DNA of 64,000 nt from Opitutus sp. GAS368. GTDB lineage: Bacteria; Verrucomicrobiota; Verrucomicrobiia; Opitutales; Opitutaceae. Under the pieces are notes generated by a model, which was not told the DNA's origin, did no database searches, and saw only the letters and a program-made list of their open reading frames with translations. Of the stretch, positions 1 through 64,000 are shown piece by piece (the first letter of the stretch is position 1; every line of letters begins with the position of its first letter). The stretch lies in NCBI GenBank assembly GCA_945903465.1, contig CAMDOF010000011.1, positions 1 to 64,000 of the forward strand. The letters are read 5' to 3'. A program made the translations under genes and the position numbers.

Positions 1-282
1 TGCGGCCAGCGCCGCCGGCGGCCCCTCGCACCCGCCGGCGCCACTCGACCCCTCGCGCTCCACCGCGGAGCGGTACTTTCCCGCTCGTCGGCCGCCCCTT
101 CCTCAAACTGGTCACACCGCACGCCCGACGACTTTGACACTGCCGTGCCCAGCCCCCGTGCTCTGGTATTAATTTCTCGACACGGGAGAACTCCACTGGC
201 TGTTTTCACAACTACAATTTACTCGTTCGAGGGCGGCGTCACTCCGGTGAGTGCGCCACACTCGTTGGGTTCGCATCCTGCC
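1..282. other. Upstream region of the subtilase gene, no gene seen
   Basis: This is GC-rich DNA at the window edge. I see no reading frame with recognisable protein similarity. A TTGACA hexamer lies at 134-139 but has no -10 partner at a normal distance, so no promoter is called. The first 60 bases could be the end of a gene cut by the window. Confidence 0.4.
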
Positions 283-2088
283 ATGAACACCACAACTCGC
301 GCGGTCCGTCGGGCCGCTTGGATAATAGCTGTCGTTGCATTCGGCCTGCTGGCTCGCGCGGCCGACGTGCGCGTTTATGTCGTTTATGCGCCCAGTCAGA
401 AGGCTGCCGCTCAAGCCGCCCTCGCCCAAGCACGGGCGCAGACCCACCACCTCTTTGATAATTTGAATGCGGTCGCGGTGACGTTGCCGGAGCAGGCGCG
501 TGATGCGCTCCAGCGGAATCCGGTCGTGGCGCTGGTCGAAGAGGATCCCGTGCGCGGCTTCCTGTCGATCCCCCAGACGACTCCTTACGGCATCACCATG
601 GTCCAAGCGCCGACCGCGGTGGCCAACGGTGCGACCGGCGCCGGCATCAAGGTGGGCGTGATCGACTCGGGTGTGTTCACCGGACACGAGGATCTTGCCG
701 GAGTAACGATTACGGGCGAACCCGATAACGGCGCGAGCGACGAGCGTACGTGGTATCGTGATATCCTCTCCCACGGTACGCATGTCGTCGGCACGATTGC
801 CGCGGCCAACAACTCGGTCGGCGTGCTCGGTGTTTCCCCCGGTGCGGTCTCGGTCCACATGGTCAAGGTCTTCGGCGACACGGGCAACTGGATCTACAGC
901 TCGGACCTTCTCGCCGCCTCTCGCGCCGCGCAGGGCAAGGGCTCGAAAGTCATCAGCATGAGCCTCGGTGGAAGCACCAAGAGCCGCACAGAGGAGCAGG
1001 GCATGGCCGATCTCTATACCAACAAGGGTGCCCTGCTCGTCGCGGCGGCCGGTAACGCCGGCACGACGGCGGTCAGCTATCCGGCGGGCTACAGCACGGT
1101 GATTTCAGTCGCGGCGATCGACAGCAGCAAGACCGTCGCGTCATTCTCGCAGAAGAACAGCGATGTCGAGCTCGCGGCGCCGGGCGTGGGCGTGTTGAGC
1201 ACGGTGTCCTACCTCGATACCACGATCGTCACGGTGGCAAGTTCCAACTACAACGGCGGCCATATTGAAAACTCCGCACGCGGCACGGCCGCAGCGACGC
1301 TCGTTTATGGCGGGCTCGGCAACGCGACGAATCTGGCTTGGAGTGGCCAAGTCGTCCTCGTCGACCGCGGGACAAACAGTTTTTACGACAAGGTCCACAA
1401 CGTCCAACTCAGCGGCGGTGTGGCCTGCATCATCGCAAACGACGTAACGGGAAATTTCTCCGGAACCTTGGGCACGGGCAATTCGTCGACGATTCCGGCT
1501 GTCAGCGTGAGCCTGGAAGACGGCTCGGTCCTCAAGTATGTGGTAGGGTCGTCGGCCTCCGTCAGCACGGCCGTCCAACAACCAGCCAGCGGCTACGATT
1601 ATTTTGACGGCACGTCGATGGCGACGCCGCACGTATCGGGCGTGGCGGCGCTCATCTGGAGCAAGTATCCCGGTGCCACCAACGCGCAGGTCCGTCAGGC
1701 GCTCACCAGTTCCGCCGAGGATCTCGGGGCCGTTGGGCGCGACACCTCGTATGGCTACGGACTGGTCCGCGCTGGCGCCGCGCTGACCGCTCTTGCGGCG
1801 CTTGCGCCACCTCCGCCTTCAACCGATACCACGGCTCCCGTGATCAGCAACGTTTCGGCAAAGGTGACGAACAGCAAGAACGGCACCTTCGAAATCACGT
1901 GGACCACCAACGAACCCGCCACCAGTGATATGCAGATCAACGGTGTCCTTCATCCGGATACGACCCTCACCACGAGCCACAAGCGGTCGTTCCGAGGCAC
2001 CAAGGGCGCGACCTACACCTACGTCGTGATTTCGGCCGATGCCGCGGGTAATTCCGCGAGTTCGGCACCAGGATCGATCACGCTTTAG
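283..2088 (+). CDS. Secreted subtilisin-like serine protease (S8) with PA insert
   Basis: Extracellular or periplasmic endopeptidase of family S8. The start at 283 (601 aa) is preferred over an open frame beginning at 145, because residues 1-26 then form a clean signal peptide ending ARA-AD. An I9-like pro-domain follows (about 27-95). The catalytic triad is visible as Asp128 (VIDSGV), His164 (HGTH) and Ser445 (GTSMATPHVSG). A protease-associated domain is inserted between His and Ser at about 332-424, as in plant and lactococcal PA subtilases, where it is thought to influence substrate access. The last 85 or so residues form a fibronectin-III/Ig-like domain beginning DTTAPVISN. No membrane anchor or sorting signal is visible at the C-terminus. 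It stands alone; no partner gene is seen. The family call is sure; the substrate is unknown. Confidence 0.93.
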   Translation: MNTTTRAVRRAAWIIAVVAFGLLARAADVRVYVVYAPSQKAAAQAALAQARAQTHHLFDNLNAVAVTLPEQARDALQRNPVVALVEEDPVRGFLSIPQTTPYGITMVQAPTAVANGATGAGIKVGVIDSGVFTGHEDLAGVTITGEPDNGASDERTWYRDILSHGTHVVGTIAAANNSVGVLGVSPGAVSVHMVKVFGDTGNWIYSSDLLAASRAAQGKGSKVISMSLGGSTKSRTEEQGMADLYTNKGALLVAAAGNAGTTAVSYPAGYSTVISVAAIDSSKTVASFSQKNSDVELAAPGVGVLSTVSYLDTTIVTVASSNYNGGHIENSARGTAAATLVYGGLGNATNLAWSGQVVLVDRGTNSFYDKVHNVQLSGGVACIIANDVTGNFSGTLGTGNSSTIPAVSVSLEDGSVLKYVVGSSASVSTAVQQPASGYDYFDGTSMATPHVSGVAALIWSKYPGATNAQVRQALTSSAEDLGAVGRDTSYGYGLVRAGAALTALAALAPPPPSTDTTAPVISNVSAKVTNSKNGTFEITWTTNEPATSDMQINGVLHPDTTLTTSHKRSFRGTKGATYTYVVISADAAGNSASSAPGSITL

Positions 2089-2289
2089 CCGAAACGATGC
2101 GGGGAGAAACCGCGAATCGACGCCCGCCGGGCCGTTGGCCGCTCGGGGCCGGAGGCGAATAGACGCGAGTTTCAGAATGGGCCGAAAGAAAATCGGGCGG
2201 GCGGTGCATTCGCTGCCTAAAAGCGCAGTTGAAATAGCCGCAAGAGATCCTACCGCAGCGGAGCCGCAACCAAAGGGACAAGGCCGTTT

Positions 2290-2365
2290 TTGACCACGGA
2301 TAGCACGGATTAGCACGGATGGATTGGGCCTTAATCCGGGTTTGATCCGTGTAATCTGCGGTCAA
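2290..2365. repeat. Imperfect inverted repeat with tandem TAGCACGGAT
   Basis: A 20-nt arm at 2290-2309 pairs with 2346-2365 at 16 of 20 positions, and the left side carries two tandem copies of TAGCACGGAT (2301-2320). Similar 'accacggat...cacggat' strings are, as far as I recall, scattered between genes in many environmental bacterial genomes. It lies 200 bp downstream of the subtilase stop and could be a dispersed repeat or a weak structured 3' element. No T-run follows, so it is not called a terminator. Confidence 0.5.
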
Positions 2366-2592
2366 TTTGTCTGAACCATGATTATAGAAAAATCGTCGCA
2401 GCCGGCGGGCATTTTCGGGGATAGCCGTGCAAAGAGAATCGACTGCACTCGGTCAGGGGCGCTCCGAGATTTCACCCGCTGGGTGAACACATTGGGGCAG
2501 GCGAATTCGGAAAAATATCTGTCTTTGTGTTCTTTGCGTTCTCTCGCGCCAATCCGATTGCGGAATCCAGGTCGACCTGCTCCAGCGGAATG

Positions 2593-2998
2593 ACGCCAAC
2601 TCCCGTTGCAGTTCGCCCCGGGCGACGATGTAAACGTAGCGGTAAATCGATTCGTGGGAGGTGTGCATCAAGGGCAGATCAGGGTGATCACGTTTGAGGC
2701 TGCCAGCGATCTCCTCTGGCCACCAGCCACGATGCAAGCGCTCGTAAACTTCGGCCCGCAGCGGCGGGTGCTCGTCGATGGCGCAGTCACCCCGTCGCGC
2801 CGCCCCACGCCGGCCCTGCGCCGCATGATGCGCCTCGGTGGCACGGTAGCTCCCAGGCCCGCCGTTAAGCGCCAACTCCCGACTGATCGTTCCGGCCGAA
2901 CGGGCCAACCGGATTGCGATGATCGCCTGGGTGTCACCGGCGCGCAACGCCGCTTCCAGCTCGATGCGTTCTTCCAGGTTCAAATGGGCATTGGCCAT
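2593..2998 (-). pseudogene. IS30-family transposase, 5' fragment
   Basis: The first ~135 codons match the N-terminal half of IS30 transposases: a helix-turn-helix (LNLEERIELEAAL...AGTISREL) followed by the conserved WWPEEIAGSL and HESIYRYVY segments. Similarity stops after ARGELQRELAS (near 2593). The open frame then runs on to 2453 with unrelated residues. The whole DDE catalytic domain, normally ~200 further residues, is missing, so the fragment cannot transpose. No matching inverted repeats could be identified on either side. Confidence 0.85.
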
Positions 2999-3108
2999 CG
3001 CAGCCCTTTGCGCGCGCGCCGCGGCGGGGGCAAGCTCAGGAACGGTCGGAGGACCGCCAGGGCTAATACCACAAGAAGGAATAGCGTCATTATACAGGGT
3101 GCTTTGGT

Positions 3109-3225
3109 TCAGATGAGATCTTCGAACTCATCCTTGAGCGCGCCCTCCTTTTGCTTTTGCCCACGTGCTTTGCGCATGGGCTCATTCAGCGCTTCCAGCA
3201 GATTGTCGTCGGTCTCTTGGGGCAT
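3109..3225 (-). CDS. Small hydrophilic ORF, 38 aa, unknown
   Basis: An ATG-initiated frame encodes a highly charged peptide (starts MPQETDDNLLEALNEP, ends DEFEDLI) with an amphipathic helical look and no low-complexity bias, unlike shadow frames nearby, which are Arg/Pro-rich. There is no convincing ribosome binding site. It lies just upstream of the IS30 remnant on the same strand and could be debris of a mobile element or the end of a decayed gene. I do not recognise a family. Confidence 0.25.
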   Translation of the reverse strand: MPQETDDNLLEALNEPMRKARGQKQKEGALKDEFEDLI

Positions 3226-3510
3226 GGCAGGGGTTGGTCGTATGGCTTCCTAGAAGCCGCAGGGCGCCAACGCGAGCCGCTGGAAGGTAAGATGGAGGTG
3301 GATTGGGCCGTCTAGGCAGCATTGCCCCCATGAACGGCCTCGCCCCCCCCTTTTTTCGCCGATCCAATTAAGGGGCGTTGGCTAGCTCGACCGAACTCCA
3401 GTCCGACTCCTGACCAGAAACGTTCATTCAGACGCATCTCCGCGCATTTCGCGGCATCAGCAGTGAAAACCAAAAATCCCCCGTAACCTTTCGGATACGA
3501 GGGATTAAAT
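3226..3510. other. Gap before tRNA-Met, no gene seen
   Basis: No frame with recognisable similarity is seen. The segment directly 3' of the tRNA-Met gene (minus strand, below 3511) shows no obvious T-run hairpin. Confidence 0.35.
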
Positions 3511-3587
<77 letters not shown>

Positions 3588-3795
3588 ACAACAGGTCGGG
3601 AAGTTCGGCGGCGCATCACCACCTGTCAACGCCTTTTTATAAATTACTTCGAATTCGCGCTTGCCACCACCGAATACGAACGGTGTTTTGAACAATTCTC
3701 TGTCGGTCTTCACTCGCAACTAAAACCAAACAACATCCACCGATCGCAAGGCGGCCCTCTGGCCGACCTGTCTATCGCCAGATAAATCAGATCAT
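3588..3795. promoter_or_regulatory. Divergent intergenic region, tRNA-Met / rpsB
   Basis: About 200 bp separates the divergently transcribed tRNA-Met and rpsB and must hold promoters for both. TTGACA on the minus strand (3624-3629) fits a -35 for the tRNA. On the plus strand there is an AT-rich block around 3636-3650, but no confident -35/-10 pair. No recognisable S2 leader structure could be identified by eye. Confidence 0.4.
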
Positions 3796-4710
3796 ATGAG
3801 CATTAATGTCACTCCTAAGGACCTTCTCGACGCCGGCGTTCACTTCGGCCACCAAACCAAGCGCTGGAACCCCCGTTCCAAGCCCTTCATCTTCGATCAC
3901 CGTCAGGGCGTATCCATTATCGACTTGGGCAAAACCCACGATGCGCTGACCAAGGCCTGCCAGTTTCTTGAAGATACCGTGGGCAACGGCGGCAGCGTGC
4001 TGTTCGTCGGCACCAAGCGCCAAGCTAAGGAAATCGTCCGCGAAGCCGCGACCTCCGTCAACATGCCCATGTGCGTCGATCGCTGGCTCGGTGGTACGCT
4101 CACGAATTACGAGACCGTCAAAAAATCGATTGCCAAGTACAAGAAGTACCAAGCAATGGAAACCAACGGGGAAATGGCAAAGCTTCCTCGCAAAGAAGAA
4201 TCCGCCATCAAGCGCGAGATGACCCGCATGCAGAAAAATTTCGCTGGTATCTCGGATATGGGTGGATTGCCGGCCGTGATGTTCGTCGTCGACGTTAACC
4301 ACCATAAGATCGCCGTCGCCGAGGCCGCCCGCGCGGGGATTCCTTGCGTTGGTCTCGTCGATACTAACTCCGATCCGACCACCGTCTCCCATCCCGTCCC
4401 CGGCAATGATGACGCCGTGAAATCTATTCGGATCATCGTCGAAGCCATCACCGCCTCGATCCAAAACGGACTCGCCCAACGCGATACTCGGCGCGCTCAG
4501 CGCGGTCAGGCCGATCTCAAGGCCACCAATGCCGGAGTCACCGAGACCGCCCCAGTCGCCGCGACCGCCACCGGCGATGAAGACGTTTTGGCAAAAGTTG
4601 AGCTCTCCGCCGATGTGGCCGCAGTCGTTGAGGGCGAAGTCGAGGGCCTCGCCGCTCTCGCTACGAAGAAAGTCGTTCGCGCGAAGCGGCCCGCCGTTAA
4701 AGCCGAATAA
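3796..4710 (+). CDS. rpsB: 30S ribosomal protein S2
   Basis: Small-subunit ribosomal protein at the head-body junction of the 30S particle. The start MSINVTPKDLLDAGVHFGHQ and the conserved WNPRSKPFIF, FVGTKRQAKE, DRWLGGTLTN, GLVDTNSDP and IPGNDDA-like (VPGNDDAVKSI) segments are all present. At 304 aa it is longer than the ~240-aa E. coli protein because of a ~60-residue Ala/Glu/Val-rich C-terminal tail (after about residue 240), which is common outside the proteobacteria. It is followed after 27 bp by tsf in the classical rpsB-tsf order. No strong Shine-Dalgarno precedes the ATG. Confidence 0.98.
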   Translation: MSINVTPKDLLDAGVHFGHQTKRWNPRSKPFIFDHRQGVSIIDLGKTHDALTKACQFLEDTVGNGGSVLFVGTKRQAKEIVREAATSVNMPMCVDRWLGGTLTNYETVKKSIAKYKKYQAMETNGEMAKLPRKEESAIKREMTRMQKNFAGISDMGGLPAVMFVVDVNHHKIAVAEAARAGIPCVGLVDTNSDPTTVSHPVPGNDDAVKSIRIIVEAITASIQNGLAQRDTRRAQRGQADLKATNAGVTETAPVAATATGDEDVLAKVELSADVAAVVEGEVEGLAALATKKVVRAKRPAVKAE

Positions 4711-4737
4711 AAACTAATCTTCACCCATTATCTAAGA

Positions 4738-5331
4738 ATGAGCCTACCTATCACCGCTCAAATGGTCAGCGATCTGCGCGCAAAAACCGGCGCAGGTTTA
4801 CTCGAGTGTAAAAAAGCCCTGACCGAGGCCAACGGCAGCATCGACGACGCCGTCACTCTGCTCCGCAAAAAACTCGGTTCCAAACTCGATAAACTCGCCA
4901 CGCGCGTTACGAGTGAAGGCGTCGTCGCTAGCTACATCCACGTCGGTGGAAAAGTGGGCGTGCTCATCGAGGTTAATTGCGAAACCGATTTCGTCGGCCG
5001 CAACGATGGCTTCAAAGCCTTCGTTCAAGACCTCTGCCTCCAAGTCGCCGCCGCCAGCCCGCTTTACGTTTCGCGGGATGCGGTCCCAGAGGCTGAATTG
5101 GCCAAAGAGCGCGAGATCGCCGTCGCCCAAGTCGCCGGTAAACCTCCCGCCGCCATCCAAAAGATTGTGGAAGGTAAACTCGACAAGCATTACGCCACGG
5201 TCTGCCTCCTCGATCAACCCTTCGTCAAAAATCCTGACAAAACGGTGAAGGATCTTCTGGCCGATCAGATCGCCAAGATCGGAGAGAATATCATCGTGCG
5301 CCGCTTTGTGCGCTACCAACTCGGTTCCTAA
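4738..5331 (+). CDS. tsf: Translation elongation factor Ts
   Basis: Guanine-nucleotide exchange factor for EF-Tu. The N-terminal UBA-like module (VSDLRAKTGAGLLECKKAL) and the signature TDFVGRN (residues 83-89) that contacts EF-Tu are intact. At 197 aa it is the short, single-core-subdomain form, like the Thermus protein and unlike the ~283-aa E. coli one. It shares an operon with rpsB and ends 26 bp before an intrinsic terminator hairpin. Confidence 0.98.
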   Translation: MSLPITAQMVSDLRAKTGAGLLECKKALTEANGSIDDAVTLLRKKLGSKLDKLATRVTSEGVVASYIHVGGKVGVLIEVNCETDFVGRNDGFKAFVQDLCLQVAAASPLYVSRDAVPEAELAKEREIAVAQVAGKPPAAIQKIVEGKLDKHYATVCLLDQPFVKNPDKTVKDLLADQIAKIGENIIVRRFVRYQLGS

Positions 5332-5356
5332 GCTGCGCCGCGTTCTGATTGCCACT

Positions 5357-5391
5357 GCGCTCGACTCCACCCGAGTAGAGCGCTTTTTTTT
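5357..5391 (+). terminator. Intrinsic terminator of rpsB-tsf
   Basis: A GC-rich hairpin, GCGCTCGACTC / GAGTAGAGCGC with one internal mismatch and a short loop (5357-5383), is followed by eight T residues (5384-5391). It is a textbook Rho-independent terminator. It is odd only in that the GTG start of the next gene begins at the very next base. Confidence 0.88.
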
Positions 5392-5805
5392 GTGAACGTC
5401 ACCCGTGCCCAAATCATCACCCGCGGATTGACTCATTGCTGTCCCAACTGCGCCGCCCCGACGCTTTTCCGCCGCGATTCCCTCTTCCGGATCAACCCCC
5501 GTTGCGACCGCTGCGACTTCGCATTTGAACGCCAAGACGACGAGGGCTTCTTCCTTGGCTCTATGTCGCTGAATTATGGCGTGACCATTATGGGCTTTCT
5601 CGTGCCCGTCATGTTCCTGGCCTTTTTCAATGTAATCAGCGTAAAGGTCGCCATCATCCTCGCCTCCGTCGGCGCCGTCGTCTTCCCCGCCCTCTTCTAC
5701 CGATCCTCGCGCAGTTGGTGGTTGATGAATTATTATTTCTTTTTCCCGCACCACCTTCCGGCCAACGGAGGCGACGGTCGCCGTGGGGAAGGTCGAGGCG
5801 ATTAG
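5392..5805 (+). CDS. DUF983-family zinc-ribbon membrane protein
   Basis: A 137-aa protein with two CxxC pairs (Cys17/Cys20 and Cys38/Cys41) that can form a rubredoxin-like zinc ribbon, then two hydrophobic segments (about 60-82 and 85-107). This is the layout of DUF983 proteins, whose function is unknown. The GTG start at 5392 is the only in-frame start upstream of the first CxxC and lies immediately after the T-run of the tsf terminator. No ribosome binding site is possible outside the hairpin. Expression would need either read-through of the terminator or a promoter inside tsf. The family is likely; the role is unknown. Confidence 0.8.
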   Translation: MNVTRAQIITRGLTHCCPNCAAPTLFRRDSLFRINPRCDRCDFAFERQDDEGFFLGSMSLNYGVTIMGFLVPVMFLAFFNVISVKVAIILASVGAVVFPALFYRSSRSWWLMNYYFFFPHHLPANGGDGRRGEGRGD

Positions 5806-6379
5806 ATTGACGCATCCCTCAATTCCGCGCGGCGCCAACTTCCTGACCTCCAACCCGCCTGTCATTGAGGCGTGCGCCCTAGCCGTGACGCGCCGGAAGT
5901 TGATATCTTTCGCTGGTAAAAAAATCCGGCGCTGGCGCTGACGAATCCCTCCTTTTGACGACCCGACGGGAAATCGGTCGTAAAATTATCAAGTGGGTCG
6001 ATTCACTTGGCCGTTTTAACGAAACCGCGACCATCTCAGTCGCGACAGCCGGCGAGGATCGCGCCAAAATAACGGCTAAGCGCCCCACTCGGGTATCCTG
6101 CAATATTCATCGCCAAGCGCGGCCGTGAACGCCCTCCCGCCGATCTCAGTCAGCCTAGCTATCGCATCCACTTCGGCAGGGAGTCCGAACCTTGCCCGCC
6201 ACCCGCGCGACCACTCACTAAAGGCGGGATCCCATCCCCCTGGCGTTACCTCATGACCCGAATAAAACGTCGGCGCGTTTTCCTGGGGGCAAAGGGCTCG
6301 CGTCGATTTTTTTGAATGAACAAGCGAAATTTTCGGCTTCCGTTTTTTGTTTCTGACCTTATCTCTTCTCTCCCCTCAC
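5806..6379. other. 574-bp gap upstream of tRNA-Ser, no gene seen
   Basis: Frames on both strands are short and compositionally unlike genes in this window. A 74-aa minus-strand frame at 5879-6103 has no recognisable similarity. No hairpin with a T-run was found. The tRNA-Ser promoter should lie at the right end, but no consensus hexamers stand out. Confidence 0.4.
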
Positions 6380-6469
6380 GGAGAGGTGGCAGAGTGGTCT
6401 ATCGTACCTGACTCGAAATCAGGCGTGCCCGCAAGGGTACCGTGGGTTCAAATCCCACCCTCTCCGCCA
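6380..6469 (+). tRNA. tRNA-Ser (anticodon CGA)
   Basis: A 90-nt class II tRNA. The acceptor GGAGAGG pairs with CCTCTCC, the discriminator is G, and CCA is encoded. The anticodon stem-loop CTGACTCGAAATCAG gives anticodon CGA (reads UCG), and a long variable arm (GCGTGCCCGCAAGGGTACCG) is characteristic of serine tRNAs. It is a single gene with no neighbouring tRNA. Confidence 0.95.
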
Positions 6470-6714
6470 GTTTTCAGCGAACCGAAAGAGCGGATATTAA
6501 ATCAGCGGTCTCCAGGGTCGGTGAGCGCCAAACCGGAGCCCTCCTCGACCTCAACGAGCGCGGACGAAGCGACGTGAGGATGAAGGAGCCCTCGGTCATC
6601 GCGGTTAAGATAAAAAAGCGACGCAGTCCCACCCGGCGCGTGGGCCCATGTACGCGATCAACCCTGCCGGTATGTAGTTGCCAACTCCGCCCCTTGAAAA
6701 TCCAGTTCCGTCGT

Positions 6715-7959
6715 ATGAATTGCCCTCGCCTGATATCCGCTCTCGCGGTCCTGACCGCGGCGGCCCTCACGTTGTCCGCCGCGCCCGCCGGGACGGACTG
6801 GCCGGGCTGGCGCGGGCCCACCCGAGATGGTCAGGCCGTCTCCGGGCAGACCGTGCCGCTGAAGTGGAGTGAAACCGAGAATGTCGTCTGGCGCAGCGCG
6901 CTTCCCGGCAAAGGCCACGGCTCCCCCACCATCAGCGGCCATCGCATCTATCTCGCCATCGGTGACGCCGTGAACGAAGAGCAGCGGGTCGTTTGCCTCG
7001 ACCGCGCAAAAGGAAAAATCGTCTGGGACTCGGTGGTGCATCGCGGCAAGGTCGACGATACTGGAGAGCGCAATTCCTCGCCAGCCTCGTGTACCGTGGC
7101 CTGTGACGGCGAGCGGCTCTACATCAATTTTTTCAACGATCGCGCTGTGCACACCAGCGCGCTGAGCCTCGACGGCAAGGTGCTCTGGCAGCGACGCGTG
7201 TGCGGTTTTGTGACCGTTCGTGGATTCGGCTCATCGCCGGTCGTGCACGAATCCGTCGTGCTGGTATCCGCCGATCACAAGATGGGAGGAAAACTGGCCG
7301 CGCTCGACAAGCGCACCGGCGAAATCGTGTGGGAACACGACCGCCCTTCACTGCAAAATTATTCTTCGCCGACCCTGCTGAATGTAGGCGGCCGGCCGCA
7401 AATGTTTGTGGCGGGGTGCAACCTCGTCGCCAGCTTCGAACCGTCTACTGGCAAAAAAATCTGGGAGGTGACGGGGTCGACTGAAACGACGGTGACGACG
7501 CCCGTGAGTGACGGCCGCCGAATCTACATAACGGGCGGGTTTCCCAAAAGTTACGTGGCGGCCATCGAAAGCGATGGGTCAGGGCAGGTGGTATGGCAAA
7601 GCGGCACGGGGATCTACGTGCCTTCGCTGCTCGTGCGCGCCGGCTACGTCTACGGCTTGCTCGATGGCGGCAAAGCCGTTTGCTGGAATGCCGAGACGGG
7701 CGACGAGCTCTGGCGCGAAAAGGTCGACCGCGATTTCTTCGCCTCGCCCATCATGTCCGGCGAACGGATCTACGCGACCAGCGTCGCCGGGGTAACCTCC
7801 GTGTTTGCCGCCACGCCGCAAAAATTTACGCTGCTGGCGCAAAATAACCTCGGCGACGAGGCCTACGCCTCGCCGGCGATTGCCGGTAATCGGATTTACC
7901 TGCGCCACGCAAAAAAGGGCGAACCGCGGCAGGAATATCTGTGGTGCATCGGTCAGTGA
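6715..7959 (+). CDS. Secreted PQQ/BamB-like beta-propeller protein
   Basis: A 414-aa protein with a signal peptide (about 1-23) followed by the WPGWRGPTRDG opening typical of PQQ-like repeat proteins in Planctomycetes and Verrucomicrobiota. Repeats with the pattern 'G-x-x-W/L-x-C-x-D/x-x-x-G-K/E-x-x-W' (for example RVVCLDRAKGKIVW, LAALDKRTGEIVW, AVCWNAETGDELW) indicate a propeller of about seven or eight blades. The longer open frame begins inside the tRNA-Ser gene at 6442; the ATG at 6715 is chosen because the signal peptide starts there. These folds are usually scaffolds or quinoprotein-like. No cytochrome domain and no dehydrogenase active-site Asp could be assigned, so enzymatic activity is not claimed. 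Confidence 0.85.
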   Translation: MNCPRLISALAVLTAAALTLSAAPAGTDWPGWRGPTRDGQAVSGQTVPLKWSETENVVWRSALPGKGHGSPTISGHRIYLAIGDAVNEEQRVVCLDRAKGKIVWDSVVHRGKVDDTGERNSSPASCTVACDGERLYINFFNDRAVHTSALSLDGKVLWQRRVCGFVTVRGFGSSPVVHESVVLVSADHKMGGKLAALDKRTGEIVWEHDRPSLQNYSSPTLLNVGGRPQMFVAGCNLVASFEPSTGKKIWEVTGSTETTVTTPVSDGRRIYITGGFPKSYVAAIESDGSGQVVWQSGTGIYVPSLLVRAGYVYGLLDGGKAVCWNAETGDELWREKVDRDFFASPIMSGERIYATSVAGVTSVFAATPQKFTLLAQNNLGDEAYASPAIAGNRIYLRHAKKGEPRQEYLWCIGQ

Positions 7960-7979
7960 TCGAAATATAAAAAGTGGGG

Positions 7980-8089
7980 GGGGTATTGGGTTCACTCAGG
8001 TCACCCCAACAGGTTGTGTCTTGCGAGGGCTTATACGCCCAACCTATCGCGGTCGCCGAGTGTCACTACCTGAGTGAACCGAATACCCC
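7980..8089. repeat. 110-bp element with 21-bp terminal inverted repeats
   Basis: The arm at 7980-8000 (GGGGTATTGGGTTCACTCAGG) is the reverse complement of 8069-8089 with one mismatch in 21. The interior contains a smaller stem (AGGTT...AACCT around GGGC/GCCC). It sits between the convergent propeller and PhoH-like genes. It may be a miniature inverted-repeat transposable element or a bidirectional structured 3' end; T/A runs at the edges are too short for a classical terminator. I could see no target-site duplication. Confidence 0.75.
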
Positions 8090-8346
8090 ATTAAATCGCC
8101 TTTAGAGTAGAGGAAAGACAGCCGCGCGCCGGTTGCCGCCATCGCGGCCTACTCCCCGAGTACTTAAACCCCAGCCAGCGCAATTTCACCCAGCGGGCAA
8201 CCCCACTCCACGCCCTTGGTTGCACGCGATCGCCCACGATCCATGGTCGGTTCTCCAGCGCAGATCGGTCTAGCCGGGCAGCCCGCCGGTCCTCTCGTCC
8301 GCTGACGAGTCGCCGGCAAGACCCCTCACTCGTTAGCCCCCCATCT
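8090..8346. other. Gap between palindromic element and PhoH-like gene
   Basis: No gene-like frame. It includes a CTGACGA string (8302) that resembles part of a hammerhead core but lacks the rest. Confidence 0.35.
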
Positions 8347-9888
8347 TCACAAAAGGTCGGCCGCCAGCTCTGCCAGTTTAGAACGTTCCCCCTTCATCAG
8401 TTTTACATGGGCGGCAATCGCCTGTCCCTTCATCCGATTATGGCAATAAACGAGACCGTTGCTCCGAGCATCGACGTACGGATTATCGATCTGCGTCGGA
8501 TCGCCAATTAAAACGATTTTCGAGCCCTCACTGATACGCGTAATCACGGTTTTCACTTCGTGGGGCGTGAGCTGCTGGGCCTCATCGAGAATAAAAAAAC
8601 GACGGGCGATCGAGCGGCCGCGAATGAACGCCAACGCCTCGATCTCAACCATCCCGCTTTTGAGCAACCGTTCGTACGGTTTAATCGCATGGCCGTTGCC
8701 ATGCCCTCCGTTATGGCTGGCATGCGTAGGTTGCGCGCTCGTCATGGCCGCGACAAAATGATCGTCGCGATTTTTGTACTTTTTCTTGGATACTTTTTTA
8801 GCCGCAAACTGCGGGTCTTTGGGCGGTTTGGACGGGATCAGAACCTCCAGCGCATCATGATAGGGTTGCAGCCACGGCCTCATTTTTTCCTCTAACGAGC
8901 CTGGCAGGAACCCGATATCTTTGCCGAGGGCAATTACGGGACGCGAAATGGAAAGACCATCGTAGCGCGAATGCTCATCCTGGGTTTGGTGCAAGGCGCA
9001 GGCCGTCGAGAGCAGCGTCTTCCCCGTGCCAGCTTTGCCGTAACAGGTCAGCAATGCGATACTCTCGTCCAACAAAGCATCCATAAAAAATTGCTGCTCG
9101 AGATTCCTCGCGCGGATCGGGATTCCCCCCGGCGCCTTCACAAAGTCCGGCAAATTCAATCGGCGCACGCTCGTTTCCCCGTAAAACCGTGCCGGCATCG
9201 TCTTCCCTTCATCCGAGCGCAGCAACACGTACTCATTCAGGAAAAGCCCCTTCGCTTCCCCGGGGGAAACTTCAAAAAAACCTTCCGATGAAAACCGCTG
9301 CATCTCATAAATACTCACCGGAATCTCCCGGTAGCTCGCTTCCTCATCCAGCGCTGGCACTTTGTCATTTAGATAATCTTCAGACTCCAAGCCGACCGCC
9401 CGCGCCTTCAATTGCACATTGACGTCCTTGGTGACCAGAATCGTCGGAGGCGAAAATCGCTCCTGCACAAAAAGCGCTGCAGCAATGATCCGATTATCCT
9501 TCTTCGTAAGATCCGGCAGAATGGAGCGCAATCGCTCCATCGCGGGTGAACGCCGCGAGGGGTCCGCCAAATAAGGATTAATAATAATCGAAAGCGTGCC
9601 GCCATTTTCGAGCTCAACGCCCTCGTGCATCGAGCGCGAATCAGGCAAAAGCTCCTGCAGTATCCGGTGCACTCGCCGCGCGCTCCGACCTCGCTCCGTA
9701 GACTGCTCGCCTTTAATCCCGTCGAGTTCCTCGAGGACCTCCACCGGTATCGCGAGGTTGTTATCCTGAAACTTAAAGATCGACTGGGGATCATGCAGCA
9801 AGACGTTCGTATCGAGCACGAAAATCTTCACTTTACCTGAAACTTTGATCCGCGAATTGGAGGCTGGCGCCCCGCGCAGGTTTTCCAT
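8347..9888 (-). CDS. PIN-PhoH family ATPase/ribonuclease (PhoH2/YlaK-like)
   Basis: A 513-aa fusion of an N-terminal PIN nuclease domain (about 20-165, acidic Asp26 in VLDTNVLLHDP, later Asp residues at DNRIIAAAL and TKDVNVQ) and a C-terminal PhoH-type P-loop ATPase (Walker A GKAGTGKT at 284-291, Walker B FILDEAQQ at 432-439, GDPTQID sensor). PhoH2 proteins of this layout are reported to unwind and cut RNA. Residues 365-405 form a Lys/His/Gly-rich insertion. The gene stands alone and is divergent from cysE across 228 bp. Activity is inferred from the family only. Confidence 0.93.
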   Translation of the reverse strand: MENLRGAPASNSRIKVSGKVKIFVLDTNVLLHDPQSIFKFQDNNLAIPVEVLEELDGIKGEQSTERGRSARRVHRILQELLPDSRSMHEGVELENGGTLSIIINPYLADPSRRSPAMERLRSILPDLTKKDNRIIAAALFVQERFSPPTILVTKDVNVQLKARAVGLESEDYLNDKVPALDEEASYREIPVSIYEMQRFSSEGFFEVSPGEAKGLFLNEYVLLRSDEGKTMPARFYGETSVRRLNLPDFVKAPGGIPIRARNLEQQFFMDALLDESIALLTCYGKAGTGKTLLSTACALHQTQDEHSRYDGLSISRPVIALGKDIGFLPGSLEEKMRPWLQPYHDALEVLIPSKPPKDPQFAAKKVSKKKYKNRDDHFVAAMTSAQPTHASHNGGHGNGHAIKPYERLLKSGMVEIEALAFIRGRSIARRFFILDEAQQLTPHEVKTVITRISEGSKIVLIGDPTQIDNPYVDARSNGLVYCHNRMKGQAIAAHVKLMKGERSKLAELAADLL

Positions 9889-10116
9889 CGTTGTTTTAGA
9901 GAGTTAAGTCGAAACTGGGCGGCAACGTTGGCGTGTCGATGACAGAAACTATCGGATGAAAATTATTCATCTCGTTGTAACACGAGCCGCCCCCGTTCCG
10001 CCGTCGCGCGCTTCACGCCCTCGGCAAAGGCTTCCCTCACCTGCGGGACTTGTCGCGCTTGATTCATGCTCGCCTGCCGCCCTGCGAATCCTTTGATCAA
10101 CCCGCAGAATCGCGCT
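9889..10116. promoter_or_regulatory. Divergent promoter region PhoH-like / cysE
   Basis: 228 bp between two outward-reading genes; both promoters must be here. An AT-rich patch at about 9950-9970 is the likeliest core, but no -35/-10 pair could be assigned with confidence. Confidence 0.35.
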
Positions 10117-11052
10117 ATGCATCTCGAAGAAATCAAACAGGCACTCCTCGCGTCCTACCGCAGCGATGGCGGCATCAATCACCTCGATGGGGTGAATCTA
10201 CCTTCCCAGGAATCCGTAAAGCTGCTCGCCGCCGATTGCATGCACCTCCTCTTCCCCGGCTATTTTGAGGAGTCTCCCCTTAGCGAACAGGAACTGCCCA
10301 ACCTCGTTTCGACTTTGCTCACGCGGATTGATCGGCGCCTCGTGGGCGACATAGAAAAGTGTCTGAGTTTCGCCAAGATCGCCGACGCTGGGCAACTCGC
10401 TCGCACCCAGGCGACCGCGTTTCTCGCCCGCCTGCCCGAACTTCGCAAAATCATCAAGACAGACGTCGAGGCCGCCTACGCGGGAGATCCCGCTGCGCGT
10501 AGCGTTGAGGAAATCATCCTCGCTTACCCTTGCGTGCTCGCCTTGTCTCTTCAGCGGCTCGCCCACATTTTGTACCGCCTACGCGTGCCGCTGCTCCCGC
10601 GCATGCTGACCGAATATGGCCACGAGCGAACTGGCTGCGATATCCACCCGGGCGCCCAGCTCGGATCCCATTTTTTCATCGATCACGGGACGGGGGTGGT
10701 TATCGGCGAAACCGCGAATGTGGGCGACCACGTCAAACTTTATCAAGGCGTTACCCTCGGCGCAAAATCCTTCGAGGTTGATGGAGAAGGTCTGCCCATC
10801 AAAGGCTTAAAAAGGCACCCAAACATCGGTGATCACGTCACCATCTACGCTCATGCCACCATCCTCGGCGGCGATACCATCATCGGCGCGCACTCCATCA
10901 TCGGATCAAATGTCTGGCTGATGAAATCGATCCCCAACGATTCCGTCGCCTACTTCAAGGGCGAGAATCTCGTCATTCGCTCCCGACGCAAAAAAGAGGC
11001 TCTCGTCGGCGATAGCCGTTCCAGCCACGCTCACCTCGACTGGGAAATCTAA
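10117..11052 (+). CDS. cysE: Serine O-acetyltransferase
   Basis: Makes O-acetyl-L-serine from serine and acetyl-CoA, the carbon acceptor for sulfide in cysteine synthesis. The C-terminal half is a left-handed beta-helix with the hallmark DIHPGAQLG and FFIDHGTGVVIGETA; the His in IDHGTG matches the catalytic His of E. coli CysE. The ~170-residue helical N-terminal part is the longer EpsC type. The start MHLEEIKQALL at 10117 is chosen over an upstream ATG (10066) because the extension has no family similarity. The end KKEALVGDSRSSHAHLDWEI differs from the E. coli tail that binds CysK. It opens the sulfur-assimilation region. Confidence 0.93.
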   Translation: MHLEEIKQALLASYRSDGGINHLDGVNLPSQESVKLLAADCMHLLFPGYFEESPLSEQELPNLVSTLLTRIDRRLVGDIEKCLSFAKIADAGQLARTQATAFLARLPELRKIIKTDVEAAYAGDPAARSVEEIILAYPCVLALSLQRLAHILYRLRVPLLPRMLTEYGHERTGCDIHPGAQLGSHFFIDHGTGVVIGETANVGDHVKLYQGVTLGAKSFEVDGEGLPIKGLKRHPNIGDHVTIYAHATILGGDTIIGAHSIIGSNVWLMKSIPNDSVAYFKGENLVIRSRRKKEALVGDSRSSHAHLDWEI

Positions 11053-11098
11053 GTGATTGCGCTGATCCCCTCAGTCTCCGCGCTCTCGAGCTGCCGGC

Positions 11099-12034
11099 TC
11101 AGGCCGCCACCTCAGAAGCCGAGAGACCAAGCCCGCCGGCTACGCGAACGCAGCTAGCCCTAAATGCCTGCTCAGGGACCTCCAGACAGCGCCCCTTTTT
11201 GTAAGCGACCCCCCAGCTCCGCACGATTTTCCGGGAGCCCAGCGGCAAGGCGATGAGCGAGCCGCTCTTGATTTGGTCGCGCACAAGCCACTGAGCGAGA
11301 ATCCCTGGACCCAACCCAATTTTTACGAGCTCTCTGACCGCTTCAATACTCCGCACCTCCATCAGGTTACTCAAAAAAATAGTCTCCTCTCGAAAATATT
11401 CTTCGATCAACCGGAACGTCTGACTCGATTTATCAGAAATAAGGAGCGTTTCGACATGGATCGACTCGCGCGGCACCCCCATGAGCGCGGCCCAAGGATG
11501 CCGTGGCGCGACCACGAAGCACAGCTCATCATCAAAAATAGGCGTGAAAGCGAACTCAGTAGGAATTTGCCCAGCGGGTGCAAGCACCAGCGCCACGTCA
11601 ATCCGCCCGCTGCGCAGCCACTCCAGCTGCTCAGCGTGATCGCCTGACTCAAGGCGGATAACGCATTTCGGGTAACTCCGCTGAAACTCAATGAGTACCT
11701 TTGGCAGAATATGTTGGCAGGCCGTCGAGCCCGCGCCCACGCGTAGCCGCCCGCCCTCCGATTCAGACGTAGCGGCTATCCCCAACCGCGCAGACTCCAT
11801 CTCTTGTAAAATTTTTTCGGTATGTCGCAAAAATTTTTCCCCCGCTTGGGTTAAGAGAACGCGTCGCCCCACCCGATCCAGTAACCGACAACCCACATCG
11901 ATTTCCAGCGCTTTAATCGCGTGGCTCACGGCAGATTGCGTCAAGAAAAGATCTTTGGCCGCGACCGTAAAACTCCCTCTTCGCACCAGTGCCGAAAAGG
12001 CCAAGAGCTGGCGACTATCGAGCGTCGAATTCAT
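11099..12034 (-). CDS. LysR-family transcriptional regulator (probable sulfur/cysteine regulator)
   Basis: A 311-aa LysR protein: winged helix-turn-helix at residues 5-65 (FTVAAKDLFLTQSAVSHAIKALE) and a periplasmic-binding-protein-like effector domain at about 90-300. It is convergent with cysE (46-bp gap) and lies upstream of the cysN/cysD/cysH block, so a CysB/Cbl-like role sensing a sulfur metabolite is a reasonable inference from position. Sequence alone does not fix the ligand. Its own upstream region carries an IS21-like miniature element about 200 bp away. Confidence 0.88.
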   Translation of the reverse strand: MNSTLDSRQLLAFSALVRRGSFTVAAKDLFLTQSAVSHAIKALEIDVGCRLLDRVGRRVLLTQAGEKFLRHTEKILQEMESARLGIAATSESEGGRLRVGAGSTACQHILPKVLIEFQRSYPKCVIRLESGDHAEQLEWLRSGRIDVALVLAPAGQIPTEFAFTPIFDDELCFVVAPRHPWAALMGVPRESIHVETLLISDKSSQTFRLIEEYFREETIFLSNLMEVRSIEAVRELVKIGLGPGILAQWLVRDQIKSGSLIALPLGSRKIVRSWGVAYKKGRCLEVPEQAFRASCVRVAGGLGLSASEVAA

Positions 12035-12238
12035 AAATGAGAAAATCCCGAAAACAAGAATCCTTCCAAAGCATTAACCGGACCAAGTCGGCGTCCACAT
12101 GCCACCGTCGTGAAAAATACCCCTGCGGCGAGACCCCCATCCGCGAAAGCTACCGGCGTAACCGGCCCGCCCAACTCGGTCTTTGCAATCGGCCATAGTC
12201 GTTCACTTTTCGCCTCAGGAGAAAATGTTGCCAGACGA
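12035..12238. promoter_or_regulatory. Upstream region of the LysR gene
   Basis: The LysR promoter should be here on the minus strand. No confident hexamers or T-N11-A operator pairs could be singled out. Confidence 0.3.
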
Positions 12239-12452
12239 TGTCGCTCACTTGAATTGACCCATTTCTGCTCACTTAAATTGACCCACCTCCAAAAAAGCTG
12301 CTCGGATAATTGACCCTTGTTCATGCACATGAACGCTCTTTTATCCTCTGAAAACGTGCCCAAAACCGGAACTCCTTGGAAAAGGCATAAAATCACCGGT
12401 GGATCAGTTTAACTGAGCAGCGGTGGGTCAAAATAGTTGAGTGCGATCGCCA
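12239..12452. mobile_element. Miniature IS21-like element with double terminal repeats
   Basis: Each end carries two spaced copies of a repeat. The left end reads GCTCACTTGAATTGACCC, then 26 bp later GCTCACTTAAATTGACCC, with a third degenerate copy GCTCGGATAATTGACCC. The right end, on the opposite strand, reads ACTCAACTATTTTGACCC, then GCTCAGTTAAACTGATCC at the same spacing. The inner 26-bp arms match at about 20 positions. Multiple spaced terminal repeats of this kind are typical of IS21-family elements. The ~210-bp interior has no transposase or IstB frame, so this is a non-autonomous derivative or a deletion remnant. Confidence 0.7.
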
Positions 12453-12902
12453 GAAATGAACCGCCACCGGCATCTCCGTCTTCCCCGAAAAAACCCATCT
12501 CCCTGCCCGCGCGCGGGGTGACTCTAAGCGCAGGCCGAAGGCGCGGGCCCCGCAGAAGTTACGGCGAAACTTAATATTCCCGCTGGTGGCCGGTGGCTGA
12601 TTTTAAACACCGGTTGAGCGTTCGTCGCCAAACTGGGGCTTCCCCCGTCGAAATTTTCAGGGCGGGTGGTGTCACCCTGCGCCTCACGCCGGCCATGGGG
12701 TGCCGGCTGGCACCAGTCTCATGGGAAAGTGCCGACGATCGCAGCTTTTAGGCGGGCGCGGGACACCCACTTTATCCACGCCGCGCCGCTCTAATCTGAC
12801 GAACAAGTGTTTAACCACGTCGGGCGAAAGTAACGACCTCGACCCTCGCACGAACCACGACGCTCCAGGAGCGCGCCCCCGACTTCCCCAGGGTCGCGAG
12901 CA
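12453..12902. other. 450-bp gap, no gene seen
   Basis: GC-rich, with short imperfect palindromes (for example near 12660-12680, GGGTGGTGTCACCCT) and no gene-like frame. It lies downstream of the Rrf2 gene. It could contain older mobile-element debris, but nothing was recognised. Confidence 0.35.
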
Positions 12903-13316
12903 TCAAATGTAATACATCTCCGCCGGATGACGGCTCACGAGACGGTCGAGCGTATAACTCTTCGTTTTTTCGACCAGCCCAGCGCCAATCTCTTCCCAAA
13001 TCTGTTTAATCCGCGGACCACTTCGACCCGCCGCATTACCGCTCAGTTGCAGGCATTGGCCTTCCACCGCCATGAGGATATCATAAAGCGAAATCTCCTC
13101 AGGAACCCGCGCGAGCGCGTATCCACCGTGATTTCCTCGCCGACTCGTAACTAAGCCGTAATTGCGCAACTTTAATAGAATCTGCGCAAGAAAAGTTGCG
13201 GGCACCATTTCAGTCTGAGCCAAATGCTCAATCTGTATCAGCTCCCCCGAACCATGGAGGCGCGCCATCTCCGCCATCACCCGGCAAGCGTAGTCAACTT
13301 GAACCGAAATCTTCAC
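12903..13316 (-). CDS. Rrf2-family transcriptional regulator (CymR/IscR-like)
   Basis: A 137-aa winged-helix regulator; the GTG at 13316 gives the family-typical start (V/M)KISVQVDYACRVMAEMA. An ATG at 13343 would add nine unrelated residues. The Rrf2 core (LAQTEMVPATFLAQILLKLRNYGLVTSRRGNHGGYALAR) is intact. Only one Cys lies in the region where IscR has three cluster ligands (GQCLQLSGN), so an Fe-S cluster of the IscR type is unlikely, and it is nearer to CymR, the cysteine regulator of Firmicutes. It is the last gene of cysN-DUF2061-rrf2, 7 bp after DUF2061, so it is probably made together with the ATP sulfurylase it may control. Confidence 0.88.
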   Translation of the reverse strand: MKISVQVDYACRVMAEMARLHGSGELIQIEHLAQTEMVPATFLAQILLKLRNYGLVTSRRGNHGGYALARVPEEISLYDILMAVEGQCLQLSGNAAGRSGPRIKQIWEEIGAGLVEKTKSYTLDRLVSRHPAEMYYI

Positions 13317-13323
13317 GTTATCT

Positions 13324-13590
13324 TCAGCGCTCCCCCCGCCCAAGTCGTACGCGCATCCACGCCCGCTCGTGAAAATAGTAGAGAATAATCTTCGTCAGGA
13401 CTTCTACCGAAGCGATCCCGCCTGAGACTTGCACCGCGTTCCTGATATCCCCTTGCGTCGCCCCGCTCAACATCAGCACTGCGAGGCTGACGCAAAACGT
13501 ATCCAAAGTTCCAACACATCGCCAACTGACCGCCTTCAGGATGCTGCGTAGCCGCGTTTCCCTCAGCTCAGGCGTCTTGAGGTCACTCAT
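13324..13590 (-). CDS. DUF2061 small membrane protein
   Basis: An 88-aa protein with the DUF2061 pattern KAVSWRCVGTLDTF...GGIASVEVLTKIILYYFHERAW and two hydrophobic segments (about 25-42 and 52-70). DUF2061 proteins are repeatedly found next to or fused with sulfate-activation genes, and a role in sulfate handling has been guessed, but the function is not established. Its ATG overlaps the cysN stop by 4 bp (13587-13590), indicating translational coupling. The Rrf2 gene follows 7 bp later. Confidence 0.85.
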   Translation of the reverse strand: MSDLKTPELRETRLRSILKAVSWRCVGTLDTFCVSLAVLMLSGATQGDIRNAVQVSGGIASVEVLTKIILYYFHERAWMRVRLGRGER

Positions 13591-14951
13591 ATCACATAAT
13601 CTCCATTTTCCGTCTTAACAATTTCTCGCGGCGGCAAAAACATCCCGGCCGCCACCGTCGCGTTGGTCCCTTGCTCAATCAAAATAAATGAGCCTGTCAG
13701 CCGGTTGGTCCCATAACCGTCAAACACCAGCGGCTTCGCGGCGTGCAGTCGGATCTCGCCGATGTCGTTTACGCCGAGTTCTGCGGGCGCGGCATCGACG
13801 TCAAAGGTCGCCAGGTTGAGCTTGTTGACAATCTCCGTCACCATCACCTGAACCGTATGCGCGGTGTGCTTGAGAAAATAACGTTTTCCGAGTTGGAGTG
13901 GTCGCCCGTGCATCCAGCACACTTTCGCCTGCAGATCGCTGCTCGAGCCCGGTAATGCCTCCAACCCAACCAGCATATTCCCGCGGCTGACGTCGATGTC
14001 ATGCTCTAGTTGCAGCGTGACCGACTGAGGGCAAAACGCTTCCGTCACCACACCGTCATAAGTCCAAATCTGCTTCACGGTCGTCACCTGACCGGCTGGA
14101 AACACGATCACCTTTTGTCCCGTGCGTACGATCCCGCCAGCAATTTGCCCGCTGAAACCACGGAAATCATGCAGCGCCGGATCCGTCGGGTTATTGGGTC
14201 GGTTCACCCACTGCACCGGGAGACGGAAACCATGGAGATTCCAATCACTCGCAATATGCACGGTCTCAAGATGTCCGAGCAGCGTCGGGCCCACGTACCA
14301 AGGTGTGTGCACCGAGGGGTCGACAACGTTGTCCCCATTCAGCGCGCTCATCGGGATAAACTTTACGTCCTTGATATCGAGCCGAGGTAAAAATTCTTCA
14401 AATTGCGCGCGTATTTCCAGGAAGCGCGCCTCGCTCCAGCCGACGAGGTCCATTTTATTGATCGCCACCACCAGATGAGGAATGCGCAACAACGCCGCGA
14501 TGGCCGTATGGCGGCGACTCTGCTCAATCACCCCCGTGCGCGCATCGACCAGAATAATCGAAAGGTTGGCCGACGACGCGCCCGTGACCATATTCCGCGT
14601 GTATTGGACGTGGCCCGGCGTATCCGCGATGATGAACTTGCGGCGCGGCGTCGCAAAATAACGGTACGCGACATCAATGGTTATGCCCTGCTCTCGCTCC
14701 GCGCGGAGCCCGTCGGTGAGGTTGGCCAGATTGATCTGCCCGCCGCCGGTAATGTCGGCCGAACGCTCGAGCGCCTCAATCTGATCCTCCATCAACGATT
14801 TCGAATCGTAGAGCAATCGACCGATGAGCGTGGATTTCCCGTCATCCACGCTGCCACAGGTGTTAAAGCGAAGAATATCGACCGGCACGACCGCGCGGGC
14901 ATCGGCCTTGGCAAATCGGAATCCGGAATTTACGGCTGAAGAATCGGACAT
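13587..14951 (-). CDS. cysN: Sulfate adenylyltransferase large subunit (GTPase)
   Basis: The GTP-hydrolysing subunit of ATP sulfurylase; with CysD it makes adenosine 5'-phosphosulfate. The G-protein motifs are complete: GSVDDGKS (33-40), DTPGH (110-114) and NKMD (165-168), followed by EF-Tu-like domains 2 and 3. At 454 aa it ends after domain 3; the APS kinase (CysC) domain fused in many CysN proteins is absent, and no separate cysC lies in the window. It is downstream of cysD on the same strand but separated by 447 bp, an unusually wide gap for this pair. Confidence 0.96.
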   Translation of the reverse strand: MSDSSAVNSGFRFAKADARAVVPVDILRFNTCGSVDDGKSTLIGRLLYDSKSLMEDQIEALERSADITGGGQINLANLTDGLRAEREQGITIDVAYRYFATPRRKFIIADTPGHVQYTRNMVTGASSANLSIILVDARTGVIEQSRRHTAIAALLRIPHLVVAINKMDLVGWSEARFLEIRAQFEEFLPRLDIKDVKFIPMSALNGDNVVDPSVHTPWYVGPTLLGHLETVHIASDWNLHGFRLPVQWVNRPNNPTDPALHDFRGFSGQIAGGIVRTGQKVIVFPAGQVTTVKQIWTYDGVVTEAFCPQSVTLQLEHDIDVSRGNMLVGLEALPGSSSDLQAKVCWMHGRPLQLGKRYFLKHTAHTVQVMVTEIVNKLNLATFDVDAAPAELGVNDIGEIRLHAAKPLVFDGYGTNRLTGSFILIEQGTNATVAAGMFLPPREIVKTENGDYVI

Positions 14952-15398
14952 TTTAAAAAAGTGAGTCAGGTTCGCTTAATGAGCCCGCGGCAGGCCGAAC
15001 CAGCGGCCAAAAAATCTGCCGCGGTCGGCACCGGCACCAAGATTTCGTGCCGGTAAAAAATGAGTCGTCGGCGCGACGTCGTTCTGGCCGAGATTCGGGA
15101 GGCGCCGGTTCCCCACCGAAAAGAGGACAGATCGATGGCAAATCTCGCGCCCCGGAAGTCTGGCCGAGACCGATGGAAATCGCCGAGCGGCCGCGTGGTC
15201 CTTACCAGCTGAAATCGCCGGCCGGCTGAAGCGGACACACTGCCTGGAATCACCGGCGCCCAAATCCAATTGAGACCGAGCGCGACTCACGCCGTTGCCA
15301 GGCCGCAGTCCCAGAGAGGTATGGGCAGCGGACGCCTCCACGGGTAACTGCTCTCCCCAGCTGATCTTTCTGATGGGCATCATGACGATACGGCCGGC
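14952..15398. other. 447-bp spacer between cysD and cysN
   Basis: cysD and cysN are normally adjacent. Here the spacer has overlapping minus-strand frames (14976-15383, 135 aa; 14966-15253, 95 aa) whose Arg/Ser/Pro/Gly-rich translations resemble no family I know. A leader, a second promoter for cysN, or a decayed gene are all possible. No terminator hairpin with a T-run was found. Confidence 0.4.
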
Positions 15399-16316
15399 TT
15401 AGAAATACCCCGCCTTTTTGCGATCTTCCATCGCGGACTCAGAAGACTTGTCGTCTGCCCGGGATCCCCGCTCGGTTACGCGCGCGGCGGCAATCTCCGT
15501 AATAATATCGCTGGTAGAAGTCGCCGGGGACTCGACGCATCCCGTACTGATGATGTCACCGATGGTCCGCACGCGCACGACCAACTCACGCACCTCTTCA
15601 TGGGGCTTGGGCGGCACGAGTGGATTAACCGGCAACCATTGGCCGTTGCGACGAACACAGGTGCGTGGATGGCTAAAATAAATACTGGGCACCTCTAGCC
15701 GTTCACGCTGAATGTATTCCCAAACATCCATCTCCGTCCAATTGCTGATTGGAAACACCCGCATATTCTCGCCCGGATTGAGCCGGCCGTTGTAAAGATT
15801 CCAAATTTCTGGACGCTGATTTCGCGGATCCCATTGACCGAAGCTATCGCGAAAACTGAAGAATCGCTCCTTCGCGCGCGCCTTTTCCTCATCCCGGCGA
15901 GCCCCCCCAATACAGCAATCGAAGCGAAACTCATCAATGGCCGCGAGCAAAGTGGGAATCTGCAAACGATTGCGACTGATCTCCCCTGGGGCCGGTTGCG
16001 CAATCCCTTTGGCAATCGCATCCTCAACGCTCCGGATGATTAACTTGGCGCCGAGTTGCTTCGCACGGCGATCACGAAATTCGTTCAGCTCTGGGAAGTG
16101 GTGCCCCGTATCGACGTTGAGCAAGGGCATCGGCAGTTCCGAGGGCCGAAACGCTTTTTCTGCGAGCCGGAGCAAACAAATTGAGTCCTTACCTCCCGAG
16201 AAAAGCAGAGCAGGTCGCTCGAACTCACCCGCGACTTCCCTCATAATATGAATCGCCTCGGTTTCGAGGTGCTGAAGATGATCAAGATGATAATTACTCA
16301 CGGCGGAACTCTTCAT
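15399..16316 (-). CDS. cysD: Sulfate adenylyltransferase small subunit
   Basis: The adenylyl-transferring subunit of ATP sulfurylase, a PP-loop ATP pyrophosphatase of 305 aa. The PP-loop SGGKDS lies at residues 40-45; HFPELNEFRD, CCIGGARRDEEKARAKER and PISNWTEMDVWEYI are diagnostic of CysD, and the conserved C-terminus MEDRKKAGYF is present. It is transcribed away from the cysH/cobA regulatory region, 63 bp after cysH, and ahead of cysN. Confidence 0.96.
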   Translation of the reverse strand: MKSSAVSNYHLDHLQHLETEAIHIMREVAGEFERPALLFSGGKDSICLLRLAEKAFRPSELPMPLLNVDTGHHFPELNEFRDRRAKQLGAKLIIRSVEDAIAKGIAQPAPGEISRNRLQIPTLLAAIDEFRFDCCIGGARRDEEKARAKERFFSFRDSFGQWDPRNQRPEIWNLYNGRLNPGENMRVFPISNWTEMDVWEYIQRERLEVPSIYFSHPRTCVRRNGQWLPVNPLVPPKPHEEVRELVVRVRTIGDIISTGCVESPATSTSDIITEIAAARVTERGSRADDKSSESAMEDRKKAGYF

Positions 16317-16379
16317 TTTTTCAGGTGCTCTCGGTTTCTTAAAACAATGCGCGCAGCTGCGCGAAATTTACGGGTGGAT

Positions 16380-17054
16380 TTACGATTGCGCCACCCGGTT
16401 CGCCGCCGTCTTCCCCCACGCGGCATGGAGTCCGCATTCCCGTTTCTCATCGGCCTTGGCTGGATCAAAATAATCCCACTCGTTGGGTAACTGATATTGC
16501 GCGAGATAAGCTTCCATCTCGCGGTCGCCAAAATAAAAAAACGGACTTACCTTCAGGGCCCCGAAGTTTGCGTCGAGCGACACGATATCCAGCCCCGCGC
16601 GGTTCGGATTCTGCACCTTGCGCAGAGCTGTGATCCATACCTTGGGAGCGAGTTCCTGCATGCCGCGCTGGAAGGGTTCAAGCTTCATCACCGCACTAAA
16701 CCGTTTCAAGCCGGCCTCGTCTTCCGTTGTCGGAATCGGCCCGTAAATCGCATCGCGGTGCGCCGTTGTCACCTTCGGCAAATAGGCCTTGAGGTTGAGC
16801 CCCAGCTTCACCCGCAAAGCCTCCGCGTGAAGATAGGTCGCCGGCCGATTGTAACCGTGGTCCACCCAAAGCACGGGGATATCCGACTGGACCGACACCG
16901 CCACATGCAAAATGGCCGCCTCATAGGGACGAAAATTAGTCGAAACGAGCGCACGCGCTTCCGCCTGGCCCAGCGCCCAGCGCACTATCTCGATGGGTGA
17001 GGCCGAGCGGAGTTCCTGATTCCATTGGCCAATGTCCCTTGAATTGATCGTCAT
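16380..17054 (-). CDS. cysH: Phosphoadenylyl-sulfate reductase, cluster-free type
   Basis: Reduces activated sulfate to sulfite with thioredoxin. The start MTINSRDIGQ at 17054 is chosen, giving 224 aa; an upstream ATG at 17105 adds 17 unrelated residues. The only cysteine in the protein is Cys207 in ECGLH, the catalytic thiol. The CC...CxxC ligands of APS reductases are missing, and KLEPFQRG occupies the equivalent of the E. coli KVEPMNRA segment. By family rule it should therefore use PAPS rather than APS. It is the first gene of cysH-cysD-cysN and reads away from a 296-bp divergent regulatory region. Confidence 0.93.
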   Translation of the reverse strand: MTINSRDIGQWNQELRSASPIEIVRWALGQAEARALVSTNFRPYEAAILHVAVSVQSDIPVLWVDHGYNRPATYLHAEALRVKLGLNLKAYLPKVTTAHRDAIYGPIPTTEDEAGLKRFSAVMKLEPFQRGMQELAPKVWITALRKVQNPNRAGLDIVSLDANFGALKVSPFFYFGDREMEAYLAQYQLPNEWDYFDPAKADEKRECGLHAAWGKTAANRVAQS

Positions 17055-17136
17055 ACTTTTAGAATTATAATTTTGCCTCAACGCCCCTCTCCTGGCCGCT
17101 CCCAACCTCCCTCACCGCACCTCCACGCCTCACCGT

Positions 17137-17155
17137 AAAAGACCGCCGAAGGCGG
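17137..17155 (-). terminator. Terminator-like hairpin in the cysH leader
   Basis: Read on the minus strand, CCGCC-TTC-GGCGG (17155-17143) is followed by TCTTTT (17142-17137). It lies about 80 bases upstream of the cysH start and downstream of the AT-rich promoter zone, so it would be inside the mRNA leader. A short GC stem, a tight TTC loop and a U-rich tail suggest an attenuator. The stem is only 5 bp, so this is tentative. Confidence 0.45.
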
Positions 17156-17350
17156 GCCCCATCTTTAGAATCTTCTAGTAAAAAATAGGATTTTATCATT
17201 AACACTCGGGGAATGCTTGCACCTTTCAAAGAACAGGTAAAGGCTAAAAGAAGTCATTTATACTAAAGATGTCATGTTTAACTTGAGCCCATTTTTTTTC
17301 GCCTTGCTGCGCGAGTCATCTAAGACCTCCGAGATGCAACGATCGCCGGC
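17156..17350. promoter_or_regulatory. Divergent sulfur-regulon promoter region (cysH / cobA)
   Basis: This is the most AT-rich stretch in the area and it separates two outward operons for sulfate reduction. A perfect palindrome TAGAATCTTCTA (17166-17177) is a candidate operator. On the plus strand TATACT (about 17259) could be a -10 for cobA. The two regulators encoded nearby (LysR and Rrf2) are plausible binders, but no known consensus was matched. Confidence 0.5.
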
Positions 17351-18139
17351 ATGAGCAAGGGTACTGTCTATTTGATCGGCGCTGGTCCCGGCACGGTTGA
17401 TTTGCTGACGCTCAAGGCCCACCGGTTGCTCCAGGTCGCGGATGCGGTGGTCTACGACTACTTGATTGCGCCAGCCATCCTCGCGCTCGCCCCCCCGCGA
17501 GCGGAGATGATTTTTGTTGGAAAAAAAGGGGGTAGTTTTTGCTGCCCGCAACGGGACATTGAAGCCACCTTAATCCGCCTCGCTCGAGAGGGGAAAACCG
17601 TCGTCCGCCTGAAGGGAGGCGATCCTTTTATTTTTGGCCGCGGTGGCGAGGAGGCGGAAGCTTTGGCTGAGGCAGAGATTCCGTTTGAAGTGGTCCCGGG
17701 TGTCACCTCCGCTTTGGCGGCGGCGGCTTACGCGGGTATTCCTCTGACGCATCGCACGCACACCTCGGCGGTCGTCTTTCTCACTGGCCACGAGGATCCG
17801 CTAAAGCCGGATGCCTCCCTTCGCTGGGAGGATTATGGTCAACTCAACGCCACGTTGTGCATTTACATGGGGATGAAAAATCTCGAAATTATTACGCGGC
17901 GCCTGCAGGAGGGCGGGCTGGCTCCGGCTACTCCGGCCGCGGTCGTGCAGTCCGCCACTACGGGCGAACACCGGCAACTCCTGTCGACCGTCGGCCGCGT
18001 CGCCTTAGAATCGGAGCATGCCGGCTTCGGCGCGCCCTCAATCGTGATCATTGGCGCGGTGGCCGCTCTCGCTGAAAAAATCGCGTGGTTTCAAACCGAG
18101 GCCCTCGCCAGCGGGCGCGACGGGGCTTTTTTGCAATGA
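17351..18139 (+). CDS. cobA: Uroporphyrinogen-III C-methyltransferase
   Basis: Methylates uroporphyrinogen III twice with S-adenosylmethionine to give precorrin-2, the first step to siroheme. SUMT signatures are all visible in the 262 aa: VYLIGAGPGTVDLLTLKA at the N-terminus, VVRLKGGDPFIFGRGGEE, and AYAGIPLTHR. It is the stand-alone SUMT form without the CysG dehydrogenase/chelatase part. Its stop overlaps the start of the next gene (ATGA at 18136-18139), which encodes a chelatase fused to sulfite reductase, so cofactor synthesis and enzyme are coupled. The NAD-dependent precorrin-2 dehydrogenase is not in the window. Confidence 0.95.
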   Translation: MSKGTVYLIGAGPGTVDLLTLKAHRLLQVADAVVYDYLIAPAILALAPPRAEMIFVGKKGGSFCCPQRDIEATLIRLAREGKTVVRLKGGDPFIFGRGGEEAEALAEAEIPFEVVPGVTSALAAAAYAGIPLTHRTHTSAVVFLTGHEDPLKPDASLRWEDYGQLNATLCIYMGMKNLEIITRRLQEGGLAPATPAAVVQSATTGEHRQLLSTVGRVALESEHAGFGAPSIVIIGAVAALAEKIAWFQTEALASGRDGAFLQ

Positions 18140-20691
18140 TCGCCGCGCTCATCGATAACGGCTCCCTCGAGTCCGCCGCCCATCGCAACCTGCGGGCAAT
18201 CGCTGCCCAGCTCGCTCTTGCCCAGGGCCTGCCCGTTCACGCGGTCTCCTGGAAGCACAGCGATCGGATCCCAGCGGCTGAACTTGAGAACACCCCGGCT
18301 TGGACGCTCAACACTTTTGTGCGCACCTGGTGGGAACGAGGCGAGCGCCACTTCGTTTTCGTCCCCTTTTTTATTAGCGCCCAAGGCGCCATTGGCTCCG
18401 CTTTGCGACGAGACCTCGAAAAGCTCCAACGTGAGTTCGCCGATCTGGAATTTACCCTCACCGACGGTCTCGCTGCCCGGGGCGTCATCGTCGCGATCGT
18501 CGCGGAGCGCGTCCGCGAACTCCTCGCCACCGATTTCTCCGGAACCAACGCGCCACCGCCTCTCATTGTTGTTGATCACGGCGGCCCGTCGGCCGTTTCC
18601 GCCTCCCTCCGTGATGCGCTCGCTGGCGAAATTGGCCGCCTGCTTGGACCGGTTGTTGAAATTTGTGAGGCCGCTTCCATGGAGGGCGCCCATCAGCCGT
18701 TGCTCGCCGACCTGCTCAGCACCGCTCCTTTCACCGGTCGCGCAACCATCGTCGCCCCGCTCTTTCTTTCCCCTGGCCGCCACGCCGGACCTGGCGGCGA
18801 TATCGCGCAAATCTGCGCCGCTGCCGCCAGCCCCTGCCATCTCACCGCGCTCATCGGGCAGCATCCCTTAGCCATTCAAACTCTCTCAGACGTCTTGCAG
18901 ACGACATTAAAAAAGATCCACTCTCCTTCCGCTCGCATGCATTCCACGCCCGCCTCCTCCCTCACGTCCACGCCTGAAAAAGCGCTCCATAAAAACGAGC
19001 ACCTCAAGCTCGAGAGTAATTTCCTGCGCGGCAATATCCTCCGCGATCTCTCTGATCATTCTACTGGCAGCATCACCGAGGAAAGCGGCCAGCTCACCAA
19101 GTTTCATGGCATTTACGCACAAGACGATCGCGACCTGCGTAATCAACGTCGCAAGGCCAATCAGGAAAAAGCCTTCAGCTTTATGGCCCGAGTGCGCGTC
19201 CCCGGTGGCGTCTGCACTCCCGGCCAGTGGCTCGCACTTGACTCACTCGCGGACCAACACGCCAACGGCACCCTCAAGCTCACCACCCGCCAAGCTTTCC
19301 AATTTCACGGTATCCTCAAAGCCGATCTGTGGCGCACCATCAACGGAATCAACCGTTCGTTGCTGGACACGATTGCCGCGTGCGGCGACGTCAACCGCAA
19401 TGTCATGTGCAATCCAAATCCTGAACAGTCAGAATTACACGAGGAGGTCTACCAGGTCACCCAGGCCATCAGTGAACACTTGCTGCCTCGCTCCCACGCC
19501 TATCATGAGCTGTGGGTCGGCGACGAAATTGTCTCCGGCGGTGAACCCGAAGTTGAACCTATTTACGGGAAAACTTACCTGCCTCGGAAATTCAAAATCG
19601 TCGTCGCCGTCCCTCCCAGCAACGACGTCGACATCTACGCCCACGATCTCGGCTATATTGCCATCACGGACTCCACCGGAAAACTCGTCGGCTTCAACGT
19701 CACCGTTGGCGGCGGCCTTGGCATGTCCCACAATCAGATTGAGACGTTCCCACGGATCGCAGATGTGATGGGTTTTTGCACGGTCGCCCAAGCCGTATCC
19801 GTCGCGGAGCAAGTGCTCACCGTGCAGCGCGATTTTGGCGATCGCACCGACCGGAAACACGCTCGTCTAAAATACACCATCGCCGATCGGGGCATCGACT
19901 GGTTCCGCGGTGAGGTTGAGGCGCGCCTCGGCTTTCGGCTGGAGGATCCGCGCCCCTTTCTATTTACCCACACCGGTGATCGCTACGGCTGGACCCAAAA
20001 CCACGACCGCCGCTGGAATTTCACGCTTTTTATCCAGAGTGGTCGCGTCAAAGATACCGCCGACTACCGGCTCAAATCCGCCCTTCGCGAAATCGCCCTC
20101 GCTCACAAGGGAGACCTCCGGTTGACCGCCAATCAGAACCTGGTCATCGCCAATATCCAGATAGCCGACCGCCCGCGGATCGAGGCAATTTTGCGTAAAC
20201 ACAACCTCGACACCGCAAACCACGCCTCGGGCTTAAAGCTTAACGCGATGTCGTGCGTCGCGCTGCCCACCTGCGGCCTCGCTCTCGCCGAGAGCGAGCG
20301 CTACCTCCCCGAACTCGTCGAACTGCTCGAGGCAGAATTCGAGGCGGCCGGTCTCCGCCACGACGAAGTCGTCCTCCGCGTCACCGGATGCCCCAACGGT
20401 TGTGGCCGGCCGTTTTTAGCGGAAATCGGTTTCGTTGGGAAATCTCCCGGTAAGTATAACATTTACCTCGGCGCCGCCTTCAACGGCTCGCGCCTTAATA
20501 CACTTTACAAAGCCAATGTCCCCACGACTGAAATTGTGCCGTTATTAGGCCCGATCATCCGTCGCTACGGCACCGAGCGCACTCTCGGTGAGCGCTTCGG
20601 CGATTTCGTGATCCGGACGGGCTACGTGCAGCCAACGTTTACTCCCCAAGATTTCCATGAGTCTAAGGCCGTGAAATCCGAGGCGGGTTAA
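18136..20691 (+). CDS. Fusion: CbiX/SirB-like ferrochelatase + assimilatory sulfite reductase hemoprotein
   Basis: An 851-aa protein starting at the ATG that overlaps the cobA stop. Residues 1-255 contain two CbiX-like halves. The second has VDHGG (His148) and SPGRHAGPGGD (His216), the expected metal-binding histidines. The first has IDNGS and ISAQGAIG at those places and so looks inactive. A Ser/Thr/Pro-rich linker (about 260-285) leads to a full sulfite reductase: KLESNFLRG, TTRQAFQFHG, and the siroheme/[4Fe-4S] ligands Cys707, Cys713, Cys752 and Cys756 (C-x5-C and C-x3-C). The enzyme reduces sulfite to sulfide. The chelatase half would insert iron into sirohydrochlorin. No flavoprotein CysJ is nearby, so ferredoxin may be the donor. 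Nitrite reductase is the alternative; the sulfur context favours sulfite. Confidence 0.9.
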   Translation: MIAALIDNGSLESAAHRNLRAIAAQLALAQGLPVHAVSWKHSDRIPAAELENTPAWTLNTFVRTWWERGERHFVFVPFFISAQGAIGSALRRDLEKLQREFADLEFTLTDGLAARGVIVAIVAERVRELLATDFSGTNAPPPLIVVDHGGPSAVSASLRDALAGEIGRLLGPVVEICEAASMEGAHQPLLADLLSTAPFTGRATIVAPLFLSPGRHAGPGGDIAQICAAAASPCHLTALIGQHPLAIQTLSDVLQTTLKKIHSPSARMHSTPASSLTSTPEKALHKNEHLKLESNFLRGNILRDLSDHSTGSITEESGQLTKFHGIYAQDDRDLRNQRRKANQEKAFSFMARVRVPGGVCTPGQWLALDSLADQHANGTLKLTTRQAFQFHGILKADLWRTINGINRSLLDTIAACGDVNRNVMCNPNPEQSELHEEVYQVTQAISEHLLPRSHAYHELWVGDEIVSGGEPEVEPIYGKTYLPRKFKIVVAVPPSNDVDIYAHDLGYIAITDSTGKLVGFNVTVGGGLGMSHNQIETFPRIADVMGFCTVAQAVSVAEQVLTVQRDFGDRTDRKHARLKYTIADRGIDWFRGEVEARLGFRLEDPRPFLFTHTGDRYGWTQNHDRRWNFTLFIQSGRVKDTADYRLKSALREIALAHKGDLRLTANQNLVIANIQIADRPRIEAILRKHNLDTANHASGLKLNAMSCVALPTCGLALAESERYLPELVELLEAEFEAAGLRHDEVVLRVTGCPNGCGRPFLAEIGFVGKSPGKYNIYLGAAFNGSRLNTLYKANVPTTEIVPLLGPIIRRYGTERTLGERFGDFVIRTGYVQPTFTPQDFHESKAVKSEAG

Positions 20692-20988
20692 TCTCCAACC
20701 GGCGAGGGCATGCGGTCAGACATGAGCTTTTCCCCCGGGGTCCGCCTGACCTCGATGGAGAAAACCACCGGACGCCCTCCGCGCTACTTTACCCGGCGTT
20801 AAACCCTCCCGAGGCGGCGTTTGATTGAGATGATCACGGAGCCCGGCGCCCAAAAGATTCCGAGGGCTTTGCTTTGCGGGCTAGCCAGCAAAGATCCGCG
20901 TTTGGCCGGTTCAAGCCTCGCGAGCGCTGGCAGCTACGGAAACATCCAAGCGGTGGGGCCCTTAGCCTGATTGCGACCAGTGCCCGGG
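20692..20988. other. Gap between convergent genes, nothing recognised
   Basis: 297 bp between the sulfite reductase and xylulokinase stops. No clear hairpin with a T-run was found. Confidence 0.35.
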
Positions 20989-22512
20989 TCAGCGCGCCGT
21001 CACGAGAGCGCGATGCCGTTTGAAAACAGTCCTCAAGCTGACGCTCAGGTCATCCTGAAGGGCTTGCAGCTCGCGGTAGCGCGCCACGTTACGGGGATTA
21101 GGTCGACACCGAGTCGCTTCGTTGAGCGCCACCACTCCCGCCGTGAACTCGCGGAGTTTCGCGGACCGTCGCCCCTCGCGCCGCGCGACGCACCACGCCG
21201 CCTGCAACGCTCCGCCCAAAGCGGCCCCTTCATCCTCGATCATTCCCACCACAGGAACACCAAAGATATCGGCCATGATCTGCCGCCAGACCGCCGATTT
21301 GGCACCGCCTCCCGTGATGCGAATCTCTTTGGCTTTCACCCCTAATGCGGCCAGTCGGCGCAACCCATAGTTCATCCCCATCGTCACACCTTCCATCGCC
21401 GCACGGACTAGCGGGCCAGACTGGCAGGTTGTCGCGTTCAGACCGATAACCGCGCCCGTCGCCTCGGGTACGTTGGGGGTCCTTTCACCCGCAAAATAGG
21501 GCAGCATCAAAAGGCCCTCAGCCCCCGCTTGGGTTCCCTCGACCGCCTTCTCCAGCGCCGCGTGGTCGTAACCGAAAAGCGCCCGCATCTGCTCGGTTAC
21601 CGTGGTCACGTTCATCGTGCACAACAGGGGCAACCACCCGCCCGATGAGGAGCAAAACGCCGCGATCTCACCGTGCGGATCAATCACCGGCTTCTGGGCG
21701 TAGGCGTAGATCGTCCCGCTGGTTCCAAAGCTCGCGGAAATGACCCCTGGAGTCACATTACCCGTGCCAATTGCCCCCATCATATTATCCCCCCCACCCG
21801 CGCTCACGACCACGTCCTTGGGAAATCCCCACGCGTTGGCGAGCTCCAGCCGCAGCGTCCCTGCCGCCACGGACGACTCGCTCAGGGCGGGCAACCATTC
21901 AGCGAGTCGCGCATCAATCGCTTTGATCGCCGGCGCCGACCACACGCGCCGGCGCACGTCCATCAGCGCCGTACCGGAGGCATCACCGAACTCCATGCAG
22001 TAATTCCCGGTGAGATGAAAGTTAAGATAGTCATGGGGCAGCAGCACGTGGCGCAGCCGCGCGAAGTTTGCCGGCTCATGACGCTTCAGCCAGAGAATCT
22101 TCGGAGCCGTAAACCCCGGAAGAATCAAATTGCCGGTCAGTCGGATGGCCGCTTTCGGTCCGCCCAATTTTTTGGTAATGAGCGCACACTCGTGCGTGGT
22201 GCTCGTGTCGCACCACAACTTCGCTGGCCGAATCACCGCACCCTGGGCATCCAGCGGCACAAAACCGTGCTGCTGCCCCGAGACCCCGATACCGCGCACC
22301 CGCGCGCGATCAATCTTACCCGCTACTTCGTGAATCACCTGGTGCATCGCCACGACCCAATCACTGGGATGCTGCTCCATGTGCCCAACCGGCAAGCCTC
22401 CAATCAAAAAATGCGGGGCACGCGCCTCCGCAATCACCTTGCGGGTTTTCAGGTCGAGGACGACCGCTTTAACACTTTGCGTGCCCGAATCGATGCCGAT
22501 GTATAGAGACAT
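20989..22512 (-). CDS. xylB: Xylulokinase (FGGY carbohydrate kinase)
   Basis: Phosphorylates D-xylulose to xylulose 5-phosphate. The start MSLYIGIDSGTQSVKAVVLD at 22512 (507 aa) is standard; the open frame extends 31 codons further upstream without family similarity. The phosphate-binding motif IDSGTQS, the FGGY-type VVSAGGGDNMMGAIGTG and ITGGGAKSAVWRQIMADI are present, as is the substrate segment GHMEQHPSDW. It lies 305 bp downstream of an MFS transporter on the same strand, suggesting uptake and phosphorylation of a pentulose or related sugar. No xylose isomerase is in the window, so another ketose substrate is possible. Confidence 0.92.
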   Translation of the reverse strand: MSLYIGIDSGTQSVKAVVLDLKTRKVIAEARAPHFLIGGLPVGHMEQHPSDWVVAMHQVIHEVAGKIDRARVRGIGVSGQQHGFVPLDAQGAVIRPAKLWCDTSTTHECALITKKLGGPKAAIRLTGNLILPGFTAPKILWLKRHEPANFARLRHVLLPHDYLNFHLTGNYCMEFGDASGTALMDVRRRVWSAPAIKAIDARLAEWLPALSESSVAAGTLRLELANAWGFPKDVVVSAGGGDNMMGAIGTGNVTPGVISASFGTSGTIYAYAQKPVIDPHGEIAAFCSSSGGWLPLLCTMNVTTVTEQMRALFGYDHAALEKAVEGTQAGAEGLLMLPYFAGERTPNVPEATGAVIGLNATTCQSGPLVRAAMEGVTMGMNYGLRRLAALGVKAKEIRITGGGAKSAVWRQIMADIFGVPVVGMIEDEGAALGGALQAAWCVARREGRRSAKLREFTAGVVALNEATRCRPNPRNVARYRELQALQDDLSVSLRTVFKRHRALVTAR

Positions 22513-22817
22513 AGAAAATAAACAGTTACCTGCATTGCCATAAATTCCCCTTTGCAGCGCAAGCCGCCGTTTACGATTGCACCGTTCATTCTCGAGGTCC
22601 GCCAAATTGCGCGGGCGCTGTCGCTCATCGCCGCCAACGCGGGCTCACCGCCACGCGGTCGCGCCCATTTCAGTCAAAATACCGGCCGCCACGCCCGCTT
22701 TGGCCGTTTCCTGCATAGCCACGTACCCAGTGAAATCACCGCGCACCGGAACTCGCCCCCGCCGCGAGGCGTAATCGACAGCCGCGGATTCCGCCGTGTC
22801 CAGCGGTCACTCTGCGC
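22513..22817. other. Spacer between MFS transporter and xylB
   Basis: 305 bp with no gene-like frame on either strand. It may hold a separate xylB promoter, but no hexamers are convincing. Confidence 0.35.
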
Positions 22818-24176
22818 TCACTTCGCCGAACTCACCCCTGGTTTCTCCCGACCACCGAGCCCGATAAAAAACAAAATGATCGCCGAAACGCTGATCGAAA
22901 CGGAGAGATAAAAAATCCCCCCCACAAACGAACCCGTCACCGTCTGGACCTTCCCTAATACCGCCGGCCCAAAAAAACCACCGAGATTACCAAGGGAATT
23001 AATGAGGCCGATACTCCCGGCCGCCGCGGGACCTGAAAGAAAAAGACTGGGCATCGCCCAAAAAGCCGGCAGATAGGCTTTCAAGCCGGCAAAGCCCAGC
23101 ATAAAACAACAGATCGTCAGCGGCAGATTTCCCTGCGTAAGAGGCGCGGCGCCGAGTGCCAGCGCCGCGATAATCAACGGGATCACCGCGTGAAAACGCC
23201 GTTCTTGCATGCGGTCCGAGCTCCAACCGATGAAGAGTTGCGCCACGAGGGCCAACACCGGTGGCAAAATCACCAGCCAGGTGATCGCGTCGATCTTCAA
23301 GCCGTACCATTGCTGCAAAATACTCGGCAGGAAGAACTCAATTCCATACGTGCCCGTCACGTTACAAAAATAAGCGAGCGCCAATAGCAACACGAGCGGA
23401 TGGCTCAACGCCTGCAGCAGCGTCATCCGTTTCTTGCCCCCGGCCGCTTTGTCTGCGGCCAGTTGCGTCTCCAACGCCTCCCGCTCCTCGCTGGTGAGCC
23501 AGGGCGCGTCGCGTGGACGATCTTTCAGGAAAAAGAGCACCACCACGCCTAAGACTATCGCGGGAATACCCCAAAAAATGTACACCCATTGCCATCCCGC
23601 GAGACCCAGCACCTGCGGGTGTACGATGGTCGCCCCGTCCACGATCTCGCTCGTGCCAATCCGTAAAAGTGCGTTGGAAATTTTCGGACTTACAATCTGC
23701 GCGACAGGGGTGGCGACAAAAAAGAGCGCCAGCGCGCGTGTGCGATCTCGGGCCGGGAACCAGTGCGTCAAATAAACAATGATGCCGGGAAAAAAGCCGG
23801 CCTCAGCGAGCCCCAACATAAAACGCACCACATAAAAGTGCATGGGGGTCTTCACGAGCGCCGTCAGCGCCGCCATGATGCCCCACGTAATCATAATGCG
23901 GCAAATCCACTTCCGCGCGCTCCATTTTTCCACGATCAACGACCCAGGTACCTCGAGTAAAAAGTATCCCCAGAAAAAAACCCCCGCCCCGAATCCAATC
24001 ACCGCGTTATCAAAACCAGGTAGATCTTTCACCATCGTGAGCTTGGCAATCGCGACATTCGCCCGATCGACGTAAGCGATGACGTAGCACACGAACAAGA
24101 GCGGCAAGACCCGCCAATAAACTTTCTGGCGCGCTCGATCCAACGGGGACAACGAAACAACCGTAGGTGAATTCAT
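22818..24176 (-). CDS. MFS transporter, anion:cation symporter (ACS) family
   Basis: A 452-aa membrane protein with twelve predicted transmembrane segments. The start MNSPTVVSLSPLDRARQKVYWRVLPLL at 24176 gives the short cytoplasmic N-terminus typical of the ACS family (YVIAYVDRANVAIAKLTM in TM1, then GYFLLEVPGSLIVEKWSARKW and RFMLGLAEAGFFPG). ACS members import organic anions such as sugar acids, tartrate and phthalate by proton symport. Neighbouring xylB suggests a carbohydrate-derived substrate. Specificity cannot be read from the sequence. Confidence 0.92.
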   Translation of the reverse strand: MNSPTVVSLSPLDRARQKVYWRVLPLLFVCYVIAYVDRANVAIAKLTMVKDLPGFDNAVIGFGAGVFFWGYFLLEVPGSLIVEKWSARKWICRIMITWGIMAALTALVKTPMHFYVVRFMLGLAEAGFFPGIIVYLTHWFPARDRTRALALFFVATPVAQIVSPKISNALLRIGTSEIVDGATIVHPQVLGLAGWQWVYIFWGIPAIVLGVVVLFFLKDRPRDAPWLTSEEREALETQLAADKAAGGKKRMTLLQALSHPLVLLLALAYFCNVTGTYGIEFFLPSILQQWYGLKIDAITWLVILPPVLALVAQLFIGWSSDRMQERRFHAVIPLIIAALALGAAPLTQGNLPLTICCFMLGFAGLKAYLPAFWAMPSLFLSGPAAAGSIGLINSLGNLGGFFGPAVLGKVQTVTGSFVGGIFYLSVSISVSAIILFFIGLGGREKPGVSSAK

Positions 24177-24344
24177 AGAGGGCAATACCCCGCGAGCTCC
24201 GCGGTGAAGGAAGATTCTGCACATCGGAATCCGCGTCAATGCCCGAAAGCGATTTTACTCAAAGGGTCAAACCCCGCCCCGATTAGCAGACTCCTGCCGC
24301 CGCTCCGCCACTCCCGGGCCCAGGTTGCCCCGACCGCGCAACCC

Positions 24345-25256
24345 TTATTTTTTTCGATCTGAGTTGTTCGACTTTAAGGCATCCAGAAATTCCACCGGAG
24401 CAAAATCATCGCTCAATACCCGCGCCGACCGCATCCGGCCCGTCGGAATCGGAATCTGCTCTCGTCGGAGCGCGACTAAATCCAAGCGTCCCGTAAACAC
24501 TGGGTTGGCGAGTGCCGCCACTTCGGGCCACTGCGATGCGTCTGTGATGACCGGCGTCCGATATTTTACGGCACAGGCAATCACATTTCCCCGACCATCC
24601 ACCCCGAGGAGCACAACCTGAGGAAACACCGCTTGAAGGGTCTTCACATCTGAGTAGTACAGTTCGCTCGTCGCGTGGAGATTACTCACAAAGACCCCGC
24701 GTTCGCTCAAACGGGCCGCACACTCCCGATAAAATTCCTCAGTCTTTAAGTGCGGCGGCACAAAACCACCCCGGAAAGCGTCCAAGATCAGCCAGTCCCA
24801 AGACTGCTTGTCGCGCTTCACAAACATTCGACCATCGACCAGCGCCACCGGCGTCTTCGCGGTCGACTTGAATTCCATGCGCGTCTGGCACAACTCAAAG
24901 ACCTTTGGATCCAGCTCAACGGTCTGCAACAGCGCGTCAGGGTACGCCGCCGTGAATAACCGATGAAAACCGGCACCGCCCAAGCCGATCATCAGTACAC
25001 GCTGCGGTTTCGGCTGAAAAAAAAGTGCCCCAAACAGAGAGCGGGTATAAGGCACCACGAGCTTCAGCGGATCACTCAGATCCACCGCGGACTCGAGCGC
25101 TTCGCTCCCGCGGGCGCGCGCCCGTAGCTCGACGAGATCACCTCGGCGCTCCACGGTGAGGCTATTATAGATCGTATCGTAGGTCTCGACGAAATCAGCC
25201 GCGATGAGGTTCGCGCTGAACAGCGTCACTCCAAGGCAGCAACGAATTATTTTCAT
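24345..25256 (-). CDS. Spermidine-synthase-like methyltransferase-fold protein
   Basis: A 303-aa protein of the spermidine synthase superfamily: the nucleotide-binding loop VLMIGLGGAGFHR, the acidic end of the next strand VELDPKVFELC, and the catalytic-region LILDAFRGGFVP. The start at 25256 overlaps the stop of the upstream membrane gene by 4 bp. The N-terminus (MKIIRCCLGVTLFSANLIAA-D) looks like a signal peptide, so this could be a periplasmic member. In many bacteria the same module is fused to a membrane domain; here the two are separate genes. True aminopropyltransferase activity is not established for this branch. Confidence 0.85.
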   Translation of the reverse strand: MKIIRCCLGVTLFSANLIAADFVETYDTIYNSLTVERRGDLVELRARARGSEALESAVDLSDPLKLVVPYTRSLFGALFFQPKPQRVLMIGLGGAGFHRLFTAAYPDALLQTVELDPKVFELCQTRMEFKSTAKTPVALVDGRMFVKRDKQSWDWLILDAFRGGFVPPHLKTEEFYRECAARLSERGVFVSNLHATSELYYSDVKTLQAVFPQVVLLGVDGRGNVIACAVKYRTPVITDASQWPEVAALANPVFTGRLDLVALRREQIPIPTGRMRSARVLSDDFAPVEFLDALKSNNSDRKK

Positions 25257-25861
25257 GAAGCAGAAATGGGAACACGCAACAAGCGCACCAAGGCCGCCAG
25301 ACTCGCGACGGCGACGCCGAGCCAAAGGTAGAGAAGCGTCGAAACGTGAAAGTGAGGGATCAGCACAAAGGCGGTCAACATGACCCCCGCGATATTACCA
25401 AGCGTGCTCACCCCGTAGACTACCCCGGAGGCCTTCCCTGGTGGCGTGCCGCGCGACGCCAGAAATTGCACGCATTGCGGACCAAAGCTCGATAACGCCG
25501 TCACCGGGAGGAAGAAAATCCCCAAGCACGATACCAGCAACGCCGTGCTGACATCTTCAAACGCTCCTTCAATCAAACCGAGCAGCGTGCGTCCAAACAG
25601 GGCTGTGATGGCCAGCGTAATCACCGCGATCAGGATGCCGGCGAGCTGACCGCGATGACGCGGGCGAGGTGGCAGGTTACTAATCCAGCCTCCGACGACA
25701 GAGCCGATACTGAAGGCCGCCAAGAAGGTCGAAATCAACCAGGCCCATACAATAATGGACGATCCGAAGTGAGGGTTAAGCAGTCGCGAGGCGAGCAGCT
25801 GAAAACCCATACTTAGGATGCCAAGAGTTATAACGACGGCGTAGAAAGCGAAAAGAATCAC
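25253..25861 (-). CDS. Six-TM membrane protein, partner of the spermidine-synthase-like gene
   Basis: A 202-aa very hydrophobic protein with about six membrane segments, beginning MILFAFYAVVITLGILSMGFQLLASRLLNPHFGSSI. This matches the membrane half of fused 'MFS/spermidine synthase' proteins, including the conserved ASRLLNPHFGSSIIVWAW and VSTLGNIAGVMLTAF. Its stop overlaps the start of the soluble partner gene (ATGA). The two probably act as a complex at the inner membrane. Substrate unknown. Confidence 0.85.
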   Translation of the reverse strand: MILFAFYAVVITLGILSMGFQLLASRLLNPHFGSSIIVWAWLISTFLAAFSIGSVVGGWISNLPPRPRHRGQLAGILIAVITLAITALFGRTLLGLIEGAFEDVSTALLVSCLGIFFLPVTALSSFGPQCVQFLASRGTPPGKASGVVYGVSTLGNIAGVMLTAFVLIPHFHVSTLLYLWLGVAVASLAALVRLLRVPISAS

Positions 25862-25971
25862 AGGGGAAAAGAAACGTGCGTATTCAATTTGAGGATGTCA
25901 CCACGAAAGTCAGCGCGGCCAAAATTCGGGATCTCATTTGCCTTCCGTTTAAAACTCCGGGATCAACCTGG

Positions 25972-26869
25972 GTGTCCCGCTCCAATCGTATTCATCTCCT
26001 CGCGGCGGGTCTTTTCGCCGCCGGTCTCGCCCCCCCCCTCAAGTATTTGGTCCCAAAGTGCTCCCAAGACATCCCCTTCGACCACTCTCATGACCTCAAG
26101 TGCATTTCTTTGGGAAAATCTCGTGGTTAAGACGACGCCTCTCGGGGAACGTCGCGATGTCTCCAATCACCCCACCGCAACCCTCGCCGTTTTCGAATGC
26201 CATATCACGACGCTTAATCCCGGTCGCGAATCGCACGCACCCCACCGCCATCCTCAGGAAGAGATCATCATAATTAAGGAAGGATCCGTTGATGTGCACA
26301 TTAATGGGCGCATCGAGCGTGCGGGACCGGGCGCAACCCTTTTTTACGCTTCCAATGACGCGCACAACGTGCGGAACGTCGGGGACACTCGCGCCACCTA
26401 TTGGGTCATCAATCTAGCCTCTGCGGCGACCCACCGACCTGCGGAGCACAACGCGGCATCGAGCCTGCTCTCCGGCGTTTTCCCATGGGAAAAGCTCACG
26501 CCGAAAACCACCGCCGTGGGGTCCGTGCGCCCTGTTCTCAGCGGCTCAACCGTTACGCTGAAAAATCTCGAGAGCCATATCACGACCCTCCGTGCCGGCG
26601 AGGTTTCCCACGCGGCCCACCAACATCCCGACGAGGAAGTCATCTTGGTCGAAGAGGGCCTCATCGAAGTTACCATCAACGGCGTTGCCCAGCGCGGCGG
26701 CCCCGGCTCCATCTACTTCTTCGCCTCCCAAGATTTCCATGGCCTGCGCAATGTCGGCACAACCCAAGCCGCGTACCACGTCATCCGCGTTGTCACTGCC
26801 GCCACTCCTCCCGCGCTTACTTCCGCCCGTCCCCAAGCCTCCCCCGCCACCACCCCACTCACGCGCTAA
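25972..26869 (+). pseudogene. Bicupin gene, signal peptide out of frame at a 9-C tract
   Basis: Two tandem cupin domains (ESHAPHRHPQEEIIIIKEG and HAAHQHPDEEVILVEEG, each with the metal-binding HxH...E pattern) lie in one frame up to 26869. Just upstream, in the frame one base earlier, a GTG at 25972 begins SRSNRIHLLAAGLFAAGLAPP, a typical signal peptide. The two frames meet at nine consecutive C residues (26030-26038). Removing one C joins signal peptide and cupins into one secreted bicupin as found in related proteins. As read, only an internal ATG at 26090 would give a cytoplasmic 259-aa protein. Sequencing error, mutation or a phase-variable tract are all possible. It is divergent from the membrane gene at 25861. 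Confidence 0.7.
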
Positions 26870-27314
26870 GCTTCGCCCGCCTCACTCGTCGCCGCCCCTT
26901 TCCTTCCCGCGCGTTGCCCCACGTTCGGCTCTTCGGCACCCGACCGCTCGCTCTCCCAATAAATCGGGTGATACGCGCGTCCCTTCCTGCCTTTCCTTTT
27001 CGGATCATTCCGTGCGCACGTTGCCGCCACGCGTCTAACCGCCCGCGGCTGGCATAAGCAAACATCCTCGGATTGAGGTTAAAAAGATTTTTTTGGGTAA
27101 GATTTTTTAAACTCCGGGAAATCGCTTTTCCGCTAGTGGCTTGAATCGTTTTCCCCTACACGCGGCGCACCTGCTGAAGAGGACCGAACAGGTGTGCAAA
27201 GGCAGGATTGGTTATCTTCCGGAAAACCTTCCGGGCAACACGGTCTGCGCCCGAGGAAATACTGTGCGCAACCAACGCGCTTAAAAGTGCTGGCATCATT
27301 TATAAACCAGCGTA
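26870..27314. other. Gap after the bicupin gene, nothing recognised
   Basis: 445 bp with no gene-like frame. The left part continues the low-complexity C-rich composition of the bicupin 3' end; the right part is AT-richer. Confidence 0.35.
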
Positions 27315-27456
27315 GCAGCCTGTCGGACTTTAGGCATGTTCCACTCGTTTTACTGAATTTTAGACCATCAAACTTATCAGACCCCTCCGCGAAAATGCCG
27401 CATAAGCGATTCTGTGGCGTCGGCTTTTTGAAAAATCTCTCAGTCCGACAGGCTGC
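27315..27456. repeat. 142-bp element with 14-bp perfect terminal inverted repeats
   Basis: GCAGCCTGTCGGAC at 27315-27328 is exactly inverted at 27443-27456. Beyond the arms, ACTTTAGG.. and ..CTCTCAGT continue a looser dyad. The interior (about 114 bp) has no gene. It is a candidate non-autonomous mobile element or palindromic repeat in the gap before the PSD1 gene. Confidence 0.65.
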
Positions 27457-27773
27457 GTAGCCCGAGGCACCGCCGACGCCGATTTCTCCAGGGGCACGCA
27501 CGTCCTCCGAGTGATAAACGTCGGCAATCCCTTTGTTCCGGAATCACCTGAACCATGGATCCGCGCTCGGGGCCGACGCCATCATGCCGTGTATTTTAAA
27601 AACAGCGGTTTAATTTTTTGAGGTCTGAACTCTGCGCCATTTGTGATCGGCTTAGTCGACCCGCGTCGCGCCGCGAAAGACACAAGAATCAAGAATCTCG
27701 CTTTGACATCCGCGCACGATTGCCACGCGATCAATCCACTACGGTCCACCCCATCAACTTCCCGCCCTCGCAG
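27457..27773. promoter_or_regulatory. Upstream region of the PSD1 gene
   Basis: 317 bp before the signal-peptide start of the PSD1 protein. An AT-rich patch at about 27590-27620 is the likeliest promoter zone; no confident hexamer pair was found. Confidence 0.35.
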
Positions 27774-30700
27774 ATGCCCTCGCCCCGAAAGCGCGCTTCG
27801 CCTTTAATCGCCATCACGCTTGCCATCGGCAGCACGTTGATCAGCGCAGCGGCGGTCGACTTCTCCCGAGAAATCCAACCTCTCTTGGCTGATCGCTGTT
27901 ACTCGTGCCACGGGCCAGACAAACAAAAGAGCGGTCTGCGCCTCGATCAAAAGCTAGGCGCCATGCTCGGTGGCGACTCCGGTGCTGTCATTGTTCCGCA
28001 CGACAGCAAAAAAAGTCCGCTTTACGCGCATATTTCCGGGGCCGAACCGGACGCGATTATGCCTCCGAGCAAAGAGGGCAAACCGCTCAACGCCGCGCAG
28101 GTTGCCCTGTTCAAAGCGTGGATCGATGAAGGTGCCGTCTGGCCCAGCGACGGTGACGATCGCGCCCCGGTCCGCAGCCAACACTGGGCCTTTCAGCCGC
28201 CGCAACGCGCCGAGCCACCCGCCACGCAGAATTCAACGTGGTCGCGCAATCCCATCGACCGCTTTGTCCTCGCCCGATTAGAGTACGAAAAAATCAAACC
28301 TGCGCCCGAGGCCAACCCCGCCACCCTCCTCCGCCGTCTCAGCTTTGATCTGCGGGGGTTGCCGCCCTCTCTTGAAGAGATGCGTCGCTTTCTCGCCGAC
28401 GCCGCCCCCGACGCTTACGAACGGGCGGTCGATCGACTGCTCGCGTCCCCTCATTACGGCGAACGCTGGGGCCGTCACTGGCTCGACCTCGCCCGCTACG
28501 CCGACAGCGACGGCTACGAGAAGGACTCCCCGCGCCCCTACGCCTACTTATATCGCGATTGGGTCATCGATGCATTCAACCGCGACCTCCCCTTTGACCA
28601 ATTCACGCTGGAGCAACTCGCCGGGGACTTATTACCCAACGCCACTCCCGCTCAAAAATTCGCGACGGGGTTTCACCGGCAGACCCTGCTTAACCGCGAG
28701 GGTGGCGTCGACCAAGAGGAGTACCGGACTAAAGCGGTCGTCGATCGGGTCGACACGACCGGCGCAGTTTGGCTCGGTCTGACCGTCGGCTGCGCGCAAT
28801 GTCACTCGCACAAATACGATCCTTTCTCGCAGCGTGAGTTCTACCAGCTGTTCGCATTTTTCAATAACGCCGACGATCTTGATTTGCCCGCCGCTACGAC
28901 CACCGAGATCACCGGCTACGAGGAAGCGAAGGCGCAATGGCAAGCCACTCAGCAGTCGCTGCAGAACGCCCATGATCACTACGTGCGCGAACAGCTTCCC
29001 GAAAAACAGATCACTTGGGAAAAAAGTGGTCAGGTAAATCTCGCATCGTGGAAACCCCTCGTGCCCCAGCGCGTCGCCGCGATCGAGACCACCCTCGGCA
29101 CCGATTCCGATCACATCATCACCGCCTCGGGGCTCAGTCCGCCCACCGAAACCTACACCATCGACGCCACAAGCGAGCTCGCCATCGTGACCGGCTTTCG
29201 CCTCGAAGTTCTCCCTTCCCAAAACGAGAAGAACGGCCCCGGTCGTTCCGGAAATGGTAACTTCGTGCTCACGCATTTTCGCGTCACCGTTAATCCCGCC
29301 GACGGCTCCGCACCCCACGCCGTGACGCTGGAGGCAGCGTCCGCCGATTTTAGCCAGAAGGACTACGCGGTCGGAGGAGCCCTCGACGACGATCCAAAAA
29401 CCGGCTGGGCGATTTCGCCGCAAGCGAAGCGCCGGCACGTCGCCACTTTTAGGTGTGCGGAGCCACTCGCGCTTGCTCCGGGCGACACCGTCCGCTGCAT
29501 CCTCGATCAGCAATTCGGCAACCAGCAAACCCTGCTGCGCTTCCGCTTGTCCGCCACGGCCCACACCGACCCCGGCCCCGCCACCCTGATCGATGACCAA
29601 GTCCCGATCGCTTGGTCTACCCCCGCCACCCAGCGTACCTCCGCGCACCTCGCCACCCTCCGGGACTACTACCGCGATGAAGTCGACCCCGAGGTGAAAA
29701 AAATGCGCCGCCCTCTTGAAGCGCACGCGAAAAAAACGCCCAAATTCCCCGAAACAAAAGCGGCGACTCTCGCCGAACGGCCGGTGCCCCGCGCCACGCA
29801 TATTCATATCCGCGGCGATTTTCTTCGGCCAGGCCCGCTCGTTAATCCGGCCACACCGCAGGCTCTCCACGCGTTCCGACCTCGCAGCGAGCGGCCCGAC
29901 CGCCTCGACCTCGCACGCTGGCTGATCGATCCAGTAAATCCGCTCACGAGTCGTGTCACCGTCAACCACCTTTGGAAAAATCTCTTCGGGCGCGGCCTCG
30001 TCGCCAGCGTAAATAACTTCGGCCTACAGGGCGAACGCGCTTCCCACCCCGAACTCCTCGACTGGCTCGCCACGGAATTCCCCCGTCTCGGCTGGAGCCG
30101 CAAGGCGCTCCTCCGGCTCATCGTGACGTCCGCCACTTACCGCCAGTCATCCGACTATCGAACGGATCTCATCGATGTGGATCCCTTAAATATTTTGCTC
30201 GCTCGCCAAAGTCGTCTGCGCCTGGAAGCAGAAATTGTTCGCGATACCCATCTCGCCGCGAGTGGTCTGCTCAGCACTCAAATCGGCGGCCCCAGCGTGC
30301 GGCCGCCCTTGCCCGCTGATATCGCCGCGCTGGGCTACGCGAATTCCGTTAAATGGCAGGAGAGCGAGGGCGCCGATCGTTATCGCCGCGGTATGTATAT
30401 TTTTTTCCAGCGCACCGTCCCGTACCCTATGCTCATGACTTTCGATGCCCCGAACGCGACGACCACCTGCACTCGCCGCGATCGCTCGAACACACCACTT
30501 CAAGCCCTCACACTGTGGAACGACCCCGTATTTTTCGACTGTGCCCGCACCCTCGCGAAACAACTCATGACCGCACCGACGGTAGAGGCGCGCCTTCAGC
30601 AAGCCTTTGACGCCTGTCTCGCGCGAACGCCGAGCCCTCCGGAACTTGCCCGCCTGAGTGAACTGTACACCCAACACACCGCCGCCACCCAAGCCTCCCA

Positions 30701-30824
30701 GGCTCAAGCGATTCTCGGAGTCACCGGCGACGTCGCGCGGCCCGCCGATCCCATCGCGGAAGCGAGCCTCGTGGCAACCGTCCGCACGATCATGAATCTC
30801 GACGAGTTTATCACCCGCGACTAA
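27774..30824 (+). CDS. PSD1 / planctomycete-type cytochrome domain protein (DUF1549-DUF1553)
   Basis: A 1016-aa secreted protein; the start MPSPRKRASPLIAITLAIG at 27774 provides a signal peptide. The domain order is the classic one: a PSCyt1 heme motif (RCYSCHGPDKQKSGLRLD), DUF1549/PSCyt2 (NPIDRFVLARL...RRLSFDLRGLP), a second CxxCH (CAQCHSHKYDP), a carbohydrate-binding-like middle (about 400-650), and DUF1553/PSD1 (NPLTSRVTVNHLWKNLFG...LIVTSATYRQSS). These proteins are abundant in Planctomycetes and Verrucomicrobiota, are usually paired with DUF1501 and are implicated in polysaccharide use; the reaction is not established. The DUF1501 gene follows after 8 bp. Confidence 0.92.
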   Translation: MPSPRKRASPLIAITLAIGSTLISAAAVDFSREIQPLLADRCYSCHGPDKQKSGLRLDQKLGAMLGGDSGAVIVPHDSKKSPLYAHISGAEPDAIMPPSKEGKPLNAAQVALFKAWIDEGAVWPSDGDDRAPVRSQHWAFQPPQRAEPPATQNSTWSRNPIDRFVLARLEYEKIKPAPEANPATLLRRLSFDLRGLPPSLEEMRRFLADAAPDAYERAVDRLLASPHYGERWGRHWLDLARYADSDGYEKDSPRPYAYLYRDWVIDAFNRDLPFDQFTLEQLAGDLLPNATPAQKFATGFHRQTLLNREGGVDQEEYRTKAVVDRVDTTGAVWLGLTVGCAQCHSHKYDPFSQREFYQLFAFFNNADDLDLPAATTTEITGYEEAKAQWQATQQSLQNAHDHYVREQLPEKQITWEKSGQVNLASWKPLVPQRVAAIETTLGTDSDHIITASGLSPPTETYTIDATSELAIVTGFRLEVLPSQNEKNGPGRSGNGNFVLTHFRVTVNPADGSAPHAVTLEAASADFSQKDYAVGGALDDDPKTGWAISPQAKRRHVATFRCAEPLALAPGDTVRCILDQQFGNQQTLLRFRLSATAHTDPGPATLIDDQVPIAWSTPATQRTSAHLATLRDYYRDEVDPEVKKMRRPLEAHAKKTPKFPETKAATLAERPVPRATHIHIRGDFLRPGPLVNPATPQALHAFRPRSERPDRLDLARWLIDPVNPLTSRVTVNHLWKNLFGRGLVASVNNFGLQGERASHPELLDWLATEFPRLGWSRKALLRLIVTSATYRQSSDYRTDLIDVDPLNILLARQSRLRLEAEIVRDTHLAASGLLSTQIGGPSVRPPLPADIAALGYANSVKWQESEGADRYRRGMYIFFQRTVPYPMLMTFDAPNATTTCTRRDRSNTPLQALTLWNDPVFFDCARTLAKQLMTAPTVEARLQQAFDACLARTPSPPELARLSELYTQHTAATQASQAQAILGVTGDVARPADPIAEASLVATVRTIMNLDEFITRD

Positions 30825-30832
30825 ATCCCACG

Positions 30833-32311
<1,479 letters not shown>

Positions 32312-32453
32312 CGCCGCCTCACCGCCCCCCCCCGCCCTCACTCGCGGACACAAACGCACTCTCGCCGCGGACGGTTAGCGTCGTGGCACGTCGCGCCGGC
32401 CACCTTTTGAAGAGCCGCCGAAGCTACCGGCAAGCTGCCGAACCGAAGCCCGC

Positions 32454-33503
32454 TTACGGGATGATCTTCAAGATCCGATTATTGTAACTGTCCGTGATAA
32501 ATAACGTACCATCGCGATGCACCGTCACGCCGTGCGGACGATTCAACTCACCCTCAGTCGGTGCCCCACCCAAGCCAGCGGCACCTTTTTTTCCCGTACC
32601 GGCCACTCGGAGAATTTTGCCCGTCGCGGGCACGTAGCGGCGAATGAGGTGATTCTCGGCATCGGCGATCAAGACCGTCCCATCGTGGTCAATACACAGA
32701 TGCTTGGGGCCATTGAGCATCGCGGCGAGGGCATCGCCACCGTCACCGACGGCACCTTTCTGCCCCGAAGCATTTACGACCGTGCGGATTTTTCCATCGC
32801 GCCCGACTACTCGCAAGGCGTGCCCGTTACGTTCAAGAATGTACACGTTACCCGCTAGGTCTACCGCCGCCGCCCGAGGATCCAAAAGCGGAGCATCCAC
32901 CGCTCGCGCCCCGTCCTTCGGTACGCCTTTCTCACCGTTACCGGCCACCCAACGCGATTTTCCTGACTGCACATCTATTGCCTGCACCCGTCTTAGATCC
33001 GCCACGAAAAGCTCCCTCCCCGCCGGATCGAGACTAATGCAATACGGTCCGGCGCCTTTAGCGGCCGACGCCGCCACTTTAAAACCCGAAAACGTCGCCA
33101 CCGCACCTGTGCCGATCGCGACGCGCCGCACGCGACCGTTCCAAGTATCGGCGATCAAGATATCGCCCGAAGCCAACACGGCCAAGTTGTGCGGCCCGTT
33201 AAATTGCGCATTCCGAGCCGGTCCACCATCACCCGTATCGCCCGGCACAAGTTGACCCGCGACGTGCGTCAACAAGCCACTGGCATCAATTTGCAAGAGC
33301 CGGTTACCCGAGACCATTTCAACGATGAATAGACGGCCAGCGCGGTCGAAATCGACCCCGAAAGGTTCTTTTAATCGCGCCCGCGTCGCCGGTATATCGA
33401 CCGCATCCTCACTCCCGCCAGCGACGAGCACCATCCGCTCCGCTCGTCCGGGTGCTCCGCTGAGAACCAGGCAAACGCAACCCAGCAAAAACGTTAGACG
33501 CAT
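32454..33503 (-). CDS. Secreted NHL-repeat beta-propeller protein
   Basis: A 349-aa protein with a signal peptide (about 1-21) and NHL-type repeats such as LKEPFGVDFDRAGRLFIVEM, FNGPHNLAVLASGDILIADTWNGRVRRV, LNGPKHLCIDHDGTVLIADAENHLIRRY and LNRPHGVTVHRDGTLFITDSYNNRILKI, forming a six-blade propeller. It lies 11 bp downstream of the DUF1080 gene and is probably co-transcribed. NHL propellers bind ligands or cleave some peptides; no active site is evident. Confidence 0.88.
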   Translation of the reverse strand: MRLTFLLGCVCLVLSGAPGRAERMVLVAGGSEDAVDIPATRARLKEPFGVDFDRAGRLFIVEMVSGNRLLQIDASGLLTHVAGQLVPGDTGDGGPARNAQFNGPHNLAVLASGDILIADTWNGRVRRVAIGTGAVATFSGFKVAASAAKGAGPYCISLDPAGRELFVADLRRVQAIDVQSGKSRWVAGNGEKGVPKDGARAVDAPLLDPRAAAVDLAGNVYILERNGHALRVVGRDGKIRTVVNASGQKGAVGDGGDALAAMLNGPKHLCIDHDGTVLIADAENHLIRRYVPATGKILRVAGTGKKGAAGLGGAPTEGELNRPHGVTVHRDGTLFITDSYNNRILKIIP

Positions 33504-33514
33504 GGGACTAGTGC

Positions 33515-34543
33515 TTATTTAACCACCGGCCGCAGGACCAGATTGCGGTAGGACACCGCGCCATGATCACCTTGCAAATAAATCGGGCCTGGTCGCGATT
33601 CATCCGACCACATCGCTCCGCCCGTGCAACCCATCACCGGCTGGTTATCAATGATGGTCTGCCCGTTGAGCACGACCGTCAGGTGACGTTGCACCAAGGT
33701 CATTTCCATCGTTTGCCATTCCCCCGCACCCTTCTCTGCACCGACACTTGGCGTGATTCGGCTGTAGAGAGCGCCCATATTGTGCGAATCCAATGCCTTG
33801 CCCCGAGAGTCAAGGACTTGAATTTCGTAGATACCGCGCAGGTACACCCCGCTATTACTTCCCGCCGGCACGCTCACTTCTACCTTGAGACTAAAATCTT
33901 CAAACTCCCGCTCGGTTCGCAGATTCGCCGTACGAACGTTCGGTTGTCCCGCCACGTGGGCCGGCGGTTGATTAGCCAGGACACCGTTGTTAACCGTCCA
34001 ACCATTCTTGATATCGGCTTCTTTGAGCTTCCATCCCGCGAGGTCTCGTCCGTTAAAGAGAACAATCGGCTCGCCGAACTTAACGGCGTGCAGGTTCGGT
34101 CGGGCGGGCAGCGGGAGGCTCCGTTTGCCGGTAAACTCCACGCGATTAAACCCCGCACCATTGGCTCGCGGATCCAAGCGGACACCCCGCAGCGTATCGC
34201 CATCGAGCGTCGCCGTCAGCGTGCTGGTGAGCTGCTGGGTCCGCACAACTTTACCCGCCGCATTCTTCCGAATCGCGTCGCTCACCCGTGTGATCGTCAA
34301 CGTCCCTTCGGCAATCGTCACGCTGGAAACGGGGAGGACGCTCCCGCCTCCCCAGAGCAACGCGCCGTCGAGCCAACCGGCTTCTTTTTTCACCTCAAGC
34401 CAACCCGCCGCCGACGGCAATGAAAGGGCCCAACGGCCAACGAAGGCGTCGATGTCAGCAGCGGCCCCACGGAGAGCCGTGGTCACCAAAAGAGCGCCGG
34501 CCAAGCCACGCGCGAGAATTGAAACGGGGAGATTACTTTTCAT
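33515..34543 (-). CDS. DUF1080 (3-keto-disaccharide hydrolase family) secreted protein
   Basis: A 342-aa protein. The N-terminus MKSNLPVSILARGLAGALLVTTALRGAAA is a signal peptide. An N-terminal ~130-residue unknown domain is followed by a DUF1080 jelly roll (FNGRDLAGWKLKE...NSGVYLRGIYEIQVLDS...GEWQTMEMTLVQRHLTVVLNGQTI...GPIYLQGDHG). Some DUF1080 proteins were shown to hydrolyse 3-keto-glycosides; the fold is a concanavalin-like sandwich. It leads a two-gene unit with the NHL protein. Confidence 0.9.
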   Translation of the reverse strand: MKSNLPVSILARGLAGALLVTTALRGAAADIDAFVGRWALSLPSAAGWLEVKKEAGWLDGALLWGGGSVLPVSSVTIAEGTLTITRVSDAIRKNAAGKVVRTQQLTSTLTATLDGDTLRGVRLDPRANGAGFNRVEFTGKRSLPLPARPNLHAVKFGEPIVLFNGRDLAGWKLKEADIKNGWTVNNGVLANQPPAHVAGQPNVRTANLRTEREFEDFSLKVEVSVPAGSNSGVYLRGIYEIQVLDSRGKALDSHNMGALYSRITPSVGAEKGAGEWQTMEMTLVQRHLTVVLNGQTIIDNQPVMGCTGGAMWSDESRPGPIYLQGDHGAVSYRNLVLRPVVK

Positions 34544-34846
34544 GGGATAAAAAATTCGCTGAAACTCACGCTATAAAACCACCAAACCCTCGCTTGCAGC
34601 GCGAGCGTTTTCAAAGCGTTTCCCCAACTACTTTCCACGCGAGAGCCCTGCGGGCATTCCTGCGGGCATTCCTGCGAGGCGGCCCCGATCGCAAAAAAAC
34701 CTCGGTACGGCCCGCTTTCCCGCGCCAGCCCACCCCACCCCGACCCCGCCGCCTTGGCCCACTCACGCATAACGTTGACCAATAATCAGGGCATCCTCGT
34801 CCGCCTTCCCTCCAGCGACGCCACCTCGCTCAGGTGCGTCGCCCCA
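34544..34846. other. Gap between DUF1080 promoter side and phosphoesterase
   Basis: 303 bp. It contains a tandem TGCGGGCATTCC duplication (about 34648-34672) and an AT-rich start region for the DUF1080 gene; no gene is seen. Confidence 0.4.
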
Positions 34847-35737
34847 TTACTGAGTCGGTGTCTTTTTAGCAGGCACCGGTCTCAAATCGATCTTCACCGG
34901 GAGATCACCCAGCTCATAAAAACGATGGTCGATGATCTCATCGCGAACGATTGCGACGCGCATCCCGGATTTAGCCCCGCCCAGCGGTTTGCCCACGGGG
35001 CCAGTCGTTATGTTCACCAGTTCCCCATCGCGACCTTCCGCATTGCGATGATAATGCCCGCAAAATAAATAGCGGACGCCGTATTCCCGAAAAATCGCGA
35101 GATACGTCGCGCGACGGGCGAGCGGAATATTGAAATACTGATCGGGTTCGACGGCGTCCGCGATGAACCAGGGGTGATGTTGAAACACGACGATCGGTCG
35201 CGCCTGCGCCGCGCGCGCTCTTGCCAGCTCAGCCCGCAACCACGCCTCCTGCGCGAGCAGTTGCCCTGACACCTGATTGGGCGAATGAATTACCGTCGAA
35301 TTCAGCACAATCCCCACGAATCCCTGATGAGAAAAAACAAAATGATCGGCACCAAAATTTTTACCATAATCCGATAGACTAGCCGGCGTCGGCACATTCT
35401 GCACATCGTGATTCCCGGCCACGTTGTACACCGGTATGGAGGGATCGATCTGCCGGACGATGCGATGGTAGGTCGCGATCTGCCCAACATCACCCGGCTT
35501 GTTGACAAGATCGCCAGTCACCACGACGAAGGCCGGCTTGAGCCGATTGACCGCTTTCACCACAAATTCGAAATTAGCGGCGTCCTGCGCCACGTCTTGA
35601 TCACCACTAAACATACCCATTTGCGGATCACTCAGCTGAATAAAAAAAAATGGCTCTGCTGAAAATAGACGAGCGGGCCAACCGCTCAGAAGCAATAAGA
35701 GCATCAACCGCAACCAAGGTGCGCGAAAATTCGACAT
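34847..35737 (-). CDS. Secreted calcineurin-like metallophosphoesterase
   Basis: A 296-aa protein; signal peptide about 1-27 (LMLLLLLSGWPARLFSAEP). All metal-ligand motifs of the family are present in order: D-x-Q (SDPQMG, Asp37, with Q replacing the usual H), VVTGDLVNKPGD, AGNHDVQNV, VVFQHHPWF and FCGHYHRN. The Asp-Pro-Gln variant of the first motif is also seen in the purple-acid-like CSTP1 branch. It acts outside the cytoplasm; the substrate is unknown. It is flanked by polymer-degradation genes, but with its own 200-bp upstream gap. Confidence 0.9.
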   Translation of the reverse strand: MSNFRAPWLRLMLLLLLSGWPARLFSAEPFFFIQLSDPQMGMFSGDQDVAQDAANFEFVVKAVNRLKPAFVVVTGDLVNKPGDVGQIATYHRIVRQIDPSIPVYNVAGNHDVQNVPTPASLSDYGKNFGADHFVFSHQGFVGIVLNSTVIHSPNQVSGQLLAQEAWLRAELARARAAQARPIVVFQHHPWFIADAVEPDQYFNIPLARRATYLAIFREYGVRYLFCGHYHRNAEGRDGELVNITTGPVGKPLGGAKSGMRVAIVRDEIIDHRFYELGDLPVKIDLRPVPAKKTPTQ

Positions 35738-35936
35738 CGGACCACCTTGCTTGGCAGTGATCGCGGTGTCGCGGCTTTTCGCTCACGAAAATGCGCGCAA
35801 TAAAGTTTCCGCCGCCGGCCCGGGTCTCCATCGTTCCTGCCGGCGCCAAGTCTTCGGCTGGCCCGCCCGCCCCGCAACCGTGCTGGCACCTCCACCCTGA
35901 CAACAACGCGCCGCTCGATCCGGCCAGACCCTTTTT

Positions 35937-37346
35937 TCAGTAGTCGCGGAACGGGCCCCGCGGTTCCGCCGCCGACATCTCCGCGCGCCACGCCTCCAAG
36001 CGCGCCTGCAACCGAGCGACCACTTCGGGGTGCTGCTTGGACATATCATTTTGTTCCCCACGGTCCGTCTCTAAATTAAAAAGCCCCTGGGCATTTCCCG
36101 TTTTAACCCACTTCCAGGGGCCGACCCGCACCGCGTGATCCGCACGGCGCTCCCAAAACATTTCCGTCCGCGCTGAAGGCATCTCTCCGCGCAGCACCGC
36201 CGTAAAATCAAACCCATCCAGCTTTACCCCCGTCGGCAACGGAGCCCCGCTCACCGCCGCCAGGGTCGGGAAAAATTCCAATGAGGTAATGAATTCATTC
36301 GTCACTTTACCCGCGGGTAACCGCGCCGGCCATCGCGCGATGAAGGGCACGCTCAACCCGCCTTCCCACATCGTGCTCTTCTGACCTCGCAGCGGGGCGT
36401 TGCCGCCGTTCCCACTCCCGCCGTTGTCACTAATGAATAGGACCAGAGTGTCGCGCTCTTCACCCCGCGCTTTAATGCAGCTCAGCACCTCCCCGATCGC
36501 CTCGTCCATGCAGGTAACTGCCCCATAATAACGCGCTAGATTTTCGCTCAGTCCTTGCCCGCGATAAGGCGCTACATACTTCTCCGGCGCCTGCACCCCG
36601 GCACCTTGCTTGCGTCCGTTCTTCTGCAGCTCGCCGGTAAACGATGAAGCCCCATGCGGCGCGTTAAATGCCAAGTAAAGAAACCATGGCTGCCCCGGAG
36701 GCGCGGCCTCCACAAAACGCACGGCCTCGCGCTGGAAGAGATGCGTCGCGTAGGTTCCCCGGTCCGCGGTCGTCCGGCGATTGCCCGCAAACATCGAGGG
36801 CACTCCGTAGCGCTCGTGCGTGTAATAATCGATTCCGTTATTCCCATGGCCGTAAAAAAAATCGAAGCCGCGCTGCTGCGGCAAGTAGCGCTTCGCCTGC
36901 CCCATATCCCATTTGCCAATCGCACCGGTCCGATAGCCTGCGCTCCGCATTAAATCACCCAAGGTTTTCTCCCGCGGGTCTAGCCCCAGCGTCATTTCCG
37001 GCGAAACCGCGTACTCTTCCTGCGGATACACATAGCCATAGTTTACCATATCATTGCGGACCATATCATAGAGCCCGTTCCGCTGCGGATAACGACCGGT
37101 CAAAATACTCCCACGAGAGGGTGTACACGCCGGCCAGGTCACGTAAAATTGCGTGGCCCGCACCCCTTGCTCTGCCAATCGATCGAGATGGGGCGTTTTG
37201 ATCGCCTTCAGTCGCATCGCCCCAATGTCCGGCCAACCTTGATCATCACTGACGATCAATAAAATATTCGCGCGCTTCCCTTCGCCCGCGGCTCCGCCGA
37301 TCGACCCTGCCAACAAAAAAAACAGCAGACCGCAGATCGCTTTCAA
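35937..37346 (-). CDS. Formylglycine-dependent sulfatase
   Basis: A 469-aa secreted arylsulfatase-family enzyme (signal peptide about 1-20). The Cys-type sulfatase signature CTPSRGSILTGRYP has Cys74 as the residue converted to formylglycine; the metal-binding start NILLIVSDDQGWPD and a later ISDNGG complete the calcium site. It probably removes sulfate esters from glycans or small molecules; the specificity class is unknown. No formylglycine-generating enzyme is in the window. It follows the GlcG-like gene by 8 bp, so the two are likely co-expressed. Confidence 0.95.
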   Translation of the reverse strand: MKAICGLLFFLLAGSIGGAAGEGKRANILLIVSDDQGWPDIGAMRLKAIKTPHLDRLAEQGVRATQFYVTWPACTPSRGSILTGRYPQRNGLYDMVRNDMVNYGYVYPQEEYAVSPEMTLGLDPREKTLGDLMRSAGYRTGAIGKWDMGQAKRYLPQQRGFDFFYGHGNNGIDYYTHERYGVPSMFAGNRRTTADRGTYATHLFQREAVRFVEAAPPGQPWFLYLAFNAPHGASSFTGELQKNGRKQGAGVQAPEKYVAPYRGQGLSENLARYYGAVTCMDEAIGEVLSCIKARGEERDTLVLFISDNGGSGNGGNAPLRGQKSTMWEGGLSVPFIARWPARLPAGKVTNEFITSLEFFPTLAAVSGAPLPTGVKLDGFDFTAVLRGEMPSARTEMFWERRADHAVRVGPWKWVKTGNAQGLFNLETDRGEQNDMSKQHPEVVARLQARLEAWRAEMSAAEPRGPFRDY

Positions 37347-37354
37347 GGGCGCGT

Positions 37355-37840
37355 TTACTTGAGAGCAGCCACGCCCGCCGCCGCGATCTGACCATCTTGC
37401 GCAGAGGTCACTCCCGACACCCCAACCGCCCCCACGATTTTCCCCCCGACCAAGAGCGGCAGCCCCCCTTCAATCGGCAGAGCCCCCGGCAGCTTTAAAA
37501 TGCGCAAGCCTTCACCACCCGCCGCCACTCCGTCTTGAAATACCTTCGATGGACGCCGAAAGGCCACGGCCGTCCGCGCTTTCTCCTGGGCTACTTCCAC
37601 GCTGCCGTACTGCGTCGCATCCATCCGTTCCAACGCCACGAGATGCCCACCCGCATCCACCACGCTGATCACCACATTCCATTGGTTTCTCGCCGCCTCG
37701 GTTTGCGCCGCCGCCACCACTCGCTTCGCTTCCGCGAGCGAAATCGGTGCACCATAGGGCACATCCGCTGCCAATCCACTCGGCCCAAGGGCCAGCGCGG
37801 AAATAAACATCGAAAAAATAATACGCTTCCTGAGGATCAT
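37355..37840 (-). CDS. GlcG/HbpS-family (DUF336) secreted protein
   Basis: A 161-aa protein with a signal peptide (about 1-25) and the GlcG fold: LAEAKRVVAAAQTEA, VISVVDAGGHLVALERMDA, ARTAVAFRRPS, GGLPLLVGGKIVGAVGVSGVTSAQDGQIAAAG. Family members bind heme or cobalamin-type ligands or are of unknown function. It is the first gene of a two-gene unit with the sulfatase (8-bp gap). Confidence 0.9.
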   Translation of the reverse strand: MILRKRIIFSMFISALALGPSGLAADVPYGAPISLAEAKRVVAAAQTEAARNQWNVVISVVDAGGHLVALERMDATQYGSVEVAQEKARTAVAFRRPSKVFQDGVAAGGEGLRILKLPGALPIEGGLPLLVGGKIVGAVGVSGVTSAQDGQIAAAGVAALK

Positions 37841-38160
37841 AGATAGAAGGGGAAAGGGTTACCGGACAGCTCATTGATCTCGACTCACGCTTTCGGAGTC
37901 AATCTTCACCGCGGTTTTTTCCCAGAGCCCCGACAATGGAACATTGGCTGCTCCCACCGCGAAAAACGACCGCTCGCTTAGGCGATGATGAGGGCGCTCG
38001 TTTTACTTTTACCCCAGAGGTTTCTCGCCGGCCGTTCGTGATAAAATACGTCTTCAGCCGTTGACATCTCCATTCGTTTTCAGAACTTTCCTAGGCGTGC
38101 GGCTCGCTCAAGAGAGCCTGCACGTCGGACTCCCGTCTGCTCCTACCATTGCCTAATCCT
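37841..38160. promoter_or_regulatory. Divergent region GlcG-like / Dabb gene
   Basis: 320 bp between outward-reading genes; promoters for both are expected. No consensus pair or operator could be singled out. Confidence 0.35.
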
Positions 38161-38586
38161 ATGAAAAAAATCATCTCGTTTTTGTTGATCGTTGGCGTCT
38201 TCGCCCTCAGTTCCTCGCCCGCCTCGGCCCAAGCCGAAACCAAGAAAAAGAAAAAAGCTGAGGCGATGCAGACGCCGGCTGCGACCGCTACTTCGCCCAA
38301 AAGCGTCATCCACATCGTGACCGTCAGCTTCAAGGCGAACACGGAGCAGGCGAAAATCCAAGCGGCGATCGACGGCGTCCAAAAACTTCCAGCCAAATAC
38401 GCTGGCATCACCCATGTTTGGACGCGCGTGATCAAAAACCAAACCGACCGCTCACACATCTTTGTCATGGAATTCGCCAGCGAGCAGGCATTGAAGGATT
38501 ACGCCGGCAGCCCCGCTCAAAAAGAGTGGTACGCCCTTTACGAGGGAATTCGCGAGCGCAGCATAACTTCCGATGTCACGAATTAA
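38161..38586 (+). CDS. Secreted Dabb (stress-responsive A/B barrel) protein
   Basis: A 141-aa protein; the start MKKIISFLLIVGVFALSSSPASAQA is a clean signal peptide, so the ATG at 38161 is chosen over one four codons upstream. A Lys-rich segment (AETKKKKKAEA) precedes a Dabb domain (VIHIVTVSFKANT...FVMEFASEQALKDYAGSPAQKEW). Dabb proteins form small alpha/beta-barrel dimers and include a few cyclases and many of unknown role. It is monocistronic, with its own terminator. Confidence 0.88.
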   Translation: MKKIISFLLIVGVFALSSSPASAQAETKKKKKAEAMQTPAATATSPKSVIHIVTVSFKANTEQAKIQAAIDGVQKLPAKYAGITHVWTRVIKNQTDRSHIFVMEFASEQALKDYAGSPAQKEWYALYEGIRERSITSDVTN

Positions 38587-38611
38587 TTAGTTCCCCTCTC
38601 GCTCTCCTCAA

Positions 38612-38635
38612 GGCCGCATCCATGCGGCCTTTTTT
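38612..38635 (+). terminator. Intrinsic terminator of the Dabb gene
   Basis: A perfect 8-bp stem GGCCGCAT / ATGCGGCC with a 2-nt formal loop (in practice a smaller stem) is followed by six T residues, 26 bp after the stop codon. Confidence 0.88.
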
Positions 38636-39189
38636 ATGACTAACAAGCGGCAGCTTCCCTCGTCCAAGCAACCGCTCGGGGCTGTCCTTGATCCGCCACC
38701 GAGGGAAGCCCCGTGAAGCCCAACCCCGAAAGTTGTGCGACGCGCAAGGGCTCCCTCGCCCCGTTTGGGCCTCCCCATCGGCCTCCGCCAGCTACTCCTC
38801 CGCCAGCATGCTCGTCGCCGGCGCTTTCCTGAACTTGCAGCAGTGCAGAAATCCGATGATTTCGCGGCGATCCTCCGCTGGCTTCGCCTCGGGCCAGACG
38901 GTGGCAGCCAAGGCGGACTTCCCTCTTGGAAAAGAACGGGCTTCGTGCGCCGATCTCATCCGTCGAGTGCAGTTTTACGCAGCCTCGGCCTCAACCCTAA
39001 AAAACTACACCCAAGTCCAGCCCGCCTCTCAGTCCGACGCCAGAAGCCGCTTCTCATTCTACTTGGCAAAAGCTGCGCTCAGTACCGTAGCATAAAACTG
39101 ATGGGCAAAACATATCACGCAAGAAATCCAACGCTATATTCTACTAATCGGATTTGTCGGCTTTCCGCTATGGGTAATACTGCGATCAT
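38636..39189. other. Accessory gap next to an IS remnant, no intact gene
   Basis: 554 bp. One minus-strand frame around 38800-38920 (AATVWPEAKPAEDRREIIGFL) has a protein-like composition but no start and no recognised family; it may be debris like the adjoining transposase remnant. Other frames look non-coding. Confidence 0.35.
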
Positions 39190-39555
39190 ACAAAGCCCAA
39201 AAAACGGCAACAGAACGAACCAAAGGATTGTCTGCACTTTCAGACGACGCGCCGTGGCCAGGGATGCATCCAGCCAAAATAGCGCACGCGGTGCTATCCC
39301 GGCGGCGGCACAGGTTGCCGGTAGCGCCGCATAAACTCATCCGCCGTCACCGTGCATGCCTTGCGCTGCTGCGTGGCTGTATCCGGATAACCAAACGTCA
39401 CCTGCTCGTCGGTCGCCGCGAGGAGGCGTTCGTCCGAAATCGCCGTGCGGTGCATCTAGCGCGCGATATTTGACGACGTTTTCGCCCGAGCCCGCCGGCA
39501 GCCAGTGCACCCACCAGCCCTCGCGCCACACCCGCGTTGGCACCTGCGCGCCCAT
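39190..39555 (-). pseudogene. IS91-type (Y2) transposase, C-terminal remnant
   Basis: On the minus strand, WWVHWLPAGSGENVVKY, then in the next frame RTAISDERLLAATDEQVTF and KACTVTADEFMRRY, then an in-frame TAG in PPG*HRVRYFGWMHP, and finally KVQTIL after another shift. This series matches the C-terminal part of IS91/IS801-like transposases. At least two frameshifts, one nonsense codon and loss of the whole N-terminal part including the catalytic tyrosines show it is dead. Confidence 0.75.
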
Positions 39556-40055
39556 TCAACTGCACGTTCTCCTTTCATTCGCAGACCTAAATAGGTTTGG
39601 CGCGCTCAGGGACGAGACGACGAGACCTCCCAAGGTTTATTAGGCTTTACATCGCACTTCGCTTTGGTCGCAGAAATATGGTAAAAACGTGATTATGCCT
39701 TTCGACCAATGGCCTCCACGGTAAACCCCTCCCCCCACCGCAAATCTATTTTCTCAGGCGCAAGCGGGCCTGCAACCTCCCCGTGAAGACGCGGTCGACT
39801 CGCTCAAGCAATTCGCGCTGCCGCTGCCACGCCGATTGATCCCTTGTCGATCGCGTCCACGGCACCACGGCTTACGCCGCGACCGGCGAGTTCACGCCCC
39901 GCGAAGCCCCTGGATCGCACGCTCGTCGGCTCGGCCCTCGCAGCCGCCAGGACACCGCGACTGGCGCCGTTGTGGTCAGCCGCAAGCGTATCGCCGCCGA
40001 GACGCCCGAGCGCCCAGCAGAGGCTAAACCTGTTTCCGAACCGCAACCCAAACCT
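39556..40055. promoter_or_regulatory. Upstream region of the first TonB receptor
   Basis: 500 bp before the receptor's signal peptide. Frames here are continuations of open frames without similarity. A promoter is expected, but none was confidently located. Confidence 0.35.
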
Positions 40056-43000
40056 ATGACCACCATGACCAAACCTCCTCGCTCCACCCTGTTCCGCTCC
40101 GTCGCCTGGCTCGCGCTCGCGCTTCCGCTGTCCCTCGACGCGCAGACGGCTCCGACGCGCTCCGTCTCCGATCCCAAGGCCGACGAGGCCGTCGTCCTCA
40201 GTCCCTTCACCGTGAGCAGCGAAAAAGACAACGGCTACCAGGCGTCGAACACCCTCGCCGGCACGCGCCTCAACACCCCGATCAAGGACCTCGGCGCATC
40301 CATTTCCGTTTACAACAAAGCCTTCCTCGACGACATCGGCGCCACCAGCGCGAACGACCTGCTCATCTACGCCACCGGCATGGAAGCGGCCGGCCCGGGC
40401 GGTAATTTTTCCAACGCCGCCGGCGCCAGCATCACGGAGCCCAACGTCGTCGGCGACGGCATCCGCAATAATCCGCAGGGCGGCACGCGCGCCCGCGGCC
40501 TCACTTCGCCCACCTACACACGCGGCTATTTCACCTCCGACGTCGGCATCGACGGCTACAATACCAGTGCCGTCACGGTGAACCGCGGGCCCAACGCCAT
40601 CCTCTTCGGCGTCGCCAATGCCGCCGGCGTCGTCGACACCACCCTCCTCCGCGCCGATCTCCGCCGCAATTTGAACAAAGTCGAGTTCCGCTATGGCGAC
40701 AACGATAGCATGCGCTCGTCTCTCGACATCAATCGCGTGCTGATTCCCCGGAAACTCGGCGCCCGCATCGCGCTGCTCGACGATCAGGAGCGCCACAACC
40801 AGCGCCCGACCTTCGACAACAAAAAGCGTTTCTACGGCACCGTCACCTATGAGCCTACGCGCACCACCTCGTTGCGCGTCAACGTCGAGTCGGGCAACAC
40901 CCGCGCCAACCGGCCTTTCTCGGTGCTGCCGTTCAACAGCTTTCAAACGTGGTTGAATCAGGGCCGCACGCCCTTCGACTGGACCCTCTACGACGATCCC
41001 GCGCGCAACTCGCTGGCCGCCTCGCAGAATGCCGGCGGCACGATCCCCGGCTCCGTCCCGGCGACGCCGTTCCGCACCTTCGCGCTCAATAATGCGCAAA
41101 CCTTCAACACCCTCGTCTGGCCGCTCGCCGACACGAGCAGCCGCGGCGGCGTTCTCGGTCTCGGCTATCGCGCCACGCCGGCCGCCAGCAACACCACCGG
41201 GGCGGGTGCGCTCGCGATCAACACCGTGCGCAACCAGCTCTTCGATCCCATCTTCAATCGCGACAGCGCCGGCGACACGCAAAACTGGCTCGAGACCGTC
41301 AACATCGGCGAACTGCCCGCGCTCTACTACGCCAACGCGCAGTTTCCCGCCGGCCGCGTTCCCGCGGGCCGCAAGAGCCAAGGCTTCACCAATTTCGACA
41401 ACTTCAACTGGCGCGACCAGCAGATCGACGAAACCGGCCGCCAGAACGACACCTTTCACACGTTCAACGTCACGCTCGAGCAGCGCTTCTGGCGCGACCG
41501 CCTCGGCGTCGAGGCCTCGTTTTTTCAAGAGCGACTCGAGCGCCGGAACCGCAACAACTTCGTCTCGACCCAGGCCAACGCGAACCACATCCGCATGGAC
41601 GTCAACGTCACGCTCCCCGACGGCCGCCCCAATCCCAACCTCGGGCGCCCGTTCGTCGATTCTGCGCAGGCCATCTTTAATCAAAACCTGATCGAGCGCG
41701 AGTCGCAGCGCATCACCGCCTACGCCCGCTACGATTTCCGCGACCTCTCGAAGACTTGGGGCAAATGGCTCGGCAGCCACAGCCTCACGCTCCTCGGTGA
41801 GCGCGCGCAACGCGACTCGGCCAACACCCAGAGCCAGTTCAAATACTTCGGCAAATACGACGACTTCGACAACATCAGCCTCTACGGCTTCAACCGCTAC
41901 GCGAAGGTCATCGCGTACGTCGGCCCGTCGGTCATCGGCAAGACCGGCCCCGTGCAGCTCACCGCCATCCAGTCGCCGCAGATCACCGAGGGCACGGTCG
42001 CCAACTCCACGTTCTTCGAGGCCGCCGGCGGCGATCCCGCGCAGGCGAAACTCGTCACCATCCCCTACACGCTCAAGCAGGCGCTCCGCGGCGGAAACTA
42101 CAACCGCGACGTGATCAAATCCCAGGCGTTCAACTTCATGAACTACTGGCTCGAAGATCACCTCATCACGAATTTCGGTATGAGAAAGGATCAGGACTTT
42201 TTCCAGCAAACCGCCTACGTGACCGGCACTTCTCAGGAAGCCATCGACAACATTTTCAAAATCCGTCGCAGCCTGAGCGAGTTCGCGCTGCCGGACTATC
42301 CCGCGTTCGTCGCCGGCAAGACGGTGAAAACCTATTCCGGCGTGCTGCGCTGGCCGCAAAAACTCCTCCGTCTGCCCGCTGGCATCGACGCCAGTGTCTT
42401 CACCAACGTCTCCGAAAACTTCACGCCGAACGGCTCGCAGACCGACGCCTACGGCACGATCCTCCCCTCGCCGCAGGGCAAGACGCGCGAACTGGGCGTG
42501 AACTTCTCGTTCCTCGACAACCGCTTCAGCCTCCGTCTCAACCACTATGAGACGAAGATCAAGGACTCCAGCATCGGTCGCATCGGTGCCCTCGGCGCCA
42601 TCATCAACAACGCCGTCCTGCAGACCGCCGGGTCCTGGGCCGCCGAGCTCAACCGCAATCCCCAAGCCTCGCGCCTCGCCGACATCGATCTCCTCTTCAG
42701 CGTGTTTCCCAGCAATTTTAAGGAGCTGAACAAATTTCAATACACCGGCAGCGTCGCCACGCAGAACTTCGCGCTCTCGACCGTGCAGTTGCCCAGCTAC
42801 AGCGACACCGCGGACCTCCTCGCGAAGGGCACCGAGGTGGACATCACCTACAACCCCAAGCGGAACTGGCGGATTATTTTCAACGTCACGAAGAACGAAA
42901 CGATTCAAACCAACATCGCGCCCATCACGCGCGAGCTGCGCGCCCGCCTCGATCCCGTTTTTAAGACGCTCGCCAATCGCCCGCGCCTCGGCGCCTCGAC

Positions 43001-43532
43001 CGGCTACACCTATCCCGTCGACGCCACGGGCAAAGCCACCTCGCTCGACGCCGGCGCCGGCGAAGGCACCCTCGGGACCTTTGTGTTCACCGACGTCGAC
43101 GTCCCCCTCGCCACGACCCTCGCCGCCGAGGGCGTGAGCAGTCCCGAGATTCGAAAATACCGCGTCAACCTCGTTACGAATTACAGCTTTGATCGCGAGA
43201 GCCGTCTGAAGGGCTTCGGCGGCGGCGGCGGTCTCCGCTGGCAGGACAAAGTCGGCATCGGTTATCCGACCAGCTACACTCCCACCGGCAGCGTCTTCAT
43301 CGACCGCAGCAAACCCTACTACGGCCCCGCCGAGACCAACGTCGACCTCTTCGCCAGCTACAGCCGCAAGGTTTACCGCAACAAGATCGACTGGAAGGTT
43401 CAGCTCAACGTCCGCAACGCCATCGGCAAGGGTGACCTCATCCCGATCACGACGCAGCCCGACGGCTCGCCCGCCGCCGTCCGCCTCGCCCCCGAGCGTC
43501 GCTGGTATCTGACGAATACCTTCAGCTTCTGA
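40056..43532 (+). CDS. TonB-dependent outer-membrane receptor A (plug + barrel)
   Basis: A 1158-aa outer-membrane transporter. The start MTTMTKPPRSTLFRSVAWLALALPLSLDA gives a signal peptide; an upstream ATG at 39972 adds a Lys/Pro-rich stretch only. A TonB-box-like VVLSPFTV (46-53) precedes a plug (about 58-230: LNTPIKDLGASISVYNKAFLDDIGATSANDLL, TVNRGPNAILFG), then a long beta-barrel ending in RRWYLTNTFSF with the C-terminal Phe needed for outer-membrane insertion. This is the large receptor type abundant in Opitutaceae. It is the first of a tandem pair; the second copy lies 43 bp downstream. The substrate is unknown. Confidence 0.93.
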   Translation: MTTMTKPPRSTLFRSVAWLALALPLSLDAQTAPTRSVSDPKADEAVVLSPFTVSSEKDNGYQASNTLAGTRLNTPIKDLGASISVYNKAFLDDIGATSANDLLIYATGMEAAGPGGNFSNAAGASITEPNVVGDGIRNNPQGGTRARGLTSPTYTRGYFTSDVGIDGYNTSAVTVNRGPNAILFGVANAAGVVDTTLLRADLRRNLNKVEFRYGDNDSMRSSLDINRVLIPRKLGARIALLDDQERHNQRPTFDNKKRFYGTVTYEPTRTTSLRVNVESGNTRANRPFSVLPFNSFQTWLNQGRTPFDWTLYDDPARNSLAASQNAGGTIPGSVPATPFRTFALNNAQTFNTLVWPLADTSSRGGVLGLGYRATPAASNTTGAGALAINTVRNQLFDPIFNRDSAGDTQNWLETVNIGELPALYYANAQFPAGRVPAGRKSQGFTNFDNFNWRDQQIDETGRQNDTFHTFNVTLEQRFWRDRLGVEASFFQERLERRNRNNFVSTQANANHIRMDVNVTLPDGRPNPNLGRPFVDSAQAIFNQNLIERESQRITAYARYDFRDLSKTWGKWLGSHSLTLLGERAQRDSANTQSQFKYFGKYDDFDNISLYGFNRYAKVIAYVGPSVIGKTGPVQLTAIQSPQITEGTVANSTFFEAAGGDPAQAKLVTIPYTLKQALRGGNYNRDVIKSQAFNFMNYWLEDHLITNFGMRKDQDFFQQTAYVTGTSQEAIDNIFKIRRSLSEFALPDYPAFVAGKTVKTYSGVLRWPQKLLRLPAGIDASVFTNVSENFTPNGSQTDAYGTILPSPQGKTRELGVNFSFLDNRFSLRLNHYETKIKDSSIGRIGALGAIINNAVLQTAGSWAAELNRNPQASRLADIDLLFSVFPSNFKELNKFQYTGSVATQNFALSTVQLPSYSDTADLLAKGTEVDITYNPKRNWRIIFNVTKNETIQTNIAPITRELRARLDPVFKTLANRPRLGASTGYTYPVDATGKATSLDAGAGEGTLGTFVFTDVDVPLATTLAAEGVSSPEIRKYRVNLVTNYSFDRESRLKGFGGGGGLRWQDKVGIGYPTSYTPTGSVFIDRSKPYYGPAETNVDLFASYSRKVYRNKIDWKVQLNVRNAIGKGDLIPITTQPDGSPAAVRLAPERRWYLTNTFSF

Positions 43533-43548
43533 GCACAGCTCCGCAGTC

Positions 43549-43577
43549 GCGGCGGGCGGTCCTGCCCGCCGCGTTTT
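43549..43577 (+). terminator. GC-rich hairpin between the two TonB receptor genes
   Basis: A 9-bp perfect stem GCGGCGGGC / GCCCGCCGC with a 6-nt loop is followed by GTTTT. It lies 16 bp after the receptor A stop. The T-run is short, so termination may be partial and read-through into receptor B likely. Confidence 0.6.
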
Positions 43578-46500
43578 GACGAACGTCCTCAACCGGCGGG
43601 CCGAGACGCCCGCCGCTACTCAGGGCATTGCCCGCCTCTTCACGATTTTCCTTACGCGCCATCTCCGCCACGTCCTCGTCGGCTGTGCCGTTCTCGCTCT
43701 CTGCACCGCACCCACCATCGCGGCCGAGCCGATCACGCCGAAAAAATCCGAGGTGGAAAAACCTCCCGCGCCCGCCGCCGCCATGACCGCGCCCGCCGCC
43801 GCCGTTGTGATGAACCCGTTCACCGTGAACTCCGATCATGACACGGGTTATCAAGCGACCAACACCCTCGCCGGCTCGCGTCTCAACACGCCCATTAAGG
43901 ATCTCGGCAGCGCCATCTCCGTTTACACGAAAGAATTTATGGAGGACATCGGTGCGACCAGCGTCAACGATCTCCTCATCTACGCCACCGGCGGTGAGTC
44001 GGGCGGGCCTGGCGGAAATTTTTCGGGCGGCATCTCCAACATCACCGACACCACCGTCGTCGGCGACGAATCCCGCAACGATCCGCAAAGCGCCACGCGC
44101 GTCCGCGGCCTGTCCGCGCCGGCTTTCACGCGCGGATTTTTCGTCTCCGACGTCTCCGGCGACACCTACAACGCCGGCGCGCTCACGGTGAACCGCGGCC
44201 CCAACGCCATTCTCTTCGGTTCCGGCAGCCTGTCCGGCGTCGTCGACTCCAGCCTCAGCAGCGCCGATCTCCGGCGGAATCTCAACCACGTCACCTTCCG
44301 CTACGGCGACAACGACAGCCTGCGTCAGACGCTCGACCTCAGCCGCTTGCTCGTGCGCGACACACTCGGTTTCCGCCTCGCCGCGCTCAACGACCGGGAG
44401 CGTTTCGACCAACGTCCGTCCTTTGAAAAAAAGGAGCGCATCTTCGGCGCGTTGAAATTCGAGCCCGTGCGCACGACGACGTTGCGCGGCAACTTCGAGA
44501 GCGGCCACACCCGCGCCAACCGCCCGTTCTCCGTTCTACCGCTCAACAGTTTTGCACCGTGGCTCGCCGGCGGACGCGCGCCGTTCGACTGGACGTTCTA
44601 CGACGATCCCGCTCACAATCCCGCCGCCGCCGCGCAGGCCGCCGGCGGCAACATCCCCGGCAGCAATCCCGCGCAACCCTTCCGTGGTTTCTTTACCGGC
44701 CAGCAGCAGACCTTCGACACCCTCGCTTTTCCCGTCGCCAATCCCACGCGGGGCAACGCCGTCGTCGGCACCGGATTTCGCGCCACGCAGCCGACCACCA
44801 ACACCACGGGCGCCGGCAGTCTCGTCGCCAATGCCATCCGAAATCAGCTCTTCGATCCGCAGTTCAACCGCGACAGCGCCGGCGACGGCATCGGCTGGTA
44901 TGAGACGCGCAACATCGCCGAGATGCCCGCGGCGTTTTTCTCCGACAACCGCGTGCCGGCCGGCCAGAAAAACCAAGGCTTCACCGATTCCGTCGCCTTC
45001 GACTGGCGTCGCCACCAGATCGACGAGACCGGCCGCCAGAGCGACAGCTTCCGAAATTACACGCTGACGATGGAGCAACGTTTCTGGAAAGACCGCCTCG
45101 GGTTCGAGGCTTCAGTTTTCGGCGAGCGCTTCGAACGCCACAACCGGAACAACTTTCTCTCCACGCAGCCGAACGCGATTCACATCCGCATCGACCCGAA
45201 TGTTTCCCTCCCCGACGGCCGGCCCAATCCTAATGTCGGCCGCCCCTACGTCGATTCCGCGCAGGCCATCTTCAACCAAAACATCTCCGAACGCCGCGCC
45301 CGCCGTGCGACCGGCTTTCTCCGCTACGATTTTTATGACCTCTCGCCCCGGTGGGGCCGGTGGCTCGGCCGCCACATCGCGACCGGCTTCATGGAGCAGT
45401 CGCAACGCGACCAGATAAACGTCCAGAGCAAATTCGGTTTCTTCGGCCAATACGACGACGCGTTCGGCGCCGATCCCTACGCGTTCAACCGTCTCGCCAA
45501 ACTCATCGCCTACGTGGGGCCATCCGTCATCGGCAATAACAACCCCGTGCAGCTCTCCGCGATTTCGATGGATCCGCTCGCCAACGGCACCGCGGTCAAC
45601 TCCACCTTCTTCGAGGCCCCGGCGGGCTCGCCGGCGCAGGCCAAACTCGTGACGATTCCCTACACGCTGAAATCCATTTTCCGCAACGGGAACTACTCCC
45701 GCCAGATGGTGAAGGGCCGCAACGCCAGCCTCATGAGCTACTGGCTCGCCGACCACGTCGTCACCGTTTACGGCGTCCGCCGCGACGAGGTTTATTTCAA
45801 CCCGTTCGCCATCCCCACAGGCAACACCCCGGCCGGCCTCGAAAATCTTTTCAAGACCGAGCGCAGCCTGCGCGATTTCGTCCTCCCCGACACGCCCGCG
45901 TTTCAGGCGGGCAAGCAGGTCAAGTCCGCGAGCATCGTGTTCCGCTGGCCGCAAAAATTGCTCCGCCTGCCGCAGGGGATGGACGCGAGCGCCTTCATCA
46001 ACACGTCGGATAATTTCAGCGCCAACGGCGCCAACACCGACGCCTACGGCAAACTGCTGCCCTCCGCGAAAGGCGTCACTCGCGAGACCGGCCTGAACCT
46101 CGCCTTCTTCAACAACCGCGTTTCGCTCCGTGTGAATCGCTACGAAACCCGCGTGGCCGATTCGAATCTTGGCCGCAGCGGCGCCCTCGGCGCCATCGTC
46201 AACAACGGCGTGCTCCAGACGATCCAGAGCTGGGCCACCGAGGTGAACCGCCATCCTCACGCCTCGCGTCAGGCCGATATCGATTACTTCCTCAGCGTCT
46301 TTCCGCCCGGCTGGGCCGATCTCAACAAGATCGCCTACAGCGGCAGCGCCGCCACCCAGAATCTCGCGATGACCTTCACCCAGCTTCCGAACTACAGCGA
46401 TACGTCCGACCGAATCTCGCGCGGCACCGAATTCGATCTCGTCGTCAACCCCACTCGAAACTGGCGCATGCTCGTGAACTTCGCGAAGAGTGAGGTGATT

Positions 46501-47130
46501 CAGAACAACATCGCGCCCGTCACCCGCGAACTCCGCGCCCGCCTGCAACCGGTCCTGGACAAACTCGGCAAACGCCCGCGCTTCGGTTCTGCCGCCGGCT
46601 ACGTTTTCCCCGTCGATCCCGTCACGGGCCAGGCCACCTCGCTCGATGCCGGAGCGGGCGAGGCGGATCTCGCGAGCTTCTTCCTCAACAGCGTCGATGT
46701 TCCGCTCTACAATACGCTCGCCTCCGAGGGCATCAGCAGTCCCGAAATCCGCAAATACCGCGTGAACTTAGTCACGAACTACACCTTCACCCGTGAATCA
46801 TTCCTTCGCGGCTTCGGCGTCGGCACCGGCGTGCGCTGGCAGGACAAGATCGGCATCGGGTATCCCGCGAGCTACACCGCCACCGGCGCCGTTTACATCG
46901 ACAAGCCGCACCCGTTCTTCGCGCCCGGAGAAACAAACGTCGACGGATGGGCCAGCTACGGCCGAAAAGTCTACAACAAGAAGATCGATTGGAAAATTCA
47001 ACTCAACCTCCGCAACGCGATCGGCTCCGACCACCTGATCGCCATCACCGCGCAACCCAACGGCTCCCCCTCCGCCGTGCGCATCTCCCCCGACCGCCGC
47101 TGGTATCTCACGAACACGTTCAGTTTCTGA
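43576..47130 (+). CDS. TonB-dependent outer-membrane receptor B, paralog of A
   Basis: An ~1184-aa paralog of receptor A, similar along its whole length: NPFTVNSDHDTGYQATNTLAGSRLNTPIKDLG, TVNRGPNAILFG, and the identical C-terminus RRWYLTNTFSF. The signal peptide (RHVLVGCAVLALCTAPTIAAE) has no upstream ATG or GTG in frame; the only conventional start is a TTG at 43576, which lies inside the T-run of the preceding hairpin. The first 15 codons also read through a second palindrome (43594-43615), so the N-terminus is uncertain. Tandem duplication with divergence suggests related but different ligands. Confidence 0.9.
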   Translation: MTNVLNRRAETPAATQGIARLFTIFLTRHLRHVLVGCAVLALCTAPTIAAEPITPKKSEVEKPPAPAAAMTAPAAAVVMNPFTVNSDHDTGYQATNTLAGSRLNTPIKDLGSAISVYTKEFMEDIGATSVNDLLIYATGGESGGPGGNFSGGISNITDTTVVGDESRNDPQSATRVRGLSAPAFTRGFFVSDVSGDTYNAGALTVNRGPNAILFGSGSLSGVVDSSLSSADLRRNLNHVTFRYGDNDSLRQTLDLSRLLVRDTLGFRLAALNDRERFDQRPSFEKKERIFGALKFEPVRTTTLRGNFESGHTRANRPFSVLPLNSFAPWLAGGRAPFDWTFYDDPAHNPAAAAQAAGGNIPGSNPAQPFRGFFTGQQQTFDTLAFPVANPTRGNAVVGTGFRATQPTTNTTGAGSLVANAIRNQLFDPQFNRDSAGDGIGWYETRNIAEMPAAFFSDNRVPAGQKNQGFTDSVAFDWRRHQIDETGRQSDSFRNYTLTMEQRFWKDRLGFEASVFGERFERHNRNNFLSTQPNAIHIRIDPNVSLPDGRPNPNVGRPYVDSAQAIFNQNISERRARRATGFLRYDFYDLSPRWGRWLGRHIATGFMEQSQRDQINVQSKFGFFGQYDDAFGADPYAFNRLAKLIAYVGPSVIGNNNPVQLSAISMDPLANGTAVNSTFFEAPAGSPAQAKLVTIPYTLKSIFRNGNYSRQMVKGRNASLMSYWLADHVVTVYGVRRDEVYFNPFAIPTGNTPAGLENLFKTERSLRDFVLPDTPAFQAGKQVKSASIVFRWPQKLLRLPQGMDASAFINTSDNFSANGANTDAYGKLLPSAKGVTRETGLNLAFFNNRVSLRVNRYETRVADSNLGRSGALGAIVNNGVLQTIQSWATEVNRHPHASRQADIDYFLSVFPPGWADLNKIAYSGSAATQNLAMTFTQLPNYSDTSDRISRGTEFDLVVNPTRNWRMLVNFAKSEVIQNNIAPVTRELRARLQPVLDKLGKRPRFGSAAGYVFPVDPVTGQATSLDAGAGEADLASFFLNSVDVPLYNTLASEGISSPEIRKYRVNLVTNYTFTRESFLRGFGVGTGVRWQDKIGIGYPASYTATGAVYIDKPHPFFAPGETNVDGWASYGRKVYNKKIDWKIQLNLRNAIGSDHLIAITAQPNGSPSAVRISPDRRWYLTNTFSF
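43594..43615. repeat. REP-like palindrome CGGCGGGC-N6-GCCCGCCG
   Basis: A perfect 8-bp inverted repeat with a 6-nt loop sharing the CGGCGGGC core of the hairpin at 43549-43572. It falls within the apparent first codons of receptor B. Two copies of the same palindrome core in 70 bp point to a dispersed repetitive element. Confidence 0.6.
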
Positions 47131-47159
47131 TTGAGTCGTGGACGAGGCGTCCCGCCCAG

Positions 47160-48467
47160 CGTCACAAAGATTTCGTGGTCGCGCAGCGTGCCCGTGCGGC
47201 GGCTCTACTCCCTCTGAGAGGAAGGAATTTGTGGCGCCGGTGGCGTCCCAAACGAGGCTCGGTCGGCCGCGATTTGCGTCGCTTGGACAAAGAGTGGAGG
47301 GCGACTTCACGACATAACGCGCGCAGCCAGCGGGTCTGGTTCGGACCGCCGGGGCCGAGCGTGCACCCCAATCTTTCAATCGCGTGATCACGAGGCGCGA
47401 GCTTCGAGGAAGGCGATCGCGCCTGGGATTGTTCCAGCCGTTCGTCCGCCTGCCCATCACGGCCCGCACCAAACTGTCGGCCAAGAGCCCGGCCTAAAAT
47501 CCCTTGCGGGCCATGGCGGCCGTGCCCAGCGGCAGCACGTCCAATTTCAGCTGCGTTTTGACCTTGCGGAAATTCAGTTCGGCCTGCCAGCGCTGGCCAG
47601 ACCAGCGCACGAGCAACTCGATGGGCTCGTCGCCACTGGGCAAGGGGGTGAACAGCCACAAGTCGATCTGGTGCCGATCCCGCTGTAACCGCACGTAAAT
47701 CAGACGGCCCGACACAGGTTTTCACTCGGTGCCCGGAGGCACTTTTTCGGCGCGGGTGGGTTTCCACCGATCCCGCGATCCTGTCCGGAACCGCGCGGCA
47801 ATCCGGCGCGTCAAACCACCGAGCAGGTGACTCGCCAGAGGGGGCCCGCGCACCCAAGGTAAATTCAGGAAACGGCGGTGGTTGGCAATCCGGCACAGAC
47901 CGTTGACCCGAGCCGCCGCGTCCCGCCGATCACCCGATCCCGCGCCGCACACTGCCAGGCGGCCGCTCCGATCAGAGGCACCGCGAGATCCCGGCCCGTC
48001 TCATCGTGCACCAGACAAACCAGGTTCGTGCCCACCGGCCCGATCGTAACCAAAATAATGATACGTACGCAGGGTAGCCCAGCGCCCGCGCACGTCCGGC
48101 CGTACCGCGGCCCGCCAGGCGCCCCGCTGGAGCGGCCGCAACTCCGCCAGCACCCCGGTGAGCGGGCTCGCCCGCCGGCCGCCGCCGCCTTGCCCCGCTT
48201 GATCGCCCAAGGGTTGCGCCGTCGGGGGGATGCGCACGGCAGGCAACCCTCGCCCAAGTTTTGCCGCCAAGGTGGCCGCAGGCTGTGTGCGGCGAATGGC
48301 TTCCACCGGCCCACCGTCGTTTGCCACTGCCAGCGGACGCACAGATCCTTCGCCACTCCAGGGCGGCTTCACTCGGGACGCGTCTCGATGCGATAGTGCA
48401 GTTCGCGCAGTTCGGCCGGCGTGACTTGCCGGATCTGCACCCGGATGCTTTCTTCTTCGGAGGACAT
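47160..48467 (-). pseudogene. Decayed DUF4338 + IS4-type DDE transposase
   Basis: Reading from an ATG at 48467: MSSEEESIRVQIRQVTPAELRELHYRIETRPE, an in-frame TGA, then AKDLCVRWQWQTTVGRWKPFAA, and after frameshifts SPLTGVLAELRPLQ, RWATLRTYHYFGY, IGAAAWQCAARDRVIG and NHRRFLNLPWVRGPPLASHLLGG: the DUF4338 signature series. A second TGA (GTE*KPVSG) leads into an IS4-like DDE end, RWSGQRWQAELNFRKVKTQ, then a TAG (RKGF*AGLLADSLVRAVM) and a C-terminal tail to 47160. All three stops sit where Trp is expected. DUF4338 is also in Druantia DruA, but the fused transposase part argues for a mobile-element protein. Confidence 0.75.
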
Positions 48468-48766
48468 GGCCGCACGATGGCGCCAAGGCCCGCGTAGGTT
48501 CCGCAATACCCATTCATCGGTGGGCGTCCGGCGGTCGCGGCGCACGGTTTCGAGCGCGAGATTGCGGGCGCCCGCGAAGAAAAAGGATCGGCCGTAGCGG
48601 ATCGGTTTTTCGAGATGCGGCCGCCATGTCCGCAGAAACGACTCCTGCACGACAGCGTCGAGATGCAAGCGGAGGTATCTGGCCAACTCACCGTGGACAG
48701 TCGCGGCGGCGGCTGTTGCGCAGACGAGGCGAAGGCGGGAAAGAGCGAGGCGGAAAAGGTCGCGCT
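48468..48766 (-). pseudogene. ECF sigma factor, truncated fragment
   Basis: About 95 codons with the sigma-70 region 2 pattern: AVVQESFLRTWRPHLEKP then SFFFAGARNLALETVRRDRRTP. The segment before it lacks the usual acidic DAEDVV part and region 4 is entirely missing; the frame runs straight into the first codon of the DUF4338 element. The simplest reading is a sigma gene cut by insertion. ECF factors of this kind often control TonB-receptor genes, and receptor C lies just beside it, but the fragment cannot function. Confidence 0.6.
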
Positions 48767-48828
48767 AGAGGGGCCTGGGCGAAAAAAAGGAGGAGGGGGA
48801 TTGAAGCGGGCCGCGCGAAAGGAGTGGC

Positions 48829-51800
48829 TCAGAACGTGCCCTTGAGGCCGAACGTCCAGAGAGCGCCGAAATCGAGGCGTGAGCGGAACTGGGCGTAAGC
48901 GGGGGTGTTGGGTCCGATGATTTTCGTGTCTTCCGTGGCGTCGCCGATGTTGCGCAGGTTGGTGAAGAGGGCGATGCGCCGCGTGAGCGAGTATTCCCCG
49001 GAGATGTCGATGTACAGACGCTTGGAGTTCCAGTTGTAGGTGCCCGGTTCAATACCCGTGCCCGCGGCGACGACACCCGTTCGCTGGCGACCGCGATAGT
49101 TCCAATTGATGCGGAGATTGTAGCTGTCGCGGTTCAGGCTCACCCCCCAGCTGCCGCTGCGCGGAATGTAGCCGGCGAAGTTGGTGGTCACAGTCGCGTC
49201 ACCGGTCACCCGCTGCGCGCTGGTATTGGCGAAAACCTGCACCCCGCGGGCCCACGACGGCAAACCGATCAGGGCCTGCTTATAGCTGAAGTCGATGCCG
49301 GTCAGACGCACCTTACCCGGAAGATTTATCTGCGTGGACACGTCGTAACTGCTGTAGACCACGGGATCGAGACCGTAGAGCGCCAAAAATTCCGCGGTTG
49401 GTGGGAAGATGGTGCCACCAAAGAAATTTTTAAAATCACGGCGAAATCCGCCGACGGCAAACTGGCCGACGCCGGCGAAATAGTACTCGAGCCGCGCATT
49501 GGTCGTCTGAGCACTCCATGGGTTAATGCCAACATTGTTCACTGTGATGCGATTGCTCGGGCTCGGCGCGTTCTCCGTGTCGGGCAGCGTGACCGCACCG
49601 GCGTACTGGTTGAAATCGGGCCGGCCGATGGAAGCATAGCGGGCGGCGCGGAGGATGAGATTTTCCTGCAGATTCCATGAGGCGTTGAGGCTTGGAAAAA
49701 GACGGAGATATTCTTTTTTCACCTGACTGCCACGTTGCAGCAGCGTCAGCTGGGAGACGGCGAGGACATTCGTCGTCGGAAAGATCAGGACGGGCGTGCG
49801 CCGGCTAGGATCCGCGGTGGTCGGGCTGGCGATAGTGACGAGCTTGCCACTGGCGTCGCGTTGATAGTTGCGGGTGGCATCGGTGAGCGGGCCGGCGGCG
49901 TCGATATTCGTTTGCTCGGCGCGGAGACCGCCGACGAGTTTGAGGCGGCGCTCGAAAAACGCGACGTCACCGCGGAGGAATGCGGCCGAGACCAACTCCT
50001 CGGCGTGCTTGGATCCGTTCATGGCGGCGCGGTAGCGGCTATTTTCGTCCGTGGTGAAAGCGGCTGGATTGGCCACATAGTGATTGAGGAGCGACGACAC
50101 GCCGACCCATTGAATTTTGGGGAAGCCGTAAGTGTGGGCGTGTTCCGATAATTCCGGGGCCCAGAAGGGAGCCGCGCCGTCGTCGCTACCGACGGGAGTG
50201 GTGCTGGCGCGGCCGTCTTTGCCAACGAAATTGTAGGTGATGTTTTTATCGGTGCGGAGATCACGCACAGCTTGGCGGAGGTCGATGCCAGATTTCAGGG
50301 TAACGGGCACCCGCCACGTGAAGTCGCGGCGCAGGTTGGCGAAGGCGGTGCGCTGGGTATCGTTGTTCTCGGGTTGACCGCTCGCGGCGGCAGTCACGGC
50401 GTAGTTTTCGAGAAGATAGGGGTTAAGGACAGCGCCGGTCGCCGGGTCGGTGACCGTGATACGGTTGGGGCGAAGATAAAAAATATCATCAAAGGAGACC
50501 GTAAGCCCGGTGCGTCGCGCGGTGTTGGTGGTAAAGTAGCCGCGATCGATATCGCCGCCGTTATAGTGGGCGCGCGAGTAGCCGAGGCCCGCCTCACCCT
50601 TCCACCACGGCCCGTCGTGCCGCCAGCGGAGCGAGGGCATGTAGTTCTGGTTTTTGCGGTAGCCGCCGGCGTTGCCCATTTGCAAATCGCCCAAGGCGGT
50701 CGTGCCTCGAGTCGTGGTGGGACCGAAGCTTCCGGAGGGCACTCCGCCGACGTTGAAAGTGAGCGTCTGGCTTAAATAATCCTCCTCGAATCTCGAGGTG
50801 TTTACCGAGATTGAAATCGTATCGGAGGGAGCGAACTTGTAGTCGATGGTCGCCGAGAGGTTGTGGCGCGTGGTCTCCTTGCCTCCTCCGCGCACGGCGA
50901 AACTGGACAGGTAGGGATTGTCTGGGGTGGTGTTGGGGAACGTGGTGCCATTCGTGACGGTGCCCGCACCGCGCCACGTGCTGGTGACCTGATCCTGACC
51001 AGCGAACTGCCGGCTGCGACCGCCCGACAAGGTAAATCCAAAACGCTTGTTCACGGGCACGATCCAAGAAAAATCGAAGCCCGGGTAAACTTTGCGACTG
51101 CGGCTCTCGCGTGGACTTGGGGTGCGGTTGAATTCACGCCGATGGTCTCGCATCAGAACGTAGACGCTGCCGTTGAAGACGGAGCGGGCCCGCTCAAACG
51201 CGCTGCGCGGGACCATGTTGACCGAGCCCGCGAGCGCCGCGCCCTGCGTATCCGGGGTGGGTGAAAATGAAACCTCGACGCGCGAGATGCCGTTGATGGA
51301 GACCATGTCCATGGCCGATGCCCGGTTGGTGCCGCTAATCGCGGTGGCAAAACTGAAGCCATCGAGGGTCACAGGAACGTTGTCGGCGGGCGCGCCGTTG
51401 ATGGAAATTTCGCGAGCGTTGCCGCCAGCATAGGTCATCGTGACGCCAGGAAGAAATTTCAGGAATTCACCCGCGTGGCCCTCGGCGACTGTGCCGAACT
51501 CGTCGGTCGAGACGACGGTTTTGAGATTAGAGGCGAAGCGCTGTTCGTTGATCGCGATCGCGGACGCCTCCATTTCCTTCGAGGTGGAAACGACGAATTG
51601 TTCGAGCCGCACCACCTCGCTTTTCGCACCCTGCGGTCCGGTGGCCGCCAGGGTCACGTCATGTTGCGCGAGCCGGGACCCGACGACGGTTACCGCGGTG
51701 GTCCGCGCCGCCATACCGGTGTAAAAAAATTTCACCTGAGCCGTGCCAACGGGGACTCCGTCGATTCGGTAGGCGCCACCGGCATCGGTGAAAGTTTCGA

Positions 51801-52011
51801 GCGACGTACCCTCCACAGTGATGCGGACACGTTCCAGAAAGCTGCCGCCCGCCGCCGCCATCACCCGGCCAGTGATGGCTCCAGTCGCAGACGCGGCGAG
51901 TGCCGGCCGGGAAATTTCCGCACCGCCGAGCGGGTTAGGAGCGAGGCCCAAGTTAACGCCCGCGAAGAGCGCCAGCACGGCGAGATAGGTCCGAGTGGGG
52001 AAAAGATCCAT
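48829..52011 (-). CDS. TonB-dependent receptor C with CarboxypepD-regulatory domain
   Basis: A 1060-aa outer-membrane receptor: signal peptide (about 1-32), a carboxypeptidase-regulatory-like beta-sandwich (about 42-125, GAITGRVMAAAGGSFLERVRITVEG), a TonB-box-like VVRLEQFVVS, a plug (FLKFLPGVTMTYAGGNAREISINGAPADNVPVTLDGF) and a beta-barrel ending LWTFGLKGTF. Architecture and sequence differ from receptors A and B; it resembles receptors for glycans or oligosaccharides such as the SusC/fecA-like TonB receptors of Opitutaceae and Caulobacter. The gene upstream on the same strand encodes a mutarotase-like secreted protein. Confidence 0.93.
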   Translation of the reverse strand: MDLFPTRTYLAVLALFAGVNLGLAPNPLGGAEISRPALAASATGAITGRVMAAAGGSFLERVRITVEGTSLETFTDAGGAYRIDGVPVGTAQVKFFYTGMAARTTAVTVVGSRLAQHDVTLAATGPQGAKSEVVRLEQFVVSTSKEMEASAIAINEQRFASNLKTVVSTDEFGTVAEGHAGEFLKFLPGVTMTYAGGNAREISINGAPADNVPVTLDGFSFATAISGTNRASAMDMVSINGISRVEVSFSPTPDTQGAALAGSVNMVPRSAFERARSVFNGSVYVLMRDHRREFNRTPSPRESRSRKVYPGFDFSWIVPVNKRFGFTLSGGRSRQFAGQDQVTSTWRGAGTVTNGTTFPNTTPDNPYLSSFAVRGGGKETTRHNLSATIDYKFAPSDTISISVNTSRFEEDYLSQTLTFNVGGVPSGSFGPTTTRGTTALGDLQMGNAGGYRKNQNYMPSLRWRHDGPWWKGEAGLGYSRAHYNGGDIDRGYFTTNTARRTGLTVSFDDIFYLRPNRITVTDPATGAVLNPYLLENYAVTAAASGQPENNDTQRTAFANLRRDFTWRVPVTLKSGIDLRQAVRDLRTDKNITYNFVGKDGRASTTPVGSDDGAAPFWAPELSEHAHTYGFPKIQWVGVSSLLNHYVANPAAFTTDENSRYRAAMNGSKHAEELVSAAFLRGDVAFFERRLKLVGGLRAEQTNIDAAGPLTDATRNYQRDASGKLVTIASPTTADPSRRTPVLIFPTTNVLAVSQLTLLQRGSQVKKEYLRLFPSLNASWNLQENLILRAARYASIGRPDFNQYAGAVTLPDTENAPSPSNRITVNNVGINPWSAQTTNARLEYYFAGVGQFAVGGFRRDFKNFFGGTIFPPTAEFLALYGLDPVVYSSYDVSTQINLPGKVRLTGIDFSYKQALIGLPSWARGVQVFANTSAQRVTGDATVTTNFAGYIPRSGSWGVSLNRDSYNLRINWNYRGRQRTGVVAAGTGIEPGTYNWNSKRLYIDISGEYSLTRRIALFTNLRNIGDATEDTKIIGPNTPAYAQFRSRLDFGALWTFGLKGTF

Positions 52012-52304
52012 GGATATCAGGGGCTGAGGATTGAAAAGTTGTATTAGGTAACGTCAGCCCTTTGCTGGCGCAATTCTCCGGGCGCTCCGAGACGGCGATT
52101 ATCCGGAGGCCGGCGGGGATCGACCGAGACTCGGCATGGGCGCGGGTGGCAGGCTGATTCGGCAGAGCGTCGTGGCCGGTCAGGCGCAGCCCTTTGGGAC
52201 AGGATGGTGCCGTGAAAATCTTCGGCACTGGCCCCAGGGCGTTTCCGGCGGTGGCCCAGCGGGTGCGGCAGGCGTGAAAAGGGAGGCGCGCCTTGCGGTG
52301 GTCG
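52012..52304. promoter_or_regulatory. Upstream region of receptor C
   Basis: 293 bp between the mutarotase-like gene stop and the receptor C start. No gene; AT-rich block at 52020-52060 is the likely promoter zone but no hexamer pair is convincing. Confidence 0.35.
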
Positions 52305-53384
52305 TTAATGCGCGGGGGCGGCGGTACCTGGTTCGGCTAGAAAGATGCGGTATTCATTTTTCAAGGTCTCTCTCGCGCGGATCCAGCCGTAGGTAGGGGT
52401 GCCATCGATCGAGGCGCGCGCGATTGCTTTGCGCAATCCTTCGGCGTACGGGCTGTTGCCAAACTCGATGCCGCGGGCGATGACTTGGCCGTTCCAAGGC
52501 AGGGTAAGACTTCGTTGATTTTCCATCCAGTCGCCGACCCAGGGATTTTGTGGTGCTGGCAACAGGTAGCCGATCTGGACGTCGAAATCGGGGTGCGATA
52601 GAATGAAGAACTGCTGGTCGCGGGTCGGGTCGAGGCGGATGGCGGTGTAACTGCTGCTGCGAGGTTGCGCCGACATTAATCGGTCGCGCAGGGCGGGGTC
52701 TTGCGCGGAGATTTTTAACCGCGAACGGCCGGGTTCAACAAAAGGTGGCCCAAATGTGGCGTGTTGCATCCACTGCATGGGGCGGTCGAGGTCCGTCAGA
52801 TTTTCGACCCACTCTTCGACGGTTACTTCGCGCTTGCCCGCGAGGACGGTGACTTTTCTCCGGACGCGGTAGTGGGTTTGTGGGAGGTCGGCCCCATATT
52901 CGAAGCCGACGCTGGCCGGCGTTACCTCAGCGCGGATTTTGACCCACGCGACGACCGGGGCTTCGCCGTGGTTGCCCAGACCGCGCTGGGCTTCCTGGTC
53001 CGAGGCGGGGCCGTAGTAGGGAAAGCAGAGCAGATGTCCGAGGTAGCCGGAGCTGAGGCGGGCATGCGGGTCGGTGCCGTAAATATCTCCGTGCTTCGCG
53101 GGGTGGTAGTTTTGCGGCTCGATGGTGGGATAGTGCGGTACGCGCAGCGGATTGACGTCGCGTTTGGGATTTCCAGTCGTTTGACGCACTTCGGCGATAT
53201 GGCCGCCGCCTTTAAGCAGAGCCACCCGGATTTGGCCGTTCGCTAAGACCCATGCTTCGCGGCCATACACCCTCTCCTCGGTCAGTTCGGGTTGCTGCGC
53301 GGAAAGGGTTATCGCAGTGAGCAACCACAGCAGGTGCGCGACCGGGCGCCGGACTCCTTTACGAAGCCGAGCGTCGACGGGCAC
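52305..53384 (-). CDS. Secreted galactose-mutarotase-like protein, family unassigned
   Basis: The open frame extends to 53729, but the first ~115 residues are Arg/Pro-rich and unlike a protein. A GTG at 53384 gives VPVDARLRKGVRRPVAHLLWLLTAITLSAQQ, a signal peptide, and a 359-aa product. The body (WVLANGQIRVALLKGGGHIAEVR, NPKRDVNPLRVPHYPTIEPQNY, HYRVRRKVTVLAGKREVTVEEWVENLTD, MQWMQHATFGPPF) has the beta-sandwich repeat and the 'P-x-Q-W-x-Q-H-x-x-F/G' stretch of aldose-1-epimerase-like proteins. Catalytic identity is not proven. It precedes receptor C on the same strand, so a role in sugar or oligosaccharide handling is inferred. Confidence 0.65.
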   Translation of the reverse strand: MPVDARLRKGVRRPVAHLLWLLTAITLSAQQPELTEERVYGREAWVLANGQIRVALLKGGGHIAEVRQTTGNPKRDVNPLRVPHYPTIEPQNYHPAKHGDIYGTDPHARLSSGYLGHLLCFPYYGPASDQEAQRGLGNHGEAPVVAWVKIRAEVTPASVGFEYGADLPQTHYRVRRKVTVLAGKREVTVEEWVENLTDLDRPMQWMQHATFGPPFVEPGRSRLKISAQDPALRDRLMSAQPRSSSYTAIRLDPTRDQQFFILSHPDFDVQIGYLLPAPQNPWVGDWMENQRSLTLPWNGQVIARGIEFGNSPYAEGLRKAIARASIDGTPTYGWIRARETLKNEYRIFLAEPGTAAPAH

Positions 53385-53849
53385 GGATTCTTCGGCGTTG
53401 CGACAGGGAAGCGCGTATTCCCCCAAGACGCCGCTCGCGGTCGCCATCACGTCGACCGTGATCGATCTGGGCGCGTGCGGAAACAAGGGTAGGCGCAGTC
53501 CTAAGCTGCCGGTGGTGCTGGGGGCCGGTGTGCGCCAGCCAACTACGGTCGAGCGGCATTCCATGAAAATTTTGGGTGGGGCGGAGTCTGCGAGCGGGTG
53601 CCTTAACATTTTCCGATCACGTTTTAGTTTCAAGGGAGAATCATCCCTTCGTCTTGTTGATGGTGGAGTGGGCGGAGGGCGTAAACGCAGCGCAGCCGGT
53701 GTTTGCAATGGCTCGGGGATCCTGTCCAACGGTTGGGCCAGGGCCCGAGAGAGCAGGCCGCATACGTTCCTTCACGAGACACCGGTGCCAAGCGAGCCAC
53801 GCTTTGGACCCACCCCGTTGCATCCATCGGCAGTAGGTGAATTGGCGGG
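53385..53849. other. Gap between mutarotase-like gene and giant protein
   Basis: 465 bp. It could hold the promoter of the mutarotase-like gene and a further N-terminal extension if an upstream start is used. No other gene is seen. Confidence 0.35.
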
Positions 53850-56800
53850 TTACGGAGACTTCGAATCCTCTGTGCCCGAGGGTGGCGGAAACTGAGTTGA
53901 CTGGTTAACTTGGATGAGCGGGTAAAAGCCGTCCTCGGTGGTGGTTTCGGTTGGAAGCGTATTCCGATATTCCCCAGTGCGGGACGTGCCGGAGCGGGTA
54001 TTATAGAGCTCGATGACGCGAGTGAGTTCGAAGAGGTTTAGTTTACCGTCATGATTGGAGTCGGCAGAGTGATAGCGGGTGAGGCTGACGACCGCGGAGG
54101 GGGCGCGACCAGGGTCGGCACTGAAGCCATCCTCACCGAAGAGATCGACCTTGTAAGCGCCGGTGCGGAAGGAGTTGAGCTCGACGTTGTAGAGCTCGAT
54201 CACGCGGATGAGTTCGAGAAGACTGATCTGAAAATTGCGATCAGTATCGGCGGAGTGGACTCTCGGCGTAATGGTCAGCCTGGCGGGCGCGCTGGTGGTC
54301 GTCCCGGCGGAGTTGGTAAGGAGTACCGTGTAGTTGCCGGCGAGACCGGTGGTAGCGGCGGGAAAGTAAAGGGCGCCGGGTGAGTCAAGGACGGGGGTCC
54401 CGGTGACGACAAGTCCGTCTCTTTTCCACTGGAACGAGACGATGCCGGGTTTCGCGACGACTGGGGCGGTGAAAAGCACAGGGGAGCCGATCTCGATACT
54501 CTGGTTGAGGAGCGGGGCAAGCAGTGCGGGCGCGGCGGTAGGAGCCAGGAACGAGTCGACGAGGAAGACCTCGGTTCGGACGAGCCCGGGGCCGCCGGTC
54601 GCTGAGACCGCAACGCTGAAATTTCCGGCCGGGAGCGTCAGCAGCAGCGCGGCAGCGGTGGGTGCGAGCGGGGCTGCGCCGACGGCGGCGGTGGCCGCGG
54701 CAAGGTCGGCTAAATGAGCGTTGGTTCCCCAATCGGAGTTAGTGGCGAGAACGGTGCTGCCGTTGAAAACGGTTAAGGACGGGTTGACGCCTGCGCCCAC
54801 GGTGGCCGCGCTGGCTTCGCTGACGGCGCGGATGAGGACGGTGGTCGGACCCGCGCCGGCGATGCCACCGAGAGTTAGGCCCGAGGTGAGCGTGGAGCCC
54901 GTGCTGATCAGTCCGCGGCTGTTGAGGTAAGCGATGCGCCGGGTGTCATTGGGCGTCGCGTTAGGGATTTCGTAGAGCTCGATAAGAGCGGCGCCGGAGG
55001 AGAGACCCGCGCCAGATACCCGAGCGGAATAAGTACCTGGGTTGAGGGAAATAAGTAAGGCGGCGTCGAGGCTGGCAGCGGAGAGGGCGAAAGCGCCGGC
55101 GGAGGAGAACGCGGTCGCGAGGGTGGCTCCCCCACCCCAGTTGTCGTTGGTCGCGATCGTGGCACCCGTGGCGTCAAAGAGGTTAAGGACGGGATCCGCG
55201 AGGACTCCACTTACGCCGAAATCGGTGAGGGCTGGGCCGCCGACGGCGCGCAGGAGGATAGATTTTGGGGCAGAACCCTCGACGGTAAAGCCAATGGCGC
55301 CCGCATTCTCACCCTGACCGATTCTAAAAAGAGTGACGAGGTTGAGGAGACGAGCACCCGGGAGAACGGTGAACGAGGCGAGGGAACTTTGGGTGCCATC
55401 GGGAGTGAGGACGCTGATGGCCCCACTCGTGGCAAGAGCTGGCACCGTGGCGGTGATTTGAGTATCGGAGACGACGTTAAAGGTGGCGGCGCTGCCGTTG
55501 AAAAAGACCCCGGTCGCGCCGGTGAAGCCCGAGCCCGAGAGCGTGATGACAGAGCCGGCAGAAGCGGTGGCGGGGGCTAGCGTGGGTCCTGGGTTTAGGG
55601 TGAGCAAGGACGAGGCGGAGCGGATGGCGTTGGCGGCGTTGGCGACGACGACATTATACGAGCCCGCGGTGTTGGCGGCGAAGGCGTTTATGAGGTAAGT
55701 GGCGGCAGTGGCGCCGGGAATGAGCACGCCGTTCTTATGCCATTGGTAGGTAAGGTTGAGGCCGTTGGCGGCGACACTCAATGAGGTGGCCGCGCCGAGG
55801 ATGACGGCTTGAGCAGGCTTCGGCTGGGACGAGATGATTGGTGTCTGGGAATTTATCAAAAACTGAAAAGCGGATGGCAGGAGGTCGCCCGTGCGCAGAA
55901 AGGTACCGGAGACGAGCGCCGTGCCATTCGGGGCGAGGCTGATTTGAGTGCCATTGCCGAGATAAGGGCGGTAAGCGAGATCGGTCGAGAAGTTGGGATC
56001 GACGGAACCATCCGCGTTGAGGCGAACGAGACCGCGGGCGGAAACGCCGTTGAAGACGTCGAAGGCACCGCTAATCCACAGTTTTCCGTCGGGCGCGACG
56101 GTCACGCCCTCGATTTGCGCGCTGCGGCTTGGTTGGTTTAGAAGTTGCGCCCCGCTGCCAGGGTTAAAGGTCGGGTCGACCCCGCCGGTGTTAGTGAGTC
56201 GGGCGATACCCGGAGCGGTTTGGCCATGGAGAGAGCTAAAACTGCCAAATACGAGAAGTTTACCGTCCGCGACGGGAATCGCATCGGCGAACGGCCAAGC
56301 GTCTGCCGTATAGGTGGCGATTTGTGTGGGTGCCCCTCCGTTGGTCCGCGCATCGGTGACGGTCGGGAACCCCAACGCTGTGTTCCTAGCCACGGACGGG
56401 GCGAGGAAGGTCGGATCGAATACTCCCTCTGGGCTGAAGCGCAGAAGGGTGTAACTCAGGGTGCTGGCCGCGGCGGGGTACGAGGCTTCGGTCACGCGCG
56501 CAATAACTCGGCCCGAAGCATCCACGGCGAGGATTTTAAATGCGCCGAGTGTGATTGAAGTGATGGCGTTGGTGGCGTCACGATAAACCACGCCGAATGG
56601 ATTTGTGTACCCGCTGAGAACGAACGTGGGGTCAATGGCGCCAGAGGTCGTCAGCCGAAGCAGCTGATTTTGACCAGAGACCAAGCTTTGCGGTGAAAGT
56701 GACCAAATCAGGACCCGTTGATCCGGCAAGAGGCGGAACGTCAACCCACCGGGGAGCGCCCCGAGCGAGGCGTCGAGAGTGAACGAAGGATCGATCGCTC

Positions 56801-59800
56801 CGCTGGAGAGGAGCCGCGTCAGACCCGAAGTGAGCGCGGCGGGGTTGGTGCCGAGGCGCGTGCTGGCGAGGATGCGTCCATCTGGGGTGACTTCGGCTTG
56901 GGCGACGTAATTAAGATTAGGAATACCGGCGACGTTAAACGTTAGATCGAGCGCGCCGTTGGCTTCAAAGCGCGCGAGGCCCGGGCGGGGGACTCCGCTG
57001 GATCGGTTGAACGGCCCCCAAGTGAGGATCTTCTGGTCGGCCAGCAGGGCAAATTTAGCCGGATAGATTTCGCGGTTAAATCTGCCGGGCGCGAAAGATA
57101 GATCGACCGCTCCGCCGGCGGTGAGGCGTACGAGCGTAGCTGCGGGATTGCCATTGATGGTGGCGTCGGGCTCAGGTGGGACGACGACGCGGCCATCGGG
57201 CAGGGCCTCCATCCAAAAGAACTCGGAGGAGAACGTGGGGCGGGCATAGGAAGTATCGATCGCGCCATCTGCGAGGAAGCGGGTGACCGTGGACCCGACC
57301 ACGTAGAAACGGTCGTCGGCGAGCGCGTTGAGGAGACGAGGGCGAACGCTCATCCCGGCCGCGGCCTGACTGACGAGGGTGAAGGTTGTGTCAACGGCGC
57401 CACTGGGAAGGAGACGGATGACAGGTCGGTCGGCGGAGGGAGCCGCGGAACCAGGTACCGTGAGGGTACCGCCCGCGACGAGTAGTTTGCCGGCGTTGAC
57501 CCCCTGAATCTGGATCGCGAGACCGCGAATTTGCCCGTCGGGAAAGCTGAAACCGGAAGGGACAAACGTGGCATCGACCGAACCCGAGTTCAGAAGTCGA
57601 GCGACACCGAGGCGGGCGATCCCATTGATAGAGGAAAAAGGGCCACCAACATAGATCAGCCCATCGGCATCGAGCACCGGTGGCGCGAAGATAGAGCCAA
57701 AGGCATTCAGCGTCGGCTGGGTGAACGAGGGATCGAGTGAGCCGTCGCTCTTGAGTCGAGCCATGACCGCGATACCACCGTTCGAGCCTCCACTATTAGA
57801 TGGGACCACGAGGAGTCGACCGTCGGCCTGAAGGGTAATAAAGCGAGGAAGCGCGGCGAAGGCGGGCGAGTTGAACGAAAAGTCGCGGGTCCCATCGGCA
57901 TTGAAACGAAAGACGCGTGGAAGCGCGTAGCCGGTCTCGATGGTTTCATCAGAGGCGACGCCACCGACGAGGACCCGACCATCCGGCTGGATCGTCAGCG
58001 CCCACGCCTCGGCCAGAGCCGCTCCGATGTTAAATGCCGGGTCGAGACTGCCATCGACCGAGAGACGAATGACGGCACCGCGGTGTTGAGAACCCACACC
58101 TGAAAGAGTATTCCCATTCGTCCAAGCCGCATAAACGCGACCAGTGGGATCGACGGCGACGCGGCCGGCGAGGGTGTCATTTTTAAAATCGGCACGGTTA
58201 AAAAGGAGATCGGAGGCGAAAGTACCGATGGCGCCGGGCACGAGCGGGACGGTAACGGCGGCGCTGACCACGGAACCTGCGGAGGTGCGGACGACGACAT
58301 CGTACGAATCGCCCGGCATGATCGCGGTAAATGGAACGGTTAAAGCCGCGTTGGCAGCGCTCGGCAGATTGATGCCGTTCTTCCGCCACTGGTAGAGAAC
58401 GGTCTCAGGCGAACCGGCGGCGAGAACGCGGAAAGTCGCCGGGCCCCCTCCGGCGAAGTCCGGGGCGACGGGCTGTTGGAGAATGATCGGCGCAAAGGCG
58501 CCGGAGTAGATCATCCCGTAATCGCCCGCGAAATAGAGGCGGCCTTTAAATGCGGCGACCGTGTTGGGGTCGGCATAGTTGGTCCCGAGATGGTGACCGG
58601 ACCAGGTTAGACCGTCGGTTGAGGCGATGAAAGCATTGGTCCCAACTCCAGCGAAAAATTGGCCATTACTAAAGATGGCACCACCGAACCCCGTGGGGAT
58701 TTCAGGGGCGGGTGCGGAGGACCAAGCGAGGCCATCGCTCGAAGTGAGAACGAAAGTTGTAGCGCTAACGAGAAATTTGCCATTGCCGAACGCAATGTCG
58801 CGGAGGTCAGCGGTGGTCCCAGAGTTGGCCTCACTCCAGGTGATCGCATCTGATGAAGTCAGGATGCGTCCTCCGCCCGAAACCGCGACATAGCGACCCG
58901 CGCCGTAGGCGAGCTCAAAGGAGCCGCCGTCGGTCGGCAAGGTTGCCGATGTCCAAGTGGTGCCGGTCGTCGAGCGCAGGAGTAAGCCGTTATCTCCAGC
59001 AATGAAAAATTGATTATTAAGGAAGGACGTCCCGCGAAGGTGTTGGGTTGTACCCGAGGCCACCGCCGTCCAGGTCAACCCATCAGGCGACGTGATGATC
59101 TGGCCGCCGGTACCGGTTACGACGTATTTGCCTGCGCCGAAGACCGCGCGGGTGAGTTCGGTCGTCACGCCGGAAGTCACGCCATTCCAAGAGGAGCCAT
59201 TGGTCGTGCGCAGAATGGTGCCGTTGGTGCCGACGGTGATGAGGTGGTTGGCGCCATCTGTGGCGATGGATTGCAGGTTATCGTAGGTGACGCTCGTCGT
59301 GCGATTGATCCAAGTGATGCCATTATCAATGGAGGTCAGCACCGTGGCAGGGTATTCTTGGTTGCCGATCACAACCCAGGTATTATTGGCGTATTCGGCC
59401 CGGCGAAGATCGCGCGTGGTGTTGGTGGTGCGGCGAGTCCACGTGGCGGCATCGGGCGAAGTGAGGAGGAGACCATCGTCTCCGGTCAAAATATATTGGT
59501 TGTTGGCGTAATGAAAACCGCGTGCCCCGACGAAACGATAGGACCGCGTTTCCCACGAGAGGGCGTCGGTGGAGGTGTGCAGGTCACTGAAGTTGGAAGA
59601 GACGATGAAGAATTGCCCATTGGCAAAGCTGATGAAGGACCCGGTTGAGGGGGCGGGGTGAGTGGTCCAAGTGATGCCATTTGCGCTGCGCAGGATGCTG
59701 GCCCCAAGATAAAGGGCGAAGGTACCGTTGCCGAAAGCGAGTGTGTTGAGGGCGGTGCTGGTGGACGTGTAGCGCTCGGTCCAAACTTCCCCATCGGGTG

Positions 59801-62800
59801 AGGTAAATATCTTAGCGCGACCGGAGGCGCTGCCTGAATAGGAAGTCGAGACGACAAACAAACCGGCGCCGAAAGCGGCTGACTGCACATTTTCTAACGT
59901 CGGTAAGTTGGAGGTTCGCCACGCGTTACCATCCGAGGAAACCGCGAAGAACCCCAGCGTCCCGACCAGCAGTTTGCGACCGTTGCCTTCGAGAAATCTT
60001 AAGAGGTTATTCTGAGTAAGACTTGGGAGCTGAGACCACGTGATACCGTCGGTCGACGCGATGCGGGCTCCGCGGATCCCGACTGCTTGGAATTGGCCGT
60101 TGAGTGCAAAAAGGTGACTCAATCCTTGCGGGCTGGGCGCAGGGTTATGCGGAGTAGCACCAGCCTCTTCGTTAACCCAGACGCGGGTAGGGACGGCGGT
60201 AACCGAGCCGAGAGCGTTGGCGACGGACACCTGGTAGACGCCGGCGTCGGCCGTCTTAACCGGGGTGAAGGGTAGAAAGAGTGCACCGGTGTTGTAAAAA
60301 CCACCCGAGATGGGCGCTCCGTCTTTGCTCCAGTTAATGGCGGTGGGGGTTGATCCTGAGTAAGCGGCGCGGAGATAGCCCATGGTCCCGGCCTGAAAAA
60401 CGGCGCCGAAGGCCGCCTCAATATTACCGAGGTTAGGAGCGGCTTCGATGATGGTGCGCGTAACGGGAGAGGAGGTCACCGAGGCATTCGCCGCATCCGT
60501 GATCGTCACGGTGTACACGCCGGCGTGGGCGGCCTGGGGGTTGATGAAAGTGAGGGTGTTGCTGGTGGTGCCGATAAAGTTCAGGGTGTCGGCGACAAGG
60601 GCGACGCCGTCGCGTTTCCACTGATAATAAAGGGGCGGCAAACCGGCGGCGGTGACCGTGAGCGTGCTCGAGGTAGAGCCAGCGACGACCGCTCCGCCAA
60701 AGGGAGGCGTGAGGATCGCGGGGGAAGGAGCATTTTCGAAGCAGGTCAGCCCACCTGTGAGCCGATCGATGAAGTCTTGCCGACCGCTCTGGCCCACGAG
60801 CAAGGAGCCATCGGCTTGGAAGACGATCGCATTGATTGTGGTGGAGGGGACGCCCGTCGGGAACGGTGCGCCGAATGAGAGATCGATGGCCCCGGTCGAC
60901 GTGAACCGCACGAGGCCGGAGCGGCGCTGGCCGTTGACCCCGCTGAAACTACCTGCCACGACGATGTCGCCATTTGGCTGAAGCTGCAGCGCGGTGGCGG
61001 TGCTGTTGGGCCCGCTCCCAATCGCGAGCGTCGGATCCCAAGCGCCCGACGGTGTGAGCCGGACGATTTTCTCGGCGGAAGCGCCATTATAAATCCCAAA
61101 GTAGCCCGCAGCCAAAAGATGGCCGTCCGGTTGCAGAGCGAGCGCATTGACGGTTATAGTGGCCGTCGCGCTGTTGGTTGAACTGAGCGCCAACCCCGTG
61201 CCGGTGACGAATTCGGAATCTAACCCACCGGCGGGCTGGAGGCGGGCGAGGCGGCTCGCAGTGGCCCCACCAAACTTCGTGAAAATACCCCCGACGGAAA
61301 CCCGCCCGTCGGGATGGACGACCAGCGCATTTACCGTGGAATCGAAAGCGGTGCCATTGGCCGCGAGAAACGCGAGATCGACTGCCCCGGTGGAACCGTA
61401 GCGCGCCAAACGGTTAGCGCTGACGCCCGCCGCAGTCGTGAAGGTTCCACCGACCACGATCCGACCAGCGAAGTCCAAACCGACCGCGCTGACCCTGTTG
61501 TTGAGGCCTAAGCCGAGCTCGGAGTTGAAACCATCGTCGAGCGCACCATCGGCCGATAGCCGTGCAAGGCGGTTGGCGGTCACCCCGTTGAACGTCGTAA
61601 ACTGTCCCCCGATAACCAATCGCCGATCGCCTTGTTGCACGATTGCATAAACGGTCGCGTTGGTACCGCTGCCGACATTGAAGCTCGCATCCAAGACTCC
61701 CGTCGATTCAAGGCGAGCAAGGTTAGCGCCGATCGCCACGCCGCCAACGTGCGTGAACAGGCCGCCGATCACGGTTTTGCCACCCCCAACGGGGCACACC
61801 GCAAGGACGGACCCCGGTTCACGAAACGAGCGACTGAGGGGGTCAAGCGTGGCATCGAGATTGAAACGCACCAAGGCGAACCGCGGCGTGGTGCCCACGA
61901 GGTTGAAGGAGCCTCCGACGAGCAGTTGATTTGTGGTCGGTTGGACGACCAGGGTCCGGACGATCGAGTTTAGGCCAGCCGTGCCGATGACCGTATTCAG
62001 CGCGGTATCGAGAGCACCGGTAACGCCGTCGATCCGCGCCAGCCGGGCAACCGGCGTGCCGTTGTAGCCCGTAAAATTTCCGCCGACCGCGATCTTGCCG
62101 TCGCTCTGCACCGCGAGAGCATAGACCAGATTTCCGGTAATACCAATGCCGGTGAAGCCGCCGCCCAGCGGGAGCCCAGCATCGCGGGACCCGTTCGGAG
62201 TCAACCGGGCCAAGCCCGCCGCAGCGCTTCCCCCGAAAGTGGTGAACAGCCCTCCCACGATAATTTTGTTGTCGATGGATTGGAGCGCGAGGGCGTAGAC
62301 GGTGTCGTCAAAACCAGCGCCGGTATAGAAGGTCGGGTCGAGGGTACCGCTCGTGGTCAGGCGCGCGATGCGGGCGGCGTCGCTGCCATTAAAATTTGAG
62401 AACGCACCACCAACGACGACCGCGCCGTCCGGTTGGAGCAGCAAGGCATTGACGCTGTTATCGAAACCGCGGCCAGTGTTAAACGTGGCGTCCGGTGAGC
62501 CGTCGGAATTAAGACGGACGAGGTAGTTGGCGCCGGTGCCGTTGATACTGGTGAAAGCGCCGCCCACGAGGATTTTCTGGTCAGACGACTGGATCGCAAC
62601 GGCACTGACGTTGCCTCCCGAAAAACCAGAACCGAGTTCAAAAGCGGGATCGACGGAGCCATCGACGTTAAGGCGGGCGAGCCGGACTGAGTTCAGTCCG
62701 CCGACGGTGACGAATGAGCCGCCGATGATAATCTTGCCGTTGGCCTGTACCGCGATGGCTTGCACCGTCCCCGTGATGACAACAGCGTTAAAGGTCGGAT

Positions 62801-64000
62801 CGAGTGTGCCGTTGGCGAGGAAGCGGGCGATCCCGTTGACGACGACCCCATCGATAGTCGTGAAGCCACCGCCGGCGTAGAAGCGTCCGTCCGCCAGCGG
62901 CGCAAAAGCCCAGAGACCGCTGGATACCTCAACGCGCGGCTCGAAAGAGACCCGAGCTCGGAGCGTATTTGCAGCGGATGACGGGGCGACCGCGAGCGGC
63001 GCGGCCGCGGAGGCCCGCATCGAGAGTCCATCACGCACGAGCACATCATAGTACCCGCCATCATCGAGGCCGAGGGACGAAAGATTGAGCGTGGCGTTGG
63101 TTGCTCCGCTGATGGGGACGCCGTACTTGCGCCACTGATACGCGATCGTTCCCGTGCCCGTGGCTGCGACGGTGAGCGCGGCGTTGCCGCCGACGGTGCC
63201 GGCCGTAGCCACCGGTGACTTGGTGATGCTCGGCAGCGCATTTGCACCGACGATGGTCGCGGAGGAACTGGTCACCGCGCCGGCGACGTTGGTCGCGACG
63301 ACGGAGTAGGCGGCGACGTCGGCGAGTTGCACGTTCGTGAACGCGAGGCTCGACTGGGTGGCGCCATTGACGGCGATACCGTCCTTGAGCCACTGGTAGG
63401 AGAGCGGTGGGGAACCGGACGCGACGATTGAAAACGTGCCGGCGCCCCCGATCGTGGAAACCACATTTATCGGTGACGTCGTGATCGTCGGAGGCGTCGC
63501 CGGCACAATCCGAACCAACCCGGTGTTTTCGATGCCTTCAGAGACGACGTAGGTGTATCCGCCGATCAACGCCGCGCCGTCGTCGGCGATCACCACCGGG
63601 GCAAATGCCGAGGTGGCGGTTGCGGACACCCCGTAATAGGCGAAGGTCGCGTCCGGCGCGCTGGCTGCCGTGAGTCGACCAAGGGAATTCGTGCTCACGC
63701 CGCCCGCGCTGCTGAAAGTTCCGCGGACGAAGATCCGACCATCCTCTTGCAACAGGATGCGCTGAACCTTGCTGGTGACGTTGGCGCCGGCATCAAACGC
63801 AGAGTCAGGGGTGCCATCTGTATTCAGTCGGGCGATACGATTACGGGTGAGGCCATTGAAGGCCGTGAAGTCCCCTCCGACGAGAATCTTCCCGTCCGCT
63901 GGCTGCAACGCAACCGAGTAGACGCCACCGGAATTAGCGTTGAAACCCGCGCCCGTATTCGAGTTGAAGGGGGCGTCAGACGATCCGTCAGGGTTAAGTC
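53850..64000 (-). CDS. Giant secreted delta-60 / Ig / Ycf48-repeat protein (5' end outside the window)
   Basis: More than 3,380 residues; the frame is still open at the window edge (LNPDGSSDAPFNSNTG...), so the N-terminus is missing. In order from the N-terminal side: delta-60 repeats, two Ig-like domains (~63.5-63.0 kb), about 14 delta-60 repeats (62.9-60.75 kb, core 'hhhGGxFxxxxG'), two Ig-like domains (60.7-60.15), thirteen Ycf48/BNR-like repeats with 'S-x-D-G-x-x-W' (60.1-58.5), one Ig-like, another delta-60 block (58.2-55.85), Ig-like, TIG/IPT (55.6-55.37), two related beta-sandwich modules with TNDNWG / TNSDWG (55.35-54.55), Ig-like, and a dockerin-like pair DTDRNFQISLLEL / DSNHDGKLNLFEL (54.25-53.95). 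It is probably cell-surface or extracellular. No PEP-CTERM or autotransporter barrel is seen. Confidence 0.9.
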   Translation of the reverse strand, partial: LNPDGSSDAPFNSNTGAGFNANSGGVYSVALQPADGKILVGGDFTAFNGLTRNRIARLNTDGTPDSAFDAGANVTSKVQRILLQEDGRIFVRGTFSSAGGVSTNSLGRLTAASAPDATFAYYGVSATATSAFAPVVIADDGAALIGGYTYVVSEGIENTGLVRIVPATPPTITTSPINVVSTIGGAGTFSIVASGSPPLSYQWLKDGIAVNGATQSSLAFTNVQLADVAAYSVVATNVAGAVTSSSATIVGANALPSITKSPVATAGTVGGNAALTVAATGTGTIAYQWRKYGVPISGATNATLNLSSLGLDDGGYYDVLVRDGLSMRASAAAPLAVAPSSAANTLRARVSFEPRVEVSSGLWAFAPLADGRFYAGGGFTTIDGVVVNGIARFLANGTLDPTFNAVVITGTVQAIAVQANGKIIIGGSFVTVGGLNSVRLARLNVDGSVDPAFELGSGFSGGNVSAVAIQSSDQKILVGGAFTSINGTGANYLVRLNSDGSPDATFNTGRGFDNSVNALLLQPDGAVVVGGAFSNFNGSDAARIARLTTSGTLDPTFYTGAGFDDTVYALALQSIDNKIIVGGLFTTFGGSAAAGLARLTPNGSRDAGLPLGGGFTGIGITGNLVYALAVQSDGKIAVGGNFTGYNGTPVARLARIDGVTGALDTALNTVIGTAGLNSIVRTLVVQPTTNQLLVGGSFNLVGTTPRFALVRFNLDATLDPLSRSFREPGSVLAVCPVGGGKTVIGGLFTHVGGVAIGANLARLESTGVLDASFNVGSGTNATVYAIVQQGDRRLVIGGQFTTFNGVTANRLARLSADGALDDGFNSELGLGLNNRVSAVGLDFAGRIVVGGTFTTAAGVSANRLARYGSTGAVDLAFLAANGTAFDSTVNALVVHPDGRVSVGGIFTKFGGATASRLARLQPAGGLDSEFVTGTGLALSSTNSATATITVNALALQPDGHLLAAGYFGIYNGASAEKIVRLTPSGAWDPTLAIGSGPNSTATALQLQPNGDIVVAGSFSGVNGQRRSGLVRFTSTGAIDLSFGAPFPTGVPSTTINAIVFQADGSLLVGQSGRQDFIDRLTGGLTCFENAPSPAILTPPFGGAVVAGSTSSTLTVTAAGLPPLYYQWKRDGVALVADTLNFIGTTSNTLTFINPQAAHAGVYTVTITDAANASVTSSPVTRTIIEAAPNLGNIEAAFGAVFQAGTMGYLRAAYSGSTPTAINWSKDGAPISGGFYNTGALFLPFTPVKTADAGVYQVSVANALGSVTAVPTRVWVNEEAGATPHNPAPSPQGLSHLFALNGQFQAVGIRGARIASTDGITWSQLPSLTQNNLLRFLEGNGRKLLVGTLGFFAVSSDGNAWRTSNLPTLENVQSAAFGAGLFVVSTSYSGSASGRAKIFTSPDGEVWTERYTSTSTALNTLAFGNGTFALYLGASILRSANGITWTTHPAPSTGSFISFANGQFFIVSSNFSDLHTSTDALSWETRSYRFVGARGFHYANNQYILTGDDGLLLTSPDAATWTRRTTNTTRDLRRAEYANNTWVVIGNQEYPATVLTSIDNGITWINRTTSVTYDNLQSIATDGANHLITVGTNGTILRTTNGSSWNGVTSGVTTELTRAVFGAGKYVVTGTGGQIITSPDGLTWTAVASGTTQHLRGTSFLNNQFFIAGDNGLLLRSTTGTTWTSATLPTDGGSFELAYGAGRYVAVSGGGRILTSSDAITWSEANSGTTADLRDIAFGNGKFLVSATTFVLTSSDGLAWSSAPAPEIPTGFGGAIFSNGQFFAGVGTNAFIASTDGLTWSGHHLGTNYADPNTVAAFKGRLYFAGDYGMIYSGAFAPIILQQPVAPDFAGGGPATFRVLAAGSPETVLYQWRKNGINLPSAANAALTVPFTAIMPGDSYDVVVRTSAGSVVSAAVTVPLVPGAIGTFASDLLFNRADFKNDTLAGRVAVDPTGRVYAAWTNGNTLSGVGSQHRGAVIRLSVDGSLDPAFNIGAALAEAWALTIQPDGRVLVGGVASDETIETGYALPRVFRFNADGTRDFSFNSPAFAALPRFITLQADGRLLVVPSNSGGSNGGIAVMARLKSDGSLDPSFTQPTLNAFGSIFAPPVLDADGLIYVGGPFSSINGIARLGVARLLNSGSVDATFVPSGFSFPDGQIRGLAIQIQGVNAGKLLVAGGTLTVPGSAAPSADRPVIRLLPSGAVDTTFTLVSQAAAGMSVRPRLLNALADDRFYVVGSTVTRFLADGAIDTSYARPTFSSEFFWMEALPDGRVVVPPEPDATINGNPAATLVRLTAGGAVDLSFAPGRFNREIYPAKFALLADQKILTWGPFNRSSGVPRPGLARFEANGALDLTFNVAGIPNLNYVAQAEVTPDGRILASTRLGTNPAALTSGLTRLLSSGAIDPSFTLDASLGALPGGLTFRLLPDQRVLIWSLSPQSLVSGQNQLLRLTTSGAIDPTFVLSGYTNPFGVVYRDATNAITSITLGAFKILAVDASGRVIARVTEASYPAAASTLSYTLLRFSPEGVFDPTFLAPSVARNTALGFPTVTDARTNGGAPTQIATYTADAWPFADAIPVADGKLLVFGSFSSLHGQTAPGIARLTNTGGVDPTFNPGSGAQLLNQPSRSAQIEGVTVAPDGKLWISGAFDVFNGVSARGLVRLNADGSVDPNFSTDLAYRPYLGNGTQISLAPNGTALVSGTFLRTGDLLPSAFQFLINSQTPIISSQPKPAQAVILGAATSLSVAANGLNLTYQWHKNGVLIPGATAATYLINAFAANTAGSYNVVVANAANAIRSASSLLTLNPGPTLAPATASAGSVITLSGSGFTGATGVFFNGSAATFNVVSDTQITATVPALATSGAISVLTPDGTQSSLASFTVLPGARLLNLVTLFRIGQGENAGAIGFTVEGSAPKSILLRAVGGPALTDFGVSGVLADPVLNLFDATGATIATNDNWGGGATLATAFSSAGAFALSAASLDAALLISLNPGTYSARVSGAGLSSGAALIELYEIPNATPNDTRRIAYLNSRGLISTGSTLTSGLTLGGIAGAGPTTVLIRAVSEASAATVGAGVNPSLTVFNGSTVLATNSDWGTNAHLADLAAATAAVGAAPLAPTAAALLLTLPAGNFSVAVSATGGPGLVRTEVFLVDSFLAPTAAPALLAPLLNQSIEIGSPVLFTAPVVAKPGIVSFQWKRDGLVVTGTPVLDSPGALYFPAATTGLAGNYTVLLTNSAGTTTSAPARLTITPRVHSADTDRNFQISLLELIRVIELYNVELNSFRTGAYKVDLFGEDGFSADPGRAPSAVVSLTRYHSADSNHDGKLNLFELTRVIELYNTRSGTSRTGEYRNTLPTETTTEDGFYPLIQVNQSTQFPPPSGTEDSKSP

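Follow-up and report, generated by a model that had tools for sequence, protein, structure and literature searches.

The window analysed here, a stretch of 64,000 nucleotides from an Opitutus genome of the family Opitutaceae, carries on its forward strand one continuous reading frame (18136 to 20691, opening with ATG at 18136, closing with a stop codon that ends at 20691, and without internal stops) that encodes 851 residues and joins a sirohydrochlorin chelatase of the CbiX/SirB-like kind to a sulfite reductase of the CysI family, according to Pfam and NCBIfam. Immediately upstream on the same strand lies cobA (17351 to 18139), which encodes a uroporphyrinogen-III C-methyltransferase (TIGR01469 and NF004790 above cut-off); because its TGA stop codon spans 18137-18139, the two genes share four base pairs in an ATGA, as the preliminary description had stated. 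Divergent from cobA, on the reverse strand, are a cysH-like PAPS/APS reductase (16380 to 17105; PF01507), a cysD-like protein (15399 to 16316; PF01507, with the name taken from a reading of the sequence and its context) and a cysN-like GTPase (13587 to 14951; GTP_EFTU and GTP-eEF1A_C, named from context), and farther off on the forward strand is a serine acetyltransferase-like protein (10066 to 11052; Hexapep above cut-off, SATase_N below its own). These neighbours place the gene in a setting of sulfate assimilation. A search for RNA families between positions 9000 and 24000 of the window returned no matches at gathering thresholds.

The product of the fused gene begins with a two-fold class II chelatase of the CbiX/SirB type (residues 1-262), followed by a linker and then by a complete CysI, in keeping with the preliminary description of a two-half CbiX-type chelatase joined to a complete reductase: PF01903 (over residues 1-267), NIR_SIR, NIR_SIR_ferr and TIGR02041 all score above their cut-offs. 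The first half of the chelatase corresponds to residues 1-135 (18136 to 18540) and the second to residues 138-262 (18547 to 18921), while the linker (18922 to 18996) includes Met268 (18937 to 18939), which is taken to be a relic of a separate CysI start codon and is followed by C (ATGC) here, as compared to ATGA in most split relatives. A model of the full 851-residue chain displays a mean pLDDT of 76.5 and a pTM of 0.55, with values below 50 for residues 264-323, a region that extends from the linker into the start of the CysI part (18997 to 20688).

CbiX is the sole Pfam match of residues 1-267, and PF01903 scores 26.6 bits against the whole chain and 31.4 bits against those residues, relative to a cut-off of 22. 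The match is nonetheless a weak one, since whole-genome searches with PF01903 at E <= 0.001 did not include the fused gene among their matches, and since no NCBIfam chelatase model came near its cut-off (the best, F430_CfbA, reached 13.1 bits of a required 120). All 32 sequences of a profile built from diverse relatives of the chelatase domain (A2) matched PF01903 at E <= 0.01, and an AlphaFold2 model of the domain, computed with 24 relatives as input, reached a mean pLDDT of 93.5. Comparison of that model with the PDB by Foldseek returned SirB first (6.7e-8), CbiK at rank 8 (1.0e-6) and the Paracoccus CbiX structure 4ccs at rank 15 (1.4e-5), and all 36 matches at E <= 0.001 are, by title, class II chelatases, ferrochelatases or proteins of the same fold. 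A two-fold chelatase fold is thus seen in the model, in its structural matches and in an alignment of one half to the other, and assignment of the N-terminal part as a chelatase, made originally from the reading frame, is supported by family profiles, by the predicted structure and by the ligand alignment to CfbA that follows.

A profile search of the PDB with a narrow alignment of the domain (A1) gave no matches; the broader A2 profile brought CfbA into register with the second half (with an E-value of 0.025 for the CfbA chain concerned), and placed His148 (18577 to 18579), Glu183 (18682 to 18684) and His216 (18781 to 18783) opposite CfbA His9, Glu42 and His75, which are the metal ligands of that enzyme (PMC11301274). 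By this alignment the second half would possess two histidines and one glutamate as ligands; both histidines are invariant in 32 of 32 rows of A2, and the glutamate is conserved in at least 90% of them. Alignment of the first half to the second by hhalign covered 124 columns (P 1.1e-4, with a reported probability of only 29), and positioned Asn8 opposite His148 and Ala85 opposite His216. The initial reading that only the second half retains both histidines therefore stands, and profile and model support a dead first half and a predicted live second half. That same reading had further described this arrangement as the reverse of the usual one, which is accurate relative to SirB and the long CbiX subtype, whose N-terminal-half metal site is absent here (Asn8 and Ala85 occupying its positions), but not relative to Paracoccus CbiX and to CbiK, both of which are described as using the C-terminal half (PMC4063343). 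In the Paracoccus enzyme, two histidines in the C-terminal half, His127 and His187, are essential and an H10A variant is still active (Bali et al. 2014, PMC4063343), and the active-site residues of CbiK are located in the same half (PMC4063343); judged by that description, the metal site predicted for the fusion corresponds to the Paracoccus-type CbiX/CbiK arrangement.

The remainder of the chain appears to be an intact assimilatory sulfite reductase. NIR_SIR and NIR_SIR_ferr match with E-values of 3e-43 and 1.1e-28, the CysI model TIGR02041 scores 770.3 bits over residues 288-831 (cut-off 756.55), NF010029 is likewise above its cut-off, and an alignment of 549 residues with the E. coli sulfite reductase hemoprotein (SiRHP) contains 253 identities. 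The four cysteines listed at the outset, 707, 713, 752 and 756 (within 20254 to 20403), are indeed opposite SiRHP Cys434, Cys440, Cys479 and Cys483, which bind siroheme and the [4Fe-4S] cluster, and Arg83, Arg153, Lys215 and Lys217 of SiRHP, its substrate-binding residues, correspond to Arg352, Arg421, Lys485 and Lys487.

The genome that contains the window is a draft assembly of 343 contigs, estimated to be 93% complete. Both of its NIR_SIR matches fall within the fusion, and no further NIR_SIR protein was found in it. In this 93% complete genome, searches for the precorrin-2 dehydrogenase model TIGR01470, by which class III siroheme synthases of the CysG/Met8p type are recognised, for CbiD and for CobN each returned no match, and the PF01903 search returned no other CbiX protein; as that search also passed over the fusion itself, a second divergent chelatase could likewise escape it. 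The single FAD_binding_1 match of the genome is found on a different contig from the fusion, and the piece scanned there matched the sulfite reductase subunit alpha model NF004859 (451.4 against a cut-off of 432) and fell below the cut-off for CysJ; this short alpha subunit is a possible candidate for the electron donor of the fusion.

Examination of 150 Opitutaceae genomes, the window's own included, placed these absences in a broader setting. PF01077 was matched in 129 of the 150 and PF01903 in 104, and TIGR01470 was matched above its cut-off in 2 (and in 7 at E <= 0.001), so that most of the family would appear to possess a siroheme-dependent reductase in the company of no recognised precorrin-2 dehydrogenase. 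The same pattern is described for Paracoccus (Bali et al., PMC4063343); in that study, CbiX rescued a cobA-carrying cysG mutant of E. coli with no dehydrogenase added. The missing enzyme had suggested that the chelatase domain might itself act as a dehydrogenase, an idea that was set aside in view of this rescue. Matches that extended across both parts of the fusion in one frame were found, among those listed, in five genomes (G000, G018, G062, G126 and G143) and in a sixth (G088) in which the match is cut at residue 439, and the chelatase was found as a separate match in at least 22 other genomes of the family. A second NIR_SIR protein was present in 6 of 22 genomes with a separate chelatase, which indicates that chelatases of this family are not coupled exclusively to CysI, and in none of the five fused genomes with PF01077 matches (G088, cut by a contig end and lacking such a match, was omitted), numbers that are too few to establish a difference. 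An association between the fusion and the absence of other siroheme reductases was accordingly set aside.

A phyletic search for the same fusion, which the preliminary description had proposed, was conducted against a named genome collection; of 267 confirmed stretches, the 80 with the best scores were classified. Adjacent separate genes were found at 42 of these 80 loci, further fused genes at 10, a CysI located farther off at 2, and no CysI or only fragments at 26. Four of the ten fused loci (L064, L074, L082 and L092) appear to be the same contigs as those of G018, G143, G126 and G062, respectively. None of the Halomonadaceae loci among the best 80 was accompanied by CysI; at one of them (L119) the chelatase is a separate gene, and the five neighbouring reading frames that were scanned contain no siroheme gene. 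The chelatase and cysI genes of split relatives are read in frames one nucleotide apart, and 33 of the 42 split loci display a 4-bp ATGA overlap between them. All eleven fused forms (that of the window and the ten others) retain an in-frame methionine at the old CysI start, within ATGC or ATGT rather than ATGA. The closest relative of the window (L050) is split, and in the window's own lineage the fusion is found in one genome only.

Both on a tree built from the chelatase domain (79 rows) and on one built from the two parts together (53 rows), the fused label required three changes, at least two of which are forced by the starred branches. A single clade of all eleven fused forms was rejected (p-AU 4e-73, in a test with two trees, for a grouping tested once the first tree was known), and a clade of the ten without the window was not (p-AU 0.31). 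Because the eleven do not form one clade, at least two independent fusions of neighbouring genes are likely, judging from these sequences, and this is the simplest reading. A single early fusion with many later fissions is compatible with the test, but would require the ATGA overlap to have been recreated many times. One locus (L084) may represent a fission, or may be a sign of a third fusion. Within the fused genes, the chelatase domain is under purifying selection: its NG86 dN/dS values are 0.13-0.21 in five pairs of fused forms, 0.18-0.23 in three pairs of split forms, and 0.19-0.20 between the window and two split relatives (with dS near saturation), and those of the reductase are 0.03-0.10 across all ten pairs.

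These observations point, with reasonable though not full assurance, to a bifunctional sirohydrochlorin ferrochelatase-sulfite reductase. In the proposed sequence of events: (i) precorrin-2, formed by the enzyme that the overlapping cobA encodes, would be converted to sirohydrochlorin; (ii) the N-terminal class II chelatase, through the predicted site formed by His148, Glu183 and His216, would insert ferrous iron to yield siroheme; and (iii) the C-terminal sulfite reductase hemoprotein would employ the siroheme so made. We infer that the metal would be iron rather than cobalt, and that the fused chain would be active. A linker that is probably flexible would tether the chelatase and the reductase at a 1:1 ratio, and siroheme would therefore be made beside an empty reductase. 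That the tethered reductase would be loaded directly, or by virtue of its proximity, is a tentative extension of this scheme; more tentative again is the idea of a self-loading reductase whose siroheme need never be free, with selection for such hand-over having fused the same neighbours at least twice. The weak CbiX score, the failure of every NCBIfam chelatase model to reach its cut-off, the occurrence of the fusion in a minority of relatives and in a single genome of the window's own lineage, a precorrin-2 oxidation step that is unaccounted for, the additional NIR_SIR protein in 6 of 22 genomes with a separate chelatase, and the low-confidence linker were all counted against the bifunctional reading.

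Among the alternatives, the one that survives best, although it is somewhat unlikely, accepts the same bifunctional protein but no loading, and holds that fusion only fixes the ratio of the two activities at 1:1 and saves a start site, with siroheme released into solution for any reductase and no preferred hand-over. The low confidence of the linker in the full-length model is compatible with this, as is the ease with which small changes can fuse genes that overlap by four base pairs, and relatives that share the gene order but keep the two genes split manage as they are; the minority status of the fusion in itself implies that a split pair suffices. The apparent fusion of the same gene pair at least twice is less readily explained by free release, and in the window's own genome and four other fused genomes every PF01077 match lies in the fusion, such that only one client of the chelatase is known in these genomes, although the comparison of 0 of 5 with 6 of 22 is too small to carry weight.

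It is improbable that the gene also yields a CysI or a chelatase on its own, by initiation at Met268 or by a frameshift at A AAA AAG (18909-18915), which we take to be a slippery heptamer. The methionine is present in all eleven fused forms and the heptamer is in frame; the -1 frame runs on from there to a stop at 18975-18977. However, coupling via an overlapping stop codon has been lost, no Shine-Dalgarno-like pairing precedes the methionine in the eleven fused forms (best +0.1 kcal/mol; most split starts are similar, with a mean of +0.25, n=42), and the A6G run is found in no other fused form among the junction stretches compared. A chelatase domain that is non-catalytic in the fusion, and that binds sirohydrochlorin or serves only as a scaffold, is more improbable still: the weak profile score and a terminal branch for the window's N domain that is longer than that of its sister (0.41 versus 0.31) would fit, but all three predicted ligands are kept, dN/dS resembles that of split forms, and no other PF01903 or TIGR01470 match (with the reservation that a divergent chelatase could elude the former) was found in the genome. 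There is very little to suggest that the fused frame arose through an error of assembly or sequencing, for example at the A6 run at 18909-18914, even though the draft comprises 343 contigs and a single indel would split genes whose frames differ by one nucleotide; ten other loci are fused, and the TGA that overlaps the ATG at 33 of 42 split loci has been replaced here (ATGC), so that the usual split arrangement would not be regained by one indel. A cobaltochelatase for vitamin B12, which membership in the CbiX family might suggest, is the least credible reading, given a fusion to a siroheme enzyme, the adjoining cobA and sulfur assimilation genes, and a 93% complete genome in which neither CbiD nor CobN was matched.

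The bifunctional ferrochelatase-reductase has several partial precedents. CbiX of Paracoccus pantotrophus (4ccs), as described by Bali et al. (2014, PMC4063343), is similarly a two-fold class II chelatase with essential histidines in its C-terminal half and a dispensable one in its first half, and this type of enzyme makes siroheme in organisms with no recognised CysG, Met8p or SirB; unlike the fusion, it is a free-standing monomer that retains His10 in its first half (PMC4063343), and the two share 16% identity in the Foldseek alignment. Bacillus subtilis SirB (5zt7-5zta), the best fold match, catalyses the reaction proposed for the fusion, but is unfused and houses its metal site in the N-terminal half. 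The nickelochelatase CfbA (6m25, 6m2a) supplies the aligned His-Glu-His ligands, yet is a homodimer of single halves that acts in the synthesis of coenzyme F430. E. coli CysI aligns with nearly the whole reductase part, with eight of eight checked residues kept, but has no chelatase domain and obtains its siroheme via CysG. CysG of E. coli and Salmonella is itself a gene fusion that streamlines siroheme synthesis, although it unites steps of synthesis (with a class III chelatase) rather than a chelatase and an enzyme that uses the cofactor. In Cutibacterium acnes, a class II ferrochelatase is likewise described as fused to the recipient of its product, ChdC, which differs in being the next enzyme of heme biosynthesis rather than a siroheme-using reductase (PMC8529089). 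A literature search, with most subscription papers lying beyond its reach, found no description of a chelatase-sulfite reductase fusion, and passages of PMC7242693, PMC7018833, PMC11237513, PMC2674652 and PMC8529089 do not mention one; automatic annotation may already display the CbiX-CysI domain pair.

The locus illustrates a gene fusion emerging from neighbours that, in most relatives with adjacent split genes, overlap by four base pairs. To our knowledge, it is not settled how sulfite and nitrite reductases receive siroheme from the chelatase that makes it. The fusion is a test case for how siroheme reaches its enzyme, and a natural joining of a chelatase to its client, accompanied by close relatives in which the two are split, would allow loading in the tethered state to be compared directly with loading between free proteins.

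Within the alignment of 32 diverse chelatase relatives, one member (L104, at 3998-4786) was found to retain the first-half histidine, in the motif LLDHGS, together with both second-half histidines, whereas the remaining rows do not keep the histidine of the first-half motif. A separate chelatase homologue, displaying 36-41% identity, was identified in Halomonas/Vreelandella (loci L116-L122 and L124-L129), and the three rows aligned from that group (L117, L119 and L121) share the first-half asparagine of the window chelatase.

Just 5' of the fusion linker, and in frame, lies an A AAA AAG heptamer (18909-18915, forward strand), which we take to be a slippery motif resembling that of dnaX. A -1 shift at this site would lead to termination at 18975-18977, and would thereby free the chelatase from the reductase; the heptamer is absent from the junction stretches listed for the other fused forms. 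Elsewhere in the window, a long open reading frame (27618-30824), read by eye only, carries a CXXCH motif close to its start.

Across the 150 family genomes, profile searches placed the precorrin-2 dehydrogenase model TIGR01470 above its cut-off in just two, despite the presence of PF01077 reductase matches in 129. In one family genome (G023, contig C104, 93957-98028), a chelatase of the same family and a different NIR_SIR protein (a 770-aa frame) lie approximately 2 kb apart, and the client of that chelatase may therefore differ from that in the fusion.
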